From assembly GCA_000525675.1 (NCBI GenBank), contig CP002190.1, forward strand, positions 2,728,001-2,792,000: 64,000 bases of DNA, read 5' to 3'. Origin of the DNA: Bdellovibrio bacteriovorus W (lineage in GTDB: Bacteria > Bdellovibrionota > Bdellovibrionia > Bdellovibrionales > Bdellovibrionaceae). Shown here one piece after another: positions 1 through 64,000 of this stretch; the first letter of the stretch is position 1, and every line of letters begins with the position of its first letter. The notes under the pieces were generated by a model. The model saw nothing but the letters and a program-made list of their open reading frames with translations, was not told where the DNA came from and did not search any database. The translations under genes and the position numbers were made by a program.

Positions 1-20
1 TGAAAAAGCTAAATTCTTCA

Positions 21-431
21 TTAGTTCTTCAACTCTTCTTTAGCTTTGTCATAAGACTCAGAAATAGCATCCCAAGCTTTGGCCATGCCATCTTTAACTT
101 CTCCCCAAGCTTTGCCTGAAGATTTCTTAAGCTTCTTCATGTCCGCCACTAAGCCGTCTTGTTCTTTTTTAAGTTTTGCAATTTTCTCATCGACAGATTT
201 TTTTGCATCGCCAGTTTTTGTCTTAGCAGACTCTTGAAGTTCAGCGATTTCTTTTTTTAACTTAGAAATATTTTCTTCCATGTTTTTTTGGAAGTCGTCT
301 TTTTGTTCTTTGCTGTATTCCACAACTTCGTTTGCTGCGTCTTTAACTTTTGTTGAAACAGATTCTGAAGATGCCGCGAATGCGAGCGATGCTGTTAATG
401 AAATAGAAATTAGAATAGATAGTAGTTTCAA
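21..431 (-). CDS. Exported coiled-coil protein, unknown function
   Basis: A short exported protein that I cannot name. An N-terminal hydrophobic stretch ending in LAFA looks like a signal peptide. The rest is almost entirely Lys/Glu/Ala-rich helix with heptad-like spacing, resembling small periplasmic coiled-coil or YtxH-like proteins. The start is taken as TTG at 431, because a strong AGGAGG lies just upstream of it; the in-frame ATG at 446 would place that ribosome binding site inside the coding region. A 6-bp hairpin (434-456) overlaps the ribosome binding site. It follows another small exported protein on the same strand, possibly co-transcribed. Reading frame confidence is good; function is unknown. 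Confidence 0.7.
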   Translation of the reverse strand: MKLLSILISISLTASLAFAASSESVSTKVKDAANEVVEYSKEQKDDFQKNMEENISKLKKEIAELQESAKTKTGDAKKSVDEKIAKLKKEQDGLVADMKKLKKSSGKAWGEVKDGMAKAWDAISESYDKAKEELKN

Positions 432-473
432 AGGAGCCTCCTGCATAAGAAGGCTCTATATTACAATGGTGAA

Positions 474-791
474 CTATTTGACTTCAAGAATATTGAGATC
501 TGCCACTTCCACAGTGACGCTTACAGGCTTTTTGTCTTTTAAACTCTTTTGCAGAGAAGCTTGCGCTTGAGCGAAGTTTTCATTGGCGCGTTGAAGGTAA
601 TAGCTCCCTGCGTTCTTTTCAAAGAGCACAACCAAACCTTCATCATCTTCACGAATTTTTTTAACAACATCTGAGATTGTTTTACTGACTTCTTCACTGG
701 CTACCTTGCGCAAGGCAGGCTTCTGACCTGTTGTGAATGCAGTAAGAGCCACAGAACTGATGACTAGGGCAATAAATACGAAGTAGCGCAT
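474..791 (-). CDS. Small exported protein, unknown function
   Basis: A 105-residue protein with a hydrophobic N-terminal segment (about residues 3-20) ending near TAFT, consistent with a signal peptide. The mature part is helical and charged, with no motif I recognise. AGAGG lies six bases before the ATG. It is followed 40 bases downstream on the same strand by another small exported helical protein, so the two may form one unit. No catalytic residues or metal ligands are evident; a structural or stress role is only a guess. Confidence 0.65.
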   Translation of the reverse strand: MRYFVFIALVISSVALTAFTTGQKPALRKVASEEVSKTISDVVKKIREDDEGLVVLFEKNAGSYYLQRANENFAQAQASLQKSLKDKKPVSVTVEVADLNILEVK

Positions 792-946
792 TGGAACCTC
801 TTTTGAAGATTTATTTAACCTACTTCGATTTTATCGGAATAATACACTCTACCTATAGTGAGAAATGAAACCGAGCCCCTCAACTCGACCTCTCAAGAAC
901 CCCTCTCAACCTTGGACCTGTGTGCTTAAAGATGCAATCAGCTCAA

Positions 947-1627
947 TTAAGTCAGCTTCCAAGAAATCTCTGACTGTCCATTTTCGCGAAGATAAGAATT
1001 AATTTTTGAAAATGGCTGAGAACCCGCAAACCCGCGATGAGCCGATAAAGGCGAAGGATGCACTTCTTCAATCACGAGATGTTTCTGGCGATCAATGCGA
1101 CGCCCCTTCCTTTGCGCATAAGAGCCCCACAACAGAAAGACGACGTGATTCTTCTCTTCATTAATTAAATCAATAATACGATCGGTGAGCTGCTCCCAGC
1201 CCCATCCCTGATGCGAGTTTGCCTGAGCCTCTTCCACCGTCAGAACAGCGTTTAAAAGCAATACCCCTTGCTCGGCCCACTTCATCAAAGAACCTGAAAG
1301 AGGAATCTCCTCCCCCGTGTCTGCATGGAGCTCTTTGAGGATATTTCTCAAAGAAGGTGGAAAGCGCACACCGGCTTTGACAGAGAAGCTTAAGCCCTCT
1401 GCTTGCCCATTACCGTGATAGGGATCTTGCCCGACAATCACCACTTTCACATTGTCAAACGGAGTGCGATTCAGCGCCTGAAAGATCTCATTTTCCGGAG
1501 GGAAAATGACGGCTCCAGCCTCTTGTCGCTGCGAGAGTCTTCGACTAAGGTCTTGATAATATTGCGAATTAAACTCAGCATCGAGCTTCTTTTTCCAGTC
1601 AGAATTCAAGTATTTTTCAGGTCTCAT
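947..1627 (-). CDS. ung: Uracil-DNA glycosylase
   Basis: Family 1 uracil-DNA glycosylase, which removes uracil from DNA as the first step of base excision repair in the cytoplasm. The water-activating motif GQDPYHG is near residue 66 and the DNA-intercalating motif HPSPLSAHRGF is near residue 190. Length (226 residues) is normal for the family and both ends look complete. It is a single gene, with small exported protein genes downstream on the same strand and an S30AE-like gene diverging upstream. Identification is secure. Confidence 0.97.
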   Translation of the reverse strand: MRPEKYLNSDWKKKLDAEFNSQYYQDLSRRLSQRQEAGAVIFPPENEIFQALNRTPFDNVKVVIVGQDPYHGNGQAEGLSFSVKAGVRFPPSLRNILKELHADTGEEIPLSGSLMKWAEQGVLLLNAVLTVEEAQANSHQGWGWEQLTDRIIDLINEEKNHVVFLLWGSYAQRKGRRIDRQKHLVIEEVHPSPLSAHRGFAGSQPFSKINSYLRENGQSEISWKLT

Positions 1628-1783
1628 TTTTAGAATATCACTTCAATACAGGTCATTGGTCTAGGTCAGGGATTCTAATTCAAACCATGAGCTTTTGAAA
1701 GAATAAATGGGTTTTCCGCCAACTTGACCAGACAAAATTCGACCCCATTGTTACAATATAAGTATCTAAATAAGGAGGCGCCC

Positions 1784-2185
1784 ATGACGACTCTTAGAAT
1801 TCCCACCATAGAACTTATAGAGCAAAATCCAGAGGTTAAGGCATTTATATATCAGCAACTGAGTGAATTTGAACCCTTTCTGACCCCTGAAACTGTTGTC
1901 TCTGTAGTCGCCAAGGATCCATTGAAGCTTGCGCTTCAATATGAAACTGAAGGGAAAGAGTTTGATAAACGAAAAATGAAAAAACAGCATCGCATTGCGA
2001 TCGTGCTGAACAATAGTGGAACAACTGTGGAAGGCGAAGGAGTCCACAAAGATATCTATCAAGCCATCAAGCTTGCGAAGGTTTCTTTGCTGAAACACCT
2101 TCAAGAAATCCAAGACACTGTTATCAGCCAAAAGGACCGATTGTCCGCGATCAATCACTACTTGCAACTGCCTATCGTTCATTAA
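1784..2185 (+). CDS. S30AE (HPF/RaiA)-like ribosome-associated protein
   Basis: A 133-residue protein whose second half has the layout of the S30AE fold: a beta strand (HRIAIVLNN), a strand with VEGEG, then a long helix (KDIYQAIKLAKVSLLKHLQ) like the last helix of HPF/RaiA hibernation factors. The start is ATG 1784, which has AAGGAGG seven bases upstream; the longer open frame has no such signal. It is followed by an aldo/keto reductase after a hairpin that carries the next ribosome binding site. A second, clearer HPF-like gene sits at 57390-57776. Assignment rests on pattern, not on a catalytic motif. Confidence 0.6.
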   Translation: MTTLRIPTIELIEQNPEVKAFIYQQLSEFEPFLTPETVVSVVAKDPLKLALQYETEGKEFDKRKMKKQHRIAIVLNNSGTTVEGEGVHKDIYQAIKLAKVSLLKHLQEIQDTVISQKDRLSAINHYLQLPIVH

Positions 2186-2191
2186 GATAAT

Positions 2192-2218
2192 AGGGACCTT
2201 CACATCAAGGAGGTCCCT
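2192..2218 (+). promoter_or_regulatory. Intercistronic hairpin overlapping a ribosome binding site
   Basis: Perfect 7-bp arms AGGGACC (2192-2198) and GGTCCCT (2212-2218). The AAGGAGG ribosome binding site of the next gene (2207-2213) is partly in the loop and partly in the 3' arm, and the TTG start codon follows immediately. It could act as a weak terminator or as a translation gate. Confidence 0.5.
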
Positions 2219-3175
2219 TTGTTCAACTCCAATATGATCTATCGAAATTTAGGAAAAAGTGGATTAAAGCTCAGCTCTTTCAGCTTGGGTGGATGGACCA
2301 CTTATGGTGGCACCGTTCAAGACAATAGCGCCATTAAATCCATCCTCACCCATGCTTATGAGGCCGGGATTAACTTTTTTGATATCGCAGACATCTATGC
2401 CAAGGGTGCTTCAGAAAAAGTCATGGGCGAAGTCTTGAAAGAATTCCCCCGCCATGAACTTGTGATTTCCTCAAAAGCCTTTTGGCCCATGAGTGAGGAC
2501 GTCAACGATCGCGGCCTTTCTCGCAAACATCTTACCGAGTCCCTGCACAAAAGTTTAAAACGTATTGGGACCGACTATTTAGATCTCTACTTCTGCCACC
2601 GCTACGATCCAGAGACCCCTGTCGAAGAGACCGTACAAACAATGGATAATTTTATTCGCCAAGGAAAAGTTCTTTACTGGGGAACCAGTGAATGGACCTC
2701 AGAGCAAATTGAAGAGGCTTTGAAAATTTGCGATCAAAAGGGATACATCAAACCTCAAGTGGAACAACCACAATACAGCCTCATTGCGCGTGAAAAATTT
2801 GAAAAAGATGTTCGCCCCAAAGCCGTGAAAGAAGGTATGGGACTTGTAACTTGGTCACCACTTGCTTCAGGTTTACTCACCGGAAAGTATGACAACGGAG
2901 TTTCTTCAGGTCGTCTTGCAAATATTGATTGGCTCAAAGAAAGCATCTACACCGAAGAAAATATTGAACGCGTGAAGAAGTTTAAAAAAATTGCAGATGA
3001 GCTTTCTTGCTCGCGAGGCCAATTAGCACTCGCATGGTTGCATCGCCAAGCGGGCGTAACCAGCGTGATTCTTGGAGCGACTCGCTTAGAGCAGCTTCAG
3101 GAAAATCTAGGAGCACTTCAGGTAAAAGTGACTGATGAAGTCGATAAAGCCATCTCGGATTTATTTAAATACTAA
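2219..3175 (+). CDS. Aldo/keto reductase, Kv-beta-like
   Basis: NAD(P)H-dependent oxidoreductase of the aldo/keto reductase superfamily, cytoplasmic. The catalytic tetrad is visible: Asp and Tyr in FFDIADIYAKG, Lys in ISSKAFWP, and His in YFCHRYDPET. The cofactor-binding C-terminal part (SVILGATRLEQLQENLGAL) is intact. The pattern YLDLYFCHRYDPETPVEE and the WGTSEW motif match the potassium-channel beta-subunit-like branch. The start is taken as TTG 2219, five bases after AAGGAGG; ATG 2234 is the alternative but lies 19 bases from that signal. Physiological substrate is not predictable. Confidence 0.9.
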   Translation: MFNSNMIYRNLGKSGLKLSSFSLGGWTTYGGTVQDNSAIKSILTHAYEAGINFFDIADIYAKGASEKVMGEVLKEFPRHELVISSKAFWPMSEDVNDRGLSRKHLTESLHKSLKRIGTDYLDLYFCHRYDPETPVEETVQTMDNFIRQGKVLYWGTSEWTSEQIEEALKICDQKGYIKPQVEQPQYSLIAREKFEKDVRPKAVKEGMGLVTWSPLASGLLTGKYDNGVSSGRLANIDWLKESIYTEENIERVKKFKKIADELSCSRGQLALAWLHRQAGVTSVILGATRLEQLQENLGALQVKVTDEVDKAISDLFKY

Positions 3176-3288
3176 TTAAGAAAGAGGCTTGTTTCGATTT
3201 CAATCTGATTCTAAGAAGCAAGCACTCACCTTGCGCGAGTGATTTAGATGCTTTCTAACAGTTCGCTTTTAGAAAAGATAAAATTTGT

Positions 3289-3294
3289 TACTAT
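3289..3294 (+). promoter_or_regulatory. -10 element of the structured RNA at 3301
   Basis: TACTAT at 3289-3294 lies about seven bases before the first paired base of the RNA structure. The -35 region is weak. Inference from spacing only. Confidence 0.4.
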
Positions 3295-3300
3295 GAATGT

Positions 3301-3458
3301 ATCAATACCGCTGGTTGGAATTTAGGAGCGACGATGTGAGAGGTCGCAGACTCGCACGGTTTCTACCCAACAAGATGAGTATTGGAGAACGGGACTTCCA
3401 TTTATTCCAGAGTGTAAAAAGCTCGTTAGCGAATAGCCTCGGAATCCCGTTTTTTTTA
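3301..3458 (+). ncRNA. Stand-alone structured RNA with own terminator, family not recognised
   Basis: An intergenic transcript candidate of about 155 nt. Helices seen: CAATAC (3303-3308) with GTATTG (3379-3384); GTTGG (3314-3318) with CCAAC (3367-3371); GCGAC (3328-3332) with GTCGC (3343-3347), whose loop carries GTGAG that could pair with the following CTCGCAC as a pseudoknot. It ends in a long helix, ACGGGACTTCC with GGAATCCCGT, followed by eight T. The next gene is convergent, so this is not a leader of a downstream gene. It does not match 4.5S RNA, tmRNA or RNase P as I know them. A 6S-like RNA or an orphan riboswitch-type RNA is possible. Confidence 0.6.
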
Positions 3459-3461
3459 TTT

Positions 3462-4373
3462 TTAGTGATCTAAAGCCACCGGTAAGAAATCGAGATTGTT
3501 TTTATCTGCAGTTTCCGTGTTGGGTTTAAGACTGTCTTTTTTAAAGTTTTCAAGTTTCACCAATGTTCCAATGATATCTTGCAACTTATCAAATGGTGAT
3601 AGATTCGGTGGCAAAGAATCTTTGAGCTCCATCGTCAAGACGGGAGTGCTTCTCTCCATCCACATATAGCGCCCTAAGCTCCCCGGATAACTTCCAAGAG
3701 TTCTCCATGGAAGATAATCAAACTTCGGTGGGCTTTTCATTTTTGGACCATCAAAATCTAAAACTTTTAAAGGCGTATGAACCGAAACAACAAAGTCAGG
3801 ATTGAAGTCATCTAAGTGCCACATTGCGCACTTTGTTTCAGGCTCGCTTCCACCTTCAGATCCAGGGAAGCGACGAGGATTTGATTTCGTACTTTTTCTC
3901 CAAGCCTCTAAAGCTCCAGAGTCCCAATCCTTCGTGGGAAAATTTCGATTCACATCAATCTTATTCGCATTCGTACGGGTTTTGTATTTCACGCCATCTG
4001 GATTTAATACTGGAACAACTCTCCAAGAGTTGCGTGGATCGATTCCCTCAAGGCGCTCCATCCAGTAGCGACCAACAGTTCCCGCAGGTGTTTCATCACC
4101 ATGGATTAAGCTGAACACCAAAATCTTTTTAGCTTGATCATTCGAGGCCATTTTATCGTAGTGAAAAATAGGACGGCCTTCAGCGCTGATACAAAGTGGA
4201 TTGAGCTGAACCTGCTTACAGGCTTTCTCAAGCTGCTTATCATCACTTACTCCAGGAAACTTCTTTAGTTCCTTCACGCACTCTTCCGCTAAGTTCACAT
4301 ATTCAGCGAAAGCCTGAGAAGAGGCCAACAACAAGATCACGACTGCTAATTGCTTAAAAACAATGTTTTTCAC
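3462..4373 (-). CDS. Exported M14-family zinc carboxypeptidase
   Basis: Metallopeptidase of the M14 carboxypeptidase family, probably periplasmic. A signal peptide covers about residues 1-23 (ends SQAFA). Zinc and substrate motifs appear in order: HGDE near residue 90, N-x-R-N-F-P (VNRNFP) near residue 142, SVHTPL near residue 200 supplying the third zinc ligand, and LTMELK near residue 247 holding the catalytic Glu. The arrangement resembles MpaA-type murein-peptide amidases that cut gamma-D-Glu-Dap bonds, which would suit peptidoglycan handling, but specificity is inferred. The start codon is GTG. It converges on the structured RNA. Confidence 0.85.
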   Translation of the reverse strand: MKNIVFKQLAVVILLLASSQAFAEYVNLAEECVKELKKFPGVSDDKQLEKACKQVQLNPLCISAEGRPIFHYDKMASNDQAKKILVFSLIHGDETPAGTVGRYWMERLEGIDPRNSWRVVPVLNPDGVKYKTRTNANKIDVNRNFPTKDWDSGALEAWRKSTKSNPRRFPGSEGGSEPETKCAMWHLDDFNPDFVVSVHTPLKVLDFDGPKMKSPPKFDYLPWRTLGSYPGSLGRYMWMERSTPVLTMELKDSLPPNLSPFDKLQDIIGTLVKLENFKKDSLKPNTETADKNNLDFLPVALDH

Positions 4374-4531
4374 AGCCCCATTATCTCACCTCTTTGAGAA
4401 CTCTCAAGATGAGAAACTAACTTTTTTCGCACCAAGCTGAGAATCCTTACATTTTGACTAAAGTCCTAAGACCTTTTGGCCGTTGATATGAGGAGAAAAA
4501 ACAACGGTGGTCCGTTGGAAGAGAGGTTTAT

Positions 4532-4768
4532 ATGAATAAAGGTAGTTTCAGTTTCGTTGCGATGTTGGTGGTGAATCCTATTGTGATCCTCTTCTACCAA
4601 AATTGCTCAATGACTCCTGTAAGCTATGCTAAGAACTCTTCCCCTCCTGCCGCCGTCCGCTCAGTCGCTTCGGAAGCCCCTGCAGCTGTGATCAAAACCA
4701 GCAGCGCCGAAGAAATTTTTAAGCCTAATTGCCGCGAGGATCGCAAGAACTGCCTCAAAGCCAAATAG
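4532..4768 (+). CDS. Small membrane-anchored or exported protein, unknown
   Basis: A 78-residue protein with a hydrophobic N-terminus (residues 6-22) followed by FYQNCS, which places a Cys where a lipobox Cys would be although the preceding residues are not canonical. The rest is low-complexity, Ala/Ser/Pro-rich, with two Cys near the C-terminus (CREDRKNC). AGAGG precedes the ATG by six bases. A lipoprotein or small secreted protein is plausible; no function can be given. Confidence 0.5.
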   Translation: MNKGSFSFVAMLVVNPIVILFYQNCSMTPVSYAKNSSPPAAVRSVASEAPAAVIKTSSAEEIFKPNCREDRKNCLKAK

Positions 4769-4833
4769 GACTAAAGTATGATTATGCGTTTTAAGCATAT
4801 CTGAATGCTTTATATACCTTTTACTACTACTAG

Positions 4834-4879
4834 CTCCTTTGCTAAAACTATTTCTAGTGAAACAGTTTCAGTAAAGGAG
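4834..4879 (+). promoter_or_regulatory. 46-nt leader hairpin sequestering the ribosome binding site
   Basis: An almost perfect hairpin with 21-base arms and a TAGT loop. CTCCTTT (4834-4840) pairs with AAAGGAG (4873-4879), which is the ribosome binding site of the gene starting at 4885. Further in are CT/AG, AAACT/AGTTT and TTTC/GAAA, interrupted by two A-C mismatches and one G-U. It could be a thermosensor-like or protein-controlled translation switch, or a DNA operator palindrome. No ligand-binding aptamer is evident. Confidence 0.65.
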
Positions 4880-4884
4880 TTACT

Positions 4885-5217
4885 ATGAAGAAGCTATTTT
4901 TCTCAGTTTTGCCTCTTGTGGCATTCTTCTCTTCACCAGCACACGCGCTTATCAGTCAGGAGCAACAGAAAGTTGTTCTTGATATCATTAACAGCCAAGC
5001 AGCAGCAGGAATTAAGGCTCAACAAATTCGTTGCTCTGTTGGAAATAAGCTATGCTTGGTAAAATTTGAGATTGCGGTTGATGGTCGCAAGGTTGGTTGC
5101 ATGGTTGATAGCCTACGCGACGAATCTGACATCCTCCAAAACAGTAAAGAAAAGGGTCTAAGCCTTTCTCCTTACTTCCACTCAGCACTTGAGCAGTGCT
5201 TACAAAGAGCTCTTTAA
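4885..5217 (+). CDS. Small exported protein with two Cys pairs, unknown function
   Basis: A 110-residue protein with a clear signal peptide (MKKLFFSVLPLVAFFSSPAHA). The mature domain has four Cys, in RCSVGNKLC, VGCMVD and EQCLQ, which suggests disulfides in the periplasm. I recognise no family. The ribosome binding site AAAGGAG is ideally spaced but lies in the 3' arm of a 46-nt leader hairpin, so translation is probably controlled. A strong hairpin follows the stop codon. The next gene, lexA, has its own promoter and operator. Confidence 0.75.
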   Translation: MKKLFFSVLPLVAFFSSPAHALISQEQQKVVLDIINSQAAAGIKAQQIRCSVGNKLCLVKFEIAVDGRKVGCMVDSLRDESDILQNSKEKGLSLSPYFHSALEQCLQRAL

Positions 5218-5232
5218 GGGTTCTTTTCGCAA

Positions 5233-5274
5233 GAGTTCGTTCCCGGATTTTCCCAATTATCCGGCGAACTCTTT
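5233..5274 (+). terminator. Hairpin after the small exported protein
   Basis: Arms GAGTTCG (5233-5239) and CGAACTC (5265-5271) with inner arms CCGGAT and ATCCGG, a three-base bulge, and a short T run. It is likely a rho-independent terminator, though the T tract is poor. Confidence 0.5.
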
Positions 5275-5356
5275 CTGCGAATTCATTTCTTCGATTTTCC
5301 CTCAATCCCGTGTCGGTCCTGTGTCATAGGCAAAATATTTTTAAAAAGCCCTCTTG

Positions 5357-5394
5357 ACTTACATATAATTTACACTGTAAGTTCGTATGTAAGT
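5357..5394 (+). promoter_or_regulatory. lexA promoter with LexA operator
   Basis: TTACACTGTAA at 5370-5380 fits TTAC-N3-GTAA, the LexA target reported for B. bacteriovorus. It is flanked by a second, exact 9-bp inverted repeat, ACTTACATA (5357-5365) and TATGTAAGT (5386-5394), centred on almost the same point. A TATAAT -10 (5364-5369) and a TTGACT (5354-5359) lie inside the array, so bound LexA would block polymerase. The leader before ATG 5395 is very short and lacks a clear ribosome binding site. Confidence 0.8.
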
Positions 5395-6118
5395 ATGACG
5401 AAGAAAACGCCCCTCCCACCATTAACGCCTAAAGAAAAAGCTGTCCTTGAATTTATCGAGGAGCAGATTTTGAGTTTAGGAATTTCTCCGTCATATCAAG
5501 AAATTAAAGAGCACTTTAATCTCGCTTCGTTCAACTCTGTTCAGAACTATCTGAAGCAGCTCACCAATAAGGGTTATATCGAAAACCCTTCTGGAATGAA
5601 GAGAGCCATTCAAGTGCTCCACTCGGCAAACTCGGTTCAAAACCAGTTAGCCTCTAAATTTGTCTCGACGGAGACAGGATCTCCTCGCTCTCAGCTCCTC
5701 CAGGCTCGTGATGAGGTCCTGTCGCTTCCCCTTCTCGGGAAAGTGGCAGCGGGACAACCCATTGAAAATATCAAACACGATGAGTTTATTGATGTACCAC
5801 CTTCGATGGTCAAAAACCCTAAGAAGTCTTTTGCCCTCAAAGTCCAAGGAAACTCTATGATTGAAGAGGGTATCTTTGAAGACGACATCATTCTGGTTGA
5901 GTCCCAGAACAGCGCCGGAAGCGGTGAAATCATTGTTGCAACAGTAGATAATGAAGCCACAGTGAAAAGGATTTACTTCCGATCTCAACCTGGCAGTTCA
6001 TCACAAAAAAAAAATGGTAGAGCTTCGCCCTGCCAACTCAGAGATGTCCTCCATGTGGTATGAACCAGAAGACGTCGCCATCCGCGGCCGCGTCGTAGGC
6101 CTCATCCGCAAATTCTAA
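5395..6118 (+). CDS. lexA: LexA repressor, frameshifted at a 10-A run
   Basis: SOS repressor. The N-terminal winged-helix domain (about residues 8-68) starts with LTPKEKAVLEFIEEQ. The self-cleavage site Ala-Gly lies in KVAAGQPI; the catalytic Ser is in QGNSMIEEG and the catalytic Lys in EATVKRIY. Both precede a run of ten A (6005-6014). Read straight through, the frame shifts and stops at 6063 (222 residues) with an abnormal tail. With one A fewer it continues as MVELRPANSEM and ends VVGLIRKF at 6118, a normal LexA C-terminus, so the coordinates cover the restored frame. Sequencing error, polymerase slippage or a true mutation are all possible. LexA is autoregulated through the operator just upstream. 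Confidence 0.85.
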
Positions 6119-6256
6119 ATCCCTTAAAAAATAACAAAGCCTCGCCCTCAGTTACACTCAGACTTTTGAGATCACTCAATCGGGGGACTCAACTCACCTA
6201 AAAATGCTAACCCCCACCATAGGAATAGCCGTTATTTTATCTATCTCATGAGATTC

Positions 6257-6369
6257 GTCAAAAAGGTCTGAATGCAAGGCGGAGGGTTTCACCCGCAGCG
6301 CAGGCGTACTCGATGTACGCCGGAGTGAGGATGAGGCCCGACAACGAAGCAGGCAGGCTTTTTTCATAA
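6257..6369. repeat. Intergenic structured repeat, copy 1
   Basis: About 110 bases, beginning GTCAAAAAGG and ending GGCTTTTTTCA. Internal features shared with copies 2 and 3 are GCAAGGCGGAGGGTTTCAC, the palindrome GGCGTAC-N5-GTACGCC, and GAGTGAGGAT followed by GCCCGACAACGA. The ends are complementary A-run/T-run segments, so either strand could form a terminator-like hairpin. No coding capacity or transposase. Confidence 0.85.
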
Positions 6370-6383
6370 GGCTCATTATCGCG

Positions 6384-6511
6384 AAGAGTCGTCAAAAAGA
6401 TTCAGATGCAAGGCGGAGGGTTTCACCCGGAGCGCAGGCGTACTCAAAGTACGCCGGAGTGAGGATTGAGCCCGACAACGATGCAGATGGGTCTTTTTCA
6501 CGACTCTTTAA
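6384..6511. repeat. Intergenic structured repeat, copy 2
   Basis: Direct repeat of copy 1 starting 15 bases after it. The ends form a longer inverted pair: AAGAGTCGTCAAAAAGA (6384-6400) with TCTTTTTCACGACTCTT near 6491-6508. The core is nearly identical to copy 1. The 6119-6594 interval holds only these two copies plus AT-rich sequence between lexA and the DksA-like gene, both of which read toward it. Confidence 0.85.
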
Positions 6512-6594
6512 AAAAGAAAGGATGAGGTTCCCCCCATCCTTCTTAATATCTATCCCCTCAGATATATATCGTATTCAATTTTTTACTTAAGACA

Positions 6595-6963
6595 CTACCT
6601 AGCGTAGCGTTTGTTCATTGATTCGCGAATTTCTGCGCCTTCAATGCTTAAGCGAGTCCAAGGAATTGCCAATAGTCTTTCTGGCTCAATTTCTTCCTCA
6701 GTCTCTTCGCAGTAACCGAAGTTTCCGCTCTCGATACGTGCCAAGGCACTTTCGATTTCCATGAGCTGCCCACGCAGTCTTTCATGCATGCTTAAAAACT
6801 CTTGTTCTGCTAGGACACGAACGGTTTGATCACCTTCATCGCCGCCCTTTTCCTCATTCTGGTCCAAGTTCAATCTAGCTTCTTTCACTCTATTGAGGAT
6901 GTCTTGCTTAGATTGTAAAAGCCTCTGTCTGCATTCAGTCACTAGCTTTTCAGAGATAGCCAT
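6595..6963 (-). CDS. DksA/TraR-family protein with degenerate zinc finger
   Basis: A 122-residue protein with the DksA layout: an N-terminal helix pair forming a coiled coil (residues 1-80, with GGDEGDQTVRVLAEQEF near the tip), the signature ALARIESGNFGYCEE, and a C-terminal globular part. DksA binds the RNA polymerase secondary channel and works with ppGpp in the stringent response. Only one Cys remains (GYCEE) where classical members have four, so zinc binding is unlikely, as in known Cys-poor DksA variants. The 329-base region upstream carries a TATAAT and a perfect palindrome at the expected transcription start. GGGGGC precedes the ATG. Confidence 0.85.
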   Translation of the reverse strand: MAISEKLVTECRQRLLQSKQDILNRVKEARLNLDQNEEKGGDEGDQTVRVLAEQEFLSMHERLRGQLMEIESALARIESGNFGYCEETEEEIEPERLLAIPWTRLSIEGAEIRESMNKRYAR

Positions 6964-7070
6964 TTCTGCCCCCCTGTTCCTTCCAGCTTAAGTGCCAATT
7001 TGGAACTGACCTATTAAGTTCTACCCTTGTAAATTTTGCAACTAAAAAATCTTACATTAACTTAAAATTA

Positions 7071-7102
7071 ACTAAATACATGATTTAGTTAGGATTATAG
7101 AC
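7071..7102 (-). promoter_or_regulatory. Promoter and palindromic operator before the DksA-like gene
   Basis: On the minus strand a TATAAT -10 (7097-7102) is followed at once by a perfect 9-bp inverted repeat, TAACTAAAT and ATTTAGTTA with a 5-base spacer (7071-7093), spanning the expected transcription start. It could be an operator or a 5'-end mRNA hairpin. The remainder of 6964-7292 is AT-rich with no open frame of note. Confidence 0.5.
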
Positions 7103-7292
7103 GCTAAGGGTCTAAATTTAATGACCCCACTGTCCGCAAAAGCAATTTTTAATTGCCTAAATCTAAGATAATTTCAGTTTTCAATTGCAGATTCGCACAA
7201 GGGAACCCCGCGTAATATTATAGAGGAGGTGGTGCAATCTCAGAATTTCTTTTTTTAGAGTGTTTTATTATGAAACACAGAAAGGGCGAGAA

Positions 7293-7919
7293 TCACCCTT
7301 CTGTCTTGGCTTTCACTTTCAGAACTTTCTCAAACTCGACTTTAGTCTCGCCACTAGTGTAAGGCAAAAGAAGACGAGTCACGTGGTTCTTACCACGCTC
7401 AATGCTCTTCTTCCCTGGCTGTTTTTCTGCGGACTCAAAGAATTGTAAGAAGGTTGTCGCCATCGCCAACAAAGACTCGGCGATATATTGCATCTCATTG
7501 ATATCGTTAATCTTAACCATTTTACCGTCTTTGACCCAATGGCGGTAAAGAATCACCATCAACTTCATCATTTTCTGCAAGTGAGCACGCCACATCTTAG
7601 CTAGTTGAGAGTCCTTACGGCGAAGAGCGTACATCTCTCTATGAAAGAATCTATAGCGCCAATAGATTTCAAAGTTTTCGTTAATGAACTCTAAAGGACT
7701 GACCTTCTTAGTGCGACGGGGGCTCCATACTTCGTAGGTCTCTTTTGCCATACGTTTAAAAATCTCAACGACAATTTCTTCCTTATTGTCATAGTGAAAA
7801 TAGAGATTCCCAGGGCTGATATCCATCGCCTTGGCGATATGGTTGGTAGTAACAGCGACAACCCCGCTGCGATTGAAAAGATCTACTGAAGTAAGAAGAA
7901 TACGTTCTTTAGTTTTCAT
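7293..7919 (-). CDS. TetR-family transcriptional regulator
   Basis: A 208-residue repressor-type protein. The N-terminal helix-turn-helix is clear: RILLTSVDLFNRSGVVAVTT, then HIAKAMDISPGNLYFHYDNK, the standard TetR recognition segment ending in YFHYDNKEE. The C-terminal ligand/dimer domain is helical and not identifiable. The gene diverges from a penicillin-binding protein gene with 141 bases between them, making that gene and itself possible targets. The inducer is unknown. Confidence 0.9.
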   Translation of the reverse strand: MKTKERILLTSVDLFNRSGVVAVTTNHIAKAMDISPGNLYFHYDNKEEIVVEIFKRMAKETYEVWSPRRTKKVSPLEFINENFEIYWRYRFFHREMYALRRKDSQLAKMWRAHLQKMMKLMVILYRHWVKDGKMVKINDINEMQYIAESLLAMATTFLQFFESAEKQPGKKSIERGKNHVTRLLLPYTSGETKVEFEKVLKVKAKTEG

Positions 7920-8060
7920 GCTCTTTTATTAGTAGACGATCCTTAAAAAAGAGTCATCAAAACTTACGGATCCCATCCAAAGACTCGCCCTTGGCTGGAA
8001 ATGCAGATTCTCTCGGGGATTCCCTTGAAAGCTCTATTTTTTTGATGCTACCATCTAATT

Positions 8061-9341
8061 ATGTTACTTCACAAAAAATATAAGCCATTCAAACTCCTCG
8101 CTTTTTCGGGTGTCAGCCTGTTTGCTCTTTATTCATTAATGGGCTTTTCATCTTCTGGCAGCACGGACTCTTCCTCAAAAAGCCCGCACAAGTCTATTAT
8201 CCAAGATCGCACGGAGATCTCAAAAACTCTGGGCAAGGAACTTCGTCAGAATAACTTTCCAGAAAAAGTCGAAACAGAGGGCTTTGGATCTCGTAAAGTT
8301 GTGAACTTTGAGTACACGCTCAATGAGAACATGCAAAAAGAGGCTGTAAAGCTTCTGCGCAGCTACCGCCCTGACTATGGCGCTATCTTTATGATGGACG
8401 CCGTGACAGGCGAAGTTCTTACGATGGCAAGCTTCCAAAGAGATAACCCAGAGGCTGAAAACTTGAACCTTATGGCTACTTTTCCCGCGGCTTCTATTTT
8501 CAAAGTTGTCACGGCAACTGCAGCTGTCGATAAAGCTGGCGTGACGCCCAATCACAAAATCAAATATAATGGCGGGGCCTATACGCTTTATAAGAAAAAC
8601 GTCTTATCAGACAAGGTCACGCGTTGGACCAACGTAATCACCCTGCGCGACGCCTTTGCACGCTCGATCAACACAGCCTTTGGACGCTTAAGCATCGAGA
8701 ATCTTCATCCAGAGGATCTTCACGACTACGCGCAAAGATTTTTCTTTAACCAAGAAATCAGCACAGACTTCCCTGTGGATATGGGTGTTGCCTATATCCC
8801 TCCAGGCAAGGGCTTTGAAATGGCTGAAGCAGCGTCAGGCTTTACTCGCTCTAATCGCATGAGCCCCGTTCAAGGCGCTATGATTGCAGCGTCGATCGCT
8901 AACGATGGCCAGATGGTCATCCCTTATCTAGTACAAAAAGCGACAGATAAAAACGGAGACGTGATCTATGAAGGCCGTACTTTAGAAAACGGCTCGATCA
9001 TGACAGCCGAGTCTGCAAACCATTTGCGCGATCTGATGAGCCAAACGGTGACAGCGGGAACTTCCCGTCGCTCTTTCCGTCCGATTGTGAATGACAAAAA
9101 GTACCGCGAAATTGAAATGGGTGGAAAAACAGGTCACCTCACTGGAGATAACCCACGCGGCCGTGTTGATTGGTTTGTTGGGTTTGCGCAAGACTCAGAT
9201 CGCAAGATTGCAATTGCTGCAATCACAGTGAACAAGAAGTTTTGGACTGTGAAATCCTCTTACCTTGGACAAAGTATGTTTAAAAAATACTTTGCCCCTC
9301 ATAAGCCGACAAAAAGCTCTGTTGCAGCTGCCTCTAAATAG
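8061..9341 (+). CDS. Penicillin-binding protein, transpeptidase domain
   Basis: Membrane-anchored serine DD-transpeptidase-type enzyme. One N-terminal membrane segment (about residues 11-28) is followed by a Ser-rich linker and the penicillin-binding fold. The three active-site motifs are present: S145-x-x-K148 (ASIFK), S202-x-N204 (SIN), and K356-T-G (GGKTGHL). The protein is short (426 residues) and lacks the large N-terminal dimerisation or glycosyltransferase domain of class B and A PBPs, so it resembles a stand-alone transpeptidase. In this group such enzymes may serve normal wall growth or prey-wall remodelling; that is inference. It diverges from a TetR gene. Confidence 0.9.
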   Translation: MLLHKKYKPFKLLAFSGVSLFALYSLMGFSSSGSTDSSSKSPHKSIIQDRTEISKTLGKELRQNNFPEKVETEGFGSRKVVNFEYTLNENMQKEAVKLLRSYRPDYGAIFMMDAVTGEVLTMASFQRDNPEAENLNLMATFPAASIFKVVTATAAVDKAGVTPNHKIKYNGGAYTLYKKNVLSDKVTRWTNVITLRDAFARSINTAFGRLSIENLHPEDLHDYAQRFFFNQEISTDFPVDMGVAYIPPGKGFEMAEAASGFTRSNRMSPVQGAMIAASIANDGQMVIPYLVQKATDKNGDVIYEGRTLENGSIMTAESANHLRDLMSQTVTAGTSRRSFRPIVNDKKYREIEMGGKTGHLTGDNPRGRVDWFVGFAQDSDRKIAIAAITVNKKFWTVKSSYLGQSMFKKYFAPHKPTKSSVAAASK

Positions 9342-9351
9342 CAGCTGCTTC

Positions 9352-9909
9352 CTAAGATTCTTTTTTATCGTCTGAATCCGAATGAACAATCTCTAAAGGC
9401 GTGACATCTAAAACCTTCGGGTCTGATTGAGTCACGTCTCTCTCGGCTCCTGACATCCCTGAGCCCGACTGATTTCTAAAGTCATAATATCTAAAGCCCG
9501 CTCCGCCCATATTGCCAAAACCAAAATTTTGCGAAAAGCCGAAAGCTCCAGCGCCTTTTGCCATTTTTTCTTGAAGAACTTTTTGTACCTTCCAAACTGC
9601 CAAGTGACGAAGTCCCGGCAAAAAGAAAATCACTCCCAATACGCGAGTGAAAAAGCTCGGCACTAAAAACAGTAATCCCGAAATAAAAACCAAGGCTGAG
9701 TGAAGCATTGTCTTTGCTGGCATCTGCCCTTGCATCATCGAAACCTGCATCTGAGTCCACGCGAATCTACGCATACTAGAAACAATGAACATTCCGAATA
9801 AGCATGGAATTAGGTAATAACCAACAGTCGCCAAGAATCCCCACTCCTGCACAGCGAGTACAAAAATAACGATCTCAGCAATTAGTAACGGTAAAGGCAG
9901 CATGAGCAT
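9352..9909 (-). CDS. fxsA: FxsA-family inner-membrane protein
   Basis: Small polytopic membrane protein of the FxsA family. Hydrophobic segments lie at about residues 3-20, 26-45, 68-85 and 88-100, with the family-typical layout AEIVIFVLAVQEWGF, then SALVFISGLLFLVPSFFTRVLGVIFFLPGLRHL. The C-terminal 70 residues are a polar, Gly-rich tail. E. coli FxsA affects exclusion of phage T7, but its core function is unknown. The gene follows xthA on the same strand with a 20-base gap, so the two are probably co-transcribed. Confidence 0.85.
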   Translation of the reverse strand: MLMLPLPLLIAEIVIFVLAVQEWGFLATVGYYLIPCLFGMFIVSSMRRFAWTQMQVSMMQGQMPAKTMLHSALVFISGLLFLVPSFFTRVLGVIFFLPGLRHLAVWKVQKVLQEKMAKGAGAFGFSQNFGFGNMGGAGFRYYDFRNQSGSGMSGAERDVTQSDPKVLDVTPLEIVHSDSDDKKES

Positions 9910-9929
9910 GGCTCTCTCCTTTTAAAAAA

Positions 9930-10700
9930 TTAAAATTTCAAATTAACTAAAACAGGACAGTGATCCGAACCTTCGACCTGATCTAAGACGTCCGCCGAAA
10001 CAAGGTTCTTTTCCAATCCCTTAGAAACACACACGTAATCAATTCGCCAACCGCGATTGCTAATGCGGGCAAGCTTGCGGTAATCCCACCACGAAAAACG
10101 CTCTTGGGCCTGAGGGTGGAAGTAGCGAAATGTATCAATGAAACCCAAGTCTAAGAACGAATCAAACCAAGCACGCTCTTCAGGAAGAAAACCACTTTCT
10201 TTAGAAAGGCGGATGGGATCATGCACGTCGATATTTTCATGAGCCACGTTATAGTCACCAACGACTATCACTTGTCTGCCCGTTGCAAGCTTGGCTTCTA
10301 GATGCTTATTCAAATCCTTCAGGAATTGTTGTTTGAAGTTATGTCTCTCAAGACCTGAACCGCCATTGGGAAAGTAGATATTGTAGAGATCAAACTCCCC
10401 ATGATCCGTCATCACGATGCGCCCCTCAGATTCATACTCGGCAATATTGTCGAATTGAAACTCAATCTTCAGAGGGTCTAAATTCGTGAAGGTTGCCACA
10501 CCGGAGTAGCCTTTTTTCATCGCCGATGACCAATAAGAGTTTTTATAGCCCAAGTTTTTCACTTCGACTTCAACTTGATCAATATGAGCTTTGGTCTCTT
10601 GAACACAAAAAATATCAGGAGCTTGAGATTTAACAAAGTCCATTAAACCTTTTTTATAACAAGCTCGAATACCATTGACGTTCCACGAAATGATTTTCAA
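9930..10700 (-). CDS. xthA: Exodeoxyribonuclease III / AP endonuclease
   Basis: Exonuclease III family enzyme that cleaves DNA 5' of abasic sites and degrades 3' ends during base excision repair. Motifs: LKIISWNVNGIRA at the N-terminus, QETKAH with the metal-binding Glu, VVGDYNVAH with catalytic Asp and Asn, SWWDYR, and C-terminal GSDHCPV with the catalytic His. The start is set at TTG 10700, preceded by AAGGGAG and giving the usual N-terminus of the family; an upstream ATG would add a non-homologous 20-residue tail. It acts in the same pathway as ung in this window. Confidence 0.93.
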   Translation of the reverse strand: MKIISWNVNGIRACYKKGLMDFVKSQAPDIFCVQETKAHIDQVEVEVKNLGYKNSYWSSAMKKGYSGVATFTNLDPLKIEFQFDNIAEYESEGRIVMTDHGEFDLYNIYFPNGGSGLERHNFKQQFLKDLNKHLEAKLATGRQVIVVGDYNVAHENIDVHDPIRLSKESGFLPEERAWFDSFLDLGFIDTFRYFHPQAQERFSWWDYRKLARISNRGWRIDYVCVSKGLEKNLVSADVLDQVEGSDHCPVLVNLKF

Positions 10701-10886
10701 ATCCAAATCTCCCTTAAAAATTCTGCCCATAAGTATCACTCTCAAGACACCTATGTCCATGAATGCACCTCGGTTTTTACGATCAACGCGAAGTGACTAT
10801 AACAAATTCCCTATTAAAGCATAATTTCACTCTTAAGACCGAGTCTTACTTGGACAAACGACCCCATCCATATTAGAAAATTCCCT

Positions 10887-12053
10887 ATGAACACTCCTCA
10901 ACAAGCATTTATTGAAAAATTGAAATCATCTTTCCCTCACTTTGCAACTCTTCCTATGGAAGAACTTGTTTCGGAAAACATGATCTCGTATTTCAATGTT
11001 GAATTGAGTTCTCAAATTCTCAAGCAAGCCCAAGACTTTGTGCGCACCATCTACAAACTGCGCCAGTCGCCTGAGTATCTCAAGGCCCTAGCTCCTGAAA
11101 TTGCTAACAAAGATCTTCAAGACCCAGGCAATAAATCCATTATGATGAGCTACGATTTTCATATCGATGAAAATCAAAACCTTCGCCTGATCGAAGTAAA
11201 TACAAATGCAGCCTTTCTTCTGCTTGGCCAACAGATGTATTTATCAAAAAATATTCCGACACCACTGCCCTTTGATTCTAAAGATATTCAGGCCATGATT
11301 TTAGAAGAGCTGCGCCTGCAAAAGAAGTCTATTGAAAAGCCATATATCGCCATCACCGACGAGGCTCCGACAGAGCAACGCATGTATATTGAGTTCATGG
11401 CCTACAATGAACTCTTTAAATCGTGGGGCTGGAATTCAGAAATTTTAGATTACAAAGATCTCTTTAAAAATGGCTCTCCGGATTTTATCTACAATCGTTA
11501 TACTGATTTCTTTTTAACGGATTCATCCAGCCAAGAGTTGCGTAAAAAATTTTTGGACCAAAGCATATGCCTTTCTCCGAACCCTTTTGAATATCTTCTG
11601 CTAGCAGACAAGCAGCGAATGATCGAATGGGTCTCTGGTGACTACATGAAGGAAATGCCCCTTTCACCAGAAGAACGCACATTGATTCAAACTGTGGTTC
11701 CACAGTGCTTTGATCTCACGAACGACAATGCACAAAAGGCCTGGGAACAAAGAAAGAAACTTTTCTTTAAACCTAAAAACGCTTTCGGCTCCAAACAGTC
11801 TTATAAAGGCGCCTCCATCAGCCGTAAAAACTTCGATGAGATCACTGGAAAGGACATCATTGCCCAAGAGTATATTCCTGCTCCTGAGGTGAATTTTGCA
11901 ACTCCGGAGGGGGAACAGAAGTTTAAGTTCGATCTGCGTTTTTACGCTTATCAAGATCAAATTCAACTTGTTCTAGCAAGAATCTATCAAGGCCAAGTTA
12001 CGAACTTGCGCACACCCTATGGTGGTTTTGCGCCGGTGATCTTTAAAGACTAA
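10887..12053 (+). CDS. ATP-grasp superfamily protein, unknown substrate
   Basis: A 388-residue protein with ATP-grasp hallmarks in the C-terminal half: KKLFFKPKNAFGSKQSYKGASIS (a Lys/Gly-rich ATP-binding strand-loop), IIAQEYIPAPEV (adenine-side hinge), and FKFDLRFYAY followed by RIYQGQVTNLRTPYGGFAPV (metal/phosphate side). The N-terminal half has RLIEVNTNAAFLL and YNRYTDFFL, recalling glutathionylspermidine-synthase-like preATP-grasp segments. It probably makes an amide or ester bond using ATP; substrates cannot be inferred. It is upstream of the SelO-like gene on the same strand, 180 bases apart. Confidence 0.65.
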   Translation: MNTPQQAFIEKLKSSFPHFATLPMEELVSENMISYFNVELSSQILKQAQDFVRTIYKLRQSPEYLKALAPEIANKDLQDPGNKSIMMSYDFHIDENQNLRLIEVNTNAAFLLLGQQMYLSKNIPTPLPFDSKDIQAMILEELRLQKKSIEKPYIAITDEAPTEQRMYIEFMAYNELFKSWGWNSEILDYKDLFKNGSPDFIYNRYTDFFLTDSSSQELRKKFLDQSICLSPNPFEYLLLADKQRMIEWVSGDYMKEMPLSPEERTLIQTVVPQCFDLTNDNAQKAWEQRKKLFFKPKNAFGSKQSYKGASISRKNFDEITGKDIIAQEYIPAPEVNFATPEGEQKFKFDLRFYAYQDQIQLVLARIYQGQVTNLRTPYGGFAPVIFKD

Positions 12054-12233
12054 AGCTTTTGCCATTCCCCACATTTGTCGCGTCTAGGTTCTCCTAAACA
12101 AAAACTTAGATTATAATTATTTTTAGTCGAGTCTTGCGTGAAATGAGCTTTTCTCGCGGGTCTCATTAAAGTACGGACCAAGACGGACCGATAGGTAACA
12201 GTGTCTCATTTATCTACAAGGAGAGTAGGATAG

Positions 12234-14087
12234 ATGTCGAGTAAGCATAGAGTTGCCAAAAAATTACGACAGCACGCTGAGTACTATTCTGAGTTTGATC
12301 AAATCAACGGAGAACATCCTTGGATGGACGCCGTGAGTGAGGGCTTTGTCTCTTATAGAGTCCGCGAACTTGGAACAGGAAAAGTTGCCTACTTCAATTT
12401 TATTCTCGCTAAAGAGATGGGACTGATTTCAGCGGATCATCCTCACGAAATGACTCCAGAGCTCGAACAAAAACTGATTCAAACATTCTCTATTCAAATC
12501 ATAAATGAATATGACGAGCTCAATGCGCGCAGAATTGATCCAAGCACTATCAAACCGCATCGCTACATGGCTACTCGCTATCTCCAGTTGCAACACTCTA
12601 ATCGCCAAGGAAAAACTTCAGGCGATGGGAGAGGTATCTGGAATGGTGTCTTTTCTAATAATGGAAAAACTTGGGACGTCTCAAGTCGCGGTACAGGAGT
12701 GACTTGCCTTTCCCCTGGATCTGTTTCAGCGCAAAAACCTCTACGCACTGGGAACACGGACTTTGGCTATGGCTGCGGCCTTGCAGAGATTGATGAACTT
12801 CTCGGCGCTTCTATTCTGGCCGAAGCTATGCACTTACAGGGCTTACAAACAGAGCGCGTTCTATGCGTTGTTGATCTTGGCAAAGGCTATGGCATCGGAG
12901 TGCGAGCGGCTTTAAATCTGATCCGTCCTGCCCATTTATTTTTATATTTAAAACAAGAGCGCCTAGATCTTTTAAAAAGCGCCACTGATTATTTTATTGA
13001 TCGCCAACGTATCAATAAAAAATGGACCATTCAAAATGGCCCGCATAAGTACGACCAATTCCTTGAACACATCTCGCGCTCCTTTGCAGAGTTTGTCGCA
13101 CGCCTTGAGGTCGACTACATCTTTGCTTGGCTTGATTGGGACGGTGATAACGTGTTAGCTGATGCGGGTATTATTGATTATGGCAGCGTTCGCCAGTTCG
13201 GCCTGCGCCACGATAAATATAGATACGATGATGTGGAAAGATTTTCGACCAATCTGAATGAACAAAAACAAAAAGGTCGCCTTATTGTTCAAGTCTTTGC
13301 ACAACTTGTGGATTACTTAAAGACAGGTAGTAAAAAACCACTTAAAGAATTTCAAAAACATCCCGAAGTTGAAAAATTTAATGCGAACTTTGAAAGCTAT
13401 AGAGTCGACCGCTTGCTTTACAACGTGGGTTTCACCAAAAACCAAAGAAAAACACTGAAGCAAAATCCTGAAGCACTTGAACAGTTTGATCGCATTTATT
13501 CTTATTTTGAAAAAGCAAAAGTAAGCGGCAAGATCGAAAAGGTTGCTGATGGTGTGAATCTCCCTGCCCTGTTTAACATGCGCGTTCTATTAAAAGACTT
13601 CCCGACCTTCCTTGCGGTAAATCCTTTACCCTTTGCCAAGCGCTCAATAACAGAACAGGCATTTTTTAAACACATCCTCTCGGGCTACGCAAAACGCCGT
13701 GACGCTAAATTGGGCGAGAAGACCAAGCGAAAAATCCGTGAATTCCAAAATGCATACATGCACTTAGTGGATCTGGCCTGTGACGGAAAAGGTCACGATC
13801 GAACACTTCGCGAAATGAGCGAGCGCTCACAAAGAATTAATTCTGATAAGAGAATCACAGGTAACGCACTGATTGAACTTGTCGATGAGATTCTGCAACA
13901 AAAGAAAAAAGGTCTTCCTCTTCAGCAAATCCAAAATATCATCGATCGATTGGTTTTCGACTATCGCGAGCTTCCAGAAGTTTCAAGTAGTAAGCACTAC
14001 GCCGAAATTCCCAGTAAGCCTTTGGTGAAAATGGATCTTTTGGCCAAACTCTTAAATCTTGTCGAGACAAATTCAGAGTCTATTTAA
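12234..14087 (+). CDS. Divergent SelO-like pseudokinase (putative protein AMPylase)
   Basis: A 617-residue protein I align by eye with SelO/YdiU, the pseudokinase that transfers AMP from ATP to proteins. Shared landmarks in order: GDGRG (130-134), WDVSSRGTG (147-155; SelO has DWHLKGAG), ELLGASILAEAMHLQGLQTERVL (188-210; SelO has ESLASEAMHYLGIPTTRAL), WDGDNV (302-307; SelO has MNTDNM, metal binding), and IIDYG (313-317; SelO LDYGPF). The ATP-contacting Lys of SelO appears replaced by Arg 152. About 290 further residues, helical and basic, follow. GGAGAG precedes the ATG. The neighbour is an ATP-grasp gene. SelO ancestry is moderately supported; the activity is unproven. Confidence 0.65.
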   Translation: MSSKHRVAKKLRQHAEYYSEFDQINGEHPWMDAVSEGFVSYRVRELGTGKVAYFNFILAKEMGLISADHPHEMTPELEQKLIQTFSIQIINEYDELNARRIDPSTIKPHRYMATRYLQLQHSNRQGKTSGDGRGIWNGVFSNNGKTWDVSSRGTGVTCLSPGSVSAQKPLRTGNTDFGYGCGLAEIDELLGASILAEAMHLQGLQTERVLCVVDLGKGYGIGVRAALNLIRPAHLFLYLKQERLDLLKSATDYFIDRQRINKKWTIQNGPHKYDQFLEHISRSFAEFVARLEVDYIFAWLDWDGDNVLADAGIIDYGSVRQFGLRHDKYRYDDVERFSTNLNEQKQKGRLIVQVFAQLVDYLKTGSKKPLKEFQKHPEVEKFNANFESYRVDRLLYNVGFTKNQRKTLKQNPEALEQFDRIYSYFEKAKVSGKIEKVADGVNLPALFNMRVLLKDFPTFLAVNPLPFAKRSITEQAFFKHILSGYAKRRDAKLGEKTKRKIREFQNAYMHLVDLACDGKGHDRTLREMSERSQRINSDKRITGNALIELVDEILQQKKKGLPLQQIQNIIDRLVFDYRELPEVSSSKHYAEIPSKPLVKMDLLAKLLNLVETNSESI

Positions 14088-14719
14088 AACGGACGAATCT
14101 GCTCTCGAACCCATTTTTTGATAATCGGATACTCACTCTCCAAAAGAGAGTGATCCTTTTCCATTTCAACCCATTCCACTTTAAGACCAGCTTGGCGGAG
14201 TTTTTCAACGCCGAACTTAGTGTCTTCAATTGGCAAGATATCGTCTTGATGTCCATGAGTGAAGAACCACGGGGTTCTCTTTGCCTCGTCTGATAAAGTG
14301 TTTTTCCATCGCGGATAGAAATTGAAATAACCACTGATTCCTAAAATGCCTCCGAGCTTTTTAGGATAGTTCATACCAATATCAGCACTTATTAAACACC
14401 CTTGAGAAAATCCAAAGAGGAAAATGTTCTCACTCTTCCAACCTTGCAATTCCAAGTCATTTAAAAGATCAAAGATCTTTTCACGAATACGCAAGACACC
14501 TTGAGCTTGATAAGGAGGCTCTCCGTACCAAGTATACCCTCCTAGAAATTTCCTAGGAGCATTTAACAATAAATAATTCATCTCAGGAATATTCAACTCT
14601 TGATTGAAGGAAAAGAAAGGGCGAATGCTATCGCCTCTTCCATGAAGTACGATCATAAGCTTATCGCTTTTCTTTTTGGCAGGAATGAATTTAGACTTAA
14701 ATAGTTCTGTTTTAATCAT
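14084..14719 (-). CDS. Serine esterase, phospholipase/carboxylesterase family
   Basis: Alpha/beta hydrolase of the carboxylesterase (YpfH-like) family. The oxyanion region is MIVLHGRGDS, the nucleophile Ser sits in FGFSQGCL, Asp in HGHQDDILP and His in KDHSLLE, giving a full triad. The start is ATG 14719, which overlaps the stop of the upstream S41 protease gene as ATGA, so the two are translationally coupled; the longer frame into that gene is unlikely. No signal peptide, hence cytoplasmic. Natural ester substrate unknown. Confidence 0.85.
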   Translation of the reverse strand: MIKTELFKSKFIPAKKKSDKLMIVLHGRGDSIRPFFSFNQELNIPEMNYLLLNAPRKFLGGYTWYGEPPYQAQGVLRIREKIFDLLNDLELQGWKSENIFLFGFSQGCLISADIGMNYPKKLGGILGISGYFNFYPRWKNTLSDEAKRTPWFFTHGHQDDILPIEDTKFGVEKLRQAGLKVEWVEMEKDHSLLESEYPIIKKWVREQIRPF

Positions 14720-16272
14720 AAAGCAGCCCTCGCAACCGATGGAACACAAAATAGCAACTGTTTCGCTGTCGTCATCTGAAGGTCTTCACTGGAAGTAGCT
14801 TCATTCTTTTGCAAACAGCCCTCATAAGCCAGTCTAGATTTTTGATCAAGATTTCTTCCCGGAGCTTTCAGAGGGAACATATAAAGCTCCTGCTCCCTTT
14901 GTGAGCGAATCGAATCGAACTCAACCTCAACATCAGGCTTTACGCCCACGATTTGTGGAGAGACCCCAGAGGGCAGATAGTAAAAACCTTTCGTTTCAAA
15001 AAGAGCAATGCTCTTATTTTTTTCCCAAAGCTCCCCTTCTTGAAAAGAGCCCTTCCCGAAAGTTCTTTCTCCAACCACCACAGCTCGCTTTAAATCTCTC
15101 AAAGCCCCCGCCACAATCTCAGAAGCACTTGCTGAAGTTGAGTTCACAAGAACAGCTAATGGCTTTGAATAGATCTGATCTTCGCCGCCATAGTAGACTT
15201 CCGATGGCTTCTCAGAATCTAAGTATCGCACTTCCATGATTTTCTTATCGGGACCAACAAAAAGACTCACGATACACGCTGCTTCTTCCATGTACCCACC
15301 GGGGTTGTCGCGAAGATCAAGCAAAAGTCCTTGCGCCGGTGACTTGTTAACAACTTCGATGGCTGACTTCACATGCTCGCAAGATTTTTTGGCGAATTTA
15401 TTAAGTCCAACAATAGCAACAGGTTTTGCGCCATCAATGATTTGAATTGAAACAACCGAAGTCTTCATTTCCCTGCGGGTTAATTGAATCCGCTGTATTC
15501 TTCCGTCACGCTGAATCTTTAACTTCAACACATCCCCAATTTCACCCTTTAGAAGCTCAGACACTCGGGCTTGCAGGAGACCTGCTGTTTTCTGACCATT
15601 CACCTCTAAAAGAATGTCGCCTTTTTTCAGACCTGCCTGAGCTGCCGGACTTTCTCCGACTACTTTTCTTAGAACAAACTGTTGATTTCGCACACCCAGA
15701 TACAATCCCAAGTTTGCAGAACGCGCTTCTGCTTTAGAAACGACTTCTTTAAACTGACTCACTGGCATTAGATAAGTGTGTGGATCGCGCAGAACAGACA
15801 TAAAGCCATTCAGACCATTCCCAATCGCCATCGCCATTTGATCAGCGGGAATGTATGACTCTGCCAATTCATTCCAAACAGAGAGAAAATCAATATTAGC
15901 GACCTGAACAGGAGCCGATTGATAATGCTTTTGCCATAGCTCCAACTGAGCTTTCTCTGAGGTGGCCACTGATTTCTGTGACTGGTGAGAAACCAGCTTT
16001 CCTGCCAAATCCAACGTGAGGTTGTAACGACTTGCCACACTGGAAATGGAATTCACGCAGGCCAAGAAATAACGCTCTGAACTTGCGCAGGATGCCGGAG
16101 ACAGCAAAGACTCTAGCGACTCTGAATTCAGACCTGTCTCTGCCCAATAGCGGTCCGCAGACTTCACCTTGGAAGTCTTTTCCTGAATTTTCTGTGAATA
16201 AAGAACAGCCCCCATGGCCAAAACAGAAAATGAAAGAGTCAGAGATAAATATTTACGCCAGGTCCAAAACAC
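14716..16272 (-). CDS. S41 C-terminal processing protease with PDZ domain
   Basis: A membrane-anchored or periplasmic tail-specific protease. An N-terminal hydrophobic anchor (about residues 10-26) is followed by a helical region, a PDZ domain (about 190-270, with LGVRNQQFVLRKVVGESPAAQAGLKKGD), and the S41 core. The catalytic Ser is in NSTSASASEIVAGAL and the Lys in ERTFGKGSFQ. The substrate-binding signature DLRDNPGGY is intact. Family members trim C-termini of exported proteins. The stop codon overlaps the start of an esterase gene. Assignment is secure; substrates are unknown. Confidence 0.93.
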   Translation of the reverse strand: MFWTWRKYLSLTLSFSVLAMGAVLYSQKIQEKTSKVKSADRYWAETGLNSESLESLLSPASCASSERYFLACVNSISSVASRYNLTLDLAGKLVSHQSQKSVATSEKAQLELWQKHYQSAPVQVANIDFLSVWNELAESYIPADQMAMAIGNGLNGFMSVLRDPHTYLMPVSQFKEVVSKAEARSANLGLYLGVRNQQFVLRKVVGESPAAQAGLKKGDILLEVNGQKTAGLLQARVSELLKGEIGDVLKLKIQRDGRIQRIQLTRREMKTSVVSIQIIDGAKPVAIVGLNKFAKKSCEHVKSAIEVVNKSPAQGLLLDLRDNPGGYMEEAACIVSLFVGPDKKIMEVRYLDSEKPSEVYYGGEDQIYSKPLAVLVNSTSASASEIVAGALRDLKRAVVVGERTFGKGSFQEGELWEKNKSIALFETKGFYYLPSGVSPQIVGVKPDVEVEFDSIRSQREQELYMFPLKAPGRNLDQKSRLAYEGCLQKNEATSSEDLQMTTAKQLLFCVPSVARAAL

Positions 16273-16408
16273 GTCAACGTCTCCTGCTAGGGCTCCATTA
16301 GAGCAATGCCTGTGCCTGCTCTTCTCGAAGACAGGGGTATTTTATCCAGCGATGGGGGTATTTTTTTCTCGCTTTGGCAAAGAACAGGACACAGCCACAG
16401 CCGAAGCC

Positions 16409-16429
16409 CACAAGGGGCCTTATCCCCTT
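16409..16429. other. Intergenic hairpin
   Basis: CAAGGGG-CCTTAT-CCCCTTG, 7-bp arms, between the divergent S41 protease and hldD genes. No T tract on either side, so a terminator is doubtful. It lies between the two start regions and may be an operator or leader structure. Confidence 0.35.
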
Positions 16430-16530
16430 GTTCTTGCTTGAGAATTTGACAACTATGTAATAGGTTCAAAAGGGCATTTTTCCAAATAAAACCGCTTGGT
16501 CAACAAGCAAGATTTGCGATGGGAACCAGA

Positions 16531-17499
16531 ATGATCGTAGTAACAGGTGCAAACGGATTTATCGGCAGTGTGATGGTTTGGGAACTCAATCAAATGGGTC
16601 ACAAAGACATCGTCGGAGTTGATACGGTTTCTCTGACTGAAAGAAACCTTTTAAAGAACCGCCAATACCACTCCTTTTTGCTAAAAGATGATATTTGGGA
16701 TTTCTTAAAGTCTGAAGAAGCTAAATCTAAAGTCACTTGGATCATCCACATGGGGGCTTGCTCTTCAACAACAGAAACTAATAAAGAATTTCTTTGGGAA
16801 AATAACACGTACTACACACAAAGATTATTCGAGTGGTGTGCTGAGTATGGAAAATCTTTTATCTACGCTTCAAGTGCCGCAACTTACGGCGCAGGTGAGT
16901 TGGGATTTGATGACCAAACTGATCCTGAACTTTTAAAGCCTTTGAATCTTTATGGAGAGTCCAAAGTTTTATTTGATCGCTGGGCCCTGAAACAATCTAA
17001 AACACCTACTCACTGGTATGGTCTGAAGTTCTTTAATGTCTTCGGTCCCAATGAATATCACAAAGAATCCATGTCCAGCGTGGCATTTAAAGCATTCAAT
17101 CAAATCAACGACACTGGTAAATTGTCTTTATTCAAATCTGCAAATCCTCAATACAAAGATGGCGAATTTATGCGCGACTTTGTTTACGTAAAAGATGTTA
17201 CAGGCTGGATGGCAGAGCTGATGCAAAAGCAACCTACCAACGGCATCTATAACATGGGCTTTGGTAAACCAAGAACTTGGCTTGACCTTGCCAACTCAGT
17301 TTTTTCAGCTCTTGGCAAAGAAACGAACATTGATTGGATCGAGATGCCAGAGAACATTCGTGGCCAATATCAATATTTCACAGAAGCAAAAACTGACAAA
17401 TGGACTTCTGCGGGAATGTCTGCTGCCAAGTGGCCTCTTGAAAAAGCCGTCGCTGATTACATTCAAAATTATTTAACTAAAGAAGACCCTTTGCTTTAA
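16531..17499 (+). CDS. hldD: ADP-L-glycero-D-manno-heptose 6-epimerase
   Basis: Short-chain dehydrogenase-type epimerase that converts ADP-D-glycero- to ADP-L-glycero-manno-heptose for the LPS inner core. The N-terminal NADP-binding motif is VVTGANGFIGS. Family markers are HMGACSSTTETN, ASSAATYG (catalytic Ser), LYGESKVLFD (Tyr-x-x-x-Lys), FFNVFGPNEYHKESMSSVAF and DFVYVKD. Length matches HldD. ATG 16531 gives the canonical N-terminus; an in-frame ATG at 16519 is possible. It shows the organism makes heptose-containing LPS. A hydroxylase gene follows after 14 bases. Confidence 0.96.
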   Translation: MIVVTGANGFIGSVMVWELNQMGHKDIVGVDTVSLTERNLLKNRQYHSFLLKDDIWDFLKSEEAKSKVTWIIHMGACSSTTETNKEFLWENNTYYTQRLFEWCAEYGKSFIYASSAATYGAGELGFDDQTDPELLKPLNLYGESKVLFDRWALKQSKTPTHWYGLKFFNVFGPNEYHKESMSSVAFKAFNQINDTGKLSLFKSANPQYKDGEFMRDFVYVKDVTGWMAELMQKQPTNGIYNMGFGKPRTWLDLANSVFSALGKETNIDWIEMPENIRGQYQYFTEAKTDKWTSAGMSAAKWPLEKAVADYIQNYLTKEDPLL

Positions 17500-17513
17500 G
17501 TACGAGGTGATTC

Positions 17514-19247
17514 ATGCAGTCTCTTCCAAATCATTTACAAAAGTACGTGGTGGAACAAAATTATGAGCGCTACACGCCTGTTGATCAGGCCGTTTGGCGC
17601 TATATCTTGCGCCAACTTCGCGCCTTCCACGCCGTCAATGCTCATGAAGCCTATGTAGAAGGTTTGGAAAAAACCGGAATAGAAGTGGATGAGATTCCGC
17701 ACATTGAAAAAGTGAGTGCTGCCTTAGAAAAGTTTGGTTGGCGCGCCCTTCCGGTGAGTGGATTTATTCCGCCAGCAGCTTTTATGGAGCTTCAGTCTTT
17801 GGGAGTTCTCCCGATTGCTTGTGATATGCGCAATCTCGACAATCTCCTTTACACTCCAGCTCCAGACATTGTTCACGAAGCTGCAGGACATGCACCTTTA
17901 CTGATTCACCCTGAACTTTCAGATTATTTAAAGGAGTACGCACAAGTTGCTAAGAAAGCCTTGATCAGCAAGGAAGACTTAGAACTTTACGAAGCTATTC
18001 GCGATCTTTCTGATACAAAAGAAAATCCTCTTTCAGACGCAGCGGATATTCAACGAGCAGAAGAAAATCTAGTTAAAGTTAGCAATAGCATTTCACATGT
18101 TTCTGAAGCCGCCGAATTGTCACGCATGAACTGGTGGACTGTAGAATACGGTTTAATCGGAAGTCTTGAGAATCCAAAGATCATGGGAGCAGGCTTGCTT
18201 TCAAGTGTGGGTGAAAGCAAATGGTGCTTAAGTGATAAGGTGAAAAAGCTACCTCTATCTGTTTCGTGCATCGAAACGAGTTACGATATCACCGAACCAC
18301 AGCCACAGCTCTTCGTAACGCCAGATTTTGCCACTCTTAAAACAGTGCTGTACGAAATGGCTGACAAAATGGCCTTCAAAATCGGTGGCCGAGAAGGTTT
18401 GGAGAAAGCAATCCAAGCCGAGTCCGTAAACACAGCCGAACTCAACTCGGGATTGCAAATGTCGGGAGTGATCACAGAAGCTCTCTACGGACCCGACAAC
18501 AAGCCGGTTTACCTTAAACTCAATGGTCCCTCACAACTTAGCTACCAAGACCACGAACTCTCCTGCCATGGGAAGGACTATCACGCCCATGGGTTTGGAA
18601 CTCCATTGGGAACTCTGAAGAGTTATCCCAATCGCTGCCCTTCTAGCCTCTCGCTGGAAGAATTTGCAAAGGCCGGAGTTTCTAGAGGTGAACTGTGCAC
18701 CTTGGAGTACTCCAGTGGCTTGATCGTCACAGGTATTGTTCTAGATATTCTCTATAAGGATAAAAAAGCTCTGATTCTCTCTTTAAAAGACGCCACAGCA
18801 GAGCTTCAAGGAAGAATCCTCTTCCAACCGGAGTGGGGCGTCTTTGATATTGCCCTGGGCTCTGAAGTGACGTCGGTCTTTGGCGGACCTGCAGATCGCA
18901 TCTCTTACGGAGAAACGGTCGACTTTGTGGCTAAAAAAGTTCCTGCACCTAAGTATTCTGATTTAGAAAAAGAGAAGCATTCGAACTACGGCAAAGTGCG
19001 CGCTCTTCGTAAAAAAGGAAATGGAACCGAGGCAGAACTCGATACTGTAATTTCTGCCCATCAAAAAAAATTCCCGCAAGACTGGTTACTCACTTTAGAG
19101 GGACTAGAGATTCTTCATTTTTTAAAAACTGAGCAAGCCGAGATTCTCAGACAGAAATTTAAAAAGCATCTTGACCAATTATCGTTAAAAGATGAAAAAA
19201 CAAAAAATCTTATTAATGACGGCTTAAAATTGATCGGGATTGTTTAA
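17514..19247 (+). CDS. phhA: Aromatic amino acid hydroxylase (phenylalanine 4-monooxygenase-type) with long C-terminal extension
   Basis: Iron- and pterin-dependent hydroxylase that turns Phe into Tyr. The catalytic domain fills residues 1-330: iron ligands His121 and His126 in DIVHEAAGHAPLL and Glu211 in WWTVEYGL. Bacterial enzymes are usually under 300 residues; here about 250 additional residues follow, with no motif I recognise, apparently an intact fused domain rather than a read-through. It is followed by trmJ, whose start overlaps its stop by one base. HPPD, which acts later in Tyr breakdown, is encoded about 5 kb away. Long hydroxylases of this type exist in some other bacterial groups. 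Confidence 0.88.
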   Translation: MQSLPNHLQKYVVEQNYERYTPVDQAVWRYILRQLRAFHAVNAHEAYVEGLEKTGIEVDEIPHIEKVSAALEKFGWRALPVSGFIPPAAFMELQSLGVLPIACDMRNLDNLLYTPAPDIVHEAAGHAPLLIHPELSDYLKEYAQVAKKALISKEDLELYEAIRDLSDTKENPLSDAADIQRAEENLVKVSNSISHVSEAAELSRMNWWTVEYGLIGSLENPKIMGAGLLSSVGESKWCLSDKVKKLPLSVSCIETSYDITEPQPQLFVTPDFATLKTVLYEMADKMAFKIGGREGLEKAIQAESVNTAELNSGLQMSGVITEALYGPDNKPVYLKLNGPSQLSYQDHELSCHGKDYHAHGFGTPLGTLKSYPNRCPSSLSLEEFAKAGVSRGELCTLEYSSGLIVTGIVLDILYKDKKALILSLKDATAELQGRILFQPEWGVFDIALGSEVTSVFGGPADRISYGETVDFVAKKVPAPKYSDLEKEKHSNYGKVRALRKKGNGTEAELDTVISAHQKKFPQDWLLTLEGLEILHFLKTEQAEILRQKFKKHLDQLSLKDEKTKNLINDGLKLIGIV

Positions 19248-20077
19248 TGACTCAACCAAAGCGTGATTTTGAATTAAGAGTAGTCTTAGTTAGAACTCTC
19301 TACGAAAGAAACATAGGCTCAACCTCACGCGCGATGAGCAATATGGGAGCGACAAAACTTATTTTGATCGCACCTGCCTGCGAAATCACTTACGAAGCTC
19401 AGCAAGCCGCAGCCACCGGCCAAGACGGTCTTCAAAACCGCACGACCTATTCTTCTTGGGAACAATTCCTTGCTGAAGAACCTGAGAGCATTAAGATTTG
19501 CTTCACAGCTCGCGATGGCAAAGGTCGCCAAGTTCGCGATATCGGGCCTGTGCTTGATGATCTCGCTGCACACTCACCACAGCTGCAAAAAGAATCAGAA
19601 ACTCCCGTTATTATCCACCTTGTGTTTGGCCCCGAGGATTGGGGACTTTCAGCCGAAGACTTAGAGCATGCGAATTTCTGCGCATGCATTCCAACCTTTG
19701 GTGCAAACTGGAGTCTTAACTTAGCTCAAGCTGTCCTCCTAGCTCTTTACACTATTCGCTCTGCTTGGGGTGGAAATCGCACAAAGCTTGATGGCCAAGG
19801 GTCACGTCGCGTGACTTTAGAAAAGGCAAAGATCAACCCTGAACCCACTTTGAAACTATGGATTGAAGAGCTCGGTTTTGATCTTACAAAACAACGCAAG
19901 ATCAACGCATTTACTGTTTTAAGAAGAATGCTTCTACAAAACACACCTACTAAAAAAGAGCTGGTGATTTTAGAAACAGTGTTACAGCAGAACATTCGTA
20001 AACTGAAAGAGTGGAAAGCTTTCCAAGAAAAAGAAGGCAAAACTCAAGCTTCAAAAAAAATTTCAGAACCTTCTTAA
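19247..20077 (+). CDS. trmJ: tRNA/rRNA 2'-O-methyltransferase, TrmJ-like (SPOUT)
   Basis: SpoU-family SPOUT methyltransferase using SAM. N-terminal motif 1 is VVLVRTLYERNIGSTSRAMSNMGAT, with the conserved N-x-G-x-x-x-R. The knot motifs follow: VFGPEDWGLSAEDL (motif 2) and SLNLAQAVLLALY (motif 3). A C-terminal helical extension of about 80 residues is typical of TrmJ, which methylates position 32 of tRNA. The start overlaps the preceding stop by one base. Exact target RNA is inferred from family resemblance. Confidence 0.88.
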   Translation: MTQPKRDFELRVVLVRTLYERNIGSTSRAMSNMGATKLILIAPACEITYEAQQAAATGQDGLQNRTTYSSWEQFLAEEPESIKICFTARDGKGRQVRDIGPVLDDLAAHSPQLQKESETPVIIHLVFGPEDWGLSAEDLEHANFCACIPTFGANWSLNLAQAVLLALYTIRSAWGGNRTKLDGQGSRRVTLEKAKINPEPTLKLWIEELGFDLTKQRKINAFTVLRRMLLQNTPTKKELVILETVLQQNIRKLKEWKAFQEKEGKTQASKKISEPS

Positions 20078-20085
20078 AAGCTGAG

Positions 20086-20114
20086 GAGTAGTCAGGGCGA
20101 TCTCGCCCCTACTC
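20086..20114. terminator. Convergent intergenic hairpin
   Basis: GAGTA and TACTC outer arms with GGGCGA-TC-TCGCCC inside, located between the convergent trmJ and the 86-residue gene and overlapping the latter's stop codon. Probably a bidirectional terminator, though T runs are weak. Confidence 0.45.
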
Positions 20115-20369
20115 TCTAAACTTGCAATCAGATATCTTTAATGTTTTTGGATGAAATGAAATCTCGACTGCCAGTTCTTTCTTCAAACTGCTACTGACGC
20201 AATTATAAAGCGGCCCCTCAACAACCTTTAAGGTTTGTGATACTGAATCAATATTTACAAAGTATGAATTTGAGAGAGGATCTTTTGAGAGTTTCGTGGC
20301 CTTCCCATAAAAGGAAAGGCCAGCGAATGATAAAATTTGAATGCTTAGAATTAATTTAATAAGGATCAC
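20109..20369 (-). CDS. Small exported protein, unknown
   Basis: An 86-residue protein beginning with a hydrophobic segment (residues 2-19) that looks like a signal peptide or anchor. Two Cys remain (YNCVSS, SDCKF). It starts with GTG overlapping the stop of the upstream gene as GTGA, so it is the third gene of a probable PspC operon. No recognisable family. Confidence 0.55.
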   Translation of the reverse strand: MILIKLILSIQILSFAGLSFYGKATKLSKDPLSNSYFVNIDSVSQTLKVVEGPLYNCVSSSLKKELAVEISFHPKTLKISDCKFRE

Positions 20370-20758
20370 AGAGATAAAAGAGCTTGTTGAAGCTTATCTT
20401 CTTTTTCACGTGCATCACGCAATCTAGAATCCACTTTTTGCATCAACGTTGCTAAAGTCTGCCCAACATCACTGAGCTCATTCAGGCGATTCAATGTCGG
20501 CTCGGAATCAGCACCCACCAAAATGAGGCTTTCTAGTTTTGCAGCGTTCAACTCAATTTCTTTATTGAGTGACTCTAACTTTTCATTAATCTTTTTTCGA
20601 TCTTGAAGAAGTGCTTTTGTCTCAGCTTTTACAAGCTCCAGGTTGTTATCTTCTTCAGAATCATCTTCGTCGTGCTTGTCACGTTGAAGGGCATCCCACA
20701 ACAATGACCATTCATTTTTAAGGGCTTTTACGATAGACCTACTACTGTCATCACCCAT
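20366..20758 (-). CDS. Coiled-coil protein, unknown, in PspC operon
   Basis: A 130-residue, highly charged, almost wholly helical protein with no signal peptide or membrane segment. Residues 40-85 and 95-125 carry heptad-like patterns. It sits five bases after a PspC-domain gene and overlaps the next small gene, so the three are probably one transcript. By position it might be a PspA/PspB-like partner, but no motif of those proteins is visible. Confidence 0.6.
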   Translation of the reverse strand: MGDDSSRSIVKALKNEWSLLWDALQRDKHDEDDSEEDNNLELVKAETKALLQDRKKINEKLESLNKEIELNAAKLESLILVGADSEPTLNRLNELSDVGQTLATLMQKVDSRLRDAREKEDKLQQALLSL

Positions 20759-20763
20759 ATATA

Positions 20764-21189
20764 CTAACTGTCTCCTGCGCCCGAAGGCGACTTGAGGGTG
20801 TCTTGTTGATCTGGAATTAAAAAATACGCGAGACCATACCCTACTATTGCAATACCAAAGGTTACGAGAGCCAACAAAACAAAGCCCGTCCTTACAAGAC
20901 CAACCTCAACTTGGTACCGTTTTGATATTCTAGCACAAACCCCTAGTAGTTTTCCACGAAGAGCTTGATCTATTTTATCAGCTCGAGGCAGGCAGAACGC
21001 TAGGATGCAATATAAGAGCAAACCAGTTCCAAACCACAATAAAGCCACCAACCAGACGACGCGAAGCATCCCGACCTTGATCCCAAGGCTCTGGCCCAAA
21101 CCCTTACAAACGCCTGCTATAGCCCCATCTGGAGCCCTGACCCATTGATAATTTAATTGATTTTGATTCTCAATTGCTTCAGACATCAC
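20764..21189 (-). CDS. Tandem PspC-domain membrane protein
   Basis: A 141-residue inner-membrane protein with two PspC-like units. The first, residues 14-70, includes RAPDGAIAGVCKGLGQSLGI followed by VVWLVALLWFGTGLLLYCILAFCLP. The second, residues 78-130, includes RGKLLGVCARISKRYQVEVGLVR followed by a long hydrophobic stretch ending FLIP. PspC senses envelope stress in the phage-shock response. The duplicated form and the two small genes behind it suggest a local variant of the system; no PspA or PspF is in this window. Confidence 0.85.
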   Translation of the reverse strand: MMSEAIENQNQLNYQWVRAPDGAIAGVCKGLGQSLGIKVGMLRVVWLVALLWFGTGLLLYCILAFCLPRADKIDQALRGKLLGVCARISKRYQVEVGLVRTGFVLLALVTFGIAIVGYGLAYFLIPDQQDTLKSPSGAGDS

Positions 21190-21243
21190 TTACCTCATCT
21201 AGAACACCTAATATGAGGCAGTTCTCCAATTTGTCTAGGGGTC

Positions 21244-22425
21244 TCACTGGGTTTTCTTAAAAACACCCGTGATCATCACATCATTCCCAAATGTCATGAG
21301 TTTAGGTGAGTCTAAAGAAAGACGATCTTGCATAGATCCTATCATGATAGTTTCTGTCCAAGACTGAGAGCCCCCAGAACCCATGATAATAGGCGCTTGG
21401 AAAAGATAAAGTCTATTTACAATCCCGCAATTCAAAGCCTCACTCGCCAAGCGAGCTCCACCCTCAATAAAAACAGAATATACTTTATGCTGAAATAAAA
21501 GCTCAAGGATATGTTCAAGATCTAAGGAACCATTTTTAGATCTGCAAAATAAAATATTCACACCTGTTTTTTTAAAAAACTCTTCCTGCGATTTCTGACT
21601 TTCATCAAGGCACCAGAAAATATTTTCTAAAGAATGGTTCTTAAAGATGTTTAAGTGCTCAGAGTTTTTAAGAAGTTCACCTTTAGAATCCAAGACCACA
21701 ACTTTGTTGGTTTTATCGATGTCAGATCGGCGAATATTTAAAGAGGGATTGTCGTGCAAGACAGTTCCATTACCCACCATAATGGCATCGTAAGAAGCTC
21801 TTAGAAAATGCACATAATGACGAGACTCTGCACCCGTAATCCACTTGCTCTCGCCATTTTTTAAGGCCACCTGTCCATCTAAGCTCGTCGCAATTTTTAA
21901 GGCGACAAATGCTTTCTTCTGTCGATAGTTGAATAAAAATACTTCACAGACTTGCTCAAGCTCAGCACGAGTGGTTTCTTGAGAGTCCACGGAGTCTGTG
22001 TAAAGAGAAACTGCGATGCCAGCGTTTTTTAAAATCTCAATGCCCTGACCTGCAACCAACGGATTCGGATCAACCAAACCCACGGTGACATGAGAGAGTG
22101 AGTACTTAGCCATCATCTTTGCACACGAGGGAGTTTTCCCCTCGTGAGCGCACGGCTCTAGTGTGACAAAAACTCGCGCGTCGCGAAGTTCAGCCTCGGA
22201 AAGCCCTTTAAAGGCATTTACCTCGGCATGCGGTCCACCATATTTTTCGTGATACCCACTTGAAAGAAAGCGGTTTTCTTTATCTAGAACAACAGCACCT
22301 ACTAAAGGATTCGGTGCCGCATACAGAATGCCTTTATAGGCTTCGGAAATCGCAAGGCACATCGCCTGCTCATCTGTGAGCTTCTCTCCACGCTGAGGTA
22401 CAGGCAATGCAAACGGTTTGTTCAT
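21244..22425 (-). CDS. ribD: Bifunctional pyrimidine deaminase/reductase
   Basis: Riboflavin-synthesis enzyme catalysing deamination, then reduction, of the GTP-derived pyrimidine. The N-terminal deaminase has zinc motifs GGPHAEVNAF and LEPCAHEGKTPSC, plus the entry motif AAPNPLVGAV. The reductase domain from about residue 165 has KIATSLDGQVAL and, near the end, IEGGARLASEAL. Length (393) is normal. It begins three bases after hpd on the same strand, so the two share a transcript; no FMN riboswitch is seen before it. Confidence 0.95.
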   Translation of the reverse strand: MNKPFALPVPQRGEKLTDEQAMCLAISEAYKGILYAAPNPLVGAVVLDKENRFLSSGYHEKYGGPHAEVNAFKGLSEAELRDARVFVTLEPCAHEGKTPSCAKMMAKYSLSHVTVGLVDPNPLVAGQGIEILKNAGIAVSLYTDSVDSQETTRAELEQVCEVFLFNYRQKKAFVALKIATSLDGQVALKNGESKWITGAESRHYVHFLRASYDAIMVGNGTVLHDNPSLNIRRSDIDKTNKVVVLDSKGELLKNSEHLNIFKNHSLENIFWCLDESQKSQEEFFKKTGVNILFCRSKNGSLDLEHILELLFQHKVYSVFIEGGARLASEALNCGIVNRLYLFQAPIIMGSGGSQSWTETIMIGSMQDRLSLDSPKLMTFGNDVMITGVFKKTQ

Positions 22426-22428
22426 AAA

Positions 22429-23469
22429 CTATAAATACCCGCGCTCGCTTTGATCGCGCTCGATAGCATCAAACAGTGCTTGGAAATTTCCGTCTCCAAA
22501 GCCGTCGTGACCTTTACGTTGAATCACTTCATAGAAGATAGGCCCAAAAGTATTCTTAGTGAAGATCTGCAGAAGGTAACCTTTGTCGTCTCCATCTACA
22601 AGAATCGCGTTTTCTTCTAAACGCTTAAGGTCTTCACTCACATTTGGAACGCGCTCTGAAAGCATCGAGTAGTAAGTGTGCGGAGGCGGAGTCAGGAATT
22701 GAATATCACTGGATTTCAAATTCTCTAGAGTCTTCACAATATCGTTCGTCAATAGAGCTATATGTTGGATTCCAGAACCTTTATATTCATCCAAGTATTC
22801 TTGAATCTGTGATTTACTCTCTGTTGGTTCATTGATCGGCACAGAGAACTTGCCGCATGGTGAGCGCATCACTTTAGAAAGCAATCCGGTTTTAGCTCCG
22901 CGGATATCAAAGTATCGAGCCTCACGGAAGTTAAGAACTTTCGTATAGAAGTCACACCACTTATCCATTTCACCTCTTGGAACGTTGTTCGTGAAGTGAT
23001 CAATAGCTAAAAAGCCGACTCCTACTGGAACTGGATTACCTTTTACATGAAAAATTTCTTCATAAAGTTTTTTGCGATTCTTTTCATCGATGAAATAAAT
23101 TAAAGAATCTCCGATTCCATAAATCGCTGGGAATGGGCTTGCGCCTTTTTGATGGTCATTGCCTTCGTAAGGACGTCCACCACGCTCAACAGCGACTGCA
23201 AAAGCTTTATCCGCATCAGCTACGCGGAGTCCTGTTGCGCAAACTGAGTTCCCATGAAGCTTTGCAAACTCGGTCGCAAATGTTTGCGGTTCACAATTCA
23301 AGATGTAGTTGATATCGCCTTGGCGGTAAAGTTTGATATTTTTACCATGAACTTCGCCAACTTGAGTGAAAGCATATTTTCTAAAAACTTCTTCAAAGTA
23401 AGATGCGTCTGGTCCTGAGTATTCGATAAACTCAACGCCATCTAGACCAATTGGATTTTGCTCTGTCAT
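22429..23469 (-). CDS. hpd: 4-hydroxyphenylpyruvate dioxygenase
   Basis: Iron(II) dioxygenase that converts 4-hydroxyphenylpyruvate to homogentisate in tyrosine degradation. Metal ligands are visible: His in IDHFTNN, His in GIQHIALL, and Glu in FYEVIQRKGHDGFG. The two-domain vicinal-oxygen-chelate layout and length fit the family. The start is uncertain: ATG 23469 gives a normal N-terminus; GTG 23478 lies close to a GGGGGG stretch. Operon partner is ribD. With the aromatic hydroxylase nearby it supports use of Phe/Tyr; the homogentisate dioxygenase gene is not in this window. Confidence 0.95.
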   Translation of the reverse strand: MTEQNPIGLDGVEFIEYSGPDASYFEEVFRKYAFTQVGEVHGKNIKLYRQGDINYILNCEPQTFATEFAKLHGNSVCATGLRVADADKAFAVAVERGGRPYEGNDHQKGASPFPAIYGIGDSLIYFIDEKNRKKLYEEIFHVKGNPVPVGVGFLAIDHFTNNVPRGEMDKWCDFYTKVLNFREARYFDIRGAKTGLLSKVMRSPCGKFSVPINEPTESKSQIQEYLDEYKGSGIQHIALLTNDIVKTLENLKSSDIQFLTPPPHTYYSMLSERVPNVSEDLKRLEENAILVDGDDKGYLLQIFTKNTFGPIFYEVIQRKGHDGFGDGNFQALFDAIERDQSERGYL

Positions 23470-23711
23470 TTGAGCCACAGATCCCCCCAAGGTTATTTGT
23501 CCATTTTTTAATCAATACAGGCACACACTAGCCTTAAAAAAGCCATCTTTCAAGTTAGAATTAACCATTTAAAATCAATAACTTAGATTGGTTCACAAGC
23601 CCATTATTACGCCTTTATCAGATGAGCTGTGCAAAACGGAATTAAACTTTGTAATCCAATGTAATCTTGCCATTGTTTATTGAGACAGTAAGAATAAATC
23701 TTAGAGGGGCT

Positions 23712-23822
23712 ATGAACACCAAGTCGATACACAGCAAGAAACTCTATTTTCACATATGCCTGATTGTGGCTGCGGTGATAGCTGTCTTAGGATTTATCTA
23801 TGAAGTGCTGGCCATTCTTTAA
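23712..23822 (+). CDS. 36-residue single-pass membrane peptide
   Basis: A short open frame starting MNTKSIHSKKLYFHI. A basic N-terminus is followed by one hydrophobic helix (about residues 16-36, LIVAAVIAVLGFIYEVLAIL), giving a peptide that would insert with its N-terminus inside. AGAGGGG stands about five bases before the ATG, a strong ribosome binding site. Its last bases overlap the stop of the convergent helicase gene. No homologue is known to me; the size is typical of overlooked membrane micropeptides. Confidence 0.55.
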   Translation: MNTKSIHSKKLYFHICLIVAAVIAVLGFIYEVLAIL

Positions 23823-25069
23823 GGCCGCCCCTCTTCTAGTTCTTTATAAAATGCTAAAACTTTTTGATCGACAATAATAGAGCGCGGATTCCAACCGATT
23901 AAGTGCAAACCCTCCGCAGATCTTAAACGGCTTAGAGCTACATAGGCATGCCCTGGCTCCCACAACCGACTTAAATCACACCATAGATCGTCCAAGGTAG
24001 CCCCTTGGCTTTTGTGAATGGTGGTTGCGTAGGCCAACGTCAATGGAAACTGAATCACAGAGGCTAAAACATTTCCCTCGGCATCTTGCAGAGCAAACGA
24101 AACTTTTTCAACACTGACTTCACGTCGATTGCTTTTTTTAACAACAATCTGATCATCCAGAATATCTATGACCTCGCCTCGCGTGCCATTCACCCAACGA
24201 CGTTGCGGATCGTTCTGCAAAAACATCACACGACAACCAATTTTCAAACTCAAGCGTAGAGGCACTGGAGATGTTTTTTGTAAAAACTGAATATGTTTTT
24301 CTGATCCCAAATAGATAGAATCAATCGTCACTTCTTCTTCTGGAATTTCTTGAAGTCTTCTTAAATTAAAATCATCCGCGTGAATTTTACGCGGAAAAAG
24401 CCTTGTGCCTGGGTGATCTTCATCATGGACTTTCACGCGATCGTTGAGGAACTCTCGCACCCTGTCGGTCATCTTACCATTTCGCACATCTGCTAAAACA
24501 TCTAAAAAATTATCTTCTGATATTCTCTGGTTGTGCGACAAAAGAGCTGTGCAAAAGCCACTCTTCTTCCACACCTCAGTGCTGAAGCACCAATCTCTCT
24601 GACTACCTTGAGTCACCGGTGGCAACTGAGCAAAATCTCCCACCACGATAATTCTCATGCCTCCCCAAGGAAGATCAGAATCTCGGGCTCTACGCGCCAA
24701 GGCTTCTGCGACAATGAAAGCCTGTCCTGGAATCATTGATATCTCATCAATGATAATACCTTCGACTTTGCGTAATCTTGAAAGAAGCTTATTGTCTCGG
24801 CTCGCTTTTTGGTAAGTCGCTTCCGCGCCACCCTCTAGAATGCCCAAACCGAAAAAAGAATGAAAAGTACGACCACCTAAGAGAACGGCCGCGGCCCCTG
24901 TACTAGCCAAGATTGGAAGCTCTTGCGTGTCGATTTCACGCATATAATGGCGAATTAAAAAACTCTTACCACTGCCGGCTCCCCCAGTTAGGAAGACATT
25001 TTCTCCGGAACGCAAAAGCTCAAGCGCCTGAGATTGTTCGAATGAAAGAGTTAGACCGTCGGACCCCAT
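23819..25069 (-). CDS. PIF1/RecD-like superfamily 1 DNA helicase
   Basis: 5'-3' type SF1B helicase of the PIF1 group. Motif I (Walker A) is LTGGAGSGKSFL, motif Ia STGAAAVLLGGRTFHSFFGL, motif II (Walker B) IIDEISMI, motif III VVGDFAQLPPV, motif V/VI LAYATTIHKSQGATLD and YVALSRLRS. Length is 416 residues with no extra N-terminal domain. The family unwinds G-quadruplexes and R-loops and helps replication and repair. It stands alone; a lipoprotein gene lies upstream on the same strand. Confidence 0.92.
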   Translation of the reverse strand: MGSDGLTLSFEQSQALELLRSGENVFLTGGAGSGKSFLIRHYMREIDTQELPILASTGAAAVLLGGRTFHSFFGLGILEGGAEATYQKASRDNKLLSRLRKVEGIIIDEISMIPGQAFIVAEALARRARDSDLPWGGMRIIVVGDFAQLPPVTQGSQRDWCFSTEVWKKSGFCTALLSHNQRISEDNFLDVLADVRNGKMTDRVREFLNDRVKVHDEDHPGTRLFPRKIHADDFNLRRLQEIPEEEVTIDSIYLGSEKHIQFLQKTSPVPLRLSLKIGCRVMFLQNDPQRRWVNGTRGEVIDILDDQIVVKKSNRREVSVEKVSFALQDAEGNVLASVIQFPLTLAYATTIHKSQGATLDDLWCDLSRLWEPGHAYVALSRLRSAEGLHLIGWNPRSIIVDQKVLAFYKELEEGRP

Positions 25070-25120
25070 AGTTCTGGCATCATGCCACTAGTATGCGGGT
25101 CCAACAAGGTTTTGAACGGA

Positions 25121-25636
25121 TTAACGCGAAAACTTTCCAGTAAGGTGAATATCACGAGTCACAAACTCGCAAACCTCTTGTGGTCCACGGCGAGGATCAT
25201 AGACTTCCCAACGGCAGCGACGCTCAGTAAGGCGGCGATCTAAAATAGAAGCTGTGATCACATTGTAGTCTTTGTTAAAATCAAGTACTAACTCACGGCC
25301 TTCAACAAAGCATGAGCCCGGATGAAAGTAAAAACCAACAGATCTTACCTGCTTTTGATTATTGATATAAGCCCACTTTAGTTGATTGATATTAGCACGG
25401 CAGTTCGGCAGAGCTAATTCGCCACCTGAGTTATTTACCATGCGAACATAGGGGCGATTCCCCTCAAAAGAAACGATCAACTTACCACGAAGCCCTTGAA
25501 ATGAGCCCTGATAAACGCCTTCAAGCTTTTTGGCTTGAGATAGATATTGAGATGGAACCTCTCCATTCTCAAATTTTACAGTTTTACAAGATGCCAAAGC
25601 TAGTAAGGCAATTGCTGACAATAGAAGTCTTTTCAT
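25121..25636 (-). CDS. Lipoprotein, unknown function
   Basis: A 171-residue lipoprotein: signal peptide MKRLLLSAIALLALASC with a canonical lipobox (LASC) placing the lipidated Cys at residue 17. The mature part is beta-rich, with Cys near NCRAN, GSCFVEG, RRCRWEV and EVCEF, possibly disulfide-linked. No named domain recognised. Likely attached to the outer or inner membrane facing the periplasm. Confidence 0.75.
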   Translation of the reverse strand: MKRLLLSAIALLALASCKTVKFENGEVPSQYLSQAKKLEGVYQGSFQGLRGKLIVSFEGNRPYVRMVNNSGGELALPNCRANINQLKWAYINNQKQVRSVGFYFHPGSCFVEGRELVLDFNKDYNVITASILDRRLTERRCRWEVYDPRRGPQEVCEFVTRDIHLTGKFSR

Positions 25637-25899
25637 ATTTTCCCCTTCCTCTATTTCGCTTAACTTGGCCTAAAAAGGATGACAACCTTGGTTTTATTTA
25701 ACGCTGTTTATCATTCATTCAAAGTCCTCATATTGCTTCTCAAGAAATTAAACTTTTAGAAGACTCGAACACGCGGACAACCCCTGCTAGACGACCTTGC
25801 CGCAACCATTTGTGTCCACCCTCCCCTTTCGACATCCGCTTGCTGAAATTTTTCGCAAGTGTTAGTATTTATCTCTTGGCTAATTCACGAGGAGTCAGA

Positions 25900-26262
25900 A
25901 TGGCTAAATATACAGAATTTCAAACAAAAACTCCAAATCCTGGTTTTGAGGATGTGATGGACATTCATCCCAACGAACTCAATCAACTCAAAGACAGCGT
26001 GTATCTTGTGGATGTCCGTCGTCCCGACGAATACACTGGAGAACTTGGGCATATCGCTGGTACTCAGCTGATTGTCCTAGACACTATTCCTCAACACCTC
26101 CAAGAACTTCCGAAAGACAAAACTATCGTCTTTGTATGTAGAAGCGGTGGGCGCTCTGCTCAAGCCACAGCTTATGCAAAATCAGAAGGCTTTAGCGAAG
26201 TCTATAACATGCTCGGCGGAATGCTTCTTTGGAATGAACTTCAACTACCTGTAGAAAGATAA
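25900..26262 (+). CDS. Rhodanese-domain sulfurtransferase
   Basis: A single-domain rhodanese of 120 residues, cytoplasmic. Landmarks are VYLVDVRRPDEYTGELGHIAG and the active-site loop VCRSGGRSAQA, whose Cys carries the persulfide. The start is ATG 25900 with GAGGAG six bases before; the longer frame upstream has no such site. The gene is seven bases before a HAD 5'-nucleotidase gene and probably co-transcribed. Sulfur donor and acceptor unknown. Confidence 0.88.
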   Translation: MAKYTEFQTKTPNPGFEDVMDIHPNELNQLKDSVYLVDVRRPDEYTGELGHIAGTQLIVLDTIPQHLQELPKDKTIVFVCRSGGRSAQATAYAKSEGFSEVYNMLGGMLLWNELQLPVER

Positions 26263-26269
26263 TATAAAA

Positions 26270-27643
26270 ATGTCTGGAAAAGTTTTTATCAACCGCACTC
26301 TAAATCTTAAACGTATCCGCTATATCGGCGTGGATATGGACCACACTCTTGTTCGCTACAATAGCGAGAATTTCGAACGCCTGTCACACACGACTATGAT
26401 TCAAAAACTTATTGGTCGTGGTTACCCTGAGACTTTACGCAAACTGACGTTTGACTATAACTACGCTATCCGTGGCTTAGTTATTGATCGCAAGATGGGA
26501 AATCTCTTAAAGCTCAATCGCTATACGGCGATTCGCGCCAGCTACCACGGGCTTCAGCCGCTGGATTTTAAAAGCCATCAAAAGCTTTATAAATCAACGT
26601 ACATTGATCTGAGCAATACGGACTATCTTGCTGTCGACACTTCGTTTTCAATTTCTCTTGCAAATCTTATTGCACAAATTGTGGACCTTAAGGACACAGA
26701 CACAGCCAATAAGTATCCAGAGTATTCACAAATTGCCGATGATGTTCTTGATGCTCTTGATGAAGCTCATAGAGACGGCTCTTTAAAAAGCGTAGTTAAG
26801 CAGGATCTTGCTCACTACATTATCAAAGACCCAGAGCTTGTTGCTGGCCTTGAAAAGTTTAAACGTCATGGAAAGAAAATCTTTGTTCTAACAAACTCGG
26901 ACTTCCATTATACGAAGCTACTTTTAGACTATGCGATTCAACCGTTCCTAAAAGAGCATAAGTCTTGGCAAGATCTTTTTGAGTTCGTTATTACCTTTGC
27001 GGCAAAACCAAAGTTTTTCTATGAGTCGCAAAAATATCTTCGCGTAAACCCTGAAGACGGCATGATGACTAACTATGAAGGTCCACTTCAACCAGGCATC
27101 TATCAAGGTGGAAATGCGAAGCAGTTCACGTCAGATCTGGGTCTTGCTGGTGATGATATTCTCTACATCGGAGACCACATCTACGGCGATATCTTGCGCT
27201 TGAAGAAAGACTGCAACTGGCGCACAGCAATGGTTATTGAGGAACTCGATGAAGAAGTTCAAAACAATCGCCAGGCCGAACCTTTGATTCAAGAAATTGA
27301 AACATTGATGCGCAAAAAAGAACCCCTTGAAGATGAGTTAACAGACTTAATGACTCGCAGAATTGAGAAAGCGGCAGACGTCAGCGATCAACAAATTGAA
27401 AGCTTACAAAAAACGATTTCTGAAATTGATGCGCAAATCAGTCAGCTAATTAAGAAACAACAGTCCATGTACAATGGAAACTGGGGCCAACTCATGAGAG
27501 CTGGTAACGAAGAAAGCTACTTTGCTTATCAATTAGATCGCTACGCTTGCGTGTATATGCAAAAGCTTGGAGATCTTTTGGACCTTTCTCCGCGCACATA
27601 CTTCCGTGCTCCGAGAAGACCACTGGCTCACGAAATATTCTAG
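26270..27643 (+). CDS. HAD-superfamily 5'-nucleotidase (NT5C2-like)
   Basis: HAD phosphatase of the HAD-IG/cytosolic purine 5'-nucleotidase group, 457 residues. Motif I is GVDMDHTLVRY near residue 25 with both Asp residues; motif II/III includes FVLTNSDFHYTKLL; motif IV is ILYIGDHIYGDILRLKK. A long helical insertion near residues 340-400 precedes the end. It likely dephosphorylates IMP/GMP-type nucleotides, which could feed purine salvage after prey nucleic acid digestion (inference). A bidirectional terminator follows. Confidence 0.88.
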   Translation: MSGKVFINRTLNLKRIRYIGVDMDHTLVRYNSENFERLSHTTMIQKLIGRGYPETLRKLTFDYNYAIRGLVIDRKMGNLLKLNRYTAIRASYHGLQPLDFKSHQKLYKSTYIDLSNTDYLAVDTSFSISLANLIAQIVDLKDTDTANKYPEYSQIADDVLDALDEAHRDGSLKSVVKQDLAHYIIKDPELVAGLEKFKRHGKKIFVLTNSDFHYTKLLLDYAIQPFLKEHKSWQDLFEFVITFAAKPKFFYESQKYLRVNPEDGMMTNYEGPLQPGIYQGGNAKQFTSDLGLAGDDILYIGDHIYGDILRLKKDCNWRTAMVIEELDEEVQNNRQAEPLIQEIETLMRKKEPLEDELTDLMTRRIEKAADVSDQQIESLQKTISEIDAQISQLIKKQQSMYNGNWGQLMRAGNEESYFAYQLDRYACVYMQKLGDLLDLSPRTYFRAPRRPLAHEIF

Positions 27644-27646
27644 GCA

Positions 27647-27679
27647 TAAAAAAGGGTGTGATCTTCACACCCTTTTTTT
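27647..27679. terminator. Bidirectional terminator
   Basis: AAAGGGTGTG-ATCTT-CACACCCTTT with A run before and T run after. Serves the nucleotidase gene and the convergent gene at 27682. Confidence 0.9.
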
Positions 27680-27681
27680 AT

Positions 27682-28209
27682 TTATTTTACTAAAGTCCCC
27701 GTCACCCAGTTCTTTCCCTTGATCACACACTCAGATGAGATCACTCGATAGCGTTCTATCGGAAAACTACGCACACGCTCCACCCAGCCCCATGAAGTCC
27801 ACTCGACTGTACGCTCGTAAGATCTTCCAATCCCCTCACGCACCGAGCGAGTCACTCTATTGAAAGTTAAAAGCGGATAATGCAATTTTAAGGCGCCCTC
27901 GGCTGTTAACTGCGCTTGCAGCTCTTCATCGAACAGACAGCCATAGTAACCATCCACACTGCGCAAACGACCTTTTAAAATCTGCTGCGGGTTTTGTGGA
28001 AAATCTTTTGGAATTTGAAGTTCAAAAAAATAATCTGATGGCGCGCCATTATCGTAAAAGCTGCGAGTATGAAAGGTCGCCTTACCTTGAAATTCGCCGA
28101 TGTGAACTTGGTATGTATTATCTAAGTTTCTCCACACTCCCTCCAGAGAAGCCTGCGCAGAAACGCCCAGAAGAACAACGCCGATAAATAAGAATACTTT
28201 TTTTAACAT
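27682..28209 (-). CDS. Exported protein, unknown function
   Basis: A 175-residue protein with a signal peptide (ends VSAQA). The mature part is beta-strand rich, starting SLEGVWRNLDNTYQVHIGEF, which recalls lipocalin-like or small exported beta-barrel folds. The ATG follows the stop of the upstream gene by two bases with GAGG inside that gene, so the two are an operon. No function can be assigned. Confidence 0.7.
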   Translation of the reverse strand: MLKKVFLFIGVVLLGVSAQASLEGVWRNLDNTYQVHIGEFQGKATFHTRSFYDNGAPSDYFFELQIPKDFPQNPQQILKGRLRSVDGYYGCLFDEELQAQLTAEGALKLHYPLLTFNRVTRSVREGIGRSYERTVEWTSWGWVERVRSFPIERYRVISSECVIKGKNWVTGTLVK

Positions 28210-28211
28210 AA

Positions 28212-28946
28212 TTACCTCGAACCCGGATTGCGATTAAAGAGTATTAAATAATCCCCAGCGCCGGTCATTTCCATAAGACCTGAGAATTTATTATTTTCAA
28301 TTTTTTGACGATATGTTTTTCGACCGATTTCTTGAACCATGCATCCAAAAACACCCAACTTCGAAAAGTCTTTCTGGGGCTCAAGGACACAAGGTGGTTC
28401 AAACTCAGCCTCTTGTTCTTTTGTCGAAGCAAACTTACTCACCGAGAAACTCGTCACTTCAAGGCCATAATCGTTACGCAGACGATCTACAGGATTTCCC
28501 GGGATTAACTTCGAAGAATAGATGTTCGGCACAATGGCTACCACACGGTGCCCCTCAGCCAAGGCTTCTTTCACTCCGCTGGCAAAGCGTTCCATTTCAT
28601 TTTTAGTGTCGATGCGCATATTAGAAGAGAACAGTTCGACGTAAGGAAGTTCTGGTTCCACCACGATCACATCGTAAATATAGCCAGCTTCTTGATTAGC
28701 TTCCATAAAGCCACGCACCAACTCCATATCCTCAATATAATTTGGAGTGACACCCCAGAGAATGAAAGGCGCCTGCTTCACTTCAGAGCGCAGAGTTTCA
28801 AAGACCGCTTTTCCAAAGTCCTCTGGAACTTCTACCTGCGAAAATGGGATTTTAGAGATGGTTTTAGGCTGAACCGAAACATTCATGGCAAAAAAGATTC
28901 CCAAACCAATAACGACGACAGCACCGACCCAATATATGTATTTCAT
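28212..28946 (-). CDS. Membrane-anchored periplasmic protein, unknown function
   Basis: About 244 residues with one N-terminal membrane segment (about residues 4-22, YWVGAVVVIGLGIFFAM) and a periplasmic domain of mixed alpha/beta character (FILWGVTPNYIEDMEL, YDVIVVEPELPYVEL, HRVVAIVPNIYSS). The alternating hydrophobic strands look like a Rossmann-type domain, but no catalytic motif is apparent. ATG 28946 is preferred over an upstream in-frame start because the membrane segment follows directly. It heads an operon with the exported protein downstream. Confidence 0.65.
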   Translation of the reverse strand: MKYIYWVGAVVVIGLGIFFAMNVSVQPKTISKIPFSQVEVPEDFGKAVFETLRSEVKQAPFILWGVTPNYIEDMELVRGFMEANQEAGYIYDVIVVEPELPYVELFSSNMRIDTKNEMERFASGVKEALAEGHRVVAIVPNIYSSKLIPGNPVDRLRNDYGLEVTSFSVSKFASTKEQEAEFEPPCVLEPQKDFSKLGVFGCMVQEIGRKTYRQKIENNKFSGLMEMTGAGDYLILFNRNPGSR

Positions 28947-29043
28947 GGTGAAAAATTTCTCGCAGTTCAAGATCAATGTCTAGACTTAGTCGGTCATTGT
29001 AGCAGAGTCTTTTGCTTAAAAAAAACGCGCCGCATATAGAAAT

Positions 29044-29071
29044 TTGAATTCAAAAGAAAGTGTGCTAGTTT
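29044..29071 (+). promoter_or_regulatory. Candidate promoter of the pantothenate/CoA operon
   Basis: TTGAAT (29044-29049), a 16-base spacer, and TAGTTT (29066-29071), 47 bases before the first start codon. Moderate match only. Confidence 0.35.
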
Positions 29072-29117
29072 CCTCTCATTACATAGGACTTGATCTCGAA
29101 AGACAGGTACCCAATAT

Positions 29118-29909
29118 ATGACGGCGACAAGACGCAAAACCACATCCTATCTTATTATTGGCTCAGGCCGTGTCGCACGCCACTTGCTACACTATTTCCA
29201 TTTATTAAAAGAATCCCAACATCTAACGGACTCATCTAAAAGATCTGAAGCCCAAGAACTTCCATCGTGGACACTTGATTCTTGGGATCGCGCCCAAGAT
29301 CCCTTGGCTTTAGCAAGAAAGATCGAAGCTGCAGATCATATCCTGTTAGCAATTAGTGATGATGCCCTTGAAAATTTTTATTTAAAAAACATTGATGGTC
29401 TCGACAAGATCTGTGTTCATTTTTCAGGAGCTAAACAGATCCCGAACACGATTGCTGCTCATCCACTGATGACTTTTGGTCATGACCTCTATGATTTGAG
29501 CTTCTATCAACGAATTCACTTTGTAATGACTGGAGCCGATGATTTAAAAGAGGCGATCCCAGCATTTAATAACTCTTCGTCTGTTTTATTTTCAGCAGAA
29601 AAAGCCAAGTACCATGCTCTTTGTGTTATGGGCGGAAACTTCACAAATCTTTTAATCAGCAAAATGCTGCAAGAGTTTGAAGCCTATGACATCCCCCTAG
29701 AGGCCAGTCGCCTATATATTGATGCCGTGGTTGAGAATGTCTTTGCAGACCGAGGTCACTCTTTGACCGGCCCCCTAGCGCGAAAAGATCTTCAGACAAT
29801 CAACGCCAATCTCAACGCCCTTAAGTCTGACCCTTATGAAGAAATCTATGCATCCTTTGTAAATGCATTTATTCCCGATTTTTCAAAGAAGAAAGAAGGT
29901 GAATCATGA
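29118..29909 (+). CDS. panG: Rossmann/DUF2520-type oxidoreductase, candidate ketopantoate reductase
   Basis: A 263-residue NAD(P)-dependent enzyme: N-terminal nucleotide-binding motif SYLIIGSGRVARHLL, then HILLAISDDALENF, VHFSGAKQIPNTIAAHPLMTFG and a helical C-terminal domain of the DUF2520 type. It is the first gene of a six-gene operon whose other members cover every pantothenate and early CoA step except ketopantoate reduction; no PanE or IlvC is here. PanG of Francisella is a ketopantoate reductase of similar build encoded among pan genes, so the same role is inferred. The stop overlaps the panB start by four bases. Confidence 0.7.
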   Translation: MTATRRKTTSYLIIGSGRVARHLLHYFHLLKESQHLTDSSKRSEAQELPSWTLDSWDRAQDPLALARKIEAADHILLAISDDALENFYLKNIDGLDKICVHFSGAKQIPNTIAAHPLMTFGHDLYDLSFYQRIHFVMTGADDLKEAIPAFNNSSSVLFSAEKAKYHALCVMGGNFTNLLISKMLQEFEAYDIPLEASRLYIDAVVENVFADRGHSLTGPLARKDLQTINANLNALKSDPYEEIYASFVNAFIPDFSKKKEGES

Positions 29910-30697
29910 AATCAATTCTTGAATTTCAAGAGGCTAAAAAAGAAAGTCGTAAAATCTCAATGATCACTTGCTACGACTACACCTTCGCTCGCCTTGTGGC
30001 GGAAAGTAACATTGACTGTATCTTAGTGGGCGATTCTCTTGCGATGACCATGCACGGGCATAAAACAACCTTGAATGCCAATGTGAACCTGATGGCCCTA
30101 CACACAGCGGCCGTCGTGCGTGGCGCCCCTGAAAAATTTATTATCGGCGATCTTCCTTTTATGAGCTATCGCAAAAATCTCAGCAACAATATGACCGCGG
30201 CTGAAAAAATTATGAAAGCCGGTGCTCATGCCGTGAAACTAGAGGGTGTCGAAGGAAATTTAAAGCTCATCACTCATCTCGTTCAGTCAGGCGTGCCGGT
30301 GATGGGACATATCGGTCTTACTCCGCAATCTGTGCATCAGTTAGGCGGCTTTAAAGTCCAAGGTCGCAATGAAAAGGCGCAAAAAAAATTGCAAGAACAA
30401 GCTCTTGCTCTTCAAGATGCGGGAGCATTCTCGGTCGTCCTTGAATGCGTTCCTTCAAGCCTAGCCCAAGTCATTACCTCGAGCTTAGAAATTCCTACTA
30501 TTGGAATCGGTGCTGGCGTTGATTGCGATGGGCAAGTTCTTGTGCTTCAGGACATGCTTGGAATGAATAAAGATTTCCAACCAAAATTTGTTAAAAAATA
30601 CTTACAGGGTTTTGATTTAATCACTGAGGCCTTTAATCATTTTCACGGCGAAGTTATCCACGGAGATTTCCCCACAGCTAAAGAGAGCTATCAATGA
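29906..30697 (+). CDS. panB: 3-methyl-2-oxobutanoate hydroxymethyltransferase
   Basis: Forms ketopantoate from alpha-ketoisovalerate and methylene-tetrahydrofolate. Signature segments: SMITCYDYTFARLVAESNIDCILVGDSLAM (metal-binding Asp), IIGDLPFMSY, AGAHAVKLEG, PVMGHIGLTPQSVHQLGGF and IGIGAGVDCDGQVLV. Length 263 is typical. Start and stop overlap neighbours by four bases each, showing tight coupling within the operon. Confidence 0.97.
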   Translation: MKSILEFQEAKKESRKISMITCYDYTFARLVAESNIDCILVGDSLAMTMHGHKTTLNANVNLMALHTAAVVRGAPEKFIIGDLPFMSYRKNLSNNMTAAEKIMKAGAHAVKLEGVEGNLKLITHLVQSGVPVMGHIGLTPQSVHQLGGFKVQGRNEKAQKKLQEQALALQDAGAFSVVLECVPSSLAQVITSSLEIPTIGIGAGVDCDGQVLVLQDMLGMNKDFQPKFVKKYLQGFDLITEAFNHFHGEVIHGDFPTAKESYQ

Positions 30698-31449
30698 TTA
30701 AAGTCCTAAAATCCCCACAAGAAATGTTGGAATGGAGAAAATCCGCAAAGGGCTCTGTCGGATTTGTTCCCACAATGGGAGCTCTGCATGATGGACATGC
30801 CAGTCTCTTAACAAGAGCACGAGGAGAAAATGAAAATCTCGTACTCTCGATTTTCGTCAACCCCACACAGTTCAACAATCCTGATGACTTAAAAACTTAT
30901 CCAAAAACTTGGGAACAGGATCTCGCTCTCGCACAGCGTTTGGGCGTCAATGCTATTTTCTATCCACAGTTTGAAGATATGTATCCAGATAAATATCTTT
31001 ATAAAATTTCTGAGTCCTCTTTTTCTAACGAACTCGACGGCGCTCATCGTCCTGGACACTTTGATGGTGTTTTGACGATCGTTCATAAACTCCTAAGTCT
31101 TGTACAACCTCAGAGAGCTTACTTTGGTGAAAAAGACTATCAACAGCTAAAGCTTATTCAAGGAATGGTCCAGGCTTTCTTTCTCCCAGTTTCGATCGTA
31201 CCTGTTCCCACGATGCGCGAAGACTCAGGGCTTGCGATGAGTTCAAGGAATTTGCTTCTTACAGAAGAAAATCGCATCAAGGCTCCACTCATTTATAAAA
31301 CAATCACGACAGCAATCTCTGCGAACGAAGCTCAGAAGATTTTATCTGACGCTGGCTTCAAAGTGGACTACGTCGTGGATAAAGAGGGTCGTCGCTATGT
31401 CGCCGCTTTTGCTGGAAATGTAAGGTTGATTGATAATGTTGAAATCTAA
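30694..31449 (+). CDS. panC: Pantothenate synthetase
   Basis: ATP-dependent ligase joining pantoate and beta-alanine. Motifs: VGFVPTMGALHDGHASLL (HxGH nucleotide site), SIFVNPTQFN, VLTIVHKLLSLVQPQRAYFGEKDYQQL, and MREDSGLAMSSRNLLL (the KMSKS-like loop). At 251 residues it is slightly shorter than usual; the C-terminal domain is compact (VDYVVDKEGRRYVAAF) but looks complete. It overlaps both neighbours. Confidence 0.96.
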   Translation: MIKVLKSPQEMLEWRKSAKGSVGFVPTMGALHDGHASLLTRARGENENLVLSIFVNPTQFNNPDDLKTYPKTWEQDLALAQRLGVNAIFYPQFEDMYPDKYLYKISESSFSNELDGAHRPGHFDGVLTIVHKLLSLVQPQRAYFGEKDYQQLKLIQGMVQAFFLPVSIVPVPTMREDSGLAMSSRNLLLTEENRIKAPLIYKTITTAISANEAQKILSDAGFKVDYVVDKEGRRYVAAFAGNVRLIDNVEI

Positions 31450-32683
31450 AGTCTTATTTATTCTTACGGGTTCAATAGCTTGCTATAAAGCTTGTCAGGT
31501 GATTTCTCGCCTCGTGCAGTACGGTTGTGATGTTCAAGTGGTTGCCACTCCCTCTGCTTTAGAATTTGTTGGCAATGCCACCATTGAAGGCCTCACGGGC
31601 AAGCATGTGATCAGCGATCTCTTTGCTGCTGGAGATGTGATGGATCACATTCATCTCGTGCGCTGGGCAGATTTAATTTTAGTTGCACCTGCAACCGCCA
31701 ATTTTATCAATAAAGCGGCTCAAGGAGTCGCAGACGATTTAGTGCAGACTTTATTTTTGGCCCATGACTTTAAAAAACCTTTTCTCGTAGCTCCTGCCAT
31801 GAATACGACAATGTACCTTCACCCAGTCACTCAAGAATCTACGCGCAAGCTTATAAGCATGGGCGTTAAAATTCTTGAAACAGCTTCTGGCGTACTTGCT
31901 TGCGGAGAAGAAGGTTTAGGTAAGTTACTCGATCCTGATTTAATTCTTAAAGAAGTACTCGATCTCCTTCCTAGCAACACTTCCTTCGTACAAAGCCAGG
32001 AAAAGCCTCTCAAAGTCTTAATTACTGCCGGTGGCACTCAAGAACCCATCGACACTGTACGCGTTATCAGTAATTTAAGTTCGGGGAAAACTGGAGTTAT
32101 TATCTCTGAAGTTCTGACTCAACAAGGGTGTGATGTTACTTTACTTCAAGCTCACTCTTCCCAAGTGCCTAGCTCGCAATTAAAGGTCCAACGCTTCTCA
32201 AGTTTCGAAGACCTCAACGAAAAACTTGAAGATGAACTTAAAAATAAAGCCTACGACATGGTCATCCATGCCGCAGCGGTGAGCGACTACTCAGTGGAGA
32301 GCGTTGAAATTCAAGGCAAAAAATATCCGCCGATGTCTATTCCTAAGGTGAGCTCTAACGAAGAACACATGAGCATTCATCTTAAGAAGAATTTTAAAAT
32401 CGTGAATCGACTTAAAGACTACTCTCAGAACAAAGATATTGACGTGGTGGCCTTTAAATTAACCAGCCACGCATCAACAGAAGAAAAGCAACTTGCTGTG
32501 CAAAAGCTTTTTTCAGAGTCATCAGTGGATGCCGTTGTTCACAATGATCTTACGGATATAGATATTAAAAAGGGATTGCATCGCTTTACCTTGCACAGTC
32601 AAGGTGTGGAGAGATCTCTCGAAGGGCCAGATAGACTCGCCCTTGCTTTACTTGAAAGAAAACTTATTAGGAAGAACAAATGA
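31436..32683 (+). CDS. coaBC: Phosphopantothenoylcysteine decarboxylase/synthetase
   Basis: Bifunctional Dfp protein. The N-terminal flavoprotein decarboxylase (CoaC, residues 1-180) has [12 protein letters not shown], the active-site His in [32 protein letters not shown] and the Cys of the substrate flap [11 protein letters not shown]. The C-terminal synthetase (CoaB) has [25 protein letters not shown] and a Lys-rich end. The start is ATG 31436 (TTG 31430 is possible), inside the end of panC. Converts 4'-phosphopantothenate to 4'-phosphopantetheine. Confidence 0.96.
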
Positions 32684-33453
32684 TTCTCTGTCTTGATGTA
32701 GGAAACACACAAATCTATGCCGGGCTATTTGATCGCGATCAGATGGTGGCATCTTTTAGAAAAAACTCAAAAGGGGGAATTTCCTCTGATGAAACAGGCA
32801 TTTTCCTTCGCACTGCCATTCGCGAAAATGGCTTAGACCCCAGCAAGGTTAAACAAATTGCCATCTGTAGCGTTGTGCCCGAGGTGGTTTACTCTTTGCG
32901 CGGAGCTTGCCAAAAGTATTTCAATATCTCTCCATTTATTCTCCAAGCTGGCGTAAAAACGGGCCTCAAGGTGAAGTATCGCAACCCTCTTGAAGTGGGA
33001 GCCGATCGCATTGCTAACTCGATTGCCGCCTCTCACCTTTATCCGGATAGAAACCTACTTCTTGTGGATCTAGGAACTGCTACGACTTTTTGCGCGCTCT
33101 CTAAAGAAAAAGACTATCTAGGTGGATCTATTGCCGCGGGACTTAGACTCTCTATGGAGGCCTTAGAGACCAACACAGCTAAGTTAAAATCTGTCGAGAT
33201 TAAAACTATGCACGAGGCCCTTGGTCGCACAACGACAGAGAGTCTTCAGTCAGGTCTATATTTTGGACACTTAGGGACGATGAAAGAACTACTGACTCGC
33301 CTAAGCAAAGAGTGTTTCCCCGAAAATGAAAAGCCGTTCGTCATTGGTACAGGCGGTTTTGCGCATCTATTTGAAAAAGAAAAAATCTTCGATGAAATCA
33401 TTCCCGATCTTGTGTTAAAGGGTATGCTCATCGCTTTACAGTATAATAGCTAA
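32680..33453 (+). CDS. coaX: Type III pantothenate kinase
   Basis: ASKHA-fold kinase that phosphorylates pantothenate, feedback-insensitive. Phosphate motifs: [16 protein letters not shown] at the N-terminus, then [16 protein letters not shown] (pantothenate site) and [26 protein letters not shown] is the adenosine motif. Length 257 is normal. Four-base overlap with coaBC. Lies exactly where the pathway needs it between pantothenate and CoaBC. Confidence 0.96.
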
Positions 33454-33464
33454 GGACCTTTGTT

Positions 33465-33839
33465 ATGAATATTACTATGCTAAGAACAAAACTTCATCGT
33501 GCCACTGTCACCGGAGCGGATTTAAACTACGAAGGCTCTGTGAGCGTATGCCCTGACTTAATCAAAGCTTCAGGCTTTTTTATTAACGAGAAAGTGGATA
33601 TCTATAACTGTAACAACGGCGCACGTTTTTCCACTTACGTTATCAAAGGAAATAAAGGCGAGATCTGCCTCAATGGCGCAGCTGCTCGTCACGTACAAAA
33701 GGGTGATCTTGTAATTATGTGTTCTTACTGCTCCGTCGATCTAAAAGAAGCGGCCAAGCACGAACCCACAGTGGTATTTTTGAACGAGAAAAACAAGGTT
33801 AAGACTAAGAGAAAAGAAGATAGAAAAAACAATAAGTAA
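33465..33839 (+). CDS. panD: Aspartate 1-decarboxylase
   Basis: Pyruvoyl enzyme making beta-alanine from aspartate. The self-cleavage site Gly-Ser is seen in NYEGSVSVCPDL near residue 24, preceded by MLRTKLHRATVTGADL. The substrate-binding and PanD-typical CLNGAAARHVQKGDLVIMCSY follow. A Lys-rich tail closes the 124-residue chain. Last gene of the operon, with 11 bases after coaX; a strong terminator follows. Confidence 0.96.
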   Translation: MNITMLRTKLHRATVTGADLNYEGSVSVCPDLIKASGFFINEKVDIYNCNNGARFSTYVIKGNKGEICLNGAAARHVQKGDLVIMCSYCSVDLKEAAKHEPTVVFLNEKNKVKTKRKEDRKNNK

Positions 33840-33841
33840 TT

Positions 33842-33874
33842 AAAAAAGCGCTCCTTCAAGAGCGCTTTTTTTTA
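33842..33874. terminator. Terminator of the pantothenate/CoA operon
   Basis: AAAAAAGCGCTC-CTTCA-GAGCGC region with 7-bp GC-rich stem followed by eight T; A run on the other side makes it usable by the convergent gene too. Confidence 0.9.
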
Positions 33875-34822
33875 TTTACAGTAGCGGTACTGACTCATGA
33901 TTGCTCTTGTTTTCTTTGCTCCACCAATATCGCCACCACGACGCTTATTCCAATCATCACTACGCAATGGACCCCAGTAAGTTCCCTCTCTGCCTTTCGA
34001 AGTAGGTGTCATAAGAGTGTCGCGATTTTGCAGTTCTTTTGCTAGTAAATCCACACCACACTGAATGTTCTGGTAAGGGTTTGAAAGATCACGCGCCTTC
34101 GGGCACACTGGTTTCCAAACCTGCAAAAGCCCTTTTGCAGTTCCATTGGGTGCATTGGGATTATCGTTCTTAGGATTACAACTTGATTCAGAAGAAGCCA
34201 TGGACATGATAATCCAAACCCAATACAGCTCTCTTTGGTCTTTATTCATTTTCGGATAATTTGGACACCACTTCGTAATATCATCTGGAATGTTTGCACC
34301 GAATGAATCAGGTTTATCCTTGATCTGCTGAAGGGTGTAAGAACCCCAAGGACCGAGCTTACCTTCTTTATTAATGAAGTTATCACAACCCTTAGCCATA
34401 ACCGCACTCACGTCACCCCCGACGGAGCTTGCAACTTCTCTATCTAAATCCTTTTCGTAAATAAAGCCTTCCTGCTCACGGGCTCTGATGGCGATATCTT
34501 CCATCTCGTAAGCCGTATCCGTCAGGTTTTGGCCCTGACTCCCCATCGCGGTCTTGCCGGAGGCCTTGCCGCCAAATAACTGGGAACAAAAGCCAATAAA
34601 GATCTGGAAGAAGTTCTGGTTCTGTTGAGCTGTCGCTTCTAACTGCGCCTGTTTTGCCACTTCTTGTTGTGCTTGAATCATCTGAAGGTTTTGCTGTTGC
34701 ATAAGATGCTGCTGTTGCAACTGAATAGATTGAAGAGTCGAAGATGAATCAAAAGTCCCGACCTGAGCGCCAGCAAGGAGAGGCACCCAAAGAGAAATCA
34801 ATACTTTAAGTTTTAAACTCAT
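33872..34822 (-). CDS. Exported lytic-transglycosylase-like protein
   Basis: Signal peptide (ends LLAGA) followed by a very Gln-rich segment (about residues 30-75 with repeated QQ/QQQ), a linker, then a C-terminal domain of about 130 residues with SLT lysozyme-like features: IIMSMASSESSCNP (candidate catalytic Glu), GTAKGLLQVWK, and NIQCGVDLLAKEL. Start set at ATG 34822, preceded by GGGAG, rather than the upstream in-frame start. Likely cuts peptidoglycan glycan strands in the periplasm or outside; enzymatic activity is inferred. Confidence 0.75.
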   Translation of the reverse strand: MSLKLKVLISLWVPLLAGAQVGTFDSSSTLQSIQLQQQHLMQQQNLQMIQAQQEVAKQAQLEATAQQNQNFFQIFIGFCSQLFGGKASGKTAMGSQGQNLTDTAYEMEDIAIRAREQEGFIYEKDLDREVASSVGGDVSAVMAKGCDNFINKEGKLGPWGSYTLQQIKDKPDSFGANIPDDITKWCPNYPKMNKDQRELYWVWIIMSMASSESSCNPKNDNPNAPNGTAKGLLQVWKPVCPKARDLSNPYQNIQCGVDLLAKELQNRDTLMTPTSKGREGTYWGPLRSDDWNKRRGGDIGGAKKTRAIMSQYRYCK

Positions 34823-35004
34823 GCTTGTTGCTCCCGCATTGTGGTCCCGTCTCACTCAGGTACTTATCGGGGATTTAGGAACTTCCATGAGAATTATTTG
34901 AATTTCTTCGTCCCAAACTGTCTCAACTTAAAACACACTATCCATACGACTTGCTGATGCGGCGCAAAGAATTGTTCGTTTTTCGTCAGTTTTAAGAAGA
35001 TTTC

Positions 35005-35033
35005 TTGCCAGTAATGAAACGAGTACATAAATT
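35005..35033 (+). promoter_or_regulatory. Promoter of the riboswitch-endonuclease transcript
   Basis: TTGCCA (35005-35010), 17-base spacer, TAAATT (35028-35033). The expected start near 35040 falls seven bases before the first base of the riboswitch P1 helix, so promoter and aptamer positions support each other. Confidence 0.6.
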
Positions 35034-35045
35034 TTTCACAGATTT

Positions 35046-35110
35046 ACCGTATATGCTGCTAATAAGGCGCAGCGTTTCTACTAGACACCTCAAATGTCTA
35101 ACTATGGAGG
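35046..35110 (+). promoter_or_regulatory. Purine riboswitch, guanine class
   Basis: A complete purine aptamer. P1 CCGTA (35047-35051) with TATGG (35103-35107); J1/2 TAT; P2 GCTGC (35055-35059) with GCAGC (35069-35073); L2 ends in AATAAGG; J2/3 is the invariant GTTTCTAC (35074-35081); P3 TAGACA with TGTCTA; L3 CCTCAAA, whose CC can pair with the GG of L2; J3/1 AC. Bases matching U22, U47, U51 and C74 of the xpt aptamer are all present; C74 (35102) predicts guanine or hypoxanthine rather than adenine. P1 shares two G with the GGAGG ribosome binding site (35106-35110), implying translational control of the nuclease gene that follows. Confidence 0.88.
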
Positions 35111-35114
35111 CACC

Positions 35115-35978
35115 TTGAAACATTACATTATATCGCTTTTGGCCCTTTTAGTGGCTTGTACGAGTTTTGCGAGTAGCAACCTTAACTCTTCAAAACATCC
35201 TTACTACGGCGAAAAATTTTACCTTGATCTCAGCTCAGGTGCCAGCAACGAACCCCTCCTTAATTCCATCAAAAATGTTCTCAGAAGTTACCATCTTAAA
35301 GTTGACAATAGTTTCGATCAAATTGTTAACAACTGCTCCGGATCTAAGTGCTACAATCACAACCCTATCGGATATGACAATGCCAGAGTCTTCCTTCTTC
35401 TTGGTCACTACTTAGTAGAAATGGAAAACGAACAATATGGCTTCCGTGATGTTTACTGTGACACCGTTAAAACTGCCAAAGACTTCCGCGGTGTAAACCC
35501 AAATCCACGCAGACTTCCAGATTCAAACGTTATTAATATCGAGCACTCATGGCCACAAAGCCGCTTCACTGGAAAATATAGCAAAACAGCGCAAAAATCA
35601 GATTTGCACCATCTTTTTCCAACTGATTCCCGCCTCAACTCCACTCGCGGCAATGGCCCTTTCGGCGAAGTTCGCAAAGACACCAAATTCTTTAATTGTG
35701 GTTCCGCGAGATTCGGCATCGCTACTACTAGCAACTTGCAGGTTTTTGAACCGCCAGCGAATCACAAAGGCAATCTAGCAAGAGCGATGTTCTACTTCTC
35801 TGTTCGCTACGATATGCAAATCTCTGCTGCCGAAGAAGCTTATTTCCGCAAATGGGCTAAAGAAGATCCAATTGATGAAGATGAGATCGAGCGCAATAAC
35901 TCAATTTACGCAGCTCAAGGGAATCGCAATCCATTTATCGATTTCCCTGATTTAGAGGATAAAATTCAAAGATTTTAA
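35115..35978 (+). CDS. endA: Secreted endonuclease I (EndA/NucM family)
   Basis: Exported nuclease of the endonuclease I family, which degrades DNA (and often RNA) outside the cytoplasm. Signal peptide: LKHYIISLLALLVACTSFAS. The His-Me-finger active site is INIEHSWPQSRF, followed by DLHHLFPTDSRLNSTRGNGPFG, both hallmarks of the family. The start is taken as TTG 35115, five bases after GGAGG; the in-frame ATG at 35094 lies inside loop L3 of the riboswitch aptamer and cannot be the start of a regulated message. It could degrade prey or environmental DNA, with a purine signal controlling its translation. Confidence 0.93.
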   Translation: MKHYIISLLALLVACTSFASSNLNSSKHPYYGEKFYLDLSSGASNEPLLNSIKNVLRSYHLKVDNSFDQIVNNCSGSKCYNHNPIGYDNARVFLLLGHYLVEMENEQYGFRDVYCDTVKTAKDFRGVNPNPRRLPDSNVINIEHSWPQSRFTGKYSKTAQKSDLHHLFPTDSRLNSTRGNGPFGEVRKDTKFFNCGSARFGIATTSNLQVFEPPANHKGNLARAMFYFSVRYDMQISAAEEAYFRKWAKEDPIDEDEIERNNSIYAAQGNRNPFIDFPDLEDKIQRF

Positions 35979-36002
35979 TCTTCTTCAGTCTTGACCTTAA
36001 CT

Positions 36003-36037
36003 TAAGAGCCATGGGACTTTCAGTTTCATGGCTCTTA
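36003..36037 (+). promoter_or_regulatory. Hairpin with the ABC-F start codon in its stem
   Basis: Perfect 11-bp arms TAAGAGCCATG (36003-36013) and CATGGCTCTTA (36027-36037), 13-base loop. The ATG start (36028-36030) lies in the 3' arm, and no ribosome binding site precedes it. An out-of-frame ATG (36011) in the 5' arm opens a 39-codon reading frame that overlaps the gene start. Confidence 0.5.
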
Positions 36038-37857
36038 CTCTTTTACAGCTCCAATCTGGTTATAAATCTTTCGGAACTCGAACAATTTTTGAAGACGCAA
36101 ACTTTGCCATCAATGAAGGCGAACACGTAGGTGTTATCGGGCCTAATGGTGCCGGCAAAACAACTCTCTTTAAAGCTCTCGTCGGCCAAGAAAATCTAGA
36201 TCAAGGGATTATCACTAAATCTCATCAGCTTCGCCTTGCCTATCTTGAACAAGAGTCCGATTGGGACATTAACGAGAAGGTCGAAGACTACTTAGCCATG
36301 AACTGCATCACGCCCATCTGGGACTTAAAACAGTTCGGTCTGAAACTAGGTTTAGAAGAAAGACACTTTCAATCTGATCTCAAAGAGCTTAGCGGTGGTT
36401 ACCGCATGCGAGTAAAGTTGCTATACCTCATTGGGCTTGAGCCCAATCTACTTTTACTGGATGAGCCGACGAACTTTCTTGATCTAGAAACTCTGCTCGT
36501 TTTAGAAAACTTTCTACAAGAGTTCAAAGGCGCTTTCCTGCTCATTTCCCATGACCGAGAATTTCTACGTCGAGTGACCGATCACATCCTAGAAGTCGAA
36601 GCCGGAGACATTGTGAAATTTCCTGGCAGTCTTGATGATTACTTTGAACAGAAAGCTCAACTTCAAGCGATTTTAGAGAAACAAGTTCTCAGCCAACAAG
36701 CCAAAAAGAAATCCATCATGGACTTTGTCACTCGCTTCGGTGCTAAAGCAACCAAAGCAAGACAGGCGCAAAGCCGACTCAAAGCACTTGAAAAAATGGA
36801 AGTCATCGAGCTCAAGGCAGCTCCGACTCATTCAACTATCCTCATTCCTCAAGCAAGCCCTACAGGGAAAATCATCTTAGAAGCTCAAGGCATTGATTGC
36901 GGTTATGGCGAAAGAACTATTCTTTCCGGTGTGAACTTGCGAGTTGAGCGCGGGCATCACCTAGGCATTGTGGGTTTAAACGGTGCGGGAAAATCGACTC
37001 TTTTAAAGTCTTTAGCGGAACAAATCCCACTTCTAAAAGGGGAAATTAAATGGGGTCACCAGGTAAGTTATTCATATTTTGCACAACATACTCCTGAGGC
37101 CTTAAATCCTCAGCACACCGTGCTTGAATCTCTGATCTCCGCCGCCCATCCAGAAGTAACACAACAAGATGTTCTCAATATCGCGGGGAGTTTGTTGTTC
37201 TCCGGTGAAAACGTCCAAAAGAAAATCCATGTTCTTTCTGGAGGAGAAAAATCCAGAGTAGCACTTGGGCAAATGCTCCTGCAAAAGTCACCTCTGCTCT
37301 TACTCGATGAGCCGACGAATCACCTGGATTTTGATACTGTAGAAGCTCTCACTAACGCTCTAGAAAAATATGAAGGCACCGTCATCACGGTCAGCCATGA
37401 TCGTAGCTTCATTGCGCGAGTAGCAAATAAAATTCTAGAAATCAATCATGGGAAGCTCACACTTTATCCTGGAACCTATGATGAGTATGTTTGGAGCCTG
37501 CAAAAAGGAATACTCTCCGAGAGAAGTGAAGAAGTAGTTTCCGCTTCTAAGAGTAAAGCCACTCACGAATTAAGCGATACAAAGTTCAACTATAAGGCTG
37601 AAAGAAAACGTCTTGAGTCTGAAATCAAAAAGGCTCAAAAAGTTTTTGCTGAATCCGAATCTCTTGCCAACAAACTGGCGAAGGAACGAGATGAGGTTTT
37701 AGAAAAGCTCGCTATCGTTGCTGGACCAGAGGCTGCTGATTTAGGGAAAGCGCTCCACGAAATGAGCCAAAAGATTGAAGACTTGGAATTGATAATGCTA
37801 AGTTCGATGGAGTCTCAAGACGAACTCGAAAAAGAACTTCGCCAACTTGTGAACTAG
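36028..37857 (+). CDS. ABC-F family ATPase, Uup-like
   Basis: Cytoplasmic twin-ATPase of the ABC-F group, 609 residues, acting on ribosomes rather than transport. Domain 1: Walker A GPNGAGKTTLFK, signature LSGGYRMRVKLL, Walker B LLLLDEPTNFLDLETL. Linker with many charged helices (QQAKKKSIMDFVTRFGAKATKARQAQSRLKALEKM). Domain 2: GLNGAGKSTLLK, signature LSGGEKSRVALGQM, LLLLDEPTNHLDFDTV. A C-terminal coiled coil (from about residue 525) points to the Uup/EttA-like branch. The start codon sits in a perfect hairpin, suggesting regulated initiation. Confidence 0.93.
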   Translation: MALTLLQLQSGYKSFGTRTIFEDANFAINEGEHVGVIGPNGAGKTTLFKALVGQENLDQGIITKSHQLRLAYLEQESDWDINEKVEDYLAMNCITPIWDLKQFGLKLGLEERHFQSDLKELSGGYRMRVKLLYLIGLEPNLLLLDEPTNFLDLETLLVLENFLQEFKGAFLLISHDREFLRRVTDHILEVEAGDIVKFPGSLDDYFEQKAQLQAILEKQVLSQQAKKKSIMDFVTRFGAKATKARQAQSRLKALEKMEVIELKAAPTHSTILIPQASPTGKIILEAQGIDCGYGERTILSGVNLRVERGHHLGIVGLNGAGKSTLLKSLAEQIPLLKGEIKWGHQVSYSYFAQHTPEALNPQHTVLESLISAAHPEVTQQDVLNIAGSLLFSGENVQKKIHVLSGGEKSRVALGQMLLQKSPLLLLDEPTNHLDFDTVEALTNALEKYEGTVITVSHDRSFIARVANKILEINHGKLTLYPGTYDEYVWSLQKGILSERSEEVVSASKSKATHELSDTKFNYKAERKRLESEIKKAQKVFAESESLANKLAKERDEVLEKLAIVAGPEAADLGKALHEMSQKIEDLELIMLSSMESQDELEKELRQLVN

Positions 37858-39407
37858 TTTGGAATTCTAAACCACTCAATAGCATCAACAAAAGCTTTCG
37901 GCTGATAAGCATCGGACTGCTCACTCCAACGCACCTCTTGCCAGCCAAGGCTTTTAAACGATGGACTTTCGACGTCCCTTTTTTGAATAAACTCAAAGAC
38001 ATCATTTACGGCTTCAAGCTCTTGCCGTTTCATGAGTAAAGACGGCATGTGAAACTGAACGAATGCCATGCCCTTATTCTCTGTTCCGAAACCAGCGGCT
38101 CCTTCTTGAAGGAATTTCTTAAACGCGAAGTCCACTTTGTCGTCACAGTTATTTATCACTAAGAGCTTCTCAGTTTTATCTGCATAGCCCAAAACAAAAC
38201 TGAAATCATAGCCTCCACATTTTTCGAGCGCAATTCGTGTAGCGCGAATCTGCCCGAAGGAGTTCAAAGAAATCGGATATCGCGAAGGTAACATCCATAA
38301 GCTCTCTTTGTCTTGCACGGCAATTTGCAATTGCGGGTTTTCTTTTGCCAAAGACCTAAACTGCTTCAATGTCGGAGAGTCAACCGTCAGTTTATCTTCA
38401 GAAATAAATAGAACGTCAAAAGAGGCTTCAGCAAATGAGCCTTGGAAGCCATTTTTTCTAAGTTCGTCGGTGAAATAGGAAACAAAAAGCTTATGCACAT
38501 CTGAATCCTGCTTCAACTTGGAGTGTGCCACAAAGGCGTTTATGTTCTTCACAACCTCTGCAGCCTTCAATAATTGAGTGGCCTGAGCGTTGGGATGATT
38601 GCGTGTGCTAACAATCGGCAAAGCCGGCTCATGCTCTTGGCGCAAAAGGGACGTCAGAAGGTGTGCAAATTCATAGCGCTCTTTCACCGATAGTGATTTA
38701 TAAGACTCCACCCAGCTTGTCGCCAAAAGAGGGCGCAGACTCATCTCGACCACTTCCTGATCCAGCACGTCTTCATCCGATAGATCTTTACAGTATTCAT
38801 AGTGCTCAGATTGTTTCCATCCACTTTCACAGTAAGCAGATCCCGCTTTCAAGACAAAGGGCCATCGCACCGGCGCTAAAGCCGTAATTCTGGAGGAATC
38901 GGGATCCCCATAGCGAAGTGAGCCCTTTTGCAAGAATACCAGAAAATCTGTAAACACCTCTTCCATCACCGCCTGTTGAGCAAAGAGGGTCTGGTTCTTT
39001 TCGCGGTACCAAATTTTTGAAAGAGCTTTTTCAAGGTGACCCGGCACCTTCAACATCCCCTCACCGATAAAGATTTGATGACCACGAATTTTAAATAAGA
39101 AGGGACGATCCAACACAATCGCTATCTGCACTCGTTGGCTGAAAGGTTCGATAGACTCCAAGAGCCGCTCTGCGCCCTGCACTCTTTCTGAAATCGTTTT
39201 CAATTTTTCCGCAAAGTAAGGGCTATAGGGAACATGACGATGGATAGCGCACCTAAATATCGTCTCTGACTTCTCACCATCTATCATGTCGATTCTTTCG
39301 ACAACCTTAGAATCAATACAGAGAGGCTTTTTGGTCACATGCAAAAGCGCCAAGCTAAGTAGGCCAAAACACAGAAGACTAAGGGTGGTTATGAACTTTG
39401 ATTTCAT
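37854..39407 (-). CDS. Large exported or membrane-anchored protein, unknown
   Basis: A 517-residue protein with a hydrophobic N-terminal segment (about residues 6-24) and no further membrane helices. The remainder is mixed alpha/beta; residues 85-120 (VQIAIVLDRPFLFKIRGHQIFIGEGML) look like one compact domain start. No catalytic signature is visible to me. It overlaps the end of the ABC-F gene by four bases, tail to tail. Good codon-like frame and length argue for a real gene. Confidence 0.7.
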   Translation of the reverse strand: MKSKFITTLSLLCFGLLSLALLHVTKKPLCIDSKVVERIDMIDGEKSETIFRCAIHRHVPYSPYFAEKLKTISERVQGAERLLESIEPFSQRVQIAIVLDRPFLFKIRGHQIFIGEGMLKVPGHLEKALSKIWYREKNQTLFAQQAVMEEVFTDFLVFLQKGSLRYGDPDSSRITALAPVRWPFVLKAGSAYCESGWKQSEHYEYCKDLSDEDVLDQEVVEMSLRPLLATSWVESYKSLSVKERYEFAHLLTSLLRQEHEPALPIVSTRNHPNAQATQLLKAAEVVKNINAFVAHSKLKQDSDVHKLFVSYFTDELRKNGFQGSFAEASFDVLFISEDKLTVDSPTLKQFRSLAKENPQLQIAVQDKESLWMLPSRYPISLNSFGQIRATRIALEKCGGYDFSFVLGYADKTEKLLVINNCDDKVDFAFKKFLQEGAAGFGTENKGMAFVQFHMPSLLMKRQELEAVNDVFEFIQKRDVESPSFKSLGWQEVRWSEQSDAYQPKAFVDAIEWFRIPN

Positions 39408-39541
39408 CTAAAGAGTAAATAGAGCAATTTTAGGACCTACTTTCCTAGAAGACTTTTCATATTCTCAATTCAAATTTATTGGGGTTTAAAAAGGGGCGTT
39501 CAATTGCCCCCCAGCAGGTTTTATGAGAGATTGGGCCCATC

Positions 39542-40135
39542 TTGAAAACGTTAAAATGGGTTATTATTTCTATAGGTCTGCATCTTCTTCTGATCTCCGG
39601 AATGGGAGTTTGGAACGATCACCTATCTACGCTTTCAAAATCTGAAATTCTCGACCTCACTTTAGAAAATATCGCTGGAAGCCCTTCAGGCAATAAAGAA
39701 ATTAAAACACCAGCCAGAATGGCTATAAAAAAGAATGCCTCTTCTATCCAAAGCTCCTCCCCCTCTTCTCCTACACACTCTGTTAATGAGGCCGACACCG
39801 AAACTGACGGCGCAGAATCAGGTGCCAGCGATGGCTCAGGCGATACTCCATGGAGTGAGATCACGGAGCTTCCGAAGGTTCTAGGCGAAGTGAAAGCTCA
39901 CTATCCGGAGGCTGCAAAAAAAGCGGGAGTCTCTGGTCCCGTTGTGCTTGAAATCACAATTGATAAGCATGGCAAAGTTGAGTCTGCCAAAGTTATCTCT
40001 GGCCCTGGTTCAGGTCTTGAGGAAGCAGCACTGGAAGCCATTTACAAATTCAGATTCAGACCTGCAAAAAAATTAAAAGAAGCAGTCCCTGTTAAAATAC
40101 GTTATACATACCGATTCAAACTCGATATCCATTAG
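39542..40135 (+). CDS. tonB: TonB-like energy transducer
   Basis: Transfers proton-motive energy from the inner membrane to outer-membrane receptors. N-terminal anchor LKWVIISIGLHLLLISGMGVW, with the His of TonB anchors present. A Ser/Asp/Glu-rich linker (about residues 40-105) replaces the usual proline-rich spacer. The C-terminal domain is typical: YPEAAKKAGVSGPVVLEITIDKHGKVESAKV, ending LEEAALEAIYKFRFRPA and YRFKL. The start codon is TTG. The receptor gene follows 15 bases later. No exbB/exbD nearby. Confidence 0.9.
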   Translation: MKTLKWVIISIGLHLLLISGMGVWNDHLSTLSKSEILDLTLENIAGSPSGNKEIKTPARMAIKKNASSIQSSSPSSPTHSVNEADTETDGAESGASDGSGDTPWSEITELPKVLGEVKAHYPEAAKKAGVSGPVVLEITIDKHGKVESAKVISGPGSGLEEAALEAIYKFRFRPAKKLKEAVPVKIRYTYRFKLDIH

Positions 40136-40150
40136 AAAGGTTTTAAGACA

Positions 40151-41971
40151 GTGAATATTAAACGACAGCTCCTAACAACTCTTGCATTTTTAGCTGTTGC
40201 CTCCCAAGCCCTAGCTCAAGAAATTCCTTCTTTTGAAACAGTGGTCGAAGATGTGATCTTTAATACTTCCACTCGCACTATCATTGATGAGAAAACCATC
40301 CGTGAATCACGTGCGCCGAATATCACGACGCTGCTTTCAACACAGTCTAACGTGACAATCACGAACACCCCCTTTCAACCGAATTCCATCTATATTCGCG
40401 GCGGGGATGCCGGGCATATTCTTATCATTATCGATGGCATTCCGTTTTACGATGCCTCGACGATTCAGAGAACCTTCAATTTAAATTCTTTAGATGTTAA
40501 ATCGGTTCGCAAAATTGAAATCATTAAAGGTAGCCAAACAGTTCTCTATGGAGGACAGGCTCTCAGTGGCGTGATTAAAATCGATACGATTCCAACTGAA
40601 CTTGAGCAACGCACAACTCTGCAAGCCCAAGGCGGAACGCATAACATGAAGGACCTTGCGTTCACTCACACGGAACTCACGGGTTCTAATAGAGCTATGC
40701 TTCTACGTGGCCAAGGAACGTGGAGAGATTCTCAGTCACCCGTTTTAGACTCTTCTAAAACTTACGGACGTAACACTTGGAACGGAGAAGCAGCCTACGC
40801 ATGGAAAGCTGCCATTGATGGGCATGTAAAGGCTCAGTACATCCAAGAGCTTAACTGGTCACCAACCTCTGGAATGAATTATAAAATTGAAGATAGTGAC
40901 GACTTTGAACAGTTCTATCGTCAACTCGCTGCCTCGACACATTTAAAGTTTAACGAGCTTGCGTGGAATCCGCGATTGAGCTTCGGCGTTCAAAATAGCG
41001 CGCGCCAATTCAAACAACCACAAACTCTTGTAAATCCTTTCGAGACAGATCAGGACTATAACGCCAATCTGCATTCAATGCGTTTGGATTTAACTCCTGT
41101 AAAAACCGACAAAGTTCAAATTCATGCCGGAGCTTCCTATATCTATGAGCAGTTCCGCTATAAAAACAAAGGCGTTACGCAAACTGATGACTTCTCAGAA
41201 CAGCGCGGGATCTTTGCAAAAGCAGACATTGAAATCGATAAGAATCTTTCTGTCTCTGCAGGCGCTCGTGCAGAAAACTGGGGAGATAAAAATCCTATTG
41301 GAACTTACCAAGTGGGTGTAACTGCATTTCAAAACACGAAGCTTGAGTTCTCGACAGGTTACAAAATTCCTTCCTTGTTTCAGCTCTATTCAGATTACGG
41401 GAATCCTGATCTTCAAGAAGAAAGAGCGCAACAGTGGGCTCTTACTCAGGATATTCCAATTAATGAATTTCAAAACTTCTCGATCACTCTCTTTAATTCT
41501 GAGTATAGCAATCTAATTGTGACTCGCGGTGGGTTCCCGAATCTGCGCTATGAAAATGTCAGCAAAGCAACATCGCGCGGATTGGAACTTGCTTACAGCC
41601 TACGTAGCAGTGATGTATCGTCTTGGCTTTTCTCTTACGGCTACCAAGAACCACGTGATGCGGATAAGCACACATGGTTATTAAGACGCCCATTGGTGAA
41701 CGGAAGCGTGCGCTACATGTTCAGTTCGCGCCCTCACTCTGCCAGTTTTGAACTTATGGGAGCTGGACAACGAACAGATCGCATCACAAATACGCAGACC
41801 GTGATGCTTCCGGGGTATATGACCGCAAATGCCTCTTATAGCTATCAGTTCGACGAACTTCTGACTCTCTATGTGCGTGTGAATAACTTGGCAAACTATA
41901 GATACCAAGAAACTTACTCCTATTATACAGAAGGCACATCAGCTTATGTCGGAGCCGAATACATTTTCTAA
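40151..41971 (+). CDS. TonB-dependent outer-membrane receptor, BtuB-like
   Basis: A 606-residue outer-membrane gated pore. Signal peptide ends SQALA. A plug domain follows with VVEDVIFNTSTRTIIDEKTI, SIYIRGGDAGHILIIIDGIPFYD and IEIIKGSQTVLYGGQALSGVIKI. The rest is a beta barrel with alternating aromatic strands, ending YVGAEYIF, a proper outer-membrane C-terminus with terminal Phe. The start codon is GTG. The overall pattern resembles BtuB/CirA types; the ligand (cobalamin, siderophore or other) is not evident and no cobalamin riboswitch was found upstream. Confidence 0.92.
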   Translation: MNIKRQLLTTLAFLAVASQALAQEIPSFETVVEDVIFNTSTRTIIDEKTIRESRAPNITTLLSTQSNVTITNTPFQPNSIYIRGGDAGHILIIIDGIPFYDASTIQRTFNLNSLDVKSVRKIEIIKGSQTVLYGGQALSGVIKIDTIPTELEQRTTLQAQGGTHNMKDLAFTHTELTGSNRAMLLRGQGTWRDSQSPVLDSSKTYGRNTWNGEAAYAWKAAIDGHVKAQYIQELNWSPTSGMNYKIEDSDDFEQFYRQLAASTHLKFNELAWNPRLSFGVQNSARQFKQPQTLVNPFETDQDYNANLHSMRLDLTPVKTDKVQIHAGASYIYEQFRYKNKGVTQTDDFSEQRGIFAKADIEIDKNLSVSAGARAENWGDKNPIGTYQVGVTAFQNTKLEFSTGYKIPSLFQLYSDYGNPDLQEERAQQWALTQDIPINEFQNFSITLFNSEYSNLIVTRGGFPNLRYENVSKATSRGLELAYSLRSSDVSSWLFSYGYQEPRDADKHTWLLRRPLVNGSVRYMFSSRPHSASFELMGAGQRTDRITNTQTVMLPGYMTANASYSYQFDELLTLYVRVNNLANYRYQETYSYYTEGTSAYVGAEYIF

Positions 41972-41984
41972 TTTTTAAGAATGT

Positions 41985-42926
41985 TTACTTAGGGCGAGTC
42001 ACTCGCCCTAAAGGCTTTAAGGGTCCTACCTTGCCTACTTTTGATGGTAGAGGATGCAAAACCTGCTCGGCGATCCAAGGGTTCATCTCAACAAGCTTCT
42101 CAAGTTTTAAACCCGTCTTGATACCCATTCCGTGAAACATGAAGACCACATCTTCAGTGGCGACATTCCCCGCAGCACCTGGAGCATAAGGGCAACCACC
42201 CAAACCACCAACACTTGTATCAAAAATACGAATACCTAACTTGTAAGCCGCAAGAATATTTGCCAACGCCTGCCCGCGTGTATCGTGGAAGTGGGCTGCT
42301 ATTTTCCTTGTCGGCACGACCTTCTTTAACTTTTTAAAGAGCGATTCTACCTGCCCTACGTTTGCAATTCCAATCGTGTCACCAATCGAAATTTCATAGA
42401 CGCCAAGTTCATGCATCTTTTTTGCAAGACGCACTACTTTATCTTCAGATACCTTTCCTTCGAAAGGACATCCAAAACAAGTCGAAAGATAACCACGCAC
42501 TTTAATCTTATGCTTGCGCGCAAGCTCCATCACTTCTTCAAAGCGTTTGAAACTTTCCGCAATCGAACAATTAATATTCTTTAAAGAAAAAGACTCTGAA
42601 CAAGCAGCAAAGATAGCTACTTCTTTCACTCCACTGGCTATCGCGTCGTGCATGCCTCGAGCATTCGGCACCAATACAGAAAACTCTGTGCTCTTAGGAA
42701 CTTTCTTTTGGCGAACCAGTTCTTGAGCTCCGGCTACCACTTTATCAGTCCCCGCCATCTGTGGAACCCATTGAGGAGAAACAAAGGATCCAAGCTCCAG
42801 TCGTTTCACGCCTGCTGAAATAAGCTTTTGCGCAAACTCAATACGAGTCTCTGGCGACAAAATGTTTTTCTCATTTTGCAAACCATCGCGAAGTCCCATT
42901 TCAACTAAAACGACTGTATCTTTCAT
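41985..42926 (-). CDS. mvaB: Hydroxymethylglutaryl-CoA lyase
   Basis: Cleaves HMG-CoA to acetyl-CoA and acetoacetate, the last step of leucine degradation. TIM-barrel signature: VEMGLRDGLQNE with catalytic Arg and metal Asp, LELGSFVSP, AHFHDTRGQALAN with metal His, and the active-site Cys loop GGLGGCPYAPGAAGNVATEDV. Length 313 is normal. It is the last gene of a six-gene minus-strand operon with methylcrotonyl-CoA carboxylase genes. A GC-rich palindrome lies within its final codons. Confidence 0.96.
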   Translation of the reverse strand: MKDTVVLVEMGLRDGLQNEKNILSPETRIEFAQKLISAGVKRLELGSFVSPQWVPQMAGTDKVVAGAQELVRQKKVPKSTEFSVLVPNARGMHDAIASGVKEVAIFAACSESFSLKNINCSIAESFKRFEEVMELARKHKIKVRGYLSTCFGCPFEGKVSEDKVVRLAKKMHELGVYEISIGDTIGIANVGQVESLFKKLKKVVPTRKIAAHFHDTRGQALANILAAYKLGIRIFDTSVGGLGGCPYAPGAAGNVATEDVVFMFHGMGIKTGLKLEKLVEMNPWIAEQVLHPLPSKVGKVGPLKPLGRVTRPK

Positions 42927-42953
42927 ACTCTTAAGCTCTCTCTTTTTAGCCTC

Positions 42954-43331
42954 TCACGTATCGGCTTTTGCCTTTAATTTCACAAGGACTTTTCCGAGCG
43001 TTACTTGATCTCCCACTTCACAATGGATGCTCTCGATCACACCCTCGATATCTGACTTCAGAGTGTACTCCATTTTCATAGCTTCCATCACAAGAACCGC
43101 TTGCCCTGCCTGAACGACAGTTTCAGGGTTCAGAAGTAATTTCGTAATCTTACCAGGCATTGGAGCTAGGATCTGATTAGATTTCCCCCCTGCTGCCTTC
43201 TTACGAGACTTTCGTCCTGACTGAGTATCCACATTAAAGGTTCGTCCTGCATGGTGAACCCAGAGTTCTGTTCCAATCAGCTCCGCTTGAACCTTGTGCT
43301 CTACACCTTTGATTTTTACTGATACTTCCAT
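42954..43331 (-). CDS. Biotin carboxyl-carrier protein (biotinyl domain)
   Basis: A 125-residue carrier with the biotinylation motif EAMKMEYTLKSD near residue 90 and the usual flanks (APMPGKITKLLLNPETVV, GDQVTLGKVLVKL). In typical methylcrotonyl-CoA carboxylase this domain is the C-terminus of the alpha subunit; here it is a separate gene one base after the biotin carboxylase gene. ATG 43331, nine bases from GGAGAG, is preferred to GTG 43340. Residues 1-55 may dock to the carboxylase partners. Confidence 0.92.
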   Translation of the reverse strand: MEVSVKIKGVEHKVQAELIGTELWVHHAGRTFNVDTQSGRKSRKKAAGGKSNQILAPMPGKITKLLLNPETVVQAGQAVLVMEAMKMEYTLKSDIEGVIESIHCEVGDQVTLGKVLVKLKAKADT

Positions 43332-43332
43332 C

Positions 43333-44808
43333 TTAAACACCTCTCCAGTACGTCATCCACGGAGACGATACCAGTACGTCCGAAGATTCATTTTGTCTTA
43401 ACGCTTTTAGAACCTGAGCAGAGATTTCTTTTTCAAGTTCTCCCATTTCTGGAGCCTTCAAAGCATCGGCAAAATAAGTTTCAATAAATCGTGTTGTCAT
43501 TTTGCCATTCACAAATTCCGCGTGAGACAAAATTTCGATCAAGTAAGGAATGTTTGTATGCACACCAAAAACTACCGAGTCTCTAAGCACACGGATCATT
43601 TTCTGAATCGCGCGAGGACGATTTTCATCCCAAACAATCACCTTGGCGATCATCGGATCATAAAATGGTGTGATGGTATCACCCTTTTCAAAGCCGTACT
43701 CATAGCGACGTCCTGGGCCTTCTGGCCAAGAAACCTTACCAAGAAGACCAGTAGAAGGCACTCCTCCCATATAAGGATTTTCAGCATAAATTCGGCATTC
43801 AATCGAATGACCGCGAGGAGCACGGATTTGTTTCGGATCATGAACGAAGTCACCTTGAGCTGTCAGAATTTGCATCTTCACAAGATCCACACCCATCACT
43901 TCTTCAGTCACCGGATGCTCTACTTGAAGGCGCGTATTCACTTCTAGAAGATAGAACTCACCATCCTGTAGCAAGAATTCAACAGTGCCTGCATTTTTAT
44001 ATTTGCCTAATTTTGCAATAGCGCAAGCTGCCTCACCCATTTTACGGCGAAGCTCATCTGTCAGCGAAGGCGAAGTCGCTTCTTCGATAATCTTTTGATG
44101 ACGTCTTTGTACAGAACATTCACGATCAAAAAAGTGAATCACATGGCCCGTACTATCGCCGAACACTTGAAATTCAATGTGTTTGGCGCGATCTAAATAC
44201 TTTTCTAAGAAAACTTTCGGCGAACCGAATGCCGACTGAGCTTCCCTCTGCGCAGACTCAATCAACTCCACAGCTTCTGCTGAAGACTTAATGAGTTTCA
44301 TCCCGCGCCCACCGCCACCGGCAGCCGCTTTCACAATCACAGGATAACCGATACGCTCCGCCTCTTTTACAAGATGAGCAACGTCTTGATTTTCACCTTC
44401 ATAACCAGGCACTAGTGGCAAACCCGCCTGTTTAGCTAAAGCCTTACAGTGGACCTTATCACCAAGGGCGCGAATCGCTTCTGCACTGGGGCCGATAAAT
44501 TTCAATCCTGATTTTTCAACAGCTTCAGCAAAGTCCGCATTCTCGGAAAGAAAACCAAACCCGGGGTGAATAGCCTCTGCTCCCATAGCGAGAGCGCCGT
44601 TAATATTGGCTTCAATATTTAAATAGCTTTCAGCTGTCGGGGCAGGACCAATACAAATAGTTTTCGTGGCCATGCGATAGGCTCTAGAACCGATATCTGC
44701 TTCTGAATGAAGAAGAACTGTTTCGATTCCCATCTCTTCACAGGCTTTAATAATACGAACAGCAACTTCGCCACGATTGGCGATCGCAATTTTTTTAAAC
44801 TGAGACAT
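43333..44808 (-). CDS. Biotin carboxylase subunit (methylcrotonyl-CoA carboxylase)
   Basis: ATP-grasp biotin carboxylase, 491 residues. Motifs: IAIANRGEVAVRIIKA, PGFGFLSENADFA, VKAAAGGGGRGMKLI (ATP-binding Gly-rich loop), FLEKYLDRAKHIEFQVFGD, RECSVQRRHQKIIEEA, EVNTRLQVEHPVTEEV, and CRIYAENP. It ends shortly after the BC C-terminal domain, without BT or biotinyl domains. The start overlaps the preceding stop as TAATG. Operon context with MCC beta and leucine-pathway enzymes indicates methylcrotonyl-CoA as the final acceptor rather than acetyl-CoA. Confidence 0.95.
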   Translation of the reverse strand: MSQFKKIAIANRGEVAVRIIKACEEMGIETVLLHSEADIGSRAYRMATKTICIGPAPTAESYLNIEANINGALAMGAEAIHPGFGFLSENADFAEAVEKSGLKFIGPSAEAIRALGDKVHCKALAKQAGLPLVPGYEGENQDVAHLVKEAERIGYPVIVKAAAGGGGRGMKLIKSSAEAVELIESAQREAQSAFGSPKVFLEKYLDRAKHIEFQVFGDSTGHVIHFFDRECSVQRRHQKIIEEATSPSLTDELRRKMGEAACAIAKLGKYKNAGTVEFLLQDGEFYLLEVNTRLQVEHPVTEEVMGVDLVKMQILTAQGDFVHDPKQIRAPRGHSIECRIYAENPYMGGVPSTGLLGKVSWPEGPGRRYEYGFEKGDTITPFYDPMIAKVIVWDENRPRAIQKMIRVLRDSVVFGVHTNIPYLIEILSHAEFVNGKMTTRFIETYFADALKAPEMGELEKEISAQVLKALRQNESSDVLVSSPWMTYWRGV

Positions 44809-45587
44809 TATTTTACTCTCCAAGCTGGTTCACGCTTTTCTAAAAAAGATTTCAACCCTTCTTGTCCCTCGGCGCTTGCGCGACGTTGGGCAATCACTTC
44901 AGTTGTTAAATCTTTCTGTTCCTGCCAATTCATTGAAGACATTTTATTCAACATTTTCTTTGTTTCGCGAACAGCTTCTGAACCCGCCGCTAAATAAGAA
45001 CCTAAAACTTTTTGTACGGCCGTGTGAGCCTCACCATTAGCGACCACTTCAGTCACTAAACCAGACTGTTGAGCAGTGTGAGCGTTGAATACAACACCCG
45101 ATAGCATCAGCGGTCGTACTTTTCCGGCAACAGCTTTCTTTAAGACAAAGGCACTAATAACTGCCGGAGCAATTCCCAATTTCACTTCGCTAAAGCAAAA
45201 CTGTGTCGCTTCTTCGGCGATCACTTCATCACAAACAGCCACCAAGCCAAGGGCTCCACCAAAAGCAGCTCCGTGAATCTGCCCAATCACTGGTAACTCA
45301 CAATCAGCAATCGCTTCAAACATTTCAAAAAGCTTCAGTGAATCCTTCTTATTTTCTTCAAAAGAATAATTCACCATCTCCTTCATCCAGTTCAGATCGG
45401 CTCCCGCACAGAAGGACTTCCCATCCCCAGCAAGAACAACGGCTTTTAAGTCTTGTCGAGAGTTGAAAGACTTAAAGGCAGATGTGATCTCTTCAATCAT
45501 CTCTGGATTAAAAGCATTGCGAACTTCCGCTCTGGAAAGTTTTACGTAAGCAACATGATCTAATTCAGTAACGACAATATTTTTCAT
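44808..45587 (-). CDS. liuC: Enoyl-CoA hydratase family, likely methylglutaconyl-CoA hydratase
   Basis: Crotonase-fold enzyme of 259 residues. Oxyanion-hole motif VVLAGDGKSFCAGADLNWM near residue 60 and IGQIHGAAFGGALGLVAVCDEVIA near residue 105 are standard. The NWM segment and gene neighbours (MCC beta upstream, biotin carboxylase downstream) match LiuC, which hydrates 3-methylglutaconyl-CoA to HMG-CoA. ATG 45587 sits directly after the MCC beta stop; the longer frame overlaps that gene and is unlikely. Confidence 0.9.
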   Translation of the reverse strand: MKNIVVTELDHVAYVKLSRAEVRNAFNPEMIEEITSAFKSFNSRQDLKAVVLAGDGKSFCAGADLNWMKEMVNYSFEENKKDSLKLFEMFEAIADCELPVIGQIHGAAFGGALGLVAVCDEVIAEEATQFCFSEVKLGIAPAVISAFVLKKAVAGKVRPLMLSGVVFNAHTAQQSGLVTEVVANGEAHTAVQKVLGSYLAAGSEAVRETKKMLNKMSSMNWQEQKDLTTEVIAQRRASAEGQEGLKSFLEKREPAWRVK

Positions 45588-45588
45588 A

Positions 45589-47196
45589 TTACATCCTAAA
45601 CACACCCTGAAGTCTGTCACCCCAGGCTTTGTTAAGACTTGCTGAAATACCCAGAGCTAAAACTCTGCGTGTATCAACAGGGTCAATGATACCGTCATCC
45701 CAAAGGCGTGCCGAAGAATAGGATGCTGCACTTTCGTATTCGTACTTTTCTAATGTCGGACGTTTAAATTCTGTTTGCTCATCGATAGACATGGATTGTT
45801 TTTTTGCCGCCATCTGATCCATTTTTACGGTCAAAAGAACATTGGCTGCTTGTTCGCCACCCATCACGCTGATCTTAGCATTTGGCCACATCCAAAGTTG
45901 GCGTGGCTGGAAGGCTCTTCCGCACATTCCATAATTACCAGCTCCATAAGATCCACCGATAACCACAGTGAACTTAGGAACACGAGCATTAGAAACGGCC
46001 ATCACCATTTTAGCGCCGTGCTTAGCAATTCCCTCATTTTCATATTTTTTTCCAACCATGAAGCCAGTGATGTTTTGCAAGAAGATCAAAGGAATCTCTC
46101 TTTGTTCACAAAGCTCAATGAAGTGCGCTGCCTTCAGAGCACTTTCGCTGAATAAAACTCCGTTGTTCGCAATGATCCCCACTGGCATTCCCCAGATATG
46201 AGCAAAGCCTGTCACTAAAGTTTTTCCGTAGAGTGGTTTAAACTCGTGCAGGCGACTTCCGTCTACAATGCGCGCGATCACTTCGCGAACATCAAATGGG
46301 ATACGACTGTCTTTAGGAATAATTCCGTAAATATCTTTAGAGTTATAAAGGGGCTCTTCAATCGGCAGAGTTTTTAAAGTGACTGCACGACGATGATTGA
46401 GGTTCGCAACGATAGAGCGAGTAATTTCAATCGCGTGTTCATCATCTTCAGCAAAGTGATCTGTCACACCACTGACTTCGCAGTGAACTTGCGCTCCACC
46501 GAGTTCTTGTGCGTCGACGACTTCCCCTGTCGCTGCCTTCACTAAAGGAGGACCACCTAAGAAGATAGTTCCATTATTTTTTACGATCACCGTTTCGTCA
46601 CTCATCGCGGGAACGTAAGCTCCACCTGCTGTACAAGAACCCATGACAACTGCGATCTGCGGAATATTCACCGCCGACATGCGCGCTTGATTATAGAAAA
46701 TTCTTCCGAAGTGATCACGATCTGGAAACACATCTGCTTGCATTGGCAAGAACGCTCCACCAGAGTCCACAAGATAAATACATGGAAGTCCATTTTCGAA
46801 AGCAATTTCCTGCGCGCGAAGATGCTTCTTTACCGTCATAGGGAAATACGTCCCACCCTTTACAGTCGCATCATTAGCAACAATCACGCACTCTGTACCA
46901 TGAATGATACCAATCCCAGTAACTACACCAGCACCTGGCGCTTGGCCCTCATACATGTCCCAAGCTGCAAGCGTAGAGAATTCCAAAAATGCGGAGCTAT
47001 CATCAACAAGGGCTTCGATTCTTTCACGCGCCGTTAGTTTACCGCGCGACTTATGTTTGCGAATGGAGTCTTCTCCGCCACCTTGTTTTACAAGATCTAC
47101 CTTCTGACGCCAGTCTTGCACGATAGCGCGCATGGCTTCTTCATTGGCTTTAAAATCTTTTGAACCTGTTTCAATATTCGACTCTAAAATTTCCAC
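45589..47196 (-). CDS. liuB: Methylcrotonyl-CoA carboxylase beta subunit
   Basis: Carboxyltransferase subunit of 535 residues. Typical segments: [83 protein letters not shown] (acyl-CoA oxyanion region), [27 protein letters not shown] (second oxyanion hole) and [34 protein letters not shown]. The Met-Cys-Gly and WMWPNA patterns are those of MCC rather than propionyl-CoA carboxylase. Second gene of the leucine operon, 21 bases after the hotdog gene. Confidence 0.96.
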
Positions 47197-47217
47197 TTAA
47201 TCTCACTCCAAAAAAAC

Positions 47218-47841
47218 TTATGCAAGAGCAGGTGTGTGCGTCAGATTCGCCGTCATCACAAACTCTGCCACCAATTGATCTTGTTCATCAAAAATTTTAA
47301 CTTCCATCTCACTACGCCCTTGGCGCGTGTCACGCACCTGACCTAGGGCTAGCTCGCGCTCCTGCTCGGACAATTCTAAACGCACACGACAATCTGTTTT
47401 TTCTGATTTTAGAAATTGCGCCTTCACGTCGGTGATTTGAACGTCAAAAACACCCATCAACGCGTGCCTCATCCACAGAAGTTTCGCCGCCTCCATGGCT
47501 GCTGTCGTAAGAGCTCCCTCGTGCAACGTTTCATTTTCAGTCATATTGCGAGTTTTAGCTGGAATCACCATTTCCACTTGAGTGTCAGAAAGACGACTGA
47601 CTCTTAAACCCATACCTGCAGAGAAGGGACGTAAAAGATCAAGAGCGTAACTCAATGCAGAATTAGAAGCATTCGGAGAAACGTCTTCAATCAAAGCCGC
47701 AAGATCTGCCGGATTTAGCTTAATTCCCCGAGACTCAAGTTGGGTTTTTATCCCCTCTTTGGCAGTCTGCAACTGGCTGCGAAGGTTTTGTTCAAGCTCA
47801 ATCCCCTTAGACATTAATATTGTCAGCCACTGTTGATTCAT
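47218..47841 (-). CDS. Hotdog-fold protein (DUF4442/PaaI-like)
   Basis: A 207-residue protein. Residues 1-65 are a helical N-terminal extension. Residues 70-200 have a hotdog pattern: FSAGMGLRVSRLSDTQVEMVIPA, then NMTENETLHEGALTTAAMEAAKLLWM (the helix lined by acyl-CoA in thioesterases), ITDVKAQFLKSEKTD and two closing strands. It is the first gene of the leucine-degradation operon, so it may act on branched-chain acyl-CoA as a thioesterase or bind it; that is inference from position. No classic catalytic Asp-Asn pair is certain. Confidence 0.75.
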   Translation of the reverse strand: MNQQWLTILMSKGIELEQNLRSQLQTAKEGIKTQLESRGIKLNPADLAALIEDVSPNASNSALSYALDLLRPFSAGMGLRVSRLSDTQVEMVIPAKTRNMTENETLHEGALTTAAMEAAKLLWMRHALMGVFDVQITDVKAQFLKSEKTDCRVRLELSEQERELALGQVRDTRQGRSEMEVKIFDEQDQLVAEFVMTANLTHTPALA

Positions 47842-47943
47842 GAGATATCCTCTTTCGGCTAGATTGTTGAAAAAACTGAAATATCATGGTCGGATAAGGA
47901 TGTCAGTTTTATCATGGCGAGTAAATAGAGAGGACTTCTTAGA

Positions 47944-48396
47944 ATGAAGAAATTAGTCAGCCTTGTGGTTTTCATCGTTGCTTTGGTTTGGACTTGGAAT
48001 GTTATTCACACGACTCAAGCAATTGGCTTTGAGACGCACTCCGGCATCCAAATTCGTATGGCCGATCTGATCCAAACTACTTTGACAGAGAAAAAGCCCC
48101 ACGCAAAAGATTTAGCAATCACTCGCTTGTGGACTGAAACACTTTCAGAAAACAAAGTCAGAGCGGTTTTTGCTTACAAGTTCATTGATATTGCTGAAGA
48201 TGGCGAAGCACTAGAGCAGGTGATCGAAGGAGAAGCTATTCTTCATCGCGAACCTTCTGAACAAAGAAATATTGATCGCTGGGTTCTTCAGGAAGTAAAA
48301 ACAACTAGTGACGTTGTGATCTTCACAGAAGGGTCAACGATCACGCCGGATAGCAAAGAAGAAGCTCCGGCAACTGAAGAAAAAAACGAGAACTAA
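47944..48396 (+). CDS. Membrane-anchored small protein, unknown
   Basis: A 150-residue protein with one N-terminal hydrophobic segment (residues 3-20) and a polar domain with alternating strands (KVRAVFAYKFIDIAEDGEALEQVIEGEAILHR) that may form a cystatin/NTF2-like sheet. Low-complexity acidic tail. GAGAGG precedes the ATG. Its stop overlaps the ATG of the next gene (TAATG), so it is coupled to a methyltransferase gene. Function not recognised. Confidence 0.7.
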   Translation: MKKLVSLVVFIVALVWTWNVIHTTQAIGFETHSGIQIRMADLIQTTLTEKKPHAKDLAITRLWTETLSENKVRAVFAYKFIDIAEDGEALEQVIEGEAILHREPSEQRNIDRWVLQEVKTTSDVVIFTEGSTITPDSKEEAPATEEKNEN

Positions 48397-49430
48397 TGGC
48401 AATTCCCCAGCATTTTATCCAAATTGATGAAGAAGGTTTCCCACTCTCTCAAGAGATTCGCCTGAAAGACCCTGTCGCAGGCCAAGAAATCCTTAATAAT
48501 CTTCATCTTCATGCTGGGGGCACTCTTCTTTCCACCTTTGGTGGAGTTCCTGTTATCGTCGAAGCTTTCGATGAGCCCTTTGTTGCGCAACAAGTTTTTG
48601 CTGAAGGCAAACAATGGAGCATTCAACTTCCTTATGATCTTAAATTTCCTTTTTCCCTAGAGACCCTCACGGTCGACGAGTGGGATCGCTTCCATGGCTA
48701 CGCTGCTTCTGGAATCCCCTTTGTCTTTTCTCGTCCTGCCCAAGCCGAGTTTTTCAATCTCTTGGAAGAGTTTGACGATGAAGGTGTTACTTTCAATGGA
48801 AAGTTCTATCCAACTCCTCCGTACTGGGCTTCCAAGGTAGAAGTTGAAAAGGAAGGCTTCTGGAGTCAGATTTACAAGACGACAGAAAATCCAGGATGGA
48901 ACTTAGGACAACCTGCTAACGCTCTTAAGGATATGCTTCCTCGATTGAAAATCGCCCGCTCTCGAGTCTTAGTGCTTGGCTGCGGAGAAGGTCACGATGC
49001 AGCTTTCTTTGCTCAAGCGGGTCATGTGGTGACAGCGGTGGATATTTCTCCAGACGCTTTAGAAAAAGCAAAAAAACTCTACGGTCACTTACCAAATTTG
49101 AAATTCATGGAAGCCGATCTTTTCAATCTGCCAAAAGATTTTGAAAAGAGTTTTGATATTATCTTCGAACACACTTGCTACTGCGCCATCAATCCAGAAA
49201 AACGTGCTCAACTGGTTAAAGTTTGGAATCGCCTTCTTGTTGAAGGTGGGCATCTTATGGGTGTCTTTTTTGCCTTTGAAAAACGCCAAGGCCCTCCTTT
49301 CGGCGGCAGTGAGTGGGAACTTCGCCAGCGCCTTAAAGGTGCTTATCAGCCCATTTTCTGGGGAAGGCTGCAAAACTCTGTTCCTAACCGGCAGGGCAAA
49401 GAGCTTTTCGTCTACGCTTTAAAGAAATAA
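48396..49430 (+). CDS. SAM-dependent methyltransferase, TPMT-like, with N-terminal extra domain
   Basis: The C-terminal 200 residues form a class I methyltransferase of the thiopurine/thiol methyltransferase type: WEQ-like GWNLGQPANALKDM, SAM motif I VLVLGCGEGHDAAFFAQAGH, VTAVDISPDALEKAKK, and DIIFEHTCYCAINPEKR. The first 150 residues are an additional domain of unknown role (DEEGFPLSQEIRLKDPVAG onward), not part of TPMT. Translation is coupled to the upstream gene by TAATG. A GNAT gene follows 11 bases later. Substrate may be a small thiol, selenium or tellurium compound; uncertain. Confidence 0.82.
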   Translation: MAIPQHFIQIDEEGFPLSQEIRLKDPVAGQEILNNLHLHAGGTLLSTFGGVPVIVEAFDEPFVAQQVFAEGKQWSIQLPYDLKFPFSLETLTVDEWDRFHGYAASGIPFVFSRPAQAEFFNLLEEFDDEGVTFNGKFYPTPPYWASKVEVEKEGFWSQIYKTTENPGWNLGQPANALKDMLPRLKIARSRVLVLGCGEGHDAAFFAQAGHVVTAVDISPDALEKAKKLYGHLPNLKFMEADLFNLPKDFEKSFDIIFEHTCYCAINPEKRAQLVKVWNRLLVEGGHLMGVFFAFEKRQGPPFGGSEWELRQRLKGAYQPIFWGRLQNSVPNRQGKELFVYALKK

Positions 49431-49441
49431 GGATTAAAAAA

Positions 49442-49963
49442 ATGCATATCGAATTCACTCAAGCTGACGAAAGCCACGTGGAAGATCTTGTTGATTTGGT
49501 GAATTCAGCCTATCGCGGAGATTCTGCAAAACAAGGCTGGACCACGGAGGCTGACATCCTCGATGGGCAGCGAACGGATGACGAGAGTATGCTAGCGATG
49601 ATTGAAAAAGATCACTCTGTCGTACTTATCGCTGAAGACGATGAAACAGGTGACCTTCTGGGTTGTGTTCATCTTGAGCAACATGAGCGTGGTTGCTATT
49701 TGGGGATGCTCACGGTTCGCCCCGATCTACAGGGCAAAGGTATCGGCAAGATGCTGGTTCAAGAGGCTGAAGCTTTTGCGGAGTTCTGGGATTGTAAGAA
49801 AATCTTTATGACGGTCATATCTGTGCGCACAGAGTTGATTACTTGGTATGAAAAGCTTGGTTTTAAGAAAACGGGCGAGACTGAAGCCTTTCCTGCCGAC
49901 CCTCGCTTTGGAATTCCGAAGGTAGATCAGCTAGAATTTGTGTATTTAGAGCGAAACATATAG
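49442..49963 (+). CDS. GNAT-family acetyltransferase
   Basis: A 173-residue N-acetyltransferase domain protein. Motif A is YLGMLTVRPDLQGKGIGKMLVQEAEAFA, with the acetyl-CoA pyrophosphate loop QGKGIG. Motif B follows with VISVRTELITWYEKLGFKKTGETEAF. It resembles small-molecule or antibiotic acetylating GNATs, but the substrate cannot be told. Third gene of a short plus-strand operon with a membrane protein and a methyltransferase. Confidence 0.9.
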   Translation: MHIEFTQADESHVEDLVDLVNSAYRGDSAKQGWTTEADILDGQRTDDESMLAMIEKDHSVVLIAEDDETGDLLGCVHLEQHERGCYLGMLTVRPDLQGKGIGKMLVQEAEAFAEFWDCKKIFMTVISVRTELITWYEKLGFKKTGETEAFPADPRFGIPKVDQLEFVYLERNI

Positions 49964-50052
49964 GCATACTCAAAACGCATAATAACTTCCTAGTTATGTA
50001 TTAAAATTTTGCAAACTTTAAAGGCATATTGCCCTCATATTTGGGGGTAGCA

Positions 50053-50580
50053 ATGTTTAGTAAATTCGCTCTGGTCGCGGGATTCGCTTTACTTTCTTCG
50101 TCTTTCGCAATGGCTGATCAAATGGGTCCGAATGGAGATAAATTCTATGAGGAAGCCGCTCGCTTTGAAAATGCTTGCAGCCAAGACCCTTGTAAAAATC
50201 CTTATAAAAAAGTTTTAGTCTACGATCAAAAAACTCGCTCAAGCTCACTTCTCATTCCTGTGCGCGATGGCTTAAAAGCAGTGGCCCACGATCAAGCTCA
50301 AGTTTGGGGCGATACTATCTTAGAAGGTGACTACGTAGCTTCTGGTCGCACTCGCCTAGACATCGTCTATGCATTCTATAAAAAAGAAAAACTTGTAGGT
50401 TATAAAATCCAGTACTCTGAAAAATCATGGTTCACTGGAAACTGCGACTTTGACGGTAAAAGAGCCTCTTTGAAAAAATGCAGCGAAGGCCGCATTGTTG
50501 AAGTCAGCTTTGTCTCTCCGGATCTAAAAACTTACTTCAGTGACGAAGAAAAATACGCAGACTTCTCATTCATAGATTAA
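50053..50580 (+). CDS. Exported protein, unknown function
   Basis: A 175-residue protein with a signal peptide ending SSSFAMA. Mature part has Cys pairs in ACSQDPCKN and GNCDFD...KKCSEG, suggesting disulfides, and a beta-rich C-terminal half (YVASGRTRLDIVYAFYKKEKLVGYKIQY). The start ATG 50053 has GGGGG eight bases before; an upstream in-frame start is less likely. A strong terminator follows. Family not recognised. Confidence 0.72.
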   Translation: MFSKFALVAGFALLSSSFAMADQMGPNGDKFYEEAARFENACSQDPCKNPYKKVLVYDQKTRSSSLLIPVRDGLKAVAHDQAQVWGDTILEGDYVASGRTRLDIVYAFYKKEKLVGYKIQYSEKSWFTGNCDFDGKRASLKKCSEGRIVEVSFVSPDLKTYFSDEEKYADFSFID

Positions 50581-50585
50581 AAAGA

Positions 50586-50612
50586 AAAAGCTCGGGAAAC
50601 CGAGCTTTTTTT
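50586..50612 (+). terminator. Rho-independent terminator
   Basis: AAAAGCTCGG-GAAA-CCGAGCTTTT with a T run; GNRA-type tetraloop. Confidence 0.92.
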
Positions 50613-50649
50613 ATACCCAAAAACTAAACACAGCATATTTTCTATTCAG

Positions 50650-50772
50650 GTTGGATCGTTCAAAAAGGTTCAGATACAAGGCGGAGGGTTTCACACGCAG
50701 CGCAGGCGTACTCAATGTACTCCGGAGTGAGGATGAGGCCCGACAACGAAGTAGATGAGCCTTTTTCAACAC
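50650..50772. repeat. Intergenic structured repeat, copy 3
   Basis: Same family as the two copies at 6257-6511: CAAAAAGGTTCAG at one end, AAGGCGGAGGGTTTCACACG, GCGCAGGCGTACTC, GGAGTGAGGATGAGGCCCGACAACGA in the middle, and GAGCCTTTTTCA at the other end. It lies directly before the 3' end of rnpB, so one strand could serve as its terminator. Some substitutions (GTACTCC for GTACGCC) weaken the internal palindrome. Confidence 0.85.
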
Positions 50773-50790
50773 CCCAAAAAGAAGGTGGGA

Positions 50791-51176
50791 GTTCGGTTTT
50801 GCTGTAAGCCGGATTCTGTCCAAATCACCAGGTCCCATAAGTGTCCCGATAATAATAGATGATCATTCCTCTAGGAGTTGCATCACTACAACCCTCAAGC
50901 GATCTTACCCGGAGACTACGGACTGGCCGTCCTACTAATGTCCCCCTATTTGATCTTGCTCCGCGCAGAGTTTGACTGTTTTCACTCCAGCGACTCCCCA
51001 AAAAGCTCCCGTTCCCGCTTTAAGGATCATAGTCCTGGACATTCTCTCTGTTCCACTGTTCCTGACATTACTGCCGAGGGGCGTTACCCCTTGCGCCGCC
51101 ATATGGAGTCCGGACTTTCCTCCCCTTTTTCAATAGTTTAACCATATTATTAGGGCGATCATCCGCAAAACCGAAC
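50791..51176 (-). ncRNA. rnpB: RNase P RNA
   Basis: Catalytic RNA of RNase P, which trims tRNA 5' leaders. On the minus strand, GAGGAAAGTCCGGACTCC (the universal P4 5' strand region) is near the 5' end, and ACAGAATCCGGCTTACAG is near the 3' end, pairing as P4. The extreme ends GTTCGGTTTTGC-type sequences (50791-50802 and 51164-51176) pair perfectly as P1, giving the boundaries. Length about 386 nt fits a type A RNA. Confidence 0.96.
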
Positions 51177-51180
51177 GGGG

Positions 51181-51209
51181 TTCTTAACACCCTCCAGCAA
51201 ATAGCGCAA
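51181..51209 (-). promoter_or_regulatory. rnpB promoter
   Basis: On the minus strand TTGCGC (51204-51209), 17-base spacer, TAAGAA (51181-51186); the transcript would start about seven bases on, just before the P1 helix of rnpB. Confidence 0.7.
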
Positions 51210-51275
51210 GAAGGTTTCTTTCACCCCAGTTTTATTTTAGTTTGATGGGTATCGTTTACAAAAGGATTTTCTAAA

Positions 51276-51728
51276 ATGAAGCTATTATTATCTGTATTAA
51301 CATTTGCTATCACATTGGCTTTATCTTCAACATCTGTAGCAGAGTCTACTGGTGGCGAACACCACGACCCATTGAGCGAAAAAATGAACTCTTTCTTCCC
51401 GAAGCCTCAGGCTCGTGAAGGCGCCAATATCACACCTGACAAACCCACTTTATCAGCTCCAAAGTTCTTTGCAGCAATGGCAGCAGACAAAGTAGAGCTT
51501 ACTTGGGGTGCTGTTGAAGGCGCTGATGAGTACCATGTTCAAGTAGCAAAAGATCCTAATTTTAAATGGCTAGTTAAAGACGACAACCACCACAAGAGCA
51601 CAAGCTTCGAGGTTACAAACCTAGAAGCTGGCAAACACTACTACTGGAGAGTGGCTGCAGTTAAATCGGGAAACTGGGATACATTCCGCAAGAGCTACTT
51701 TGCAACTTCAATGTTTGAAACAAAGTAA
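51276..51728 (+). CDS. Exported fibronectin type III-like protein
   Basis: A 150-residue protein with signal peptide (ends TSVAES) and one Fn3-like beta domain from about residue 55: APKFFAAMAADKVELTWGAVEGADEYHVQVAKDPNF, then TSFEVTNLEAGKHYYWRVAAV. The Trp, Tyr and Leu core positions of Fn3 are in place. Likely a periplasmic or outer-membrane binding or scaffold protein. It diverges from rnpB and is followed by a strong terminator. Confidence 0.82.
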   Translation: MKLLLSVLTFAITLALSSTSVAESTGGEHHDPLSEKMNSFFPKPQAREGANITPDKPTLSAPKFFAAMAADKVELTWGAVEGADEYHVQVAKDPNFKWLVKDDNHHKSTSFEVTNLEAGKHYYWRVAAVKSGNWDTFRKSYFATSMFETK

Positions 51729-51755
51729 TTTAATTCCACGAACTTCGTTTGACTT

Positions 51756-51786
51756 AAAAAGCTCTCTTCCACAGAGAGCTTTTTTT
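51756..51786 (+). terminator. Rho-independent terminator
   Basis: AAAAAGCTCTCT-TCCAC-AGAGAGCTTTTT with a T run, after the Fn3-like gene. Confidence 0.92.
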
Positions 51787-51947
51787 AATTTTAAAATTGA
51801 ATTTTTTTCCCTTCTTTCACTGCCAATCAGAACTATTTATTTCGTCAATTACAAACCTGAAATCTCACCTCATTCGATTACAAAAATATAATCCATTGGC
51901 TATCTTAATCAGTTTTCTTCAGCCGCTGAATCTGAAATTATACAGAC

Positions 51948-53525
51948 ATGACCCAGAGCGTGTATGAAGCTTTACTAAATTCAAATGCTGTTATTGAATT
52001 TGATATCTACGGAAAAATTCTGTGGGCGAACAGCAATTTTCTAAAACTTGTAAAGTACGACCTTGATGACATTGTTGGAAAACATCATCGCATCTTTATC
52101 TCCGACGAAGAGTTTCAAAATCTAGAGTATCAGTCCATGTGGAAACAGCTCTCCGAAGGCACTTCTCAATCCGGAGAGTTCAGACGCCTGTGCAAAGATG
52201 GGTCCGTCGTTTGGATTCAAGGCTCTTACACACCTGTTCGTAATATCTATGGCGATGTTATTAAGATCATTAAAATGGCTCTTGATATCACAGAGAAAAA
52301 GACTCTGTCTGAAAACCTTGCGAAGAAAAATAAAGAACTTCAGGCAGCTGTGTTTAAAGCAAAGACCGCAACAGAAGCTAAAACGGCTTTCCTTGCAAAC
52401 ATGAGCCATGAGATTCGAACACCTTTAAATTCCATTATCGGAATTACTGATACTCTTTCTGAGACTCATTTGAATTTCCAGCAACGCTCTTACGTAGAAA
52501 TATTGCAAAGGGCCAATCACCAACTCATGACCTTGATCAACGATATTCTTGATCTTTCCAAAGTCGAAGCTGGGGACATCGAGCTTCGCAAAAACCCGTT
52601 CTCGCTTGAGGACCTCCTTAAAGATCTCTATGAGATTCTTAACTTTCGCGCGAAGGAAAAAGGGTTAATTTTAAAACTTCAATTAGATGGAAATGTTCCA
52701 AACCACGTTCTAGGTGATGGTGATCGTCTACGCCAAGTTTTGATGAACCTCGTAAACAACTCGATCAAGTTCACAGATCACGGCGAAGTTATTATTCGTG
52801 TAAATATTAATAAAACAGAAAGACCTGGCAACCTACTGTTTTCCGTCGAAGACACTGGAATCGGAGTCCACCGCTCGAAATTTAGAGATATATTTAAGCC
52901 CTTCTCCCAAGCAGACTCCACGATGACTCGACGATTTGGCGGCACGGGCCTTGGGCTCTCTATTGCGCGCACTCTTGTTGACTCAATGGGTGGCAGTATA
53001 TGGCTTGAGAGTGAACTTGGAGTTGGCAGCTCTTTTCATTTCACGGCGGATATTCCTCCAATTTCTGTAGAGAAGCTTCCGTCTGATAAAGAACACTTGA
53101 CCCTCAAAACAGATAAGCCTCCCCACCTAGCGGATCGCTTAAAAATCTTAATCGTCGACGACGTCGAAGATAATCGCAACCTTTTGGGAATCTATCTACA
53201 AAACACAGGCCATGAAATTCTTTACGCCGATAGTGGCATTGAAGCTGTCTCTCTAGCCGCACAAATTTCTTTTGATATAATTTTTATGGACGTACAAATG
53301 CCTTATATGGATGGATATGAGGCTACTCAACGAATCCGCGAGTTTGAAAAAACTAAGAGCCGCCATCGCGCGCGTATCTTTGCTTGTACTGCCAATGCAT
53401 TTATCGAAGATCAGCAAAAAAGTATTGATGCTGGTTGCGATATGCATCTTTCAAAACCAGTTCGCAAAGACACTCTTCTAAAGTCCATTAACTTTGCGAT
53501 AAATGTGCAAGATAAAGTTTATTAA
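51948..53525 (+). CDS. Hybrid sensor histidine kinase (PAS-HisKA-HATPase-REC)
   Basis: A 525-residue cytosolic two-component hybrid kinase. A PAS domain (about 5-120) of the MCP-like PAS type includes IYGKILWANSNFLKLVKYDLDDIVGKHH. A short coiled linker leads to HisKA with the phospho-His154 in MSHEIRTPLNSIIG. The HATPase domain has LVNNSIKFTDHG (N box), DTGIGV (G1) and GGTGLGLSIA (G2). The C-terminal receiver (from about 400) has ILIVDDVEDNR and the phospho-Asp in FMDVQMPYMDG. No membrane segment, so the signal is internal, perhaps redox or small molecule. No partner regulator adjacent. Confidence 0.95.
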   Translation: MTQSVYEALLNSNAVIEFDIYGKILWANSNFLKLVKYDLDDIVGKHHRIFISDEEFQNLEYQSMWKQLSEGTSQSGEFRRLCKDGSVVWIQGSYTPVRNIYGDVIKIIKMALDITEKKTLSENLAKKNKELQAAVFKAKTATEAKTAFLANMSHEIRTPLNSIIGITDTLSETHLNFQQRSYVEILQRANHQLMTLINDILDLSKVEAGDIELRKNPFSLEDLLKDLYEILNFRAKEKGLILKLQLDGNVPNHVLGDGDRLRQVLMNLVNNSIKFTDHGEVIIRVNINKTERPGNLLFSVEDTGIGVHRSKFRDIFKPFSQADSTMTRRFGGTGLGLSIARTLVDSMGGSIWLESELGVGSSFHFTADIPPISVEKLPSDKEHLTLKTDKPPHLADRLKILIVDDVEDNRNLLGIYLQNTGHEILYADSGIEAVSLAAQISFDIIFMDVQMPYMDGYEATQRIREFEKTKSRHRARIFACTANAFIEDQQKSIDAGCDMHLSKPVRKDTLLKSINFAINVQDKVY

Positions 53526-53757
53526 TTCAGATCTATCTAAAATAGTATTTAGAGACAATGCCTTAGAACGCCTTCTTGTGAAGTCCTGATAATACATTCC
53601 TTCCCGTAGGTAAAAATCAATAATCCTTTTTACTCCACAAAGGCTGTATCGTAGACTGACCTCTTCAGATTCCACCATATTTGTTGTATTCTTCCCGCTG
53701 TCCCCTTAATACATCTTTTAGGGGAAACACTGAGTTTAAGGGATTAAGGTCAAGACA

Positions 53758-54675
53758 ATGAGTATGATAAAAAATCGCCTAGAAAAGAATTTTAAAAAAT
53801 TAAAACCCTGGGCCCAGCGAAATAAATTAGAAGCCTATAGACTTTATGACCGCGATATTCCTGAATATCCCTATATTGTAGATATCTATAAAGATCATTA
53901 TCTTATCTACGATAAAACAGATCCCGTTAAGGATAAGGACAAGAACTTTCTTCCTGAAGTGCAAACAGCCATTGCTGAGATTTTTAAAGTTGGACCAGAT
54001 TCGATCATCACAAAACTTCGTGTTCGCCAAGAAGGCGTCAACCAATACGAAAAGCTCTCTGAGTCCAATAAGACTTTCACCGTTCAAGAGAATCAAGCCG
54101 CACTGAAAGTGAACCTCTATGATTACTTAGATACGGGACTGTTTCTTGATCACCGTCCGATGCGCCAAAAAATATATTCTCTTGCAAAAGATAAAAAAGT
54201 TCTGAATCTATTTTGCTACACGGGATCCGTGAGCGTGTTTGCAGCTCTCGGCGGTGGAACAGTTACGAGTGTCGATATGTCACAGACCTATATAGAATGG
54301 GCAAAAGAGAATTTTGCGCTTAATAATATTCCTCTATCTAAGCATCGCTTCATCAATGAAAATGCTTTGAGTTATCTACAGAATATTCCAGAAGAAAAAT
54401 TCGATGTGATCTTCTTAGATCCCCCAACTTTTTCTAATTCTAAAAAAATGGACGGCACGTTTGAGGTCGAACGAGATCAAGAGTTCTTAGTGAATCAATG
54501 CATGAAAATGCTGAATCCTGACGGAGTTTTATATTTTTCTAACAACAAAAGAAAATTTAAAATTTCAGAAGCACTCACTTCGAAGTATTTGATAAAAGAC
54601 ATAAGTACTTTTTCAATTCCTCAAGATTTTCATGATAAGAAAATTCACATCTGCTTTGAGATTAAGAATAAATAA
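53758..54675 (+). CDS. RlmK/RlmI-like 23S rRNA methyltransferase
   Basis: Class I SAM-dependent RNA methyltransferase of 305 residues, similar to the C-terminal half of E. coli RlmL (RlmK part). Features: FTVQENQAALKVNLYDYLDTGLFLDHRPMR, SAM motif VLNLFCYTGSVSVFAALGGG, TSVDMSQTYIEWAKENFALN, and the catalytic DVIFLDPPTFSNSKKM. The N-terminal 100 residues fold as the usual EEHEE-like region. Probably methylates 23S rRNA; exact base is not certain. Stand-alone gene. The 232 bases before it hold a CCCCT/AGGGG hairpin and no coding sequence. Confidence 0.88.
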   Translation: MSMIKNRLEKNFKKLKPWAQRNKLEAYRLYDRDIPEYPYIVDIYKDHYLIYDKTDPVKDKDKNFLPEVQTAIAEIFKVGPDSIITKLRVRQEGVNQYEKLSESNKTFTVQENQAALKVNLYDYLDTGLFLDHRPMRQKIYSLAKDKKVLNLFCYTGSVSVFAALGGGTVTSVDMSQTYIEWAKENFALNNIPLSKHRFINENALSYLQNIPEEKFDVIFLDPPTFSNSKKMDGTFEVERDQEFLVNQCMKMLNPDGVLYFSNNKRKFKISEALTSKYLIKDISTFSIPQDFHDKKIHICFEIKNK

Positions 54676-54758
54676 CTTAGCTTACTCTCTCGTAAAGTGA
54701 ATATTTGCAAAACCTCGTCTTAACTAGCGTGCAAACAAACAGACAGATGAGGTTAAGC

Positions 54759-55850
54759 ATGAATAAAAACTTCTTAAAGCTCTCATTCGGAACTTTTCTA
54801 GCAGCTGCAACAATCACTGCGCAGGCAAAAGCCACTGAGGCCCAATTATCCACCCTGATTTCTCGTCCACCACAATTTGTGATGATCGGATTTGATGGCG
54901 GTCTTGATCCAGCTCAGTGGCAAGCTACAAGGGATTTAGCAAAGGAGCTCAACTCTAAAAACAAGGCCGTACATTTTACGTATTTCATTAGTGGCGCTTA
55001 CCTTTTGCGTGACGCCAACCGCACAATTTATCAACCGCCTAAGCGTACAGAGGGATATTCTGCGATTGGGTTTGGAGGAAACTCAACACAAGTTGCAGAT
55101 CGCATGAAGCAGATCAATAGCGCTTTCACAGAAGGGCATGAAATCGCCAATCGCGGGAATGGACATTTAAACGGAAAGCTAGAGCAATGGACAGAGGCTG
55201 ATTGGAACCAAGAACTCAGACAGTTCAATGACCTACTCTTTGGAGTCTATTTTAACAATAACATCACGCCCGACCGCCAGTTTGCCCAAGGCTTTGCCTT
55301 TAAAGAAAAAGACATTATTGGTTTCAGGGCGCCGCAATTAGGCACCAACGATGCTCTTTTTCCTGCCTTAAAAAATCAACGCATCAAATATGATACTTCC
55401 ACGGTGAGTAGCGACACACAATGGCCCTCCATGGATAAATATGGAATCTGGCGCATCTCAATCCCGATGTTGGAACTTGGAGATACCGGTAAACGAATCA
55501 CAGGACTCGACTACAATTTCTACTACACTCAATCAGGTGCCAAAGCGGATTTAGATAATAAAGAAAAGTATAAGAGCGAAATGCTGCATTCTTATCGCAA
55601 GTACTTCGCCAAAAACTATTATTCAGGAAGAGCCCCGATCAAAATCGGGCATCATTTTGAAAACTTCAATGGCGGAGCTTATTGGGAAGCCTTAAAGGAG
55701 TTTGCTTCTGACGTTTGTGGAAAACCAGAAGTGCAATGCGTAACGTATAAGGAGTACGTAGAGTGGTTAGAGTCTTTGAGCCCAGAGATCCTAACTGCCT
55801 ATAAAGAAGGTCGTTTCGAACGAATGACCTCCGACACGACTCAACCTTAG
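54759..55850 (+). CDS. Exported NodB-like polysaccharide deacetylase with altered metal motifs
   Basis: A 363-residue protein with a signal peptide (ends TAQAKA). It has the NodB fold order: FVMIGFDGGLDP in place of the usual FDDG, AVHFTYFISGAYLL, GHEIANRGNGHLNG in place of NHxxxH, GFRAPQLGTNDALFPAL, and a late KIGHHFENFNGG. The second Asp of motif 1 and the first His of motif 2 are substituted, so metal binding is changed or lost. Start ATG 54759 with GAGG before it. Could be a binding protein or act with another metal geometry. Confidence 0.78.
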   Translation: MNKNFLKLSFGTFLAAATITAQAKATEAQLSTLISRPPQFVMIGFDGGLDPAQWQATRDLAKELNSKNKAVHFTYFISGAYLLRDANRTIYQPPKRTEGYSAIGFGGNSTQVADRMKQINSAFTEGHEIANRGNGHLNGKLEQWTEADWNQELRQFNDLLFGVYFNNNITPDRQFAQGFAFKEKDIIGFRAPQLGTNDALFPALKNQRIKYDTSTVSSDTQWPSMDKYGIWRISIPMLELGDTGKRITGLDYNFYYTQSGAKADLDNKEKYKSEMLHSYRKYFAKNYYSGRAPIKIGHHFENFNGGAYWEALKEFASDVCGKPEVQCVTYKEYVEWLESLSPEILTAYKEGRFERMTSDTTQP

Positions 55851-55858
55851 TTCTAACA

Positions 55859-55896
55859 TTCTGCGGCTCATCACAGACCTTTGTTGGAGCCGCAGA
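55859..55896 (+). terminator. Hairpin after the deacetylase gene
   Basis: Perfect stem TCTGCGGCTC with GAGCCGCAGA and a 17-base loop. T tract absent, so termination strength is uncertain. Confidence 0.45.
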
Positions 55897-55925
55897 TTCG
55901 CTGAACCGTCACGTCACTTAAATGA

Positions 55926-55953
55926 TTGGACCCCATTCGGTTTTCAATATAGT
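55926..55953 (+). promoter_or_regulatory. sodB promoter
   Basis: TTGGAC (55926-55931), 16-base spacer, TATAGT (55948-55953). Confidence 0.6.
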
Positions 55954-55974
55954 TTCATGAAGTCAATCAAAGTC

Positions 55975-56001
55975 CATTGCCTGCACCTAAAGCAGACAAT
56001 G
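55975..56001 (+). promoter_or_regulatory. sodB leader hairpin
   Basis: CATTG-C-CTGC (55975-55984), loop ACCTAAA, GCAG-A-CAATG (55992-56001); one C-A mismatch. It lies between promoter and ribosome binding site (AGGAGG, 56013 onward) and leaves the latter free; an mRNA-stability or regulator site is possible. Confidence 0.45.
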
Positions 56002-56025
56002 ATTAACAACCCTAGGAGGCGAATC

Positions 56026-56646
56026 ATGTTTAAACTTCCAGCATTGCCATACGAAAAATCTGCACTTGCTCCTCTTTTTAACGAAGAGCAAATGAACTTC
56101 CATTACGACAAGCACCACAAAGCCTATATCGACAACTTGAATAAGTTCATCGAAACAGATGGCTCTTTAAAAGGTAAGTCGCTTGAAGAGATCACTTTAA
56201 CTTCTAAAGGTGGTATTTTTAATAACGCGGCTCAAGCGTGGAACCACACTTTCTTCTGGTTTGGTATGAACCCAACTAGCAAAGCAACAAAACCATCTGC
56301 AGAGCTTGAGTCTGCAATCAATAAAGATTTTGGTTCTATGGATGAACTAAAAGCGAAATTCATTGATGGTGGAGTGAAAACTTTCGGTTCTGGCTGGATC
56401 TGGTTGTGCACAGACGCTCAAGGAAAACTGAGCCTTGTATCAACATCCAATGCAGAAGTTCCGTTCACAAACAACGGACCAGTGCCTGTGTTGACTGCAG
56501 ACGTATGGGAGCATGCGTATTACATCGACTACCGTAACTTAAGAGCTAAGTACTTAGAGATGTTCTGGTCACAAATTAACTGGGACTTCGTTTCTGAAAA
56601 CTTTGCTTCAAAAAAAGTAAGAGATCTTACTAAGTCGATGACATAG
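56026..56646 (+). CDS. sodB: Superoxide dismutase, iron type
   Basis: Fe/Mn-family SOD of 206 residues, converting superoxide to peroxide and oxygen in the cytoplasm. Metal ligands: His in MNFHYDKHHKAY, His in AAQAWNHTFFW, and Asp and His in DVWEHAYYIDYRN. The Gln in AAQAWNH and the GSGWIWL segment are of the iron-enzyme type. ATG 56026 follows AGGAGGCGAATC; the longer upstream frame has no signal. It has its own promoter and a leader hairpin. Confidence 0.95.
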   Translation: MFKLPALPYEKSALAPLFNEEQMNFHYDKHHKAYIDNLNKFIETDGSLKGKSLEEITLTSKGGIFNNAAQAWNHTFFWFGMNPTSKATKPSAELESAINKDFGSMDELKAKFIDGGVKTFGSGWIWLCTDAQGKLSLVSTSNAEVPFTNNGPVPVLTADVWEHAYYIDYRNLRAKYLEMFWSQINWDFVSENFASKKVRDLTKSMT

Positions 56647-56656
56647 TTTTAGAGAT

Positions 56657-56721
56657 TTGCAGAACTTTCCCCTTAGGAAAGTTCTGCAAATAAAAAAAGC
56701 TGCCACCGGCAGCTTTTTAAT
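56657..56721 (+). terminator. Double hairpin terminator after sodB
   Basis: A first perfect stem, TGCAGAACTTTCC with its complement (56657-56688), is followed by AAAAAGCTGCC-AC-GGCAGCTTTTT (56692-56721). Confidence 0.85.
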
Positions 56722-56795
56722 AAGGGAGCTTTAGTTGGAACTTCCCCTCGAGGAAGAACTCATGAAGCTCCTTTTTTCATTTTTGGTACTCTTCA

Positions 56796-57353
56796 TCAAG
56801 ACACCTCCCTGTAAGTTTCTTTCCCTGAAGATCGATTTTCTTTTTGTTCATAAAGTCCAAAGATCTCGTAATCAAAAGCCAATGGCATCTGCCGTGGTGG
56901 TCCTTTGATATTGATATAATTTAGAACATCACGAACTCCTGAAAGATCCCAAGAACGAGCCGATGCCATTGCCTTTAAGCGTGGTCTAAAGACCTCTCCT
57001 TCAAGTTTTACGACACCCGCTCTGACCTCTATATCAATATGCTCTCCGCCGACTTTAATGAGTTCTCCAATTTGCTCAGCCAGAATGTCAGCAATTTCTT
57101 CATCGGGCCGATAGAAATCAATCGGCACCACAATAAAGTCCTCGATCTGCCAAACTCCTTCCGTTCTAGAAATAACATCGAGGGCTGCTTTCTTTTTAAA
57201 TGATGAATCAACATACCCAGAGACCACAACTACGTTTCCGTGAGCTTGCAGTTCAAAGTCAGCATTGCTGATTCTTTTATCCCACTTAATTGCTTCGCGA
57301 ATTCTTTCCACGAGCTCGGAATCTGCATAAGCTTTTTTATATCTTGTTGCCAT
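56796..57353 (-). CDS. Double BON-domain protein
   Basis: A 185-residue protein with two BON domains. The first (residues 11-78) has LVERIREAIKWDKRISNADFELQAHGNVVVVSGYVDS...ALDVISRTEGVWQI; the second (85-155) has EIADILAEQIGELIKVGGEHIDIEVRAGVVKLEGEVFRPRLKAMASARSWDLSGVRDV, both with the central Gly. No signal peptide was seen, so it is cytoplasmic or peripheral. BON domains bind phospholipid or other proteins under stress. It lies downstream of an HPF-like gene on the same strand, suggesting a common stress-related unit. Confidence 0.85.
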   Translation of the reverse strand: MATRYKKAYADSELVERIREAIKWDKRISNADFELQAHGNVVVVSGYVDSSFKKKAALDVISRTEGVWQIEDFIVVPIDFYRPDEEIADILAEQIGELIKVGGEHIDIEVRAGVVKLEGEVFRPRLKAMASARSWDLSGVRDVLNYINIKGPPRQMPLAFDYEIFGLYEQKENRSSGKETYREVS

Positions 57354-57389
57354 CCGTGGCTCCTTTCACTCACCAGGCAGAGCGCTTAA

Positions 57390-57776
57390 TTATGCAACCC
57401 AATCCTCGTATAGATTTGGCAAATCTCTTTTTGCCTGATACGCCGATCTGCGTGCAATCTGCTTGCGCATATCACGCTTGCGACTTTTTACTCCCCGAAG
57501 AGAAAGAGCGGCATGATGAACAGCTTTATGGAAATCTTCATCGACTTTTCGGATCTTTGTTACAGACCGCCTATTCGCAGGCTTCAACAAAATCTCGCAG
57601 GAAAAATTGGGTTTCCTGTTATCCATGCGTTCACGCTCTTTCTCCACGCGAACAGTTAAGAAGGTACCCTCTTGCGTTCTCATTCCTTCGTCCAAGGCAG
57701 AATTAATTTTTTCAAGGATAAAGGATTCAAGGCTTTCGGATCTTTCGATGTTTCTGTAGTAGATGTCTATTTGCAT
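57390..57776 (-). CDS. hpf: Ribosome hibernation factor, HPF-like
   Basis: S30AE-family protein of 128 residues that binds the 30S subunit and helps form inactive ribosomes. Pattern: MQIDIYYRNIERSESLESFILEKINSALDEG, TVRVEKERERMDNRKPNFSCEILLKP, then DEDFHKAVHHAALSLRGVKSRKRDMRKQ with the basic final helix. The start ATG 57776 follows AGGAGG; a longer frame into the AT-rich upstream region is not credible. Short form without the C-terminal dimerisation domain. The second S30AE-like gene of the window. Confidence 0.82.
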   Translation of the reverse strand: MQIDIYYRNIERSESLESFILEKINSALDEGMRTQEGTFLTVRVEKERERMDNRKPNFSCEILLKPANRRSVTKIRKVDEDFHKAVHHAALSLRGVKSRKRDMRKQIARRSAYQAKRDLPNLYEDWVA

Positions 57777-58007
57777 ATCTACCTCCTTAAGTGAGTTCAT
57801 TATCTCAAGTTGGGACGCTTTCTTAAAATTTATTAAAATGATATTAGCCATAGATTTTTTCTATAGCTCCAACTAGACCAATGAAAACCCATGTCATTAT
57901 AAGTATTTACAAATCCAGAACAAAAATCCAGAGACTATGGACCAGAGAGAAATGAGGGATTTTCAAATGTGTAATGACATTATTTATCATGAGTGAAACT
58001 GAAAAAG

Positions 58008-58043
58008 AAAAAGGCCTTTAACTCGGAAAAGTTAAAAGCCTTC
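58008..58043. terminator. Terminator of the M28 peptidase gene
   Basis: On the minus strand AAGGCTTTTAACTT-TTCCG-AGTTAAAGGCCTT followed by T-rich sequence. The rest of the 57777-58072 gap is AT-rich, with a widely spaced inverted pair ATGTCATTA (57891) and TAATGACAT (57972). Confidence 0.8.
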
Positions 58044-58072
58044 TGCATTTTTAAAATTATAGAATGATGTCT

Positions 58073-59311
58073 TTAGTACGGCTGACGATCAGCGCTGTTG
58101 CCAAGATCCATCGCCATCACCAATGCAATCTTTGTATATAGAGCGGAGTGTTTGAAATTTGAATCCGGGCTGATCACATCTTTTGCTGTATGAATATTCT
58201 TATTGCTCTGACGGAAAGTCGCCTCGAAAGGCATTAATGCCGGATAGCCTTGTCGATGCCAAGAAGCGTGATCGCTACAACCGTATCCACAACGATCTTC
58301 GATAATACGTGCATTGAGATAAGTTGAGTTCATCGCCTTCAGATAATCACGCAACCAAGCACTTGTGAAGTCAGTCATACTTCCCACGACAAGCTCTCCT
58401 GATCCTGGGAATAATGTCATGTCTAACTGAAGAACAGCGATGACATCTTTTCCTTCAGATTTATATTGCTTCGCAATTTCACCTGAACCCAAAAGACCTG
58501 ACTCTTCTCCTGCGTACCACATAAACTCGAGAGTTCTTTCCGATTGTTTTCCGTTTTCAACTAAGATTCTAAGGGCTTCTACAAGATTCGCTGATCCAGA
58601 AGCATTGTCATCAGCTCCAGGCGCGGCTTTTGAACCACCCCAAGATTGATTGATAGAATCAAGATGTCCCCCGAAAACTAAAATCTCAGAAGGTTTTGAT
58701 TTTCCTAAAAGTCGCACCCGTAAAGATTTTTGTTTTGTCGATGTGTGTGCGATTTCACTCACTTCGTAAGGCAAAGCTGAAGAAGACAACATCGCCTCTA
58801 GTCTGACCTTCATTTCATCAACGTGAATGTTCGGTTGTGGATCACGATTGAAGCGATTTGGAAAACTTGATAACCAAGCCACCGTGTCTTGCAAATTCTT
58901 TTCGCTGACTCTTTCTAATGACTTTGCAATATCCTCAGAAAAGCTCACGTTCATCATTTTAAAAGGCGCGCGCTCATAAAGGTCATTGCGCTCTTTATGA
59001 CTTGAAAGAGATGCTAAAATTCCTTCAAAACCATTTGCACTAAATGTAGGCAAAGCCTCTTGGCTAAGATCTTCAAATCCACCACATTTACCAACTTTAT
59101 GGGCTCTTTCTTGAATCGCTTGTTGCATGGCAGGTGTCACAAGAGCCAAGCCAACTTCTGTCGAACGATCTTGAGCGACGACAGGGATTTTTAATGCCTC
59201 TAGGTCACGAAGATCAGCCAATACGGGCTTCACTTCAAAGTCTTCCAACTCAGGAGTATGCGCAAAGGCGTTGGATGCAACGAGCAAAAGAGCCATCATA
59301 GCTGTTTTCAT
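58073..59311 (-). CDS. Secreted M28 zinc aminopeptidase
   Basis: Leucyl aminopeptidase of the Vibrio/Aeromonas AAP type, 412 residues. Signal peptide ends ASNAFA; residues 20-170 are a propeptide-like region. Catalytic domain: VFGGHLDSINQSW (zinc His), GADDNASGSANL (bridging Asp), WYAGEESGLLGS (catalytic Glu), VLQLDMTL (zinc Asp) and NIHTAKDVIS (second His). The disulfide motif RCGYGCSDHASW matches the AAP family. Releases N-terminal amino acids from peptides outside the cytoplasm, suiting proteolytic nutrition and the Phe/Leu pathways in this window. Confidence 0.95.
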   Translation of the reverse strand: MKTAMMALLLVASNAFAHTPELEDFEVKPVLADLRDLEALKIPVVAQDRSTEVGLALVTPAMQQAIQERAHKVGKCGGFEDLSQEALPTFSANGFEGILASLSSHKERNDLYERAPFKMMNVSFSEDIAKSLERVSEKNLQDTVAWLSSFPNRFNRDPQPNIHVDEMKVRLEAMLSSSALPYEVSEIAHTSTKQKSLRVRLLGKSKPSEILVFGGHLDSINQSWGGSKAAPGADDNASGSANLVEALRILVENGKQSERTLEFMWYAGEESGLLGSGEIAKQYKSEGKDVIAVLQLDMTLFPGSGELVVGSMTDFTSAWLRDYLKAMNSTYLNARIIEDRCGYGCSDHASWHRQGYPALMPFEATFRQSNKNIHTAKDVISPDSNFKHSALYTKIALVMAMDLGNSADRQPY

Positions 59312-59408
59312 ATTTCAATCCTTTGAAAAATTTATTGCCTACCTGCAATGATATCTATTTTGTCCGCAGGATGGCAAAGACAATTCGCTTATTTTTTGAA
59401 CATGCTTT

Positions 59409-60974
59409 ATGATGCTCTCCATGCCTAAGGACATTTTGCTTTCGACTTTGAACTCTTCGTACCCTCATTCCTCCTTTGGATTGAGATATCTCATGGCCAA
59501 TCTCAATGAACTTCAGGAACGCGCTGAAATTCAGGAGTTCACCATTCAAAAAGATCCCCGCGACATCGCTGAGATCATTGTAAAACAGAAGCCCAAGATC
59601 CTTGGACTGAGTGTTTACATTTGGAATGCCCAAGAGTCCCTGACACTTGTTTCATTAATCAAAAAAGTAGCCCCAGAGATTGTCATTGTTCTAGGGGGTC
59701 CAGAAGTTAGCCACGAGTCTGAAGGGCAAAGTATTTGTCAAATTGCGGACTTCACAATCAAAGGCGAAGCTGATTTCTTGTTTTATGAGTTCTGTAGAGA
59801 TTTTTTAATGGAAGGCAAACTTCCGGATAAAAAGATTCTTTCTGGAATGCTCCCCGATATTAAGCAAATTAAAATGCCCTATGATCTCTACACGGATGAA
59901 GATATTAAAAACCGCGTGATTTACGTGGAAGTTTCTCGTGGTTGTCCTTACCGCTGTGAGTACTGCCTATCTTCACTCGACAAGTCGGTGCGCAATTTCG
60001 ACCTTTCTGACTTCTTAGCACACATGCAAAGCTTGCTGGACCGCGGAGCAAGACAATTTAAGTTTATTGATAGAACCTTCAACTTAACCCCTCTCACATG
60101 CATCACGATTTTGCAGTTCTTTTACTCACAAATTCATTTGGGACTTTTTCTCCATTTTGAAATGGTGCCGGATCGTCTGCCTTTAGAAATCCGTGATCTG
60201 GTTAAGAAGTTTCCACCAGGGTCTTTACAGTTTGAGATTGGAATTCAAACTTGGAATCCTGAGGTGGCTAAACTTGTAAGTCGTCGTAATGACTATACGA
60301 AGGTTAAGGATAATTTTCATTTTCTCGCAAATGAAACAGGTGTCCATACCCATGCCGATCTTATTGCCGGCCTTCCGGGGGAAGACATTCATAGCTTTGC
60401 TGAAGGGTTTGATACTCTCTCCGCCCTTCGCCCGAATGAGATTCAAGTTGGTATCTTGAAAAGACTTAAAGGCGCTCCTATCGCACGCCATGACCTTGAA
60501 TGGGAAATGGTCTATTCAGATCAACCCCCATTTCAAATTCTGCGCACCAAGAGCATGGACTTTGAAACTTTGCAGATCATGAATAGATTCGCAAAGTATT
60601 GGGACTTGTATGCGAACTCTGGAGTGTTTAAAAAATTCGTAGATATCCTGCGCGCGCAGGCTGAAAAAGAAGAAGATAAGTCTTTCTTCTGGGAGTTCTA
60701 TCGCTTTAACGACTTCTTGTCCCAGCGATACGCTCAATCCTATGGAATTTCGCAAACGAGTCTATTTGAGTCGGCCTATATTTATTTAATAGACTACCTT
60801 GATCACTCTGAAGAATCTGCTCAAGAAATTATTCTTGAAGACTACAGAGCTACGGGAAAATCAGAGCTGCCTAAGTTCTTTAACAGATCTCAAGGCCCCA
60901 AAGCTCCTCGCCAACCTCGTCCGCATATTCCTAAACGTCAGCAGCGCCATTTAGCCGGAGCCAACTCACAGTGA
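59409..60974 (+). CDS. B12-binding-type radical SAM protein (DUF4080-like)
   Basis: A 521-residue radical SAM enzyme. N-terminal cobalamin-binding-like domain (residues 6-140) with ILLSTLNSSYPHSSFGLRYLMANL and IVIVLGGPEVSHE. Radical SAM core from about 178 with the cluster motif CPYRCEYC, then FKFIDRTFNLT, FEMVPDRLP and ADLIAGLPGED. The C-terminal helical region is of the DUF4080 type, with a basic, Pro/Arg-rich tail of 40 residues. Substrate unknown. Its stop overlaps the DoxX-like start as GTGA. Confidence 0.9.
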   Translation: MMLSMPKDILLSTLNSSYPHSSFGLRYLMANLNELQERAEIQEFTIQKDPRDIAEIIVKQKPKILGLSVYIWNAQESLTLVSLIKKVAPEIVIVLGGPEVSHESEGQSICQIADFTIKGEADFLFYEFCRDFLMEGKLPDKKILSGMLPDIKQIKMPYDLYTDEDIKNRVIYVEVSRGCPYRCEYCLSSLDKSVRNFDLSDFLAHMQSLLDRGARQFKFIDRTFNLTPLTCITILQFFYSQIHLGLFLHFEMVPDRLPLEIRDLVKKFPPGSLQFEIGIQTWNPEVAKLVSRRNDYTKVKDNFHFLANETGVHTHADLIAGLPGEDIHSFAEGFDTLSALRPNEIQVGILKRLKGAPIARHDLEWEMVYSDQPPFQILRTKSMDFETLQIMNRFAKYWDLYANSGVFKKFVDILRAQAEKEEDKSFFWEFYRFNDFLSQRYAQSYGISQTSLFESAYIYLIDYLDHSEESAQEIILEDYRATGKSELPKFFNRSQGPKAPRQPRPHIPKRQQRHLAGANSQ

Positions 60975-61345
60975 TTCAATACATTGAGATTGTTTGCCAA
61001 TATGGTCTGGGTATTCAGTTGTTGTACTGGGGTCTAAATGGGTTTTTCCAATGGAAAGCCCCACCACCTTCAGACCCTCGCATCGACGCTTTCGTTGCTG
61101 CCTGCGCCCAAACGGGCTTCATCATGTTTACAGTTAAAGTGCTCGAGATTCTTATTGGGCTAGCACTTTTGTTTAATATTGCAACGGCCTTGGCACTTGT
61201 TGCACTTGCACCTCTGATTTTTGTTATTTCCGGTCTTCACCTTAAGTACAACCCCCGCCCATGGGGAGTCTTAGGTCTTTATACGATTCCGTTTCTCATC
61301 GTCTGCTATTTGCACTTCGAGCAATTATTACGACTTGTTCACTAA
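60971..61345 (+). CDS. DoxX-like small membrane protein
   Basis: A 124-residue integral membrane protein with four hydrophobic segments (about 5-25, 45-65, 68-90, 98-118), in the pattern of the DoxX/DoxD superfamily, including WGLNGFFQW and KVLEILIGLALLF. It begins with GTG overlapping the preceding stop, so it is coupled to the radical SAM gene. Members are linked to redox or sulfur metabolism, but the role here is open. Confidence 0.78.
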   Translation: MIQYIEIVCQYGLGIQLLYWGLNGFFQWKAPPPSDPRIDAFVAACAQTGFIMFTVKVLEILIGLALLFNIATALALVALAPLIFVISGLHLKYNPRPWGVLGLYTIPFLIVCYLHFEQLLRLVH

Positions 61346-61396
61346 ATATTTCGTAACTTGAGACTTTCTTAAGCAAGGGGGTACACCCCTGTTTCT

Positions 61397-63154
61397 ATGC
61401 GAAGTCTCAAAAGAAAAAGAAACCTTATTCTCTGCCTCCTTGTTTGTTTTGTAACAACCCTTGCGTGGCTGCACATGATTATCCCGCAGCCTGAAAACAT
61501 CGTCGTAACAACCTCTGACCTGACAGTGCAAGAACACGCAAGTTCCACCATCGGATTTAAGTCCACAGATGAAGGCATGTACTGGATCGACTTTCAAACA
61601 TCCCCTCGTCTCTTAGCACTTAAAAAAATCTTCATTAAAACAAGACAATGCATCTCTTCGATCTCTACAAGCCAAAGAGAAATCCCACTTCCGCAAGATT
61701 CTTCACTTCTCTGCAATAACAGTTATGGCATTCCCCTTGAGGGCATTCATGATCTTCTAGGTACAACCACTCAGTGGTTTGTATCGGGTTTTCGATCTAC
61801 CCCAAGCTTTGGTTTTATTGTCGATGTAGACTGGACGGAGTGGCCACTCGCTATCGGTCTTTTATGGATTTTAATTCTTTCTATATTTTTCACTCATGCT
61901 ATTTTTAAATTTCAAAATAATATTGAAGCCAGCTTTATCATATTAATCTCTGCCACAGCCCTAGCTCTTCGCTGGTGGTTTGTCTTTCGTGTTTCTCCCC
62001 CTGAAACATTCATGTTTTCAGATATGGCAGGATATCTCAGTCGCGGTTGGGAAATGGAGAATGGTATCTTTGATATCACTCAACTCTTTCAACCCCCTGG
62101 CTTTACAATTCTGTCCTCTTGGATGCGCAAGATCGGGGGATGGCAGCTCTATAATTGGACGCAAGTAATACTCTCTTGGGGAACTGTCCTTCTGATTTAT
62201 CAAATCGCTCGCGAGAATCTCTCTCGCAGCGTTGCCGCAGTGGCGCTTTTCTTGGCAGCCTTTCATATGCCCCTCATCAGTGTGGCAACCTTGCACTATG
62301 CGGAAAATTCTTATGCTTTTCTAATCACGCTTTCGTTGCTCTTGCTTATGCGCTCTTTAAAAAGTTCTTCTTGGAAAGTATTTGCTCTCACTGGAGTTAG
62401 CTTTGGTTTAGCCTTTTATTTTAAGGGGAATCATGCCTACTTTATGCCGCTTCTTTGCTTGTGGTACATGTATAAAAATAGAGACGACTTCAAACCAGCC
62501 CTTAAAAATACATTGAGTCTCACTCTCGGATTTTTCTTTGTGTGCATTATACACGCAACTTGGTCTGCAAAGCACTATGGCAAACCCTCATTGGGTCCTA
62601 CCGCAGGTGCACTTAACTTTGTCGAGGGAAAATGCCCTTCCAAAGACAATATGGATTCCACGGGAGCTCGTTGGCTTTCGCCGATGTTTATCGCTACTGG
62701 AGAACTTACTTTCAAGGAGTGGCCTCGTCCCTTTACAGATCAAGCCTATTTCTGGAAAGAGGGATTAAAGTGTATTCAAGAAAATCCCATCGTACTTTTT
62801 GAAAGCCTTCGCTATGTCTATTTTCTTTTTGGGGGCAATACTCTCTGGCCGATTATGGATTCACCCGTTGCCACCTATTTCAATCTCTGGAGTCACTTCT
62901 ATAGCTTCTTCATAGTTTTTGCGTTTGCGGGTGTCTTGCTATTAAGAACAAAAAAAACTTGGAGCGAGGTGAGCTCACTCCTTGTACTTTCAGTATTCTT
63001 TACGGTGTGGTTCTTTAAATCGGAATATCGCTTTCGCGTCCCCTTCGATGGTGTTTTCATTCTCTGGGCATCGATGGGGATCGTTTGGGCCTACGAGTTC
63101 GTGTCTTCCGCGATCAAACAAATAGGCAGAGCTTACTCTCGTGTATTGCGATGA
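61397..63154 (+). CDS. GT39/ArnT-like membrane glycosyltransferase
   Basis: A 585-residue polytopic protein. A first membrane helix (about 7-25) is followed by a periplasmic loop of about 120 residues with two Cys (TRQCISS, LLCNNS), then some ten or more hydrophobic helices. SDMAGYLSRGWEMENG after the second membrane block is the acidic loop typical of dolichyl-phosphate-mannose-type (GT-C) transferases, as in ArnT. Probably moves a sugar from a polyprenyl carrier onto a lipid, LPS or protein. It overlaps the end of the convergent TM2-domain gene by 22 bases. Confidence 0.8.
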   Translation: MRSLKRKRNLILCLLVCFVTTLAWLHMIIPQPENIVVTTSDLTVQEHASSTIGFKSTDEGMYWIDFQTSPRLLALKKIFIKTRQCISSISTSQREIPLPQDSSLLCNNSYGIPLEGIHDLLGTTTQWFVSGFRSTPSFGFIVDVDWTEWPLAIGLLWILILSIFFTHAIFKFQNNIEASFIILISATALALRWWFVFRVSPPETFMFSDMAGYLSRGWEMENGIFDITQLFQPPGFTILSSWMRKIGGWQLYNWTQVILSWGTVLLIYQIARENLSRSVAAVALFLAAFHMPLISVATLHYAENSYAFLITLSLLLLMRSLKSSSWKVFALTGVSFGLAFYFKGNHAYFMPLLCLWYMYKNRDDFKPALKNTLSLTLGFFFVCIIHATWSAKHYGKPSLGPTAGALNFVEGKCPSKDNMDSTGARWLSPMFIATGELTFKEWPRPFTDQAYFWKEGLKCIQENPIVLFESLRYVYFLFGGNTLWPIMDSPVATYFNLWSHFYSFFIVFAFAGVLLLRTKKTWSEVSSLLVLSVFFTVWFFKSEYRFRVPFDGVFILWASMGIVWAYEFVSSAIKQIGRAYSRVLR

Positions 63155-63537
63155 GAGTTGAGCTCCGAAATTTGAGAGTTCAAAGTACAGAAATCATAAA
63201 GGTAGCCCACTAAAAACAAACCACCTGTCAAAAACCAAATGACACCTGTCACCCATTTCTTTAAATAGAAACGGTGAATGCCAAAAACACCTAAAAATGT
63301 AAGAAGAATCCAAGCTAAAGAATAGTCAATCGCACCTGAACGAAATCGGGCCTGAGCATCCCTTTCCATAGAAGGAATTAAAAATAGGTCCACAATCCAA
63401 CCAACGCCTAATAAGCCCAACGTACAAAACCAAATAGTCCCCGTCACAGGCTTTCCAAAATAGAAGCGATGAGCTCCCATAAAACCAAAGATCCACAGGA
63501 TATAACCAATTAGAAGACTGTGTGTAGGCATGCTCAT
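63133..63537 (-). CDS. Double TM2-domain membrane protein
   Basis: About 134 residues with two TM2-type units: residues 5-50 (LLIGYILWIFGFMGAHRFYFGKPVTGTIWFCTLGLLGVGWIVDLFLIP) and 70-120 (LAWILLTFLGVFGIHRFYLKKWVTGVIWFLTGGLFLVGYLYDF). Each has the HRFY turn after the first helix. ATG 63537 is chosen, since the longer frame overlaps the upstream gene. Function of TM2 proteins in bacteria is unclear. It is probably co-transcribed with the gene at 63558. Confidence 0.85.
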   Translation of the reverse strand: MSMPTHSLLIGYILWIFGFMGAHRFYFGKPVTGTIWFCTLGLLGVGWIVDLFLIPSMERDAQARFRSGAIDYSLAWILLTFLGVFGIHRFYLKKWVTGVIWFLTGGLFLVGYLYDFCTLNSQISELNSHRNTRE

Positions 63538-63557
63538 AGTTTCAAATTCCTTTTTCT

Positions 63558-64000
63558 TTAGCTGTTTCTGTTTCTCAAATACTTTGCAAACTGTTTCATT
63601 ACCCAAACATGAATCAAAGCCTGGCTCCACAAATATACAAACCAAGGCAATCGAGGTTCGAAATCGTGAATGGCCGCTATGATCTGCTCACCATTTGAAA
63701 TTTCGCGAAACTCCAAACGCCCGCGCAAAGTCTTCTTTGCCAAAGCTCCACCGCGCACATAAAAAAGCTGCCGGTCGGGACCACTTCTTTCGGGTGCATG
63801 CTCTAAAACTAAGAGTGTTAGCTTAGGAAATGCCCAATTAAAATATACCCAGTTTTCTTGAACATCCACTCGAATCACTGAGGGCTTGAGTCTTGGCAAA
63901 AACTCCATGTACTGATTTGCCACGTCCTGAGCATTCAGGCCCTTTGGCAAATCCATTCTCTGCGCAGATCTCACTATATGAGGTTTGACCTTAGGACGCC
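63558..64000 (-). CDS. Unknown protein, possibly cut by the window edge
   Basis: A reading frame ending at 63558 that stays open to position 64000. A GTG at 63974 could be the start, giving 138 residues, but no ribosome binding site is evident and the frame continues upstream, so the gene may extend beyond the window. Sequence: mixed, with a hydrophobic amphipathic C-terminal helix (FVYLWSQALIHVWVMKQFAKYL) preceded by strands (SVIRVDVQENWVYFNWAF). No family recognised. It lies 20 bases upstream of the TM2 gene. Confidence 0.6.
   Translation of the reverse strand, partial: RPKVKPHIVRSAQRMDLPKGLNAQDVANQYMEFLPRLKPSVIRVDVQENWVYFNWAFPKLTLLVLEHAPERSGPDRQLFYVRGGALAKKTLRGRLEFREISNGEQIIAAIHDFEPRLPWFVYLWSQALIHVWVMKQFAKYLRNRNS

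Follow-up and report, generated by a model that had tools for sequence, protein, structure and literature searches.

Guanine riboswitches are regulators of purine supply within the cell, and ligand binding to purine aptamers stabilizes the P1 helix. Within the aptamer, U51 confers specificity for the base rather than for a 2'-deoxynucleoside, and the guanine riboswitch aptamer has been crystallized with hypoxanthine. In the add adenine riboswitch of Vibrio vulnificus, a purine aptamer bearing U74 controls translation as an ON switch through a separate expression platform. In Bacteroidetes, 2'-dG-II riboswitches are reported to precede genes for endonuclease I, ComEC, and phospholipase D; they are marked by C51, by a junction pair that is G-C, and by an insertion of 2 nt in J3/1 (PMC8872408). 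Direct translation attenuation, with the ribosome binding site (RBS) contained in the aptamer core, has been described for SAM-I, TPP, and preQ1 riboswitches; in SAM-I the RBS is built into the 3' side of P1 (PMC2258182).

This study analyzed a 64,000-nt stretch of the Bdellovibrio bacteriovorus W chromosome (the window) and the related genomes of the Bdellovibrionota. Comparative sequence evidence suggests, with a probability of roughly 0.8, that the leader of the endonuclease I gene in the window is a guanine riboswitch that would turn the gene OFF by direct translational occlusion, within a regulon for extracellular nucleic-acid digestion. In the literature searched, no report places a guanine riboswitch ahead of a nuclease gene in Bdellovibrio.

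Results

A cmscan search over the window placed a full-model match to the Purine family (RF00167) at 35027-35124 on the forward strand, with 57.8 bits (E 2.4e-7) against a gathering cut-off of 37 bits, and no rival Rfam family matched this interval even at E<=10. The preliminary description had claimed a full purine aptamer and had suggested checking it with this same Infernal model; the above-threshold match bears the claim out, together with U51, C74, and the contact between L2 GG and L3 CC, which is present by direct reading. Direct reading also places J2/3, GTTTCTAC (= GUUUCUAC), which includes U51, at 35074-35081 (+). The specificity base C74, which would pair with guanine, lies at 35102 (+). 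According to the cmscan alignment and to pair counts over 60 relatives, the P1 5' strand occupies 35044-35051 (+) and the P1 3' strand, UAUGGAGG, occupies 35103-35110 (+) and holds the Shine-Dalgarno (SD) motif GGAGG (35106-35110). The P1 pairs in the window are 35051-35103, 35050-35104, 35049-35105, 35048-35106, and 35047-35107, beyond which an A-A mismatch is followed by two U-G wobbles. The SD therefore contributes two C-G pairs to the strong part of P1 and otherwise faces the mismatch and wobbles, leaving it only partially buried, a point against the occlusion reading; the earlier statement that P1 shares bases with GGAGG holds in that pairs 35048-35106 and 35047-35107 put the SD partly inside the helix.

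The gene downstream (35115-35978, +) encodes an endA-like secreted endonuclease I, as had been proposed: its product matches Endonuclease_1 (PF04231) with an E of 9e-37 and 127.5 bits against a cut-off of 25, and its N-terminus reads as a signal-peptide-like segment. Translation most likely starts at TTG 35115, in the arrangement GGAGG-CACC-TTG, yielding MKHYIISLLALLVACTSFASS; TTG 35115 is preferred over ATG 35094, which sits within the aptamer. The promoter named in the preliminary description, TTGCCA-17-TAAATT (35005-35033, +), is present as a sequence, but matches of this kind occur no more often than chance allows (2 found against 2.3 expected from shuffles), and it is thus a possible promoter at chance level by itself. 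Its sole support is a TTGCCA at nearly equal distance in the leader of the endA paralogue L001. On the 3' side of endA, a terminator-like hairpin with a 16-pair stem and a T-rich tail (36003-36037, +) extends into the following gene, which encodes an ABC-F type ATPase, and covers its ATG (36028), such that this codon falls within the 3' arm of the hairpin. Elsewhere in the window, inspection of translations showed a pantothenate/CoA cluster at 29906-33839, with panB, panC, coaBC, a type III pantothenate kinase, and a panD-like gene in series, and a bacterial class A RNase P RNA was found at 50789-51174 on the reverse strand (209 bits).

The structure was then assessed across an alignment of 60 diverse aptamers from relatives. 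The three-way junction of P1, P2, and P3 was paired in 89.8% of cells, with two-sided changes in 18 of the 22 pairs, and the covariation score was 0.642 as compared with 0.228 for shuffled and at most 0.133 for slid alignments (the shuffles ignore kinship). Compensatory changes were seen in every P2 and P3 pair. P1 was weaker than the other helices, with 78.8% of cells paired and two-sided changes in 6/8 pairs; RNAalifold did not predict it from the aligned aptamers, whereas the pair counts did support it. C74 and the L2-L3 GG/CC contact were invariant in the 60 aligned aptamers, the junction-proximal P1 pair was A-U in all 60, and U51 was present in 150 of 150 aptamers. At base 73, L001 (1528-1580) and many others have U where A is usual (GUCUAU vs. 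GACUAU); this base, a neighbor of the binding pocket, might tune affinity.

The position of the SD was similarly conserved. Among 138 leaders of genes other than the EamA type, all but 2 have an SD-like motif that begins no more than 7 nt past C74, as opposed to none of the 12 EamA-type leaders, and the start codon in nuclease leaders mostly follows 3-10 nt past the SD. Within the SD-bearing part of P1, cognate arms formed 3.3 of 5 pairs compared to 2.6 for swapped arms (z 5.7, kinship ignored). ViennaRNA folding of the window leader, taken from its presumed start site and run with P1 either forced or blocked, gave no clean ON/OFF change in SD accessibility; because this folding was ambiguous, the occlusion mechanism rests on the SD position and the covariation.

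The aptamer was detected in 57 of the 66 genomes of the family and in 93 of the 369 genomes of the phylum. All matches were taken with their surroundings and the 149 readable downstream proteins were clustered, with the Pfam scan applied to cluster representatives only. Secreted nucleases or nuclease-like proteins follow 134 of the 149 aptamers: 76 are small secreted HNH proteins, 39 are endonuclease I, 11 are PD-(D/E)XK-like (EVK-motif) proteins of about 195 residues, 6 are EEP/DNase I-like, and 2 are EndoU. Of the remainder, secreted DUF3465 proteins account for 4 and EamA transporters/permeases for 11. A guanine-type aptamer thus precedes at least five unrelated kinds of predicted secreted nuclease across the phylum, the EVK-motif kind being nuclease-like. 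The preliminary description had regarded a purine sensor on a digestive nuclease as an unusual regulon member; the phylum-wide link and the 2'-dG-II precedent go beyond its scope. The survey of endA leaders in related genomes that it had outlined showed the aptamer before 39 of the 94 endonuclease I genes of the family and in 37 of the 56 genomes having such a gene; among HNH genes of the family, the proportion was 48/58. The two sequence-based outcomes that the preliminary description had named as refuting, a missing covariance-model match and an aptamer not conserved ahead of endA orthologues, were thus not observed.

In the HNH family, alignment A3 has invariant D, H, and N residues that are compatible with an HNH site, and a profile of the family against the PDB gave a marginal match to an HNH domain and nothing more. 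In the EVK-motif family, GELD...EVKCW is invariant in 11/11 members, and its residues E75/D77 and E93-V-K95, likewise invariant, are compatible with a PD-(D/E)XK site; the AlphaFold model is weak (pLDDT 50) with the order of elements expected for this fold, and the search against the PDB returned no significant match. This family is accordingly described as nuclease-like only. SD-overlapping guanine-type aptamers precede the DUF3465 genes at L018, L027, L062, L094, L161, and L188; judged by their regulation, the secreted DUF3465 proteins may act on nucleic acids, and the DUF3465 structure model (pLDDT 36) was unusable. A second aptamer type, which precedes an EamA/DMT permease in several Bdellovibrionota (L034, L057, L091, L092, L099, L100, L112, L114, L118, L137, and L140), mostly has J2/3 GUCUCUAC and a start codon 60-90 nt downstream, and the permease is possibly a purine exporter or importer on another expression platform.

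A strict pattern of the aptamer core plus GGAG was also searched across approximately 85,000 named species, giving 42 matches. For 34 of these, a protein from the same clusters (the nuclease/DUF3465 set) starts within a few bases, and the records are named Bdellovibrio (including B. bacteriovorus strain kdesi), Bdellovibrionales, Bdellovibrionaceae, Pseudobdellovibrio, Pseudobacteriovorax, or unplaced proteobacterial bins. The other 8, from Firmicutes, Fusobacteria, and a single Flavobacteriia bin, have their start codons 41-238 nt away, and several precede genes that by inspection are purE-like, guaA-like, FGAM synthase-like, or NCS2-like.

Within the 3.0 Mb genome that contains the window, there are three purine aptamers (L001, L002, and L003), and all three lie upstream of secreted nucleases; none is followed by purine synthesis or transport genes. 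L002 is the element before the window endA, another endonuclease I gene follows L001, and the gene after L003 encodes a secreted protein of 158 residues that carries an HNH motif (KIDHYIPLCAGGSNDIKNLWPQH) and matches Pfam HNH models weakly. Of the four endonuclease I genes in this genome, two have the aptamer and two lack it. A PNP-type gene beside a pyrimidine nucleoside phosphorylase-type gene was identified by PF01048 and inspection, and a search of this genome for an NCS2 purine permease found none.

Discussion

Combined, these results point to a mechanism in which plentiful intracellular guanine would bind the aptamer through C74 and U51 and lock the weak P1 helix; with the SD held in P1 or at its immediate edge, the secreted nuclease would go untranslated. 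Falling guanine would let P1 open, and the nuclease would then be made, secreted, and put to the digestion of prey or environmental DNA. A purine nucleoside phosphorylase would free guanine from imported nucleosides and close the loop, providing product feedback on DNA digestion, and the use of one switch type over unrelated secreted nucleases in the Bdellovibrionota would constitute an extracellular digestion regulon. We infer guanine binding, the OFF direction, and the feedback loop; guanine is the probable ligand from U51 and C74, and hypoxanthine may also act. Since the SD sits in the 3' strand of P1 and the start codon follows only a few bases later, the most economical interpretation is OFF regulation by occlusion without a separate platform. 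The proposed path from guanine through P1 to a hidden RBS is favored because P1 overlaps the SD in almost every nuclease leader but not in the EamA leaders, because P1 covaries, and because the same element stands before several unrelated secreted nuclease families.

Other readings of the leader were weighed against the same observations. That the aptamer is a functionless relic or a chance likeness is extremely improbable given its 57.8 bits, the compensatory changes that 60 sequences show at every P2 and P3 pair, and its recurrence before unrelated nuclease families. Sensing of a different purine in vivo through the same OFF mechanism, for example hypoxanthine or 2'-deoxyguanosine, is unlikely, though the best placed of the alternatives: guanine riboswitches tolerate hypoxanthine, and a deoxynucleoside ligand would tie the switch to DNA digestion more directly. 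The occurrence of 2'-dG-II riboswitches before endonuclease I and ComEC genes (PMC8872408) leads in the same direction, but the nucleoside-favoring C51 is absent from 150/150 aptamers, the junction-proximal P1 pair is A-U in 60/60, and J3/1 has no insertion of the 2'-dG-II kind. Specificity for 2'-dG or adenine was rejected on the pocket bases (U51 and C74, respectively).

An ON switch, with guanine signaling the presence of nucleic acid and raising nuclease synthesis, would agree with product induction being a common strategy for digestive enzymes and with the ON behavior of adenine riboswitches. Some variant purine riboswitches also act as ON switches (xanthine-II, PMC9295807). This direction is nevertheless highly unlikely here, as the SD lies on the ligand-stabilized 3' strand of P1 in nearly every nuclease leader, and start codons mostly 3-10 nt past the SD leave no space for an alternative platform.

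The guanine OFF reading can also be set beside published work on predation. The relative G003 appears from its sequence to be B. bacteriovorus HD100: both bd1244 primers (PMC3593177) match it exactly, and its three endonuclease I genes have the order and places expected for bd0934, bd1244, and bd3507. Among these three, the aptamer occurs only at the bd3507 position, and bd3507 is almost certainly one HD100 target of the riboswitch. A second HD100 aptamer precedes an HNH gene near 2.005 Mb, which, judging from map position and family, is not among the named HD100 nucleases in the literature examined. Deletion of bd0934 and bd3507 unexpectedly raised extracellular DNase activity while mRNA of the tested nucleases rose only slightly, which the authors thought could reflect an unidentified nuclease or increased translation (PMC7925074). 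Guanine feedback acting through translation predicts such a rise, with the HNH nuclease as a candidate. Similarly, the level of bd3507 transcript has risen by about 1 h (PMC7925074) and the protein is up about 5-fold at 3-4 h (PMC12546842); this delay is expected if translation is held back early, although slow accumulation of a secreted protein could also give it. The fits to the DNase compensation and to the bd3507 timing are circumstantial. We place at even odds the wider proposal that a guanine-gated secreted-nuclease regulon of the Bdellovibrionota, covering at least five unrelated folds, serves as a feedback timer of prey-DNA digestion and explains the HD100 DNase rise by derepressed translation of the HNH nuclease, itself unstudied.

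If true, the guanine riboswitch class would extend from metabolism to feeding behavior, the switches of this phylum being almost only on exported enzymes, and purine aptamers would have been used convergently with the Bacteroidetes 2'-dG-II riboswitches to meter DNA digestion. Free guanine would offer a concrete cue for sequential nuclease release in predation, and the published anomaly of the DNase rise on deletion of bd0934 and bd3507 becomes testable. Additionally, regulation alone flags the EVK-motif family and DUF3465 as new candidate nucleases.

Comparison with Known Riboswitches

The literature searched yielded no description of such a regulon and platform for the guanine class. The closest precedent, the 2'-dG-II riboswitch, belongs to the same fold family and also precedes endonuclease I, but it carries C51 where U51 is found here (150/150) and a G-C rather than an A-U junction-proximal P1 pair (60/60), its two-nt J3/1 insertion is absent from alignment A1, and it occurs in Bacteroidetes, a different phylum from the Bdellovibrionota. 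With all three hallmarks absent, membership in the 2'-dG-II class was rejected. The add adenine riboswitch is alike in its translational control by a purine aptamer and unlike in its U74 (C here in 60/60 aligned), its ON direction, and its separate platform. SAM-I, TPP, and preQ1 riboswitches are named as the common cases of direct attenuation and purine riboswitches are not (PMC2258182), whereas here this arrangement is the rule for a guanine-type aptamer. Guanine riboswitches of the xpt-pbuX type (RF00167) share the architecture, U51, C74, the L2-L3 contact, and the expected OFF logic; they differ in targeting purine synthesis, salvage, and transport genes rather than secreted nucleases, and in acting through a downstream terminator rather than an SD within the P1 3' strand. 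Judged by their sequences, the aptamers described here belong to the ordinary guanine type; what is unusual is their regulon and their expression platform.
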